Below are positions 1 to 28,421 of a stretch of DNA of 28,421 bases, piece after piece; the first letter of the stretch is position 1, and every line of letters begins with the position of its first letter. The notes beneath the pieces are model-generated. The model was not told the origin of the DNA, made no database searches, and saw only the letters and a program-made list of their open reading frames with translations. The translations under genes were made by a program, and so were the position numbers. The DNA is from a virus, in IMG/VR virus record IMGVR_UViG_3300028608_000063, positions 1 to 28,421 of that record; one strand, given 5' to 3'.

Positions 1-1
1 G

Positions 2-280
2 GCACCGGGGGCGCCTGGGCTGCCTGGACTACCGGGCGCACCTGGGCGAGCAGCTGCACCGGGAACACCGGGCGCAGCGGGGGCGCCGGGAGCACCGGCG
101 GGCGGATCGGCGCCGTCAGTCCTGGCGCAGCAGGCCGCCCTGATTCAGAAGCCCCAAGAGGTGAAAGTCACCGTCGATCTGAACAACGCACCCCCAGGGA
201 CCACGATGAAAACCGAGGGCTCGAAGGGCGCGAAATTTGACACAAATATGGGCTTTTCCATGATGCAGCCCTCGACCTGA
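2..280 (+). CDS. Tail tape measure protein, C-terminal end (partial)
   Basis: The reading frame is open from base 2 to the stop at 278-280; the start lies outside the window. The first part encodes collagen-like Gly-X-Y triplets rich in PGA, PGL and PGT. The last ~40 residues ([14 protein letters not shown], then a Gly/Lys-rich stretch and a short aromatic end) resemble the conserved tail end of Mu-type and lambda-type tape measure proteins. Position supports this: in Mu-like phages the tape measure gene precedes the gp43 family, although a fibre pair intervenes here. A tape measure protein sets tail length and is threaded through the tail tube. Collagen-like triplets are unusual in this part of the protein, and a second fibre-type protein is the main alternative. 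Confidence 0.6.
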
Positions 281-294
281 TAGGAGTCTCGACC

Positions 295-1200
295 ATGTAT
301 TACATCGACGGACCCGGCGCGACGGCCGACCACAAATTCACCGAAGGCGATCCGGCTGCAGGCGTGGCCGCGACGACCGTGACTGACGATTTCATGAACG
401 ACGTGCAGCAGGAGATTCTGACCGTCCTGGCTGCTGCAGGCATCGCGCCGGCGAAGAACACTCAAGACCAGCTTTTAAAGGCAATCCAGGGCGCGGGCGC
501 GAACGGAATTCTAGTCACCCCGCCCCAATTTGATAACAGCAAAAAAGCCGCAACCACCGAATGGGTAAACCGCGCCCTCGGGAGCTATCGCGGCGGATTG
601 TTGATCAACGCGAACACCGTCCTCACGGCCGGCGAAGTCGGCAAGACGATTGAGCTTTACGGGCCGACGACCTTTACCATCACTTTGCCGCCGACGCTCG
701 GGCTCGCCCCCCAAGGCGGCGCCGCTTTTCGTTTTGTTAATTTGAGCCCCGTCGGCGTGACTATTTCCTGTCAGGGCTCCGACTCGTTTCCAAATTTTGC
801 TAGCCCTAAATCGAGCCTTGTCCTGCTACCCGGCGACACGCTTGAAGTCCAAGGTTTTAACGGATGGGTCATTACGGGCGGATCTTATAACCTTATTAAC
901 TCGAACCAATTCGCCAAACTGGCCGCGCCCAGCGGCTATCAAAAACTACCCGGCGGCATGATCATTCAGTGGACGCAAGCCAACTTCCCGTCCGCGGCAC
1001 TTAACCAGCCGGTAGCACTACCGGTTAGCTACCCGACCCAGCACCTTGGATGTTTAGTGACCAACACCGGGAGCGCGATCTACGACAAGTCGGCCACCCC
1101 ATTTGCCGCTGGCCTTCCAACAAGCGCCAATACGGTGTCCGTACAATCCAACTACACCAACAGCGCGTCCGCTGTTCAAATCTGGTCATGGGGGTTTTAA
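295..1200 (+). CDS. Tail fibre protein
   Basis: A 301-residue protein with start ATG 8 bases after TAGGAG. The N-terminus (MYYIDGPGAT, then a segment ending in QLLKAIQ near residue 65) is the virion-attachment region common in tail fibres of Mu-like and P2-like phages. The C-terminal ~85 residues (GYQKLPGGMIIQW to IWSWGF) look like the Gp53-type receptor-binding tip that contacts the host surface. The first ~130 codons match the GC-rich usage of the neighbouring genes. From about base 720 codons become AT-richer (ATT, TTA, CTT, AAA), which suggests the distal part was swapped in by recombination, a common route to host-range change. The gene ends in two consecutive stops, TAA TAG, and the next reading frame continues directly in the same phase. 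Confidence 0.85.
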   Translation: MYYIDGPGATADHKFTEGDPAAGVAATTVTDDFMNDVQQEILTVLAAAGIAPAKNTQDQLLKAIQGAGANGILVTPPQFDNSKKAATTEWVNRALGSYRGGLLINANTVLTAGEVGKTIELYGPTTFTITLPPTLGLAPQGGAAFRFVNLSPVGVTISCQGSDSFPNFASPKSSLVLLPGDTLEVQGFNGWVITGGSYNLINSNQFAKLAAPSGYQKLPGGMIIQWTQANFPSAALNQPVALPVSYPTQHLGCLVTNTGSAIYDKSATPFAAGLPTSANTVSVQSNYTNSASAVQIWSWGF

Positions 1201-1371
1201 TAGTATACCTCGCAATCTGGACACGGTTTTTACGATCCCATTATTAACGGGACCCCGACGATCGAGGTCGCCGATCCGGCCTGGATCCGCCCGACGAAAA
1301 CGATCACGCTCGCCCCTGGCGAGTCCTACGACCTCGGCGACAACACCGCGACCAATAAGACCGCCGAGCCT

Positions 1372-1794
1372 ATGCCGCTGACCGTGCCGGATTACGACGC
1401 GGTCCCGCCGACGATCACGATCAGAAACGTCATGTCGTCGACCCCCGAGGACGCGATCGAAATCAGCGACGCCGACTATATGGCTCTACTCGACGGCCAA
1501 ACCGCCGGCCAAATGATCGTGTTCGACGCCGCCGGCGCACACCTCGAGGACCGCCCGCCACCACCACCACCGACGACCGAGCAAGTCGAGGCGCTGCGCC
1601 TGCAGGCCTACGCCGACCCGCTGACGGGATCAGACCGCCACTTTGCCGAAGCGACCCGCCTGACCGTCGCGGGCGATACCGCCGGCGCCGACGCGGCGAC
1701 CGTGGCTGGTCAGGTTCGTTATGAGGAAATCCGCGCCGAACTGCCCTGGCCTGCAGACCCTGCTGCCAGCACCGCCAAAAAGGCGAAAAAATAA
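1372..1794 (+). CDS. Tail fibre assembly chaperone (start region possibly damaged)
   Basis: Residues after the first ATG include the pattern typical of fibre-assembly chaperones: PEDAIEISDADYMALLDGQ, a proline run, then AYADPLTGSDRHF, RYEEI and PWP. These proteins help a tail fibre fold and trimerise in the cytoplasm. The gene lies directly behind the fibre, as expected. The reading frame stays open upstream to 1204 and encodes a plausible family N-terminus (YTSQSGHGFYDP, then WIRPTKTITL), but that part has no ATG, GTG, TTG or CTG. The codon just before it is TAG, where an ATG would be expected. Translation from 1372 would give a 140-residue protein lacking ~56 N-terminal residues. No clear ribosome site precedes 1372, so the start is uncertain. 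Confidence 0.7.
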   Translation: MPLTVPDYDAVPPTITIRNVMSSTPEDAIEISDADYMALLDGQTAGQMIVFDAAGAHLEDRPPPPPPTTEQVEALRLQAYADPLTGSDRHFAEATRLTVAGDTAGADAATVAGQVRYEEIRAELPWPADPAASTAKKAKK

Positions 1795-1806
1795 TCGAGG
1801 TGGGCT

Positions 1807-3246
1807 ATGGGATGGCGCGACAATTACCGGCCGGCAACATTCAGGGGCGCGGCGTTTTTTGTCGCGAACGCCGATTCGGCCTACGGTCGCCGCGTCGCGA
1901 CCCATGAACACGCGCAGCGAGACGTGCCGTTTAATGAAGACCTCGGCCGCAAGGCGCGCGGTTTTACCGTCGACGGCTACCTGCTGGGCAAGGATTACAA
2001 CACCGCCCGCGACGCGCTGATCAAGGCCTGCGAAGAACCCGGCGCGGCGACCCTGGTGCACCCGTACCGCGGCGACGTGACCGTCAATTGTCTCGACTTG
2101 CGCGTCTCGGAATCGTCGGCCGAATTGTCATACTGCCGCGTCGCGATGACGTTCATCGAAGCCGGTTCGAATTCGTTCCCGCGGACCAAGATCGACAGCG
2201 TCAACGCGATCAGCAAAAAAGCCGGGATCCTCAAGGACAAAAGCCTAAACGGGTTTATCAGCAAATTTTTGACTGACGGGTTTCCCGGCTATGTTCTCGA
2301 CTCGGCCGCCGGCATGATCAAGGAGATCGGCGGCTATCTGAAAAACCCCGGCGTGACTCTGCTGGGGTCCGGCTCGGCGATCGCGATCTATTACGGGAAG
2401 GTAAACGCGCTGATCAATAGCGCGACCCTGCTCGCGCGCTACCCTGGCGAACTCGCCGCCTCGATTCAAAACATCATGGGCGATATCCGCGGCGCGTTCG
2501 GGATCAATGCAGGGCACGCCCTGAAAAACACCTATAAAGAATTTAATAAGCCCTGGACGGGACCGACGACCGTCCCCGTCGACCCGGACGACCCCGACGC
2601 GCCAGTGCCACCGGCCGAGCCAAGCACGCCGAGCCGCACCCAGGAAAAGGCGAACTTTATCGCCCTGCAGGAATTAACCCGGACGACCGCGATCGCCGAG
2701 CAGTCGATCGTCGCGGCGATCAAGGCGACCACGCCCCCGCCGACCTCGAACGGGGCAACCTCGGACGGATCGACCTCGAGCACGTCGCCTGCAGGCGGAT
2801 CGTCCTCGAGCGGATCCGGCGGATCCGGCGGATCAGGGTCAGGCGGCGGATCTGGCGGATCGTCCTCGAGCGGGTCGAGCAGTTCCGGCGGGTCGTCCTC
2901 GAGCGGCACCCCCGACACGGGTTTCGAATCGCTCGAGGAGGCGCGCGAAACCCGCAACGAACTCGACGCCGTGATCGCGATCGAGGAGGAGCGCACTACG
3001 TTCGATCCCGTGTTCATCGCCCTCGGCGGCCTGTCGGCTGACATTGTGAAAGGGATCCCCGCGCCCGACGTGCAGCTGCCGAGTCTGGTCGAGTATCACC
3101 CCAGGACCACGCAACCGGCGTTAAAAGTGGCTCAGATTCTTTACAACAACGCCGACCGCGGCGACGAAATCGCCCTGCGCAACAAGGTCAGGCACCCCGG
3201 CTTTTTAGTGGGGCGCCGCCCGCTCGAGGTTCTAGCCAATGAATGA
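1807..3246 (+). CDS. DNA circularisation/tail protein, Mu gp43 (N) family
   Basis: A 479-residue protein; ATG 1807 follows an AGGTGG site. Residues ~1-125 carry the conserved N-terminal domain of this family: WRDNYRPATFRG, the HEHAQRDVPFNEDLGRKARGF segment (read here as two blocks), and TLVHPYRG. In Mu the homologue (gpN) is a tail/baseplate component historically called a DNA circularisation protein. Residues ~312-370 form an almost pure Ser/Gly linker, which separates the N-terminal domain and a central alpha-helical part from a short C-terminal region (residues ~372-479). The linker is encoded by repeated GGATC/TCGAGC-type units and looks like slippage-prone expansion. The gene overlaps the next one by 8 bases, so the two are probably translationally coupled. 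Confidence 0.85.
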   Translation: MGWRDNYRPATFRGAAFFVANADSAYGRRVATHEHAQRDVPFNEDLGRKARGFTVDGYLLGKDYNTARDALIKACEEPGAATLVHPYRGDVTVNCLDLRVSESSAELSYCRVAMTFIEAGSNSFPRTKIDSVNAISKKAGILKDKSLNGFISKFLTDGFPGYVLDSAAGMIKEIGGYLKNPGVTLLGSGSAIAIYYGKVNALINSATLLARYPGELAASIQNIMGDIRGAFGINAGHALKNTYKEFNKPWTGPTTVPVDPDDPDAPVPPAEPSTPSRTQEKANFIALQELTRTTAIAEQSIVAAIKATTPPPTSNGATSDGSTSSTSPAGGSSSSGSGGSGGSGSGGGSGGSSSSGSSSSGGSSSSGTPDTGFESLEEARETRNELDAVIAIEEERTTFDPVFIALGGLSADIVKGIPAPDVQLPSLVEYHPRTTQPALKVAQILYNNADRGDEIALRNKVRHPGFLVGRRPLEVLANE

Positions 3247-4420
3247 CGACCTCGAGCTACTGGTCAACGGGCAAATTTACGCGGGCTGGACCTCGATCGG
3301 CGTGACCCGCGCGATCGACGCCGCCTCGGGCGCGTTTACCGTCGACTTGACTGAACGCTGGGAAGGGCAAGAAGGCGCCGCGGCCCAGGTCGAGCCCTGG
3401 CCGATCCTGCCGGGGGATCAGTGCACCGTGAAACTCGGCGGGGTCGCGATGATCACGGGCTACGTCGATATATTCCGGCCAGCGTTCGACGCCTCGAGCC
3501 ATTCGATTAATGTCCAGGGGCGCGACAAAACGAGCGATCTGATCGACTGCTCGGCCGTGCATTCCCCTGATCAGTGGGCGAACATCGACCTCCTGACCTT
3601 CGCGCAGATCCTGGCGAAGCCGTTCGGCGTGACCGTGACCCTCGACGCCGGCGTCACGGCCGGCGAAAAATTCGCGCTGATCAAACTGCAGCAGGGCGAG
3701 ACGGCATTCGAAGCGATCGGCCGCTACGCGAAGCAACGCAAAATGCTATGTATGCCGGACGGGACCGGGAACCTGCTGCTGACCCGAACCGGCAACCTGC
3801 GGGCCGCGGTCGGTCTGGTCCAGGGGCAGAACGTGAAAGGCGCCGACGGCACGATCGACCATAGCCAACGATTCAGCGTTTACACGGTCAAGGGGCAGGC
3901 GCCGTTTTCGAAGGACAGCGCCGACGGCGCCACCGAATCGCACTTGAAAGGCGGCGCCACCGACTCGGCGATCACCCGCTATCGTCCCCTGCTGATCGTC
4001 GCCGAGGCCGGGGGCACGCCCGCCAGTGTGCAGGACCGCGCCACCTGGGAAGCGAACAGCCGCCTCGGGAAATCCGCGGTCGCGTCGATAACGGTCATGG
4101 GCTGGCGTCAGAACGGATTCACCGGGCCGCTCTGGGCGCCGAACCTGCTGGTCAGTATCAAAAGCCCCTGGCTGCGCCTCGAGGGCGACATGCTGATTCG
4201 TCAGTGCACGTTTACGCGCGACCTGCAGGGCGGGACGCAAACAGTCCTCGAAATTATGAGCCCGCAAGGATACGAGCCCGAGCCGCCGGACAGCGAAAAG
4301 AGCAAGGCGAAACAGAAGAAAAACAAGGGCCGCAACATCTGGGCCGACGCCGTCGGACTCGACCAGCCGCCCCCGGATCCGAAAAAGAAGAAAGGCGGCC
4401 CGACCGCCTTTGACCAGTGA
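3239..4420 (+). CDS. Baseplate hub protein, Mu gp44 (P) family
   Basis: A 393-residue protein whose ATG lies inside the end of the gp43 homologue, with GAGG about 10 bases upstream. The N-terminus (LELLVNGQIYAGWTSIGVTR, followed by TVDLTERW) and the central block with INVQGRDKTSDLIDCS are the signature of the Mu gpP / phage late-control-D-like hub proteins. These form the central trimeric hub of the contractile-tail baseplate and bind the spike. The C-terminal ~45 residues are highly charged (Lys, Glu, Pro) and probably flexible. Order and overlaps match the Mu tail operon, so the assignment is firm although no structure-based check was possible. Confidence 0.85.
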   Translation: MNDDLELLVNGQIYAGWTSIGVTRAIDAASGAFTVDLTERWEGQEGAAAQVEPWPILPGDQCTVKLGGVAMITGYVDIFRPAFDASSHSINVQGRDKTSDLIDCSAVHSPDQWANIDLLTFAQILAKPFGVTVTLDAGVTAGEKFALIKLQQGETAFEAIGRYAKQRKMLCMPDGTGNLLLTRTGNLRAAVGLVQGQNVKGADGTIDHSQRFSVYTVKGQAPFSKDSADGATESHLKGGATDSAITRYRPLLIVAEAGGTPASVQDRATWEANSRLGKSAVASITVMGWRQNGFTGPLWAPNLLVSIKSPWLRLEGDMLIRQCTFTRDLQGGTQTVLEIMSPQGYEPEPPDSEKSKAKQKKNKGRNIWADAVGLDQPPPDPKKKKGGPTAFDQ

Positions 4421-4430
4421 GGGCGAAAAA

Positions 4431-4946
4431 ATGAGCGAGATTCGCCAACTGGGTCAACGAATCATGATGGCGTTCGCGCGCGGCGTGCTGCGCATGACCA
4501 GCGACGACAGCACCCGTCAGCAGATCCAGATCGAACTGCTCGAGGGCGAGCTACGCGATCAGGTCGAGGTGATGCAGCACTATGGTCTATACACCCGGCC
4601 GCACCCTGGCGCCGATTATGCCGTCTCGTTTATCGGCGGCAACCGAGAACAAGGGATCGCGATCGCCTCGGCCGACCGGCGCTATCACCTGAAACTGTTC
4701 GAGGGCGAGGTCGCGCTCGCCGATGACCTGGGCAACGTGATACGCCTGGGCCGCGACAAACTCACGATCACCGCGAAAACCGCCCTCGAAATCACCGCGC
4801 CGGCGATCAAGATCACCGGCCCCGTGACCATAAACGGCAACATCGCCACCACCGGCACGCTGACGAACAACGGCAAAAACGTCGGGTCGACGCACACTCA
4901 CGCGGGCGTGACCCCTGGTTCTGGCAACTCAGGAGCGCCGACCTAA
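4431..4946 (+). CDS. Baseplate spike/assembly protein V, Mu gp45 family
   Basis: A 171-residue protein. ATG 4431 is chosen over the upstream in-frame TTG 4410 because GTGAGG lies 8 bases before it and TTG 4410 would sit inside the preceding gene. The N-terminal ~100 residues form the OB-like domain of the gpV/gp45 family. A repetitive beta-helix-like segment follows (IRLGRDKLTITAKTALEIT, then ITGPVTING). The end contains THTHAG (His155 and His157 form an HxH motif), known in this family to bind the metal at the tip of the membrane-piercing spike. It should be the trimeric needle tip of the contractile tail. It overlaps the next gene in TAATG. Confidence 0.85.
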   Translation: MSEIRQLGQRIMMAFARGVLRMTSDDSTRQQIQIELLEGELRDQVEVMQHYGLYTRPHPGADYAVSFIGGNREQGIAIASADRRYHLKLFEGEVALADDLGNVIRLGRDKLTITAKTALEITAPAIKITGPVTINGNIATTGTLTNNGKNVGSTHTHAGVTPGSGNSGAPT

Positions 4947-5407
4947 TGGATATTGCGCTGCAGATGGGCCGCTATGCCGGCGACGTCGTGGTCAACGACA
5001 GCGACCTCGAACGCGATGACGGGCTCGAGACGTCGGTCATCATTAGCCTGTTCACCGATCGCCGCGCCGCGGTCGACCAGATCCCCCCGGAATTCCCGCG
5101 CGACGACCTGCGGGGCTGGTGGGGGGACGTCGCGCCCCAGGTCGAGGGCGATCAGACCGGGTCGCTGCTCTGGCTGCTCTACCGGGAAAAGCAGACGCCC
5201 CAGGTCCTGGCACGCGCGCAGCAGTACGCGCAGGAGGCCCTGCAGTGGCTGATCGAGGATAAAGTCGCCCTGCAGGTTACGGTCGCGACGTCCTATATCA
5301 GCGTCGGCTGGATGCTAATCGAGATTGATATCTATCGCCCGAGCGTGCAGGTCGTGCGCTATCGCTACGGGTACGAATGGACCGCACAAGCTGCCAAGAG
5401 GTTATAG
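4946..5407 (+). CDS. Baseplate wedge protein, Mu gp46 (W-like) family
   Basis: A 153-residue protein starting at the ATG of a TAATG overlap, with AGGAG 10 bases upstream. The sequence shows features of the Mu gp46 / GPW-like family: an N-terminal beta part, the GLETSVIISLFTDRRA block, a Gly/Trp-rich GWWGD segment near residue 58, and a C-terminal alpha/beta part. The family forms a baseplate wedge subunit that contacts the J-like protein encoded next. Length and gene order agree with the family. Confidence 0.85.
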   Translation: MDIALQMGRYAGDVVVNDSDLERDDGLETSVIISLFTDRRAAVDQIPPEFPRDDLRGWWGDVAPQVEGDQTGSLLWLLYREKQTPQVLARAQQYAQEALQWLIEDKVALQVTVATSYISVGWMLIEIDIYRPSVQVVRYRYGYEWTAQAAKRL

Positions 5408-5410
5408 ATC

Positions 5411-6496
5411 ATGCCATTCGCCCGCCCGAGCCTGACCGAACTGATCGACCGCGTCTCGACTGACATTTCGTCGCGGCTGGTCGTCGTCGAGGGCGCCGTT
5501 CTGCGCCGATCCCTGATCGGCATTCTCGGCCGCACCGAGGCCGGCGCCGTTCACCTGCTCTATGGATACCTCGACTGGATCAGCAAACAGTGCATTCCCG
5601 ACACGGCCGAAACCGAATACCTCGAGCGCTGGGCCGCGATCTGGGGCATCACCCGCAAGCCCGCGACTTTTTCTGTCGGCCAGATCGGCGCGGTCGCCAA
5701 CGTCGCCGCGACCTTGATCGCCGGCACCGTTTGGCAGCGCTCGGACGGCACGCAATACACGACCGTCGCTGATCAGGACATTCCCGCCGGGACGACCCCC
5801 GTCGACCTGATCGCCACCGTCGCCGGCACTGCCAGCAATACCCCTGCAGGCGTGTCCCTGACGTTAATGTCGCCGGTCGCCGGCGTGCAGTCGACCGCCC
5901 TGACACTGGGCGAAGGGATCCGCAGCGGCACCGACGCCGAGTCTGACGAGGAACTGCTCGCCCGCCTCCTGCAGCGCATTCAGAACCCGCCCCAGGGCGG
6001 CGCCGCCTCGGATTATGTGACCTGGGCGCTCGAGGTCCCCGGAGTGACTCGGGTCTGGGTTTATCCGAACGGGATGGGCGCCGGGACGGTCGTCGTGCTG
6101 TTCGTGACCGATAACGACCCGACCGGGCCGATCCCCGACGCCGCGACCGTGGCCGAGGTGCAGGCGCATATCGACTCGAAAAAACCGGTCACGGCCGAGG
6201 TTTTCGTCGCCGCCCCGATCGCGCATCTGGTGAATTTCCAGATCAAACTGAACCCGAACACGGCAACCGTCAGGGGCACGGTCACGGCCGAACTGACCGA
6301 CCTGCTGCTGCGCGAGGCCGAGCCGAACGGGACCCTGCTGATCAGTCACGTTCGCGAGGCGGTCAGCGTCGCCGCCGGCGAAGTGAACAGCGAGGTCATC
6401 GTTCCCGCGGCCGATCTGGTCCTCTCGGGCGGCGAAATGGCGATCATGGGGACGATCACGTTCTCGAGTTTTGTCACTGCGGGGGATCCGGCATGA
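5411..6496 (+). CDS. Baseplate J-like protein, Mu gp47 family
   Basis: A 361-residue protein; ATG 5411 follows AGAGG. It has the family layout of baseplate-J proteins: an N-terminal helical region (PSLTELIDRVSTDI), the EYLERWAAIWGITRKPA block near residues 60-80, a central beta domain beginning GTVWQRSDGTQYTT, the AVSDEELLARLLQRIQNPPQGG-type block (here SDEELLARLLQRIQNPPQGG), and the C-terminal HVREAVSVAAGEVNSEV region. It is the major wedge protein that links the hub to the fibres and switches shape at contraction. It overlaps the next gene by ATGA. Confidence 0.92.
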   Translation: MPFARPSLTELIDRVSTDISSRLVVVEGAVLRRSLIGILGRTEAGAVHLLYGYLDWISKQCIPDTAETEYLERWAAIWGITRKPATFSVGQIGAVANVAATLIAGTVWQRSDGTQYTTVADQDIPAGTTPVDLIATVAGTASNTPAGVSLTLMSPVAGVQSTALTLGEGIRSGTDAESDEELLARLLQRIQNPPQGGAASDYVTWALEVPGVTRVWVYPNGMGAGTVVVLFVTDNDPTGPIPDAATVAEVQAHIDSKKPVTAEVFVAAPIAHLVNFQIKLNPNTATVRGTVTAELTDLLLREAEPNGTLLISHVREAVSVAAGEVNSEVIVPAADLVLSGGEMAIMGTITFSSFVTAGDPA

Positions 6497-7101
6497 GCTA
6501 TTCGGGCGACGAATATCGGAACCAGCTGCAGCAGCTGCTGCCCCCTGGCTATGCGATCCCGGCGACCGAGGGGACCGACGCCTATCTGCTACTCGACGGG
6601 ATCGCGCAGGAACTGGCACGCCTGGACGGCCGCGCCGAAACCCTGATCAGCGAGGCGAACCCGGCCAGCACAAACGAAATGCTGCCGGACTGGGAACGGG
6701 TCGCCGGCCTGCCCGACGAATGCTCGAGCGGCGAAGACTCGACCGTCGAGGAACGGCGCCGCGCCCTGCTGGCAAAGCTGACGGCCACCGGCGGCCAGTC
6801 GGCCGAGTATTTCATCGCGGTCGCGAAGGCCCTCGGCTATGACGTCACGATCGAGGAGTTCCACCCGTTTCGGGTCGGGATGAGTCAAGTCGGCGATCCG
6901 CTGACTAATGGCCCGTGGCAATTCACCTGGAGAGTGAACGCCCCCGCCGACACCGTGTCGACGTTCAAGGTCGGGCTTTCCGTGGTCGGCGACCCCCTCG
7001 CGACCTGGGGGAACGATATGCTGGAATGCTTCCTAAACAAAATCAAACCGGCGCACACGATCCTGCTATTCGGCTATGGCGACGACCCCGTCGCGCCTTG
7101 A
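6493..7101 (+). CDS. Tail protein, Mu gp48 / DUF2313 family
   Basis: A 202-residue protein in an ATGA overlap with the J-like gene. The N-terminal half (YRNQLQQLLPPGYAI, then DGIAQELARLDGR and LPDWERVAGL) is the hallmark of the gp48/YmfQ-like family. These proteins bridge the baseplate and the tail fibres. In Mu the fibre gene S follows immediately, but here the fibre pair lies upstream at 295-1794 and this gene closes the tail operon. The C-terminal ~70 residues contain an imperfect internal repeat (FRVGMSQVGDPL and FKVGLSVVGDPL), about 32 residues apart. Confidence 0.87.
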   Translation: MSYSGDEYRNQLQQLLPPGYAIPATEGTDAYLLLDGIAQELARLDGRAETLISEANPASTNEMLPDWERVAGLPDECSSGEDSTVEERRRALLAKLTATGGQSAEYFIAVAKALGYDVTIEEFHPFRVGMSQVGDPLTNGPWQFTWRVNAPADTVSTFKVGLSVVGDPLATWGNDMLECFLNKIKPAHTILLFGYGDDPVAP

Positions 7102-7120
7102 CCGCCCCGCTTTCCCCGTC

Positions 7121-7165
7121 TAGAGTCTCACACGGAAACCCGGCTACACGGGTTTCCGGGTAGCC
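7121..7165. repeat. Inverted repeats upstream of parA; candidate centromere or operator
   Basis: This 81-base gap between the tail operon and parA holds structured DNA. Arms CGGAAACCCG (7133-7142) and CGGGTTTCCG (7149-7158) flank a 6-base spacer. An overlapping pair, GGCTAC (7142-7147) and GTAGCC (7160-7165), could form the alternative hairpin. The 15-mer GGTTTCCGGGTAGCC (7151-7165) occurs again exactly at 9086-9100, just behind the same operon. TAGAGTCTCAC (7121-7131) is an exact copy of 11931-11941 at the end of the rep gene. Partition operons of the small-ParA type usually carry their centromere/operator directly upstream, so that role is inferred. No T-run follows, so a terminator is less likely. 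Confidence 0.55.
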
Positions 7166-7182
7166 TCAAGGGGAAACAAAAC

Positions 7183-7800
7183 ATGACTTTCGTCTATGCA
7201 ATACTCGGCCAGAAAGGGGGCGGGGGGAAAACCTCGACCGCCTTTAGCCTGGGCACTTGGCACGCGCAGCGCGGGAAGCTGGTTTTTTTCGGCGACACCG
7301 ACCTGCGTCAGCAGTGCCTGACCGAACTGCTCTACTGCCGCACCCATAAACACGATATGACGGCGATCGTCGCCGACACCTATGCCGGGATCACGGCCGC
7401 GATGCCTGCAGGCTGCGACGTGCTGATCATCGACGGCAAGCCCAACGCGAGCGACCAGACCCTGCTGATCGCCGGTCGCGCAGATCGCATCATCATCCCC
7501 TGCGCCTCGAGCCGAACGAATCTGATCGCCTCGGGCAATCTGGCCGACCAGCTGATCGCCAAGGGCATCAGGGCCGACCGGATTTTTTTCGCGATCACCC
7601 CGGCCGCCTCGAAAGCCCACGCCGCGAAAGCGGTCGCGGCCCTCGAGCAGTACGGTCACAAGGTCGCGGCGACCCTGCCGTTCTCGCCCGAGTTCGAGTC
7701 GGCCCTCGACGACGGCCGCGCCCTGCATGAAGCGTCGAATATTCATATGCGCGCAGCCGGTCAGGCCTACGTCGCAGCCCTGATCAGCAAGCACGCCTAA
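7183..7800 (+). CDS. parA: ParA-family partition ATPase
   Basis: A 205-residue protein with AAGGGG upstream of the ATG. It carries the deviant Walker A of ParA/MinD ATPases, KGGGGKTS at residues 11-18 with the signature lysine at 11. A Walker A'-like segment, FFGDTDLRQQ, follows near residue 35, and a Walker B-like LIIDGKPN near residue 82. Its short length without an N-terminal DNA-binding domain fits the type Ib (ParF-like) group, which segregate low-copy plasmids by forming nucleoid-bound gradients and use a small ribbon-helix-helix partner. Such a partner is encoded two genes downstream. DTD replaces the common DxDPQ and GKPN replaces the usual PP, so some divergence is evident. A lone chromosomal-type ParA is the alternative. 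Confidence 0.85.
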   Translation: MTFVYAILGQKGGGGKTSTAFSLGTWHAQRGKLVFFGDTDLRQQCLTELLYCRTHKHDMTAIVADTYAGITAAMPAGCDVLIIDGKPNASDQTLLIAGRADRIIIPCASSRTNLIASGNLADQLIAKGIRADRIFFAITPAASKAHAAKAVAALEQYGHKVAATLPFSPEFESALDDGRALHEASNIHMRAAGQAYVAALISKHA

Positions 7801-7813
7801 AGGATCCGCCACC

Positions 7814-8062
7814 ATGAACAACCCAATCCCGACCCTAAACAACCCCGACACCATTGAACGCGCCCGCAAAAAGATCGCCCAGCTACAGGACGCCCGCGAA
7901 CATTTTGATCTGAATCTGAGTTATTCAGTCGCCTCGGGCTGGATCGCGGCCCTGCAGGTCGAGGGCCTGATCACTAACTCGATTTTTTACGATCTGAGAC
8001 GCGAACTGAATCAGACGCATCAGGTCGTGACCGACAAGCTACCGCAACCGCAACCCCTTTAA
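7814..8062 (+). CDS. Small protein of the partition-like operon
   Basis: An 82-residue protein; AGGATC precedes the ATG and the gene starts 13 bases after parA. It is predicted to be largely helical (RARKKIAQLQDAREHFDLN, then IAALQVEGLITNSIFYDLRRELNQ) with a Pro/Gln tail. No family was recognised. Its position between ParA and the ribbon-helix-helix protein suggests a role in segregation or in its regulation, but that is inference only. Confidence 0.75.
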   Translation: MNNPIPTLNNPDTIERARKKIAQLQDAREHFDLNLSYSVASGWIAALQVEGLITNSIFYDLRRELNQTHQVVTDKLPQPQPL

Positions 8063-8074
8063 GGAGTCACCAAC

Positions 8075-8284
8075 ATGGCAAAGACCGTCGACATTAAAGC
8101 CCGCAACAAGCCCGCCCCGGACCCAACCAAAAAGGACAAGCGGAACGACGACGTGCAGGTTCTGCACCTGTCGCTGACCCCCGCCGAGCACCGCGAATTC
8201 AAGGTCGAGGCGCTGAACGCTGATATCACAATGCTCGAGCACTTTCGGGCGGTCGTGAAATTCTGGCGCGAGGCGCATCAATGA
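8075..8284 (+). CDS. Ribbon-helix-helix protein, candidate ParB/ParG-type partner
   Basis: A 69-residue protein with a strong AAGGAG site. The N-terminal ~28 residues are basic, polar and probably disordered (KARNKPAPDPTKKDKRND). They are followed by a ribbon-helix-helix pattern: strand VLHLSLT, helix PAEHREFKVEALNADI and helix TMLEHFRAVVKFW. This layout, a flexible basic tail followed by a dimeric RHH domain, is that of ParG-like centromere-binding proteins that stimulate ParF-type ATPases and repress their own operon. Similar RHH proteins also serve as antitoxins, but no toxin is seen beside it. It overlaps the next gene by ATGA. Confidence 0.65.
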   Translation: MAKTVDIKARNKPAPDPTKKDKRNDDVQVLHLSLTPAEHREFKVEALNADITMLEHFRAVVKFWREAHQ

Positions 8285-8595
8285 GGACCCCGCGAATCAC
8301 CGCGTCAGACTGGTCGCTCGGCGTGGTCAACTTTCCCGAAATGCGCCTGATATTGGTCGAGGATCTGGACACCCTCGGCCGGCGCAGCGTGACCAATGAC
8401 GCCGAGGACGTGCTCGCCGCGATCAATGAGGTCATGCCGATCGACGCCCGAACCCGAGTGATCTACAAGGATTCGGCCGGTCAGTGGGATCAGCTGCTCT
8501 ATGACGCGACCTATACGCCGCAACCGTTCCGCGGGTTTCGTGGCCTTGACACTACCGACCTCGAGGTCGCGATCGAAAAGGTCAGGGGGCAATGA
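8281..8595 (+). CDS. Hypothetical protein, partition-like operon
   Basis: A 104-residue protein in an ATGA overlap with the preceding gene, so probably translationally coupled. It is acidic to neutral, with mixed alpha/beta patterning (WSLGVVNFPEMRLILVEDLD, then ARTRVIYKDSAGQWDQLLYD). No membrane segment or known motif is visible and no family was recognised. Codon use matches the phage genes around it. Confidence 0.75.
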   Translation: MRTPRITASDWSLGVVNFPEMRLILVEDLDTLGRRSVTNDAEDVLAAINEVMPIDARTRVIYKDSAGQWDQLLYDATYTPQPFRGFRGLDTTDLEVAIEKVRGQ

Positions 8596-8825
8596 TGGAC
8601 ACCGACAACGCCCTGCAGATGTGGGTCATCACCGAGAAAGCCCTCGAATGCTGCGATCTATTCGTCGCTCGGCTGCACCTGATCACGGCCGGGACGATCA
8701 TTCAAACCGATACGTTCCACCGTGCCGACAGCCTGCAGGCCGTGCGCCGGATGATCCCGCAGGGTCTGGTCATGCTGACGCGGCACCCAACCGACGCGCC
8801 CGACGTGGTCGAGACGTGGTTTTAA
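8592..8825 (+). CDS. Hypothetical protein, partition-like operon
   Basis: A 77-residue protein starting at ATG 8592 (or the adjacent ATG 8595, which is better spaced from AGGGGG). It overlaps the previous stop. The sequence has hydrophobic helix-strand patterning (ALQMWVITEKALECCDLFVA) and no recognised family. The tight overlaps indicate a single transcript with the genes from parA onward. Confidence 0.7.
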   Translation: MMDTDNALQMWVITEKALECCDLFVARLHLITAGTIIQTDTFHRADSLQAVRRMIPQGLVMLTRHPTDAPDVVETWF

Positions 8826-8842
8826 ACCGAGGAGAAAAACGA

Positions 8843-9082
8843 ATGCCTTTAATGATCGACGCCGAATCACTGCAAACGCTGCTCGAGGAGCGGACGCGGG
8901 CCTATGCACACCGCGCGAAGCTGGCGCGGGCGTGGCTGGATCAGGACCGCCCCGCTCGCCTGGAAGGGCTCGAAACTTTCGAGGCCGAGTATCCCGTCGC
9001 CGAACACGCCTGCAACGCCGCCGACCGGCAGATCGCCGACAAAGTCGAACTGCTGGTTTGGCAGGTCGAAAATAATATCTAG
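8843..9082 (+). CDS. Hypothetical helical protein, end of partition-like operon
   Basis: A 79-residue protein. ATG 8843 is chosen because GAGGAG lies 8 bases before it; the frame is open further upstream but inside other genes. The protein is highly charged and probably all alpha-helical (LLEERTRAYAHRAKLARAWL, then ADRQIADKVELLVWQVENN). No family was recognised. It is the last gene before a repeat and a terminator, so it closes the operon that begins with parA. Confidence 0.75.
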   Translation: MPLMIDAESLQTLLEERTRAYAHRAKLARAWLDQDRPARLEGLETFEAEYPVAEHACNAADRQIADKVELLVWQVENNI

Positions 9083-9085
9083 ACT

Positions 9086-9114
9086 GGTTTCCGGGTAGCC
9101 GGGTTTCCGGGTCG
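9086..9114. repeat. Tandem GGGTTTCCGGGT repeats behind the partition-like operon
   Basis: Two head-to-tail copies of the motif: GGTTTCCGGGTAGCC (9086-9100) and GGGTTTCCGGGTCG (9101-9114). The first is an exact 15-base match to 7151-7165 upstream of parA. The pair thus brackets the operon. Related copies occur at 14891-14920 and 16461-16473. A protein-binding site such as a centromere is the likely explanation, but its role is inferred. Confidence 0.55.
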
Positions 9115-9118
9115 TTTG

Positions 9119-9145
9119 AGCCCGCCGATTGAGCGGGCTTTTTGT
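9119..9145 (+). terminator. Rho-independent terminator
   Basis: AGCCCGC (9119-9125) and GCGGGCT (9133-9139) form a perfect 7-bp GC-rich stem with a 7-base loop, followed by a T-run. It ends the tail/partition transcript and insulates the promoter of the next, Aca-linked operon. Confidence 0.85.
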
Positions 9146-9154
9146 TATCAGATG

Positions 9155-9204
9155 AACGGCAGATCCTGCCGTTTACACCGGCAGATTTTGCCGGTATCTT
9201 GACA
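9155..9204 (+). promoter_or_regulatory. Two palindromic operators next to a -35-like element
   Basis: Palindrome 1 is AACGGCAG/CTGCCGTT (9155-9162, 9166-9173). Palindrome 2 is ACCGGCA/TGCCGGT (9177-9183, 9189-9195). Both contain CGGCAGAT, and the GGCAG cores are 22 bp apart, two helical turns, as expected for two dimers on one DNA face. TTGACA follows at 9199-9204. The -10 element is poor (around 9222), so the exact promoter is uncertain. In the known aca1 systems, Aca1 represses its operon by binding inverted repeats at the acr promoter, and an Aca1-like gene lies downstream here. Confidence 0.65.
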
Positions 9205-9236
9205 ACTCCCCAGCAAGCCAAACAGAGACGACGACC

Positions 9237-9560
9237 ATGACCACCATTCGAACCAAACGGATTAACGAAACCAACGCGGCGACCGTTACGCACGAATGGG
9301 GCGCGGTCGACGCGAAGGGTCGTCAAATTGGCTTGTTTATTTCGACTCGCGAATGCGATTTCGTCGAGCAGACGGACCTCTCGTTCACCTCCTACCGCGT
9401 CCCGGTCGGTCATGCGTTCGCCGCAAAAATGCAGATGACCAAGGACGGCAAGGCATGGGGCTCAACCCAGCAAGAACAGTATTTCTCAACCGTCGAAGAA
9501 CGTACCGCGGCGATCGTCAAGCGACTGCACGCGGCGATGAAAAAAACCGGCACCCTTTGA
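9237..9560 (+). CDS. Small orphan protein, first gene of the Aca-linked operon (anti-CRISPR candidate)
   Basis: A 107-residue soluble protein with no signal peptide or membrane segment. It opens with a Thr/Arg-rich stretch, then ATVTHEWGAVDAKGRQIGLF, a central beta-rich part, and a C-terminal helix (ERTAAIVKRLHAAMKKTG). I recall similar proteins as uncharacterised phage gene products but know no function. It is directly controlled by the double palindrome upstream and lies two genes before an Aca1-like repressor, the classic position of an anti-CRISPR gene. That functional suggestion rests on context alone. Confidence 0.75.
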   Translation: MTTIRTKRINETNAATVTHEWGAVDAKGRQIGLFISTRECDFVEQTDLSFTSYRVPVGHAFAAKMQMTKDGKAWGSTQQEQYFSTVEERTAAIVKRLHAAMKKTGTL

Positions 9561-9567
9561 ACCGACC

Positions 9568-9587
9568 GCCCCCTGCGGGGGGGCTTT
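9568..9587 (+). terminator. Weak hairpin terminator or attenuator
   Basis: GCCCCC and GGGGGGC around a TGC loop form a compact GC hairpin directly behind the 9237-9560 gene. Only three T residues follow, so termination would be partial and the downstream genes would be expressed at a lower level. Confidence 0.5.
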
Positions 9588-9608
9588 ACCACCCAGGAGC
9601 ATCGAACC

Positions 9609-9911
9609 ATGATCATTCAAGCATTCAACACCGGCCGCACCTACACCCGCGAAGGTCAGCGCATTGCATACACCGTCGTCAGCCGCGACGCCGACGATTT
9701 TCTGCAGCTGGCGACCGTCGCGTTCTACGACGTCGATCGCATGGTCGACGGCGTGCTGACCATCGCTGTCGATCCCGAGGCCGCGGTCAAGGATCGCGAC
9801 GTTCTGAACGCCTACGATCGCGGCGGCTATGGCTACATCGCCGACTATGCCCTGCGCGATCAACTCAAGACCGCAGCCGCGGCCGTCGCCCCTGTGGGGG
9901 TCGCCCGATGA
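9609..9911 (+). CDS. Small orphan protein immediately upstream of the Aca1-like gene (anti-CRISPR candidate)
   Basis: A 100-residue protein with AGGAG upstream of the ATG. The composition is strongly acidic: several Asp-rich blocks such as DADDF and FYDVDRMVDG, and net negative charge overall. Predicted alpha/beta fold; no membrane segment; no recognised family. Its stop overlaps the ATG of the Aca1-like gene (ATGA), so the two are co-translated. In characterised acr-aca1 loci of Pseudomonas phages the anti-CRISPR gene sits directly before aca1, which makes this the strongest positional candidate. Acidic proteins that mimic DNA are common among such inhibitors. Confidence 0.78.
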   Translation: MIIQAFNTGRTYTREGQRIAYTVVSRDADDFLQLATVAFYDVDRMVDGVLTIAVDPEAAVKDRDVLNAYDRGGYGYIADYALRDQLKTAAAAVAPVGVAR

Positions 9912-10114
9912 AACCGGACAGCAAAAACCACAACCCGGACCCGGCCTATATCGACGGGCTGGTCAAGTCGACCGGCCTGCAGCGCACCGAAGTCGCCCGC
10001 CTGCTGGGCATCAGCGACCGCACCCTGCGCACCTACACAAGCGGCGAGACGGCGACCCCGTACCTCGCGCAATTCGCCCTCGAGGCACTGACCCAGGAGC
10101 ACCGCAAGAAATGA
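9908..10114 (+). CDS. aca1: Aca1-like helix-turn-helix repressor
   Basis: A 68-residue protein in an ATGA overlap with the previous gene. From memory it aligns over nearly its whole length with Aca1 of Pseudomonas phages. The shared pieces are NHxPDPxY (residues 7-14), the helix-turn-helix with LLGxSDR (residues 32-38), and the closing QFALExL (55-61). Aca1 (79 residues) is the autorepressor of anti-CRISPR operons and binds inverted repeats at their promoter. The N-terminus is shorter here, and the loop after the helix-turn-helix lacks a few residues present in Aca1. The double palindrome at 9155-9195 is the obvious candidate operator. A generic Cro/C1-type regulator is the alternative. Confidence 0.75.
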   Translation: MKPDSKNHNPDPAYIDGLVKSTGLQRTEVARLLGISDRTLRTYTSGETATPYLAQFALEALTQEHRKK

Positions 10115-10407
10115 GCGCTAAATATCTGATGAACCCGGCGACCGGATCCGTCGACACCGACGAAAACTGGCTGACTGATAAACCGACCTGGGAAGGCGAT
10201 CAGCAGGCGCAGTTCGACACACTGATCGAGGTCGCGAGCCTCGACGGCAGGTTCTGGCATGAAATCGAAGTATTCGCAAACCTGATGGACGACGACCTTC
10301 GCGAAGAACTTCACAGCAGCCGCGACTGGCAAAGCGAGCAGGAATTTTTAGACGCCTACGCCGTCGCGCACCTCGCCAAGTTTGGCAAAGAATTCACAAT
10401 CAACTAA
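10111..10407 (+). CDS. Highly acidic small protein downstream of the Aca1-like gene
   Basis: A 98-residue protein whose ATG overlaps the preceding stop (ATGA). Asp and Glu greatly outnumber Lys and Arg, giving a net charge of roughly -15. The acidic residues are clustered (VDTDENWL, MDDDLREEL, QSEQEFLDAY). No membrane segment and no recognised family. Small, very acidic phage proteins are often DNA mimics that inhibit restriction or CRISPR enzymes. Combined with its place in the Aca-linked operon this supports an anti-defence role, but it is only an inference. Confidence 0.75.
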   Translation: MSAKYLMNPATGSVDTDENWLTDKPTWEGDQQAQFDTLIEVASLDGRFWHEIEVFANLMDDDLREELHSSRDWQSEQEFLDAYAVAHLAKFGKEFTIN

Positions 10408-10423
10408 CCCAGGAGCGACCAGC

Positions 10424-10816
10424 ATGACCGAAGCCCAGCATGACCGCGCCGCGATGATCGCCAACATGGTCAGCAGCATGAACGAGAGCGCCGCCGAGTG
10501 GGCCGTTCTCGCCGACACCTTCAAAGGGACGTTTATCGCGATGGACGACCTGGGGCGCGTGCACTGGTCCCTGCCTGCAGGCGGCGTGCTGCTCGCCCAG
10601 TGCACAAGCGAGGGCCGCCCGATGGGCCTGCATATGGATCAGGAAACCGTCGACGCCGCGCTGCTCAGCGTCGGGATGGAACCGAAGGCGTTCGAACACG
10701 GGCTGCGCACCCTGCGCGACCATCCCGGCGCGCTGATCATCGTCGAGGCCGGCGCGCACTTCACGGCCGAGGCCGCGAAATGCCGCAAGATCGCCGCGGA
10801 TCTGCAAAACCAATAG
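10424..10816 (+). CDS. Hypothetical protein, Aca-linked operon
   Basis: A 130-residue protein. ATG 10424 is preferred because AGGAG lies 8 bases before it; an in-frame TTG at 10382 falls inside the previous gene. The sequence is mixed alpha/beta (FKGTFIAMDDLGRVHWSLPA, then a C-terminal segment GALIIVEAGAHFTAEAAKCR). No family was recognised. It could belong to the same transcript as the Aca1-like gene; the 16-base gap holds only the ribosome site. Confidence 0.75.
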   Translation: MTEAQHDRAAMIANMVSSMNESAAEWAVLADTFKGTFIAMDDLGRVHWSLPAGGVLLAQCTSEGRPMGLHMDQETVDAALLSVGMEPKAFEHGLRTLRDHPGALIIVEAGAHFTAEAAKCRKIAADLQNQ

Positions 10817-10817
10817 G

Positions 10818-10854
10818 CAAAAAAAGGCGCCGAGGTCAGCCAACCCCGGCGCCG
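10818..10854 (-). terminator. Hairpin with minus-strand T-run
   Basis: GGCGCCG (10826-10832) and CGGCGCC (10847-10853) form a stem. Seven A residues lie at 10819-10825, which read as a T-run on the - strand. It would stop leftward transcripts coming from beyond the rep gene (11916-12938) before they run antisense through the Aca-linked genes. On the + strand there is no T-run, so it should be read through. Confidence 0.55.
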
Positions 10855-10882
10855 CACTCACCCAGCATTATCAGGAGGCAAA

Positions 10883-11023
10883 ATGAGCAAAACGGAATAT
10901 AGCACCCTACGCCGCACCCCGCTCGCCGACGTCGGCGCCCTGCCGGCCCGTCAGCTGCTGCAGTTCCTGGCGACCTGCTCGCCCAGGATCCGCGCCCAGC
11001 TGCTCGAGGTCCTGACCCGCTGA
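10883..11023 (+). CDS. Small 46-residue protein
   Basis: A short frame with an excellent AGGAGG ribosome site 5 bases before ATG 10883. It encodes 46 residues starting MSKTEYSTLRRTPLADVG, with a helical second half (RQLLQFLATC, RIRAQLLEVLTR). A strong terminator follows it directly. No family was recognised. The ribosome site, codon use and terminator make it a real gene. Confidence 0.7.
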   Translation: MSKTEYSTLRRTPLADVGALPARQLLQFLATCSPRIRAQLLEVLTR

Positions 11024-11028
11024 ACCCG

Positions 11029-11055
11029 ACCCCAGGCCTCGCCCTGGGGTTTTTG
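11029..11055 (+). terminator. Rho-independent terminator
   Basis: ACCCCAGG (11029-11036) and CCTGGGGT (11043-11050) form a perfect 8-bp stem with a 6-base loop and a T5 run. It closes the small-gene operon that begins at the double palindrome. Confidence 0.85.
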
Positions 11056-11100
11056 TCTAAACTCTGCCGCAAGGGGACCGAATCAGCATAGGGGGCGATC

Positions 11101-11412
11101 ATGCCTATCTACCTGCATTTCGCGTGGTCCCCCGAGTGGGCCGGCGCCGCCCTGGTCGGCGCTTTTCTTTCAATACCCCTGCAGCATGACGTGCACACTC
11201 ACCTGATGCGGGCGTGGCACATGCTGCTGAACACGGCAGTCGGTTTTTTTGTCGCCCCCTTACTCGACGCCTACTATCAGCTGTCGCCGCCTGCAGTGAT
11301 CGCCCTGGCCTTCCTGCTCGGGCTGTTCGGCGTGCCGATCACCGTCGCGATTCTGCGGTCAGTCAAGTCGGTCGACCTGCTGGCCTTCATTCGCCCAGGG
11401 GACTCGAAATGA
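11101..11412 (+). CDS. Small membrane protein, possible holin
   Basis: A 103-residue protein following an AGGGGG site. Three hydrophobic segments are visible, around residues 14-30 (WAGAALVGAFLSI), 40-58 (LLNTAVGFFVAPLL) and 63-86 (AVIALAFLLGLFGVPITVAI). The C-terminus is short and charged. Size, topology and pairing with a second small membrane protein in an overlapping frame fit phage lysis holins, which form pores in the inner membrane. No endolysin gene is present in the window, so the lysis role is unproven. A superinfection-exclusion membrane protein is an alternative. Confidence 0.7.
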   Translation: MPIYLHFAWSPEWAGAALVGAFLSIPLQHDVHTHLMRAWHMLLNTAVGFFVAPLLDAYYQLSPPAVIALAFLLGLFGVPITVAILRSVKSVDLLAFIRPGDSK

Positions 11413-11696
11413 ATTTCGCCCATTTCAACGTCATCAGCTGCGCCGTCATCGTCGCCTGGGCGATCTGGGTCGTCATCGTGCCCGGTATCATGCGCGACGG
11501 TCCCCTCGGCAAGTTCCTCGCGACCTGCCTCGCCCTGAACGCATTCGTCGAACTGACCTACGGCCTCGAGGGTCGGACCAATACGATCGCCGAATATGAC
11601 CTGAATTTCTGGGTCGCTGCCCTGGTCGCGCGGCATTGGTTCCTGCGGGTATGGTGGGACCGAATTCGCGATCGCTGGCAGGCGCGTCGGCGCTAG
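11409..11696 (+). CDS. Small membrane protein, partner of the preceding gene
   Basis: A 95-residue protein in an ATGA overlap with the preceding gene. Hydrophobic stretches are visible near residues 8-27 (ISCAVIVAWAIWVVIVPGI), 35-50 (FLATCLALNAFVEL) and 66-80 (LNFWVAALVARHWF). The C-terminus is strongly basic (WWDRIRDRWQARRR), typical of a cytoplasmic tail. Together with its neighbour it may form a two-component holin or holin/antiholin pair; this is inferred from size, topology and coupling. Confidence 0.7.
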   Translation: MNFAHFNVISCAVIVAWAIWVVIVPGIMRDGPLGKFLATCLALNAFVELTYGLEGRTNTIAEYDLNFWVAALVARHWFLRVWWDRIRDRWQARRR

Positions 11697-11915
11697 GGCT
11701 GATGGTTCGTTTGTCTCAGGTTCTGCAGCCTTCGCACTCCCCGACCTAAAGCCCTGAACGGACCCCCTCAAGATCAAGGGCGGGGCAGAACAAGGGCCTC
11801 GCCTATCGGCTCGTTTTAACTGCCGTTCCCCTTCGCTGCGCTACGGTCACGGCGGGGGGAATGCCTTCGCTGCGCTCAGAGGCTTTCCACCCATTGCCCC
11901 CCTTATCGGGGGCTG
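11697..11915. other. Non-coding region downstream of rep; candidate origin
   Basis: No gene is visible here. It holds a repeat copy at 11699-11718 related to those at 11920-11987, two copies of CCTTCGCTGCGCT, and GC hairpins including TTCCCC/GGGGAA and GCCCCC/GGGGGC, the latter with a 5-base loop near 11895-11913. In ColE2-type plasmids the origin lies just downstream of the rep gene. The region is on the downstream side here (rep is on the - strand), so an origin role is plausible but untested. Confidence 0.4.
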
Positions 11916-12938
11916 TTATCTGATGGTTCGTAGAGTCTCACTACTTTGTGCACTAAATAACTCGCCTGATGGTTCGTCGAGTCTCACGTCAGCGGCCCGT
12001 TTTTGCCGTCTGAAATAGGTCGCGCGACTGATCCCGAGGGCGACCCAGGGCTCGCCGAGGTCTGGGCGTTTCGCGCGGATCGCCCCCATCTGCAGGGCGA
12101 ATGCCTCCTCGCTGCCGGCCTGGGCCTTGCGTGATGCGGCACTATGGCGACCCAGTTCGGCCTGACGGGCGCGCAGGGCCGGCGAGTCACCGCGGCCCGT
12201 GTATTTTTTCCACGTCCAATTGGCGACCGACTTCACGATGCCGGCGACTTCTCTGACGTCGAGCGGCGGCGACCCCGTGTTATAGGCCTCGGCCCGGTCC
12301 TGCAGGTAACGCTGCCACGCCCCGAGGTCGTTCGCGTCGCGATACTCGCTGACCCATTGGTAAGCGTGCAGGCGCAGGTCGTCGAACAGCGAGCAGTTCC
12401 GCCCGAGCCCGTGTTTTTTGGCGTCATCGCGCAGTTCGCGTTTCGACTTGCCCTGCAGGTCTAGCGCGTCCTGCAGTTCGCCCAGGCTATAGGGGACCGT
12501 TCGCAGTTCGCGCAGGACCCAGTCGGGATGGGTCGGGTTTTTTGCCAGGAGCCCAGCGTAAAACGGATCGGCCGAGGTCGCCCGCACGATCGCCGCCTCG
12601 ATCGCCGCCAGATACTGCAGGGCCTTTAGGCTGGCCTCGCCGCCGACCTTGACCGGCACGGCGAGCGCGTAGAAGGCGTGGGCGTGATGGTTATCCGGGT
12701 TTATGACGACGTAATTCGCGAGGGGGATTTCGCCGTCGAGCATGCGGCCGACGATCGAATAGATCGGCCGGTCGATATCGACGACGATCCAATAGGAACT
12801 ATGCGGGGGATTAAACTGCAGATACCGATAGCGCAACGCCGTCGCGAGCGGTCGGATCCGCGAGAACTCGCCGAGCCAATCCACGCAATAGGGCTTAGCC
12901 GGCAGGCGGTCGTCATCGAATAATTTTAGTTGCTGCAT
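11916..12938 (-). CDS. ColE2-type plasmid replication initiator (Rep/primase family)
   Basis: A 340-residue protein. It combines features of the RepA/replicase family of ColE2-like plasmids: an AEP-primase-like VDIDRP (Asp54, Asp56) followed by HHAHAFY (His84-His87), then a PriCT-like region with NPTHPDW (residues 134-140) and GRNCSLFDDLR (179-189). Near the C-terminus is a helix-turn-helix (LGEPWVALGISRATYFRRQK). Such proteins bind the origin and synthesise the first primer for DNA polymerase I. The start has a G-rich ribosome site inside a hairpin. The last ~24 residues are encoded by the 22-bp repeats. Presence of this gene beside a ParA system suggests replication as a plasmid in the prophage state. 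Confidence 0.8.
   Translation of the reverse strand: MQQLKLFDDDRLPAKPYCVDWLGEFSRIRPLATALRYRYLQFNPPHSSYWIVVDIDRPIYSIVGRMLDGEIPLANYVVINPDNHHAHAFYALAVPVKVGGEASLKALQYLAAIEAAIVRATSADPFYAGLLAKNPTHPDWVLRELRTVPYSLGELQDALDLQGKSKRELRDDAKKHGLGRNCSLFDDLRLHAYQWVSEYRDANDLGAWQRYLQDRAEAYNTGSPPLDVREVAGIVKSVANWTWKKYTGRGDSPALRARQAELGRHSAASRKAQAGSEEAFALQMGAIRAKRPDLGEPWVALGISRATYFRRQKRAADVRLDEPSGELFSAQSSETLRTIR
11920..11987. repeat. Two 22-bp direct repeats at the 3' end of rep
   Basis: CTGATGGTTCGT followed by AGAGTCTCAC (11920-11941) recurs at 11966-11987 with one change (CGAGTCTCAC); the copies start 46 bases apart. A degenerate copy (CTGATGGTTCGTTTGTCTCA) lies at 11699-11718. Both full copies lie inside the last codons of rep, in different frames, so the end of Rep appears to have been made by duplication. 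TAGAGTCTCAC also occurs at 7121-7131 upstream of parA. Repeats beside a ColE2-type rep suggest iteron-like binding sites. Confidence 0.65.
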
Positions 12939-12981
12939 CCTGCACCCCCTTGTCGGGGGACGTCCGCGAACTTGCGCGGAC
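12939..12981 (-). promoter_or_regulatory. rep leader with ribosome-site hairpin
   Basis: Read on the - strand, the G5 ribosome site (12945-12949) pairs with C5 (12955-12959) around a 5-base loop, 7 bases before the rep ATG. Upstream is a second hairpin, GTCCGCG/CGCGGAC (12962-12968, 12975-12981). A near copy of the first lies at 13005-13026 (CCTGCA followed by CCCCCTGTCGG). Rep synthesis in ColE2 plasmids is held back post-transcriptionally by an antisense RNA, so a structured leader of this kind may set copy number. Confidence 0.5.
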
Positions 12982-13016
12982 CAATGCAGACGGCTAGTAT
13001 GCCACCTGCAACCCCC

Positions 13017-13059
13017 TGTCGGCGGGCCTAGTCCCTCGAAAAGAAAAGGCCCGCCGACA
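13017..13059. repeat. 12-bp inverted repeat upstream of rep
   Basis: TGTCGGCGGGCC (13017-13028) pairs perfectly with GGCCCGCCGACA (13048-13059) across a 19-base AT-richer spacer. It lies between the terminator of the ATPase operon and the rep leader. No T-run follows the right arm on the + strand. It may be an operator or a second transcription-stop structure. Confidence 0.6.
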
Positions 13060-13070
13060 TTGTTGTTTGA

Positions 13071-13109
13071 AAAGCCCGGTCAGCTTGTAACTGACCGGGC
13101 TTTTTGTTT
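13071..13109. terminator. Bidirectional Rho-independent terminator
   Basis: Perfect 13-bp arms AAAGCCCGGTCAG (13071-13083) and CTGACCGGGCTTT (13091-13103) flank a 7-base loop. T-rich sequence follows on the + strand and an A-run precedes it, giving a T-run on the - strand. It should stop the leftward recombination operon (13212-16887) before it reaches rep. Confidence 0.85.
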
Positions 13110-13211
13110 TTTGTTCTGGCTCTACGTCAAAATGCCACCATAAAGCATTGAACTTTTTGGAACTTTCGACAGACGGCAGATTAGCTTATGCGATTGGATC
13201 CTGAAAGCCAC

Positions 13212-14840
13212 CTAGGCAACTTTTCCCGCCTCGATCCAGTACGACCGCCCATAACCGGCGTTTTGCAGGTCCGGCATGACGTCCCTCGACAGGAGCGTCA
13301 TGCACACCAACGCCGGCCGCAGCGTATGGTGCAGCAGTCGAAAAAGCCCGTTTCTCCCGTCGCGCCCGAGAATGTCGGCGCCGTCCACGATCACGAAACC
13401 CGACGTCAGCGCCAGCTGCAGGACCACCCGCACCCGGAACTGCTCGCTCGCCGACGCGAGCCAATACGGCGTGCCCCCGTACCAGATCCCGAGCCCGTCA
13501 TCGAGGGCGATCGGTTCCCAGTCGGCCGCGGCCGAGAGGTCGGCGAGGTGATCATTAAAATCATTCAGGCGCTCGCCGAGGACCGTTTTGCGCAGACCGT
13601 CCGGCGCCAGGGCCGCGGCGACCTCCTGCATCGCGCGCACTTTATCGTGATACGCCTGGGCCTGGATCTGCGCATTGAAGCCCAGTAGCGCGGCCGAGGC
13701 GTCATCAAGGGCCTTTTGTGCCTGGGCGATCTGGTCGACGCTGGCGCCCTCCTGCGGGGCATGCTCGAGGCGTTTCTCGGCTAGCTGGCCCTGCTGGATC
13801 GTCGGCCGTAGTTTGGCGATTTCCCGGTCAGACTGGTCGAGCGCGTCCTCGGCCTCGAGCACCTGGGCACGTTTGGCGCTGATCACCTGCTCGCGCCGTT
13901 TGTTCTCTTTGGCGTCGAGGGCCGGCGTGGGCTTGTGCAGTTCGCGCGCCGTGATCACGACCACGGGTTTCCCGCAGTGTGGGCAGGCCGGCATTTCCTC
14001 GGCCGTCTCGGGCTGGGGCAGGGCCTTTAATTCGAGGCGCAGATCGCCGACCCGTTTCGACAGCCGGTTCTGCTCGGGCTCGAGTTCGCGCAGCCGCGTC
14101 AGGGCCGTTCGGCCGCCCTGGGCCTGATCCTCGAGGAACCCCCGCTGCACCGAATCCATCGCCTGACCGGCCTGCAGGCGCTGCAACTCGGCACCGGCGG
14201 CCGTGACCGCGGCCTCGAGCCCGTCGGCCGACTGCCACAAAATTTCGTCATACAGCGGATGACACCACCCGGCCGCCTTCTGGCTGCCGTAGTTTTCGCC
14301 CGTGCAATGTTCCCAACCCCCCTTCGCCTTTGCCCCCTTTTCCTGGGCTCTTTTGTGGGCGGCGTCGAACCCCTCGGCCTCGACGACCTGCCAGATCGCG
14401 TCGATCATCGCCGGGTCGACGTCGGGCAAGGCGGCCGACAATTGCGCCAGGGTCGGATGAAGGTCGAGCAGCTGGACCAGCAACGCGGCGGCGTCCTTTG
14501 GTTTGAGCCCGACCACGGACTCGAGGCCGCACGCCATAAGCGAGGCCGCCGGCGCGTCGCCCTCCTCGCTGATCGCGCCCCCCGGCCAGCTGACCCGGAC
14601 CTTTGCCCCGACGTCGCCCGTCACCTCGCAATAACCGCGAGCCTCGCCGGCGCGCAGCAGCTGGCCGACCTGCTGTTTCTGCATGCCTGGGACCGGCGCC
14701 GGCGATCGGGTCATGGCCGCAGCGACCGCCAGGGCGACCGAGGATTTCCCGGCGCCATTGTCGCCGGCGACCAACGTGATCGAGCCGACCGAGAGGTCAG
14801 CCGATTCGATCCCGCGCATATTGCGAATAGCGATTTCCAT
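13212..14840 (-). CDS. SbcC/Rad50-like ATPase with zinc hook
   Basis: 542 residues from ATG 14840 (a GTG three bases earlier is less well spaced from AGGGGG). Residues 26-34 carry Walker A GDNGAGKSS. A long charged coiled-coil region follows, broken by a CPHC zinc-hook motif at 286-289, and the C-terminal part has FVIVDGADIL, in the place of Walker B. This is the SMC/RecF/Rad50 architecture, in which the hook dimerises two ATPase heads and typically controls a partner nuclease. The closest nuclease is the RecE-like protein two genes upstream. The Walker B ends in DGAD instead of the usual DE, which may mean altered hydrolysis. No SbcD gene is present. Confidence 0.8.
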   Translation of the reverse strand: MEIAIRNMRGIESADLSVGSITLVAGDNGAGKSSVALAVAAAMTRSPAPVPGMQKQQVGQLLRAGEARGYCEVTGDVGAKVRVSWPGGAISEEGDAPAASLMACGLESVVGLKPKDAAALLVQLLDLHPTLAQLSAALPDVDPAMIDAIWQVVEAEGFDAAHKRAQEKGAKAKGGWEHCTGENYGSQKAAGWCHPLYDEILWQSADGLEAAVTAAGAELQRLQAGQAMDSVQRGFLEDQAQGGRTALTRLRELEPEQNRLSKRVGDLRLELKALPQPETAEEMPACPHCGKPVVVITARELHKPTPALDAKENKRREQVISAKRAQVLEAEDALDQSDREIAKLRPTIQQGQLAEKRLEHAPQEGASVDQIAQAQKALDDASAALLGFNAQIQAQAYHDKVRAMQEVAAALAPDGLRKTVLGERLNDFNDHLADLSAAADWEPIALDDGLGIWYGGTPYWLASASEQFRVRVVLQLALTSGFVIVDGADILGRDGRNGLFRLLHHTLRPALVCMTLLSRDVMPDLQNAGYGRSYWIEAGKVA

Positions 14841-14848
14841 CACACCCC

Positions 14849-16048
14849 CTAGAACAGATTCGGGCCTTTAGCGGCGGTTTCGGTTTTTACCGGGTTTCCG
14901 GCTGCACGGGTTTCCGGGTCAGCCGCTGGCGCTGGTTTCGCCGCCTTCGCCCTGCCTGCAGGCGGTTTTCGTGCCGGTTTCGCCGCGGGCTCGGGCGCCT
15001 CGGCCTGCTCGGGATCCGGCCGCTCGAGGACGTGCGCCGGCGGATCCTCGAGGGCGTCGGTCATATGGTCCAGGGCCTCGGCCGATCCCGTGCGCCCCTG
15101 GGGCTGGCGCCGCGGCTGGTCGGTTTTCGCCTGGGTCGCCACCGGCTCGCCCTGGGCCTCGACCTCGACGGCCTGTTCGTGGTCCGGGTAAAACTCGGCG
15201 AGGTCGTCGTCGATTTCATCCGGCGCTGACGCCCCGAACGACTGCGGATTCGCCGCTAGCATGCGACGGGCGTCATCCTCGATCGCCTCGACGCGAACGT
15301 GATGCTGCTGGCGCGTCAGCAGGGCGGCATAGCCGCGATCCTGCAGGGCTTCCATCGTCCCGCGGAACTCGAGGCTGACGATGTACACCGTCTGGTTTTT
15401 GCCCGTGGTCGGATCCGACACCGTTCTCGGCGCCATTGTCATCATGAGCGGAATGCCGGCCAGTGGGCCGCCCGTGATCCGCTGGATCAGGGCGAGACTC
15501 GAGAGGATCCCGCGGATCGTGTGGAACGACGTGGTTCGAAACGCCCAGACCCCGCCGACCACCTCGGCGCCCTGGATGATCACCGAGAGTTTGCCGTTCG
15601 GTTTACATTTATCAGGGCCTTTGTAGGTCTGTTCGACCCGTTCGCAAGTGCAGGGCACGATCACCCGGCCGCCCCCTTCACGGATCCGTTCCGCCTGTTC
15701 ACCGTCGCCGCTGCACCACGCCGTTCGGCCGACATAGGCGCAATAGCGGGTTTGAAAATTCAGGTCAATGTCGTCATAGAGCAGAACGACCGGGATTTCG
15801 ACGGGCTTGTCACCCAGCATGTTATGCAGCCCGACGTCGCGCAGAAAATTCCCGTCGGCCCCGCGCGCCGTGGTCGTGATCAGGAAATGATCGAGTTTCT
15901 GGGGCAGCTGGTAGTCACCGTTCGACCCCTTTCGGGTTTCGCCTTTGTTCCCGATCTTTATTTTCCCGCGCTCGGCTAGGCCGCTTAATAGATTTTTTAT
16001 GCCCATACGCCGCGGCGTGACGTCGCGAATCGGGATGTGTTCGGTCAT
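14849..16048 (-). CDS. Recombination-directionality-factor-like/ssDNA-associated protein with disordered tail
   Basis: 399 residues from ATG 16048, preceded by GAGGG; a TTG six bases upstream is rejected. The N-terminal ~230 residues (MGIKNLLSGLAERGKIKIG, then KLDHF, a cysteine set at 103, 112, 133, 135 and 148, and GGVWAFRTTSFHTIRGILSS) match my memory of the phage 'recombination directionality factor-like' family. From residue ~275 the protein is low-complexity (Pro, Ala, Glu, Lys) and ends GPNLF, like the flexible tail of an SSB. It sits between an exonuclease and an ATPase where a RecT-type annealing protein would be expected, so an ssDNA-binding or annealing role is possible. The 3' end carries the CGGGTTTCCGG repeats. 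Confidence 0.6.
   Translation of the reverse strand: MTEHIPIRDVTPRRMGIKNLLSGLAERGKIKIGNKGETRKGSNGDYQLPQKLDHFLITTTARGADGNFLRDVGLHNMLGDKPVEIPVVLLYDDIDLNFQTRYCAYVGRTAWCSGDGEQAERIREGGGRVIVPCTCERVEQTYKGPDKCKPNGKLSVIIQGAEVVGGVWAFRTTSFHTIRGILSSLALIQRITGGPLAGIPLMMTMAPRTVSDPTTGKNQTVYIVSLEFRGTMEALQDRGYAALLTRQQHHVRVEAIEDDARRMLAANPQSFGASAPDEIDDDLAEFYPDHEQAVEVEAQGEPVATQAKTDQPRRQPQGRTGSAEALDHMTDALEDPPAHVLERPDPEQAEAPEPAAKPARKPPAGRAKAAKPAPAADPETRAAGNPVKTETAAKGPNLF
14891..14920. repeat. Two CGGGTTTCCGG copies embedded in a coding 3' end
   Basis: CGGGTTTCCGGC (14891-14902) and CGGGTTTCCGGGTC (14907-14920) lie head to tail in the low-complexity end of the preceding gene. CACGGGTTTCCGGGT is also found upstream of parA (7147-7161). 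Codon choice in the repeat is forced away from the local pattern, which suggests it is kept as a DNA site. Confidence 0.5.
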
Positions 16049-16050
16049 GG

Positions 16051-16887
16051 TCAAAAGCCCTCAATCAGTCGAGCGTCGAGAGCCCTGCGCTTCCAATACG
16101 GCAGGGCAATTTCAACCGGCTGTTCTGGATACGCCGGCCAATGGTTTGATTCGGAACACTGGGCGAACACGTCCAGGGCCTCGCGATACTGCCGGCGCCC
16201 CCGGTCGACGTCCTCGGCGTCGATCACATAAACGCCGATCGCATGCGGCGGCGCCTCCTCGACGAACACGAAAACGAACCCCTCGAGCGAGGCCCCCGTC
16301 GCCCATAAGAAAACGTCGTTATAAAAGGCGTGCTGCTGAAAATAGCCGTAGTTCGCGATGGCCTTCGCCGCCCCCTCGGGGCTCGCGTCCTGGCACTTTT
16401 TCAGATCGACCGCCCAACCATTGAGCAGCAGCCGGTCGAAACGCACCTTACAAAGCTGCCCGGTTTCCGGGTCGATCGCATAGACCGAGAATTCGAAATG
16501 CCCTGGCGCGGACAGCAAGCGTCGCACCCGACTGTGCCCCTGCAGGCTGGCGCGCATGCCGTACACGTTCACCGCTTCGCCGGGGGTCAGAATGATTTTC
16601 GACTGCTCGTTCGACCACGCTTTAAAGCCGGCCGCCTTGCGATCAGGGAATGGGCTCACGATATATTCAGACGCGAACGCCGCCGGCTCGAGGGCCGCAG
16701 CGTGCAGGGCGGTCCCGATCATCTGCGGTCGCGTGGGCTGCCGAACGCGATCGGGGTCCCGGTACGCGGCGAAGTAATGGGCCGGCGTGTGCTCGGCGAT
16801 CAGCTTCAATCCAGAATTCGAAATCCCCGCCGATCCGTGATACTGCTCGTTTGAAAGTTTGTCGCAGGAATAGCAACCGGGCTGCAT
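16051..16887 (-). CDS. RecE-like 5'-3' exonuclease (PD-(D/E)XK family)
   Basis: A 278-residue protein whose ATG is followed by MQPGCYSCDKLSNEQYHGS. The body matches the C-terminal nuclease domain of RecE/exonuclease VIII. GTALHAAALEP supplies the first active-site histidine (residue 62). A glutamate lies near 132. KVRFDRLL (Asp151) and AVDLKKC (Asp161, Lys163) form the PD-(D/E)XK core, and YGYFQQHAFYND is the conserved tail of the motif. Such enzymes resect double-stranded DNA ends for phage recombination. It is the first gene of a leftward operon and overlaps its neighbour. The divergent promoter region at 16888-16999 separates it from the replication operon. Confidence 0.85.
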   Translation of the reverse strand: MQPGCYSCDKLSNEQYHGSAGISNSGLKLIAEHTPAHYFAAYRDPDRVRQPTRPQMIGTALHAAALEPAAFASEYIVSPFPDRKAAGFKAWSNEQSKIILTPGEAVNVYGMRASLQGHSRVRRLLSAPGHFEFSVYAIDPETGQLCKVRFDRLLLNGWAVDLKKCQDASPEGAAKAIANYGYFQQHAFYNDVFLWATGASLEGFVFVFVEEAPPHAIGVYVIDAEDVDRGRRQYREALDVFAQCSESNHWPAYPEQPVEIALPYWKRRALDARLIEGF

Positions 16888-16999
16888 GGCGGCCCCCTGT
16901 CGTTATTTCTCCCCCTGCCCTGTCGTGCGCAACATTGCGCGCAACGAGCTACAGTGTAGGACGAATCAAGGGGGATTCAATAACCGGAGCCGCGCCGAT
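16888..16999. promoter_or_regulatory. Divergent control region between recombination and replication operons
   Basis: This 112-base gap lies between divergent genes. It contains the 10-bp palindrome TTGCGCGCAA (16935-16944), two GCGCAAC copies 12 bases apart (16927-16933, 16939-16945), and GAATC/GATTC arms around AAGGGG. Both operons must start here. A likely ligand is the helix-turn-helix protein encoded immediately to the right. No clear -10/-35 pair is visible. Confidence 0.55.
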
Positions 17000-17344
17000 A
17001 TGTTATTGCGCCCCCCGTCGTCTGGTCCTGCCGCGGCCGACGAAATCTGCACGATCCTCAATCACTACCGCCTGCGCAAAACCAGCGTCTGCCAACTGGC
17101 GAACCTCGCCCCGTCAACCGTGTGGCGCTGGCGCCGCGGCATGATGCCGAGCCGCGATCGCTGGCTGCAACTGCTGCGCGCCGCCCTGGAACTCGCCGAG
17201 CGCTCGGGCGCGAACCTACTCGGCGACCACCGCGCGACCCTGCAGGCGCTTCGCGAAGAAATCGAACTGCCCAAACCGAGGACGATCGAGGCCCGAGTCA
17301 CCCAGCTCGAGCACACGGTCGCGCGACTCGAATCCGCCCAATGA
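17000..17344 (+). CDS. Helix-turn-helix regulator with C-terminal coiled coil
   Basis: 114 residues from ATG 17000, chosen because GGAG lies upstream and earlier in-frame starts would enter the divergent region. Residues ~26-50 (RKTSVCQLANLAPSTVWRWR) form a helix-turn-helix with the spacing of Cro/C1-type regulators. The final ~25 residues (EARVTQLEHTVARLESAQ) form a heptad-like helix, suited to dimerisation. It overlaps the helicase gene by ATGA. It could repress the divergent operons or start replication genes; both are inferences from position. Confidence 0.7.
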   Translation: MLLRPPSSGPAAADEICTILNHYRLRKTSVCQLANLAPSTVWRWRRGMMPSRDRWLQLLRAALELAERSGANLLGDHRATLQALREEIELPKPRTIEARVTQLEHTVARLESAQ

Positions 17345-18969
17345 TCACCCTGCGCGGGTATCAGGATCGCGCCGTTCAATGGCTGCGCGAGGGCTTCACG
17401 AACCTCGCGAACCGCGCGCTGCTGCTGGTCAGCCCGACCGGATCGGGAAAAACCGCGATGTTCTGCGCGATCACCCAGGGCGCGGCGGCCCTGAACAATC
17501 GAACCCTAATCCTGCAGCACCGGCGCGAACTGATCCGGCAGGCGTCATTAGCGCTCGCCGGCCTGGGCGTGCATCACACGATCATCGCCCCGCCGGCCGG
17601 CGTCGAGGCGATCCGCCGGCGCCACCTGAAAAAATACGGCCGATCGTTCATCGACCCCGAGGCCCTGGTCGCGATCGGGTCGATTCAGACCGTCGTGCGC
17701 CGGATCCCCTGGCTGCAGGCCTGGGCGCCCGTGCTGATCGTATTAGATGAGGCGCACCATTCTATGGCCGCCACTTGGCAGACGGTCCTGGCCGCGGTCC
17801 CCGACGCGCGCGTGCTCGGCGCCACGGCGACCCCGATCCGCTTGGACGGTCAGGGCCTGGGCGACCTTTATCAAGCGATGTTCGAGGCGGCGTCGATCCC
17901 CGAACTGATCGAGGCGGGGCACCTTGTCCCGGTTCGCTGCTGGGCGCCGCCCTGCCGTGCCGACCTGTCGCGCGTGCACATCATCGCCGGCGATCTGGAC
18001 CGCGACGAACTGACCGACCTGCTGAACCGGCCGCACATCACCGGCGACGCGATCGAGCACTATCGCCGACTCTGCCCAGGCGAGCGCGCGCTCGTTTACT
18101 GCTGCAGCGTCAGGCACGCGACCGACGTCTGCGCCGCCTTCAACGCCGCCGGTTTTGCGTTCGGCCTGATCACCGGCGACACGCACCCGGACGAACGCGA
18201 CGGCATGATCGAGGGCCTGGAACTCGGCACCCTCGACGGGCTGGTCAGCGTCGACGTGATCACCGAAGGCCTCGACATTCCGGCGGCCGTCACCTGCATC
18301 ATGCTCAGGCCGACCGAGTCGGAGGAAAAATTTCTGCAGATGGCGGGCCGGATCATGCGGCCGGCGCCGGGGAAACTGTTCGGCCGCCTGCACGATCACG
18401 TCGGGAATATTGCCCGCCACGGCAAGCCGAGCGCCGATCGCCCCTGGTCACTCGACGGCCGCCCGAAACGCAAGCGCGGCGACGCGCCCGCCCCTGGCCT
18501 GCGCCTTGTGCAGTGCCCCGTTTGTTATTACACCGCGGACCCTCGGCCGATCTGTGGCGGCCTGCTGCACGATGGCACGCTCTGCGATCACGAATTCGCC
18601 CCCGAGGGGAAGGGCCTGCAGACACGCGAGGGCACGCTCGAGGAACTGCTCGAGGACGTGCCGAAACCGATCCCGGCCACCGCTGGCGCTCGCGACTACA
18701 AGTCACTGCGCGCCACCGGCTGCAGCCACGGCCGCGCCCTGCACATCCTGCAGGCCCGAGCCGATCGCAAGGCGCTCGAGGTGCGCGCCCTGGAACTGAT
18801 GCAGGCGACCCAGGCCCTGCACCCCGACCTGACGACCCGGCAGATCATGGGCTGCACCCGCGGCGAACTGACCGGGCTGAAACCGAAACAGATCAAGGCA
18901 ATCATCCAACGCCTCGAGGCCGACCTCGAGGCCGAAACCGCGAACGAATCGTTCACCCTGGAGGGCTGA
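17341..18969 (+). CDS. SF2 DEAD/DEAH-box helicase with C-terminal zinc motif
   Basis: 542 residues from ATG 17341, coupled to the previous gene. Helicase motifs are complete: Walker A SPTGSGKT (31-38), DEAHH (136-140), GATATP (160-165) and QMAGRIMRP (333-341). After residue 390 comes a cysteine set, C392, C395, C405 and C415, that likely binds zinc, then a helical tail. This arrangement is typical of phage helicases of the UvsW/RecQ-like style used in replication or recombination restart. It stands before a VRR-type nuclease and a primase, which supports DNA replication or repair as its role. The tail beyond residue 430 is not recognised. Confidence 0.87.
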   Translation: MITLRGYQDRAVQWLREGFTNLANRALLLVSPTGSGKTAMFCAITQGAAALNNRTLILQHRRELIRQASLALAGLGVHHTIIAPPAGVEAIRRRHLKKYGRSFIDPEALVAIGSIQTVVRRIPWLQAWAPVLIVLDEAHHSMAATWQTVLAAVPDARVLGATATPIRLDGQGLGDLYQAMFEAASIPELIEAGHLVPVRCWAPPCRADLSRVHIIAGDLDRDELTDLLNRPHITGDAIEHYRRLCPGERALVYCCSVRHATDVCAAFNAAGFAFGLITGDTHPDERDGMIEGLELGTLDGLVSVDVITEGLDIPAAVTCIMLRPTESEEKFLQMAGRIMRPAPGKLFGRLHDHVGNIARHGKPSADRPWSLDGRPKRKRGDAPAPGLRLVQCPVCYYTADPRPICGGLLHDGTLCDHEFAPEGKGLQTREGTLEELLEDVPKPIPATAGARDYKSLRATGCSHGRALHILQARADRKALEVRALELMQATQALHPDLTTRQIMGCTRGELTGLKPKQIKAIIQRLEADLEAETANESFTLEG

Positions 18970-18971
18970 CA

Positions 18972-19403
18972 ATGGGCGCAAAAGAAAATGAGGTCGCCGC
19001 GGCCGTGCTGCGCGAACTCGGCCACCAATTCCCGCGCGACCGCTTGTTTCGCAATCACGTCGGGGGCGGCTGGCAGGGTCCCGGCTTTACTATGCGACCG
19101 GGTCAGACCTACGTCGCCCAGGGCGGCGAGCGGCTGATTCAATTCCCGACCTTTGTCGAGTTCGGGCTCTGCCCTGGATCCGGGGATTTTATCGGCTGGC
19201 ACGACCTGCTGATCACCCCCGGAATGATCGGGAAACACGTCACGCAATTCCTGTCGGTCGAGACAAAATCGGCCTATGGGATGGCAAAAAAACATCAGCG
19301 AAACTGGCGCGATCAGATCCTGCAATCGGGCGGGATCGCGATGATCGTCCGCGATCCTGCGCAGCTAATTTTCGAGTTTCCCCCCGCTTGGATCCAGCGT
19401 TAG
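18972..19403 (+). CDS. VRR-NUC-type endonuclease
   Basis: A 143-residue protein with GGAGGG upstream of the ATG. Features of the virus-type replication-repair nuclease family are present: an N-terminal helix with Glu7, GSGDFIGW (Asp72), FLSVETKSA (Glu97 and Lys99, the ExK of the PD-(D/E)XK fold), then QRNWRDQILQSGGIAMIVRD. Such small enzymes cut branched DNA during phage replication. The 52-base gap to the next gene holds no clear promoter. Full-length compared with the family. Confidence 0.83.
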   Translation: MGAKENEVAAAVLRELGHQFPRDRLFRNHVGGGWQGPGFTMRPGQTYVAQGGERLIQFPTFVEFGLCPGSGDFIGWHDLLITPGMIGKHVTQFLSVETKSAYGMAKKHQRNWRDQILQSGGIAMIVRDPAQLIFEFPPAWIQR

Positions 19404-19455
19404 GACTATATTCACCATCCCAAGGAAAGCATTTTAGATTTTCGGAGTCGCACCC

Positions 19456-19785
19456 ATGAACGCACTACAAAAGCGGCTGATCGAGGCGCTGATCAATGAA
19501 ATCACGACCCAAGGCCTCGAGGTCGTTCTTTTCCCTCAATCGTCAGACCTGCAAGACAACCCCGAGGACATCCTCGACGCCCTGCAGGGCAGCCACGAAA
19601 CCGAACTGCATATCTACCAACGCCGCCCCGACCGCACCTATCAACACCTCGGGACGATCGACCTGATCTGGTACGGCCAGGACCCGACGACGATCCGCAG
19701 CATTTCCCCCCGCCTTGTTCCCCATGTTCGAAAGACCCAGGAGGAGGTCACGCGCGCGCGCGCGTCTGCGCTCGCTTCACACTAA
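19456..19785 (+). CDS. Hypothetical protein in the replication operon
   Basis: A 109-residue protein with GGAG a little upstream of the ATG (GGAGTCGCACCC). Acidic in its first half (DLQDNPEDILDALQGSHETE) and basic at the end. Contains a seven-fold CG-rich run (GCGCGCGCGCG) near its 3' end (around 19752-19762), which could be slippage-prone. No family was recognised. Located between nuclease and primase, it may act in replication. Confidence 0.7.
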   Translation: MNALQKRLIEALINEITTQGLEVVLFPQSSDLQDNPEDILDALQGSHETELHIYQRRPDRTYQHLGTIDLIWYGQDPTTIRSISPRLVPHVRKTQEEVTRARASALASH

Positions 19786-19800
19786 CCGGGGGGTTTTGTC

Positions 19801-22557
19801 ATGGCTACTATCGAAGACCTGAAGCGGCGCATACGTCTCGCCGACGTCATCGGGTCGTGCATTGATCTAAAAAAACAGGGCAGCGAACTCAAGGGCCTTT
19901 GCCCGTTCCATAAGGAAAATTCGCCGAGCCTCGCCGTGTTCACCGACGCCGCCGGCCGCGATCGTTTCTACTGTCACGGCTGTGGCGAGTCGGGCGATGT
20001 GATCGACTGGTTCGTAAAGTTCGACGGCATGACCGAAAAAACCGGCCTCGCCAAACTGCGCGAACTGACCGGCGACGATAGTCCCCTGCAGCGCGAACCG
20101 CAGCAGCCTCGAGAGAAACCGAAATTCACGTTCACCGACGCCCCGCACAACGAACCGGCGCCGTTCTCGATCTACTCGCACAAGGCCCAAGGGATCCGCA
20201 AGGTCGTCGACGCATGGCCTTATCGCTCGCCTGCAGGCGCTTTGCTCGGCTATACATGCCGCGTCGAGGTCGACGGGAAAAAAGAAGTGATCCCCATCCG
20301 CTGGACCCTCGAAAAAGGCTGGCGTCAAAAGTCCCTGGACATTCCCCGCCCCCTGTACGGCGCCGATCTGCTCGCCGAACGACCGGACCTGAACGCGATC
20401 ATCGCCGAGGGCGAGAAAGCCGTCGACGCGGGCCGGCGGATCATGGACGGTTTCGACGTGAACGTCGCCACCTGGGCCGGCGGATGCGGCGCGACGCATC
20501 ATTCGGACTGGTCGCAGCTGGCAGGCAAAAAGGTCGTTCTCTGGCCCGACTGCGACTCGAAGCGCTACCCCGACAACCATCCCCGCGCCGGCGAACTGAT
20601 GCCCTACATCGAACAGCCGGGGATGGTCGCGATGCTGAACATCGCCGGCATGCTCGAGGACCTGGGCGCCGAGGTTCGGATCGTCGCGGTCCCGGCCCCA
20701 GGCACGGCCGAAAGCTGGCCCGACGGCGAGGATTTCGCCGACCTCGAGGTCAAGGGCTGGACCCGCGGCGACGTCCTGGCGTTCATCACCGACAACGCGC
20801 GCACCGCGGCCGAACTGCTGGCCGCGCACCCGGTCCCCGAGGACCTGCCCCCGGATGACGGCGGCGGCGACTATGTCGGCGAGCCGGCGTTTTATGACGA
20901 CAACGGCGACGACGGCGACCTGCCCCCCGTGCCGAAACGCTGGTTCCCCGGCGCCGACGCGCACCTGCCGTTCAAGATCCTCGGCTACTACGGGACGACG
21001 TATTTTTATTACACCCGCGACGCGAACCGGGTCGTCGCGCTATCCCTGGCCGCGCACAAGGCGCCGAACCTGTTCACCCTGGCCGACGCCGACTGGTGGA
21101 AAAAGCATTTCCCAGGCCGACGCGGCGATGCCAGCTGGACCGACGCGGCGAACCACCTGATCAGATTCAGCACCGTGAAAGGCACCTTCAACGATGACCA
21201 CCTATGCGGCAACGGCGCGCACTGGGACAACGAACGCGCGGTCGTCAACATCGGCGACGGCCTGATCGTCGACGGGCGCCGGGTCGGCTACCTCGAGCAC
21301 GACAGCGAAAACACCTACATCAGCGGCGAGGTGATCCCCGTCGACCTCGAGCACCCCCTCGACAATGAGGAGGCGGTCAAGCTGCTGGCGCTCTGCCAAG
21401 GTTTCCGCTGGGAACGCCCGATTAATGCACACTTCGCCGCGGGCTGGACGTTCATCGCCCCTATCGGCGGCGCCCTGGACTATCGGCCCTCGATCTGGCC
21501 GACCGGATCCTCGGGCGTCGGCAAAACCACCCTGCAGACAAAGGTGATCCGCCCCTGCCTGGGTCGGTTCGGCCTGTTCTGCGCCTCGAGCACGACCGAG
21601 GCTGGCCTACGTCAGAAGCTGGGGAACGCCTCGATCCCCGTCCAGTTCGACGAATTCGAGAGCACGTCGCAGGGCGAGCAGAAACGAACGGCCGGGATCG
21701 AGTCGCTGGTCATCCAGGGCGCGACCGACGACGGCGCGGGCATTTACAAGGGCGGCGCCGACGGGAACTCGATCAGGTATCAGGCCCGGTCCATGTTCTG
21801 TTTTTCGTCGATCACGGTCGACCTCGCGAGCAAGGCGACCAGCTCGAGGATCACCGCCCTCGGCATGCTGCCGGCGCTCGAGGGTCAGGGCGAACGATTC
21901 AAGAAACTGAAACGCCTGATCGCGACCACGCTGACACCGGCCTACGTCGCGAGCCTGCAGGCGCGGGCGATCATGCTGATCCCGGTCATCCGCCACAATG
22001 GGCAGGTTTTCGCCCAGGCACTGAACGAGAAATTCAATGATGCCCGCATGGGCGACCAATACGGCACCCTTCTCGCCGGGTCGTATGCCCTGCACTCGAC
22101 CAACAAAATCACCCTCGAGGCGGCGATCGAATGGGTCGCGGCGCAGGACTGGGAAGAAGAACGGCACGTCGTCGAGGACGGCGACGAACTGCGCCTGATC
22201 AATTTCATCACCGGGCAAAGCATGCGACTCTCGACCGAGGGCGGCGTTTTCATCGACTACAACATCGGCGAACTGGTCGAGGCGATCCGCGGGCAAAACA
22301 AGGCTGACGGCCTGTCGATCGAGAACGCGAAAGCCGGCCTCGCCCGGTATGGGATCAAGGCCGACATTCAGACCCATATGCTGCAGATCGCCAACCAGCA
22401 CCCGAAATTGGCGCGCATGCTCAAGGACACGGAATGGTCAACGTCATGGCCGCGCACCCTGGCACGGATCCCAGGCGCCCAAAAAAATAACCCGTCGATC
22501 AGGTTCGCCGGGACGAAAGCGCGGTTCGTGGCCGTGCCGTTCGAGGCCCTGGATTGA
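19801..22557 (+). CDS. Primase-helicase with CHC2 zinc finger
   Basis: A 918-residue protein. The N-terminal ~90 residues form a CHC2-type zinc finger (Cys34, His37, Cys58, Cys61) used by DnaG-like primases to recognise template. A Toprim-like region has Glu203 and the DCD pair Asp250/Asp252. The second half resembles the DUF927 helicase family, with Walker A GSSGVGKTT (569-577) and FDEFES as Walker B (617-618). Together this is a two-headed phage primase-helicase for lytic DNA replication. GGGGG precedes the ATG at a suitable distance. It overlaps the following gene by TTGA. Confidence 0.88.
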   Translation: MATIEDLKRRIRLADVIGSCIDLKKQGSELKGLCPFHKENSPSLAVFTDAAGRDRFYCHGCGESGDVIDWFVKFDGMTEKTGLAKLRELTGDDSPLQREPQQPREKPKFTFTDAPHNEPAPFSIYSHKAQGIRKVVDAWPYRSPAGALLGYTCRVEVDGKKEVIPIRWTLEKGWRQKSLDIPRPLYGADLLAERPDLNAIIAEGEKAVDAGRRIMDGFDVNVATWAGGCGATHHSDWSQLAGKKVVLWPDCDSKRYPDNHPRAGELMPYIEQPGMVAMLNIAGMLEDLGAEVRIVAVPAPGTAESWPDGEDFADLEVKGWTRGDVLAFITDNARTAAELLAAHPVPEDLPPDDGGGDYVGEPAFYDDNGDDGDLPPVPKRWFPGADAHLPFKILGYYGTTYFYYTRDANRVVALSLAAHKAPNLFTLADADWWKKHFPGRRGDASWTDAANHLIRFSTVKGTFNDDHLCGNGAHWDNERAVVNIGDGLIVDGRRVGYLEHDSENTYISGEVIPVDLEHPLDNEEAVKLLALCQGFRWERPINAHFAAGWTFIAPIGGALDYRPSIWPTGSSGVGKTTLQTKVIRPCLGRFGLFCASSTTEAGLRQKLGNASIPVQFDEFESTSQGEQKRTAGIESLVIQGATDDGAGIYKGGADGNSIRYQARSMFCFSSITVDLASKATSSRITALGMLPALEGQGERFKKLKRLIATTLTPAYVASLQARAIMLIPVIRHNGQVFAQALNEKFNDARMGDQYGTLLAGSYALHSTNKITLEAAIEWVAAQDWEEERHVVEDGDELRLINFITGQSMRLSTEGGVFIDYNIGELVEAIRGQNKADGLSIENAKAGLARYGIKADIQTHMLQIANQHPKLARMLKDTEWSTSWPRTLARIPGAQKNNPSIRFAGTKARFVAVPFEALD

Positions 22558-23405
22558 ACCCCTACACCCTGCGCGGCAAAACCTGCCTGTCGCTGTCGGG
22601 GGGCAGAACGAGCGCGTTCATGCTGGCGCAGGTCCTCGAGGCGAACCCCGACCGCGGCGATCTGGTCGTCTGTTTCGCCAACACCGGGCGCGAACACCCG
22701 GCGACCCTCGATTTCGTGCGCGATATCGGCGAGCGCTGGGGCGTGCCGATCGTGTGGCTCGAGTATCGCCGCGGCCTGCCCGGTTTCGAGGTCGTCGATC
22801 ACGCCACCGCCGGCAGGCACGGCGAGCCCTACGCCGCCCTGATCCGCAAAAAAAAATATCTGCCACGCCCGACGGCTAGGTTCTGCACGTCTGATTTAAA
22901 AATTCGCCCGATGGCCCGCTATCTGCGCGACGTCCTGGGCTGGCCTGCAGGCTATGACATGCTGCTCGGGATCCGCGCCGATGAACCGCGCCGGGTTTCG
23001 AAAATGCGCGGCAAGTCGACAAGCGAGGTCAAGGGCGCCGAAATTCTGCTGCCACTGGCCGAGGCCGGCGTCGACGTGCAGCAGGTCGGCGCGTTCTGGC
23101 AGGCCCAGGCGTTCGACCTGCACCTGCGGGCAATCAACGGCCGGACGACCCTCGGCAACTGCGACGCCTGTTTTTTAAAGGGGGCTGGTCAGGTTTATTC
23201 GATCATCACCACCGATCGCGAGGTCGGGCTATGGTGGGCCGAACAGGAACAATGGGTCGAGGACAACGGCAAGCCGAGCAAGCACGGCGCCCGGTTCCGC
23301 CTGGATCGTCCAGGCTATCGGGAAATGCTGGCGAACGGGAATGATCAAAGCGACCTGTTTCCCCTGGACGACGACGATCAGATCGACTGTTTTTGCGGGG
23401 CATAA
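22554..23405 (+). CDS. PAPS-reductase-like (PP-loop) phage protein
   Basis: A 283-residue protein. The start must be TTG 22554, coupled to the previous stop, because the next ATG falls after the essential PP-loop. SGGRTS (residues 15-20) is the pyrophosphate-binding loop. FANTG (41-45), RFCTSDLK (Cys111), GIRADEPRR (139-147) and NCDACFLKG (Cys203, Cys206), with a final DCFCGA, are typical of phage PAPS-reductase-like proteins. Relatives activate sulphur or form AMP adducts; some alter phage DNA or transfer sulphur to it. No DNA phosphorothioation (Dnd) partner lies nearby, so the substrate is unknown. It ends the replication operon. Confidence 0.82.
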   Translation: MNPYTLRGKTCLSLSGGRTSAFMLAQVLEANPDRGDLVVCFANTGREHPATLDFVRDIGERWGVPIVWLEYRRGLPGFEVVDHATAGRHGEPYAALIRKKKYLPRPTARFCTSDLKIRPMARYLRDVLGWPAGYDMLLGIRADEPRRVSKMRGKSTSEVKGAEILLPLAEAGVDVQQVGAFWQAQAFDLHLRAINGRTTLGNCDACFLKGAGQVYSIITTDREVGLWWAEQEQWVEDNGKPSKHGARFRLDRPGYREMLANGNDQSDLFPLDDDDQIDCFCGA

Positions 23406-23472
23406 AAAACCCGCTTTCTCTCAGAGCCTCAAGGGGGAAGGTGGGCAAAGGATCAAGCGGGCACCCAAATAA

Positions 23473-23493
23473 TAGCACGTCATTGACGTGCTA
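23473..23493. repeat. Perfect palindrome between convergent operons
   Basis: TAGCACGTCA and TGACGTGCTA flank a single T (23473-23482, 23484-23493). The 10-bp arms are perfect with almost no loop, which suits a protein-binding site better than an RNA hairpin. It lies between the stops of the PAPS-like gene and the leftward accessory operon. Its role is unknown. Confidence 0.6.
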
Positions 23494-23506
23494 CAAGTGA
23501 CAATAA

Positions 23507-23544
23507 AAAACCCCCTGATCGCACGATAAGGGGGTTTTATTTTT
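23507..23544. terminator. Bidirectional Rho-independent terminator
   Basis: AAAACCCCCT (23507-23516) and AGGGGGTTTT (23529-23538) form a perfect stem with T-rich flanks on both strands. It sits between the ends of two convergent operons and should serve both. The right end touches the stop of the leftward gene. Confidence 0.85.
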
Positions 23545-23885
23545 CAGACCATCCAGTTCGGCGGCCGGGGGATTTCGCCCTCGAGCGGCGCCCATAAGTG
23601 CAGAACGAACTGATGGCAGTTCACATAATCGACCTCGGGCGGATGCAGCTGCATGGCCGTCCGGCTACCACCAAAAAACATCGCCTTGACCCGACACATG
23701 ATTTCCCAGTTCGGGATTTTGTCGGGATGACTCACGCTGACGTGATCCCAACCATCACCACTGGCGGCGATACAGCGCACCGGACCCCAAGGGCTATTGA
23801 ACACAAAAACGCCGTTCTCGCCCTCGACCGTTTGCGGCCAGGGCGGCGCCAGCTGGATTCGATATTTCTCGGGGAAGGTCAGCAT
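23544..23885 (-). CDS. Hypothetical protein, DUF7694-like
   Basis: A 113-residue protein; the ATG immediately follows the stop of the upstream gene (TGA ATG). The pattern GWDHVSVSHPDKIPNWEIM, an FFGG motif, QLHPP, DYVN and FVLHLW recalls the DUF7694 group of phage and prophage proteins whose function is unknown. The last gene of the leftward accessory operon. The family name comes from memory and is not a functional assignment. Confidence 0.75.
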   Translation of the reverse strand: MLTFPEKYRIQLAPPWPQTVEGENGVFVFNSPWGPVRCIAASGDGWDHVSVSHPDKIPNWEIMCRVKAMFFGGSRTAMQLHPPEVDYVNCHQFVLHLWAPLEGEIPRPPNWMV

Positions 23886-24275
23886 TCAGTGCCTGACCTT
23901 ATCGGCTGCATTCACCGCCTCGAGCAGCGCGTCGATCCCCGCGCGAATGGTCTGACCGGGAATTAAGGTCAACGAATCGCGGCTGATGAACTGGATCGTG
24001 TGGGCGCCCTGCTCGGCGAGCAGGTCCAGGCGATGACGATCCTGATCGCGACTGTCGCGCGCCTTGATCAACACCTCGAGGACCATCCCCATCATGCGCA
24101 TTTTGTTCTGATACTCGAGCGCGGCCAGGGCGATCTGCGCGACCACTTCCTGCAGGTCGTGCATCAACTGGGGCGGGGCATGCTCGCGAATAGAGTCAAT
24201 GATCGCCTTCATTTTTTCCGCCTTCGCCTCGAGGGCTTCTTTATCCTCGGGCGTGGGCATTTCGAATTCAATCAT
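23886..24275 (-). CDS. Hypothetical helical protein
   Basis: A 129-residue protein in a TGATG overlap with the gene upstream. Mostly charged helix (EDKEALEAKAEKMKAIIDSI, then ALAALEYQNKMRMMGMVLEV). No membrane segment or recognised motif. Member of the tightly packed leftward accessory operon; no function proposed. Confidence 0.72.
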   Translation of the reverse strand: MIEFEMPTPEDKEALEAKAEKMKAIIDSIREHAPPQLMHDLQEVVAQIALAALEYQNKMRMMGMVLEVLIKARDSRDQDRHRLDLLAEQGAHTIQFISRDSLTLIPGQTIRAGIDALLEAVNAADKVRH

Positions 24276-24586
24276 CAGTGATTTCCCTTTTCATATTCCA
24301 GGCGATCGGCGATCGCATTGATCAGCAGCAGGCCGAAATCGACCTCGCAGTCACGGCACGCCATTAGCACCCCCAGAACAGCATGACCACCCGTTCGCAG
24401 CAGGGCCTCGGTCACGGCCTCGAGTCCGGCACCCTGGGGCGCCGGTTCCGACCGAATCGAGTCTACCAACCCGCCCAGCTGGGGCAGTGCGCAGACCGTC
24501 GACAGCCAATTCGGGGGCAGGTCGACGGTCAGACTGTTCTGGATCTGATCGAGCACGTCAAACGACGTCAGGCGGCGATCACCCAT
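24275..24586 (-). CDS. Hypothetical protein
   Basis: 103 residues from ATG 24586, chosen because a full GGAGGTGA site lies six bases before it; the frame extends 12 codons upstream but without a good start. Helical, with a Cys-containing middle (MACRDCEVDFG). It overlaps the MvaT-like gene by 19 bases. No family was recognised. Confidence 0.72.
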   Translation of the reverse strand: MGDRRLTSFDVLDQIQNSLTVDLPPNWLSTVCALPQLGGLVDSIRSEPAPQGAGLEAVTEALLRTGGHAVLGVLMACRDCEVDFGLLLINAIADRLEYEKGNH

Positions 24587-24897
24587 TTTTTCACCTCCTC
24601 TTTCCCGTGCTGTTTCGCCCATTCGACGACGGGTTTCGCGAGCATGGTCACGACGGTCGCGGTTTCGCCCGTGTGGGGGTTTTTGTAGGTTTTCGGGCTA
24701 TTGGTCGGGACCTTTTTCGAGGTCGCCGGCGACGCTTGTTTGAGGATTTCGATCGCCTTTGTCGGCGATATGTCGAAGGATTTCAGCAGGTCGAGCAGGC
24801 TGTTTTTAAACTTGATTTCGTGCTGCAAAAGCGGATTCGATTCGAGCGCTTTAAGGCGTTTTTGTACCGCTTCAAACTCTGCAATTAGTGACGACAT
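24568..24897 (-). CDS. MvaT/H-NS-like xenogeneic silencer homologue
   Basis: A 109-residue protein. The N-terminal ~55 residues (MSSLIAEFEAVQKRLKALES, with many heptad leucines) resemble the coiled oligomerisation domain of MvaT/MvaU. The C-terminal part begins TYKNPHTGE (residues 70-78), the hallmark of the MvaT DNA-binding loop, and closes with WAKQHGKEEVKKW. The centre of that loop, TMLAKP, differs from the Gly-Gly-Asn-His pattern of host MvaT. Host MvaT silences AT-rich foreign DNA in Pseudomonas, so the phage copy may act with it, replace it or block it. The 41-base AT-rich tract at 26960-27000 could be a target. The assignment also supports a pseudomonad host. Confidence 0.8.
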   Translation of the reverse strand: MSSLIAEFEAVQKRLKALESNPLLQHEIKFKNSLLDLLKSFDISPTKAIEILKQASPATSKKVPTNSPKTYKNPHTGETATVVTMLAKPVVEWAKQHGKEEVKKWVIAA

Positions 24898-24900
24898 TTT

Positions 24901-25170
24901 TCAACTCTCAGTGATAAGGAGACATACGATTTCGAGTTTGTGCACGAACTCGGCGTCGAACTTGGCCTGCTCTATGGCCTTGCGTTCGAACGCTGTTTTC
25001 GATTGGAACTCATGACGAAATGCAGGCCCCCCCGAGCGTTTCCGGCACGACAAAACGACCTTGACGCCGGGAAGGCATCGAGGTTTTTTCGTGGCGGGAT
25101 TTAAACCGAGAGAGTCGAACCAACTGGAACTAAGATCGCGATATTCCTTTGCGCCTGCAACTGCTGGCAT
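24901..25170 (-). CDS. Hypothetical small basic protein
   Basis: An 89-residue protein directly upstream of the MvaT-like gene, separated by 3 bases. Basic, with a central stretch PRCLPGVKVVLSCRKRSGG. GGGG lies about 11 bases before the ATG. No family was recognised. Likely co-expressed with the MvaT-like gene. Confidence 0.65.
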   Translation of the reverse strand: MPAVAGAKEYRDLSSSWFDSLGLNPATKKPRCLPGVKVVLSCRKRSGGPAFRHEFQSKTAFERKAIEQAKFDAEFVHKLEIVCLLITES

Positions 25171-25241
25171 AGATAAAACCCCCTGTTTTTATAATCTGCT
25201 CGAGGAGCGAATCGGACACTATCACCCCTCGAACATTCTTG

Positions 25242-25433
25242 TCACGTTTCGCGCGTCATCGGCCGCGAAGGCGCTGCAGGCGTTAATGCCAGATACAAAG
25301 GATTGAGCGTGTCGCAGATCGGACAATGGGGCTCGAAATCATAGACCTTGTGCCCGCAAGTGCATCGCAGGAGTTTCGAGTTTGACCTCGAGGCCTTGCG
25401 CCTTTGTTTCTGTTTGTCACCGTAGTCGGGCAT
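25242..25433 (-). CDS. Small zinc-ribbon protein
   Basis: A 63-residue protein with GAGGTG upstream. The first ~20 residues are strongly basic (KQKQRRKASRSNSK). The core CTCGH-x(8)-CPIC (CxC, CxxC) forms a zinc ribbon likely to bind nucleic acid or protein. The end is proline-rich. Zinc-ribbon micro-proteins are frequent in phage accessory regions, but function is not predictable. Confidence 0.7.
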   Translation of the reverse strand: MPDYGDKQKQRRKASRSNSKLLRCTCGHKVYDFEPHCPICDTLNPLYLALTPAAPSRPMTRET

Positions 25434-25454
25434 GGATCACCTCGAGAAAAAGGG

Positions 25455-25574
25455 CTAAACGTCGCTGTCGATCTTATGGTCGATCGCCATTAGCGAGAAC
25501 GTCAACACGATAAGGAGCGCGAGCGTTATCCCTGCCCCCAGGAGCGCGAGAAAAAACAGAGAATGACTAATCAT
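25455..25574 (-). CDS. Small single-pass membrane protein
   Basis: A 39-residue frame, MISHSLFFLALLGAGITLAL and so on, with one long hydrophobic segment (residues ~6-29) and a polar tail ending DHKIDSDV. Its ATG overlaps the stop of the upstream gene by 8 bases, which indicates coupling. A weak AAGAG site precedes the ATG. It lies in a stretch that otherwise shows no gene. A lysis or regulatory peptide is possible; unproven. Confidence 0.6.
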   Translation of the reverse strand: MISHSLFFLALLGAGITLALLIVLTFSLMAIDHKIDSDV

Positions 25575-25920
25575 CAATCTGACTCTTTTGGATCTGCGCC
25601 AGGGCGATCTGAACTTTATTGATCGTCGTCAGCAGGTCGTTCCGAACGCGCGCCGGGAACGCATGCCCCATGCTCTCGATCCCGGTCAACGTCTCGCGCT
25701 GCAACTCGAGGAACCGACCCAACATCGTGTGCAGGGCCTCGGGCGACTCGCGCGTCTGCGGGTCTGTAAGCATGCGCGAAAAAATCATGATCGAGTCGAC
25801 GGCGCTGACGTCAAGCTCGCGCGTGAACCATAAATGACCCAGATCCTGCAGCGTGATATCGAGCACCGCCTCGCGAATCACGACGATTTCGGAATCATTG
25901 AAAATTGACTGATAGGTCAT
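25567..25920 (-). CDS. Hypothetical protein
   Basis: A 117-residue protein; GGGGGAAA precedes the ATG at a suitable distance. Mixed alpha/beta, no membrane segment, sequence opening MTYQSIFNDSEIVVIREAVL. Ends in an overlap with the small membrane protein gene. No family was recognised. Confidence 0.72.
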   Translation of the reverse strand: MTYQSIFNDSEIVVIREAVLDITLQDLGHLWFTRELDVSAVDSIMIFSRMLTDPQTRESPEALHTMLGRFLELQRETLTGIESMGHAFPARVRNDLLTTINKVQIALAQIQKSQIDD

Positions 25921-26267
25921 CGTTTTTCCCCCTGGTTTATGAATGCGGCGAGGGCATCGCGCAGGGGCTGAAAATCCCCGACGACTAACCCAAAACCGTC
26001 AACAAAATAGATGGCCGCGACGTCCCTGGACTCGAGCCAATCGAGCAGGAAGCGATCGCGCGCCAGCTTGTGAACGATCTGTTCGAGCGATTCGATCCGC
26101 TGCTCGCGCAGCTGCAGCACCTGGGCCTGCTGCTGGCGGATCCGCTCGGACTGATCAAGCAGACCCTGATAATGCTCGAGCGTTCTGCGCAGCGGATCCG
26201 GCGGCCCTGGCGGGGCGGCTGGTCGGGTCGCCTTCACGGGCGGCATCTGTGGCGCTTTGCTGGTCAT
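25917..26267 (-). CDS. Hypothetical protein with proline-rich start and coiled coil
   Basis: A 116-residue protein. The first ~25 residues are Pro-rich and probably disordered. They are followed by a coiled-coil helix (RTLEHYQGLLDQSERIRQQQ, continuing to HKLARD) and a short folded end (DVAAIYFVDGFGLVVGDFQP). It overlaps the next gene by ATGA. No family was recognised. Confidence 0.72.
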   Translation of the reverse strand: MTSKAPQMPPVKATRPAAPPGPPDPLRRTLEHYQGLLDQSERIRQQQAQVLQLREQRIESLEQIVHKLARDRFLLDWLESRDVAAIYFVDGFGLVVGDFQPLRDALAAFINQGEKR

Positions 26268-26318
26268 GGGCGGTCCCTCGAGGTGATGGCGGCGTTCCGG
26301 TAGAAAATAGCAGACCCG

Positions 26319-26636
26319 TCATCGCCTGCCTGCAGGGCGTTTTGCCGGCGGCTGGCGGGGCGCCTCGGGGTCCCTCAAGACTTCGTCAAGGCGCGTCTGA
26401 CCGTATGCCGTCAGCTGCCGATCAGGCCCCAGGAGGTCGAATTTTTTCAAGCGGGCGATGCTGTTCGCGACCGTGTAAAGCGACACGCCGAACGACTCAG
26501 CGAGGAAACGCGACGTCACCCGATGCGGCGCAGTGGCGTCGACCATCATTAAAATCGCCACGTCGAGTAGTCGAATTGTAGTGAAACGCACCACAAGTCC
26601 TAATAGCCGGTCATTAAAAACTGTACTGCTTTTCAT
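26319..26636 (-). CDS. Winged-helix regulator
   Basis: A 105-residue protein. The region from residue ~20 to 85 (LLDVAILMMVDATAPHRVTS, then FLAESFGVSLYTVANSIARL and DLLGPDRQLTAYGQTRLDEV) follows the MarR-like winged-helix pattern, with a Pro/Arg-rich tail. GTGAGG lies 7 bases before the ATG. It is the first gene of the leftward accessory operon. Three copies of CAGTTTTTAATGA lie just upstream, and a fourth, inverted, lies in its own first codons, as expected of an autoregulated repressor. Confidence 0.72.
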   Translation of the reverse strand: MKSSTVFNDRLLGLVVRFTTIRLLDVAILMMVDATAPHRVTSRFLAESFGVSLYTVANSIARLKKFDLLGPDRQLTAYGQTRLDEVLRDPEAPRQPPAKRPAGRR

Positions 26637-26656
26637 TAAAACCTCACTGCGTTTAC

Positions 26657-26715
26657 CCCAGTTTTTAATGATCGAGCACCCAGTTTTTAATGATCGAGCA
26701 CCCAGTTTTTAATGA
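26657..26715. repeat. Three tandem 22-bp repeats upstream of the winged-helix gene
   Basis: Unit CCCAGTTTTTAATGATCGAG plus CA (22 bp) occurs at 26657-26678 and 26679-26700, and its first 15 bases at 26701-26715. An inverted copy, TCATTAAAAACTG, lies at 26610-26622. Spacing of two helical turns places all sites on one DNA face. They may be operators of the winged-helix regulator or iterons of an origin. Confidence 0.75.
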
Positions 26716-26769
26716 CACAACATAGGCACAAACTGCCGTTTTGCCAGTTTTGCGATTTTTTATTTCGCG

Positions 26770-26826
26770 AGCGTTCCACTTATGTCCTTGATTTAAATCA
26801 GGATCGCTGGAACGCTTTTTTAAAAA
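26770..26826. terminator. Long imperfect hairpin with T-run and palindromes
   Basis: AGCGTTCCA (26770-26778) and TGGAACGCT (26808-26816) form outer arms around TGATTTAAATCA (26789-26800), itself a perfect 12-bp palindrome. A T6 run follows. The shape is that of a Rho-independent terminator on the + strand. No upstream + gene needs it, so attenuation or a protein-binding function is also possible. Confidence 0.5.
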
Positions 26827-26924
26827 TACAGAGCCCCCCCTCTGTAAAGGGCCTGACACGACACAACACACCCACAAAAACAGGGGCTGACGTTTCACCT
26901 ATGACGTATGTGTTTTCTGAAAAT

Positions 26925-27073
26925 AGCGTTCCACCGTTCCACCCCCCTACAAACGGCCCTATATATAAATACCTATGTTATTGAAATATATATATATATA
27001 GAGCGCTCTGGGGCGGAACAGGGGGCGGAACAAAAGGCGGAACGTTGACGGAACGGTCAGAAAAAGCGTTCCG
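26925..27073. other. Candidate origin or control region with GGAAC array and AT-rich tract
   Basis: No gene is visible between 26637 and 27137 (about 500 bases). GTTCC motifs stand at 26925-26933 and 26934-26942. GCGGAAC stands at 27013, 27025 and 27037 and ACGGAAC at 27048 (steps of 12, 12 and 11 bases), with an inverted GCGTTCCG at 27066. Between the two groups lies a 41-base stretch with only four G or C (26960-27000, ending in a 15-base AT alternation), followed by AGAGCGCTCT. Repeats flanking an easily melted tract are typical of replication origins, but the stretch also precedes a new operon and could be its control region. Confidence 0.55.
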
Positions 27074-27137
27074 GCCTCAAAGTGCCACTATCGGCCGCTG
27101 GTTTATGCTCAAACCACCACCCCAGGAGCGACCCGAA

Positions 27138-27833
27138 ATGATCAAGATCGACCCCGGCCCATTCAACGAACTGAAAAAGAAACTCGACAAGGTCCAGCGT
27201 GATCAGATCCCGTTCGCGACCGCCCTCGCCCTGACGAAAACCGCACAACGGGTCAAAGACGCCGAAATCGCCTGGATGCAAGGCGGCATCGAGGGCAACG
27301 CCACGCCCTGGACCCTGAAAAGCCTGTATTTGAAATCGGCGAAGAAAAACAAGCTCGCCGAGGGCGCCCGTGTCTGGTTCAAGGACAACGCCACGTCAGG
27401 CACCGCTGCAGGCGACTATCTGAAACCGCAGGTCTACGGGGGCAAGCGGGACGCCAAACCGGGCGAGAGGGCGGTCAGGGGACGCCACGCGATCGGGAAC
27501 GGTCGTTTCCTGGTGCCTGGGCGGATGACGCCTAAAAACGCTTACGGCAACGTCTCAGGCGCTAAGGCGGCGATCAAAAAGATCCTGACCGACTTACGCG
27601 AGGGCGGCGATCGCAAGAAAGGCTATTTCGCCGGCACCCCCAAGGGCCGAACAAGCCCTGCGGGCCTATGGCAACGCAAGGGGAAAAAGCTGCGCCTGTA
27701 TGCAATCGAAACCGGCCAGCCGCAATACCGGGCAAAGTTTGATTTCTTTGGCCTTGCGAATAAGACTGTCGCGAAATTTTACGATTATGAGTTCGCCCAG
27801 GCACTCAGCCACGCGATGCGAACAGCGAAATAA
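27138..27833 (+). CDS. Phage virion protein, minor tail Z-like family
   Basis: 231 residues from ATG 27138, with AGGAG 10 bases upstream; an in-frame TTG at 27045 lies in the repeat array and is rejected. QIPFATALALTKTAQRVKDA (residues 23-42) is the recurrent signature of a phage structural family I remember as minor tail protein Z-like. The remainder is very basic (multiple Lys/Arg blocks), in keeping with a structural or DNA-contacting role near the head-tail connector. It opens the right-hand operon. The exact role is uncertain. Confidence 0.6.
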   Translation: MIKIDPGPFNELKKKLDKVQRDQIPFATALALTKTAQRVKDAEIAWMQGGIEGNATPWTLKSLYLKSAKKNKLAEGARVWFKDNATSGTAAGDYLKPQVYGGKRDAKPGERAVRGRHAIGNGRFLVPGRMTPKNAYGNVSGAKAAIKKILTDLREGGDRKKGYFAGTPKGRTSPAGLWQRKGKKLRLYAIETGQPQYRAKFDFFGLANKTVAKFYDYEFAQALSHAMRTAK

Positions 27834-27843
27834 GGGGAAGGCT

Positions 27844-28164
27844 ATGCAACTGACCGAGGCGATCGTCGCTGACTGTGGTTATCACAAATGGCGACCTATT
27901 CGGGACGGCCTCGAGGGGATCGGCCTGATCAGGTACAGCAACTGGCGGCTGCAGCTATTCGACATCAACGGCCCCCAAGAGAACTACTGCTACCACTCGA
28001 CAGGGGCAGCCCTCGAAGCGTTCGCGACGTGGAACCCTGACGACCCTGATCACCCTGACCCGACGGGCTGGGTCAAGCACATCGAGACGAACCGATGCAG
28101 ACCGGGCGGCGACCCTGCTCGAGAGTCTATCGGCTGGCCTATGCCCGAGAGGTCGGCAGAATGA
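27844..28164 (+). CDS. Hypothetical phage protein
   Basis: A 106-residue protein starting 10 bases after the previous stop, with AAGGGGAAGG before the ATG. Pattern SNWRLQLFDINGPQENYCYH, then WNPDDPDHPDPTGWVKHIET and a polar end, resembles an uncharacterised protein I have seen in Pseudomonas phages. No motif or membrane segment. Overlaps the next gene by ATGA. Confidence 0.72.
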   Translation: MQLTEAIVADCGYHKWRPIRDGLEGIGLIRYSNWRLQLFDINGPQENYCYHSTGAALEAFATWNPDDPDHPDPTGWVKHIETNRCRPGGDPARESIGWPMPERSAE

Positions 28165-28394
28165 ACCCTCCTCCTTTCACCCTGCGATTCGTCCTCGACG
28201 ATCAGCTGCTCGAGAGTATCGACGGCCCATTGATCCCAAGGGTCGGCGAGCACGTCGTCGTCGGCGGCGGGGTCTACCTGATCAGGGCTATTACATGGCT
28301 ATTCCCGCCTGGACAGCAGCCCAACGAGACGACGGTCGTCGAACTCAAAGTCGACAGGACACGCAACACCATCGGGCCGCCTTATCGGTTCTGA
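28161..28394 (+). CDS. Hypothetical small phage protein
   Basis: A 77-residue protein; ATG 28161 overlaps the preceding stop, and an earlier in-frame start lies inside the previous gene. Beta-rich pattern (FTLRFVLDDQLLESIDGPLI, then HVVVGGGVYLIRAITWLF). No family was recognised. The last 27 bases of the window show no further start. Confidence 0.7.
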   Translation: MNPPPFTLRFVLDDQLLESIDGPLIPRVGEHVVVGGGVYLIRAITWLFPPGQQPNETTVVELKVDRTRNTIGPPYRF

Positions 28395-28421
28395 TATCGC
28401 GAGGACATTCCCCGCCTACCC

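Follow-up and report, generated by a model that had tools for sequence, protein, structure and literature searches.

Do the small genes around a putative Aca1-like regulator in a virus record form an anti-CRISPR (acr–aca) operon and, if so, which CRISPR–Cas type would it counter? We addressed this in what we call the window, which is the whole 28.4-kb virus record (28,421 nucleotides). Judged from sequence, the locus is almost certainly an acr–aca operon, a reading that draws on Aca1 homology, an operator match and an AcrIC5 domain, and it is very probably aimed at type I-C CRISPR–Cas.

Operon layout and genome setting

All four ORFs named in a first-pass annotation (A, B, aca and D) are present (Table 1). 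Stop and start codons overlap as ATGA at both the ORF B–aca and the aca–ORF D junction. AGGAG sites precede ORFs B and E, and another, ahead of ORF D, lies within the end of aca. Third-position GC is 0.69–0.87 in the operon genes, which is codon-like for a 55–68% GC genome. The annotation had also described the operon as bounded by terminators. This holds on the upstream side, where a terminator-like hairpin ends the preceding gene cluster, but not on the other, as no terminator-like site on the plus strand directly follows ORF D. The nearest one downstream lies beyond ORF E and a 46-residue ORF, and the operon may therefore take in both of these as well; ORF E is probably co-transcribed with A–B–aca–D. 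Between ORFs A and B (9560–9590), we also noted a G+C-rich hairpin-like stretch, CCGCCCCCTGCGGGGGGGC, a possible attenuator or processing site.

Table 1. Features of the operon and its surroundings in the window.
Feature	Position	Strand	Description
ParA-like protein	7183–7800	+	
Terminator-like hairpin	9118–9140	+	GAGCCCGCC...GCGGGCTTTTTG; end of upstream gene cluster
Operator IR1	9158–9170	+	GGCAGATCCTGCC; GGCA-N5-TGCC, upstream of −35; predicted
−35 hexamer	9172–9177	+	TTTACA; consensus scan
Operator IR2	9180–9192	+	GGCAGATTTTGCC; within 17-nt promoter spacer; predicted
−10 hexamer	9195–9200	+	TATCTT; consensus scan
ORF A	9237–9560	+	107 aa, pI 9.5; orphan; candidate Acr/anti-defence gene by position only
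ORF B	9609–9911	+	100 aa; orphan family; candidate Acr/anti-defence gene
aca1-like gene	9908–10114	+	68 aa; helix-turn-helix repressor, predicted by homology
ORF D	10111–10407	+	98 aa; KYLMNP (~10111–10242), then AcrIC5 domain (~10243–10404)
ORF E	10424–10816	+	130 aa; orphan; own AGGAG site, 16 bases 3′ of ORF D
46-aa ORF	10883–11023	+	possible final gene of transcript
Terminator-like hairpin	11028–11051	+	probable operon end
Replicase-family and PriCT-1 protein	11916–12938	−	plasmid-type Rep

Besides the operon, the window carries baseplate and tail-fibre genes, ParA and a Replicase/PriCT-1 protein. A phage-plasmid is a plausible description of the genome, with Rep and ParA in keeping. We found no close DNA relative of the window among phage records, and the baseplate protein is nearest to those of Bordetella and Paraburkholderia phages at about 50%, a likeness that is not evidence of host. 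Two further features stand outside the operon: a row of small orphan ORFs at 7814–9082, from ParA to the terminator that precedes the acr promoter, which is a possible accessory or anti-defence cluster, and a PAPS-reductase-like phage moron gene at 22554–23405, 3′ of a primase gene.

An Aca1-family protein and its predicted operator

The 68-residue protein had been likened to Aca1, and the alignment that was proposed as a check gave a clear match. PDB Aca1 chains align with residues 2–63 at E values of 3.8e-14 to 5.2e-14; three Aca1 sequences match, and the next chain reaches only E 0.05. Identity to the Aca1 proteins of Pseudomonas phages is 47–55%. By tblastn, we retrieved 133 phage records, 129 of them from Pseudomonas phages (best E 3e-15, identity up to 55%). 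Hits also extended to 180 plasmid records from Pseudomonas, Xanthomonas and Methylomonas. PHROG 3865 matched with an E value of 1.4e-19, and generic helix-turn-helix (HTH) families scored far below the Aca1 family. In viral contigs, single-sequence scans with the Aca, ORF D and ORF A proteins returned no matches; relatives there required alignment queries, and in an IMG/VR scan with an Aca family alignment the best 80 of 92 relatives showed 41–56% identity. By homology, the protein is an Aca1-family member, though no sequenced one is close to it: it matches over most of its length and above other HTH families, shares its operon with an acr gene (ORF D, which holds an AcrIC5 domain) and has an Aca1-type inverted repeat within the operon promoter.

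The double palindromes that had been reported in the promoter are there, as IR1 and IR2. As a pair they are found at this one place in the window, and none of 100 shuffles produced such a pair. The window also has a single −35/−10 spacer that holds a palindrome of this class; among 200 whole-window shuffles, only 1 had any. In the phages DMS3, MP29 and JBD93, the operators are GGCACATTGTGCC and GGCACAATGTGCC, and their GGCA-N5-TGCC core is identical to that in the window; the Aca1 probe printed in PMC9410881 has the same core. Searching for the exact GGCA core within 1,200 bp upstream missed many loci, which a generic palindrome-in-promoter search recovered. Without assuming the core, we found that 19 further non-redundant promoters of the Aca1 family have a palindrome in the −35/−10 spacer, in most cases with a GG[CA]A-N5-T[GT]CC core; in one example (L072), AGGCAGTGGCTGCCT accompanies a TTTACA-17-TATATT promoter. 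An inverted repeat within the core promoter has been described as the rule for aca operons (PMC9410906). The operator match is independent, DNA-level support for what we predict to be Aca1-type regulation, and the recurrence of GG[CA]A-N5-T[GT]CC in the promoter spacer across diverse Aca1-family loci offers a second, protein-independent marker for acr operons.

The closest known counterparts are the aca1–acr operons of Casadabanvirus (DMS3, MP29, JBD93 and JBD30), which share with the window an Aca1-family repressor (47–52% identity), an upstream gene that overlaps aca and a double GGCA-N5-TGCC operator with one copy in the promoter spacer. They differ in operator spacing (25 bp between centres, compared with 22 bp in the window), in their upstream genes and in their position among head genes, whereas the window operon lies near tail and partition genes and has an acr-domain gene downstream of aca.

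Within the family, TC7-type Aca1 proteins, with the recognition stretch TARALRNYVS, pair with GGAACA operators (L009, L020, L021 and L024), and proteins of the SDRVMRYYLS type, such as that of DMS3, pair with GGCACA operators. A specificity code is possible but not a simple one, as L026 and L090 encode SDR types with GGAACA.

A broader reading would make the 68-residue protein a general phage HTH autoregulator of an accessory (moron) operon whose small genes have no part in defence. aca-like genes are reported to occur widely, in some cases with no acr gene next to them (PMC9410906), and ORFs A and B match no known Acr family in Pfam, NCBIfam, PHROGs or PADLOC. However, the specific Aca1 family rather than a generic HTH, an Aca1-type operator and an AcrIC5 domain coincide here in one operon, and we regard a non-defence operon as very improbable.

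An AcrIC5 domain in ORF D

The first-pass annotation had recognized no known Acr among the orphan genes. This stands for ORFs A and B but not for ORF D, the very acidic gene after aca, as its C-terminal part is an AcrIC5 domain. The acr–aca reading thereby becomes firmer and the locus less novel. The acidity was rightly noted: ORF D has a pI of 4.2 and a net charge of −14, and both halves are strongly acidic (pI 4.05 and 4.48). Residues 55–95 match Pfam PF22147 (AcrIC5) with 51.2 bits against a gathering cut-off of 27, covering profile positions 13–53 of 53, and residues 51–96 match AcrIC5 in PDB 7yhr (E 6.6e-13). A fold search with the AlphaFold2 model of ORF D ranked 7yhr top (probability 1.00, TMt 0.63, E 1.9e-3), on a model of moderate confidence (pLDDT 70, pTM 0.43). 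AcrIC5 is a small stand-alone protein of about 60 residues, whereas ORF D has 98 residues and an N-terminal domain; extended AcrIC5 proteins also occur in L104, L106, L118 and L122, which places the membership of ORF D at the domain level.

In our census, AcrIC5 adjoins aca1 in L086 and in L021/L024, and the ORF D domain is 53–58% identical to such aca1-linked AcrIC5s. The L086 stretch shows no difference from 7yhr over the aligned part, and it is 53–54% identical to the ORF D domain. Like the Pseudomonas protein in 7yhr, ORF D has the whole domain of about 55 residues, strongly acidic and with the conserved NLMD...REELHS...QEFLDAY. In L086 and L021/L024, acrIC5 stands alone upstream of aca1, whereas in the window it is fused and downstream of aca. 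New here are the fusion to an N-terminal domain of about 44 residues, which we call KYLMNP, and the placement of the gene downstream of aca1.

AcrIC5 was originally found beside aca1, which served as the marker; it fully protected phages against type I-C and, in a CRISPRi assay, kept Cascade from binding DNA (PMC7913775). The acidic protein is proposed to take up the place of the target DNA (PMC10478522). An aca1-adjacent homologue of AcrIC7, at 37%, was inactive (PMC7913775), and the N-terminal fusion could change or abolish the activity of the AcrIC5 domain in ORF D. We consider it likely that ORF D would inhibit type I-C CRISPR–Cas in the manner of AcrIC5.

For the locus as a whole, we think it highly likely that a phage-plasmid-like genome here carries an autoregulated anti-CRISPR operon, in which ORF D would block type I-C and an Aca1-like protein would repress transcription; from the observed homologies, operator match and operon layout we infer the following sequence of inhibition, binding and repression. 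On entry, the sigma-70-type promoter would transcribe A–B–aca–D, probably together with ORF E. The AcrIC5 domain of ORF D would then block type I-C CRISPR–Cas, most likely by filling the site at which Cascade binds DNA, with KYLMNP as a second acidic module. Further inhibitors of CRISPR or of another defence would come from ORF B and, with less certainty, from ORF A. As the Aca1-like protein accumulates, it would bind the two GGCA-N5-TGCC palindromes over the −35/−10 region and shut the operon down.

AcrIC5 domains also turned up in other contexts. One protein in L118 (1236–1625) and one in L119 (725–1114) combine an XRE-type helix-turn-helix with AcrIC5 and appear to be self-regulating Acrs, and in L125 AcrIC5 adjoins a short Aca1-like HTH gene. 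A 61-residue AcrIC5-like ORF lies between VP2 and VP4 in a Microviridae record from pig feces (L013:1441–1626; MG945373.1). This is a 5.5-kb single-stranded DNA phage record marked UNVERIFIED, and a microvirus would be an unusual carrier of an anti-CRISPR.

Orphan ORFs A and B and the KYLMNP domain

Homologues of ORF B occur in L002 and L003 (46–48% identity) and in L027 (36%). In L027, the homologue opens an operon whose operator, AGGCAACCGTTGCCT, lies inside a TTGTCT-17-TAGAAT promoter; two orphans and aca1 come next. B-family genes thus sit behind Aca1-type operators in two distinct phage-like records, which makes ORF B a good Acr or anti-defence candidate. By this guilt by association, the chance that it represents a new Acr or anti-defence family is about even or better. 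The predicted structure, a β-sheet and two helices, is confident (pLDDT 90, pTM 0.81); it has no convincing match among solved folds, and in a viral structure library one uncultured phage protein matches convincingly. For ORF A, homologues are weak (34% identity and lower) and come from Caulobacter, Sinorhizobium and Stenotrophomonas phages; an Acr or anti-defence role, suggested by position, is uncertain. Matches in PADLOC (LmuC, mad1 and PDC-M45A) were weak, and matches of ORF B to Drosha and a phosphatase and of ORF A to UHRF, weak and biologically implausible, were dropped as chance.

It is a real possibility, somewhat short of an even chance, that only ORF D is an Acr and that ORFs A and B counter other defences such as restriction–modification. 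In L002 and L003, the ORF B homologues are found amid stretches of small mobile-element genes without aca1, in L003 near a RadC-like gene, and ORF A homologues sit among small genes lacking an assigned function in other phages. The L027 homologue argues otherwise, as it belongs to an aca1 operon, where co-encoded genes are usually Acrs. Restricting the Acr role to ORF D is compatible with the autoregulated anti-CRISPR operon that we favour, as far as aca and ORF D are concerned.

KYLMNP spans ORF D residues 4 to about 44. It aligns with the C-terminal region of HTH proteins from Klebsiella and Edwardsiella phages, an Enterobacter plasmid and Entomohabitans, and short free-standing KYLMNP proteins occur in L140 and L132. 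We found no match to it in Pfam or PHROGs and no convincing one among solved structures; matches to NKG2-D, weak and biologically implausible, were set aside as chance. A genome-contig scan with KYLMNP returned one locus, and 2 of 295 genomes from that genome's family matched, which makes the domain rare among the sequences searched. When the two halves of ORF D were aligned jointly, the result was too heterogeneous for scanning.

Three fusions thus exist: HTH–KYLMNP, HTH–AcrIC5 and KYLMNP–AcrIC5. The last was confined to the window among the sequences searched, at the sensitivity used, where very near records may be left out. The HTH–KYLMNP proteins of Klebsiella phage BUCT541 and Edwardsiella phage EPP-1 share 53–62% identity with the window's KYLMNP over about 40–55 residues, but carry it on an HTH domain, with neither AcrIC5 nor Aca1. 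AcrIF24 and the HTH–AcrIC5 fusions similarly join acr–aca modules in one chain, whereas the window encodes its HTH protein separately and has AcrIC5 fused to KYLMNP. ORF D also follows the two-module logic of AcrIE4-F7 and of a predicted AcrIC5/AcrIIC4-like fusion (PMC10799925), although its second module matches no solved Acr. The shared fusion partners would be explained most simply if KYLMNP were an inhibitor module itself, small and controlled by an HTH.

Because KYLMNP occurs without AcrIC5, free-standing or HTH-fused, it appears to be an independent functional unit, and an Aca1-regulated operon could contain an ORF D that has drifted, its AcrIC5 domain inactive against type I-C and its KYLMNP domain working on another defence target. 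The fully kept AcrIC5 core, NLMDxxxREELHS...EQEFLDAY, argues against such decay, and we judge it improbable. More tentatively, and in our view doubtful as a combined claim, ORF D may be a two-headed anti-CRISPR with KYLMNP as a new anti-CRISPR or anti-defence module, and ORF B may found an Acr family that travels with Aca1. The locus offers three candidates for direct testing: an AcrIC5 with an added domain, an orphan family (ORF B) that recurs behind Aca1-type operators, and KYLMNP, a domain both small and acidic that connects AcrIC5 to the helix-turn-helix fusions of other phages.

In an enterobacterial phage, a plasmid and a genome, a similar small basic protein (~67–70 residues) precedes each HTH–KYLMNP gene (L006:2580–3159, L015:3585–4162 and L096:3576–4165), and the two genes together resemble a mobile accessory cassette.
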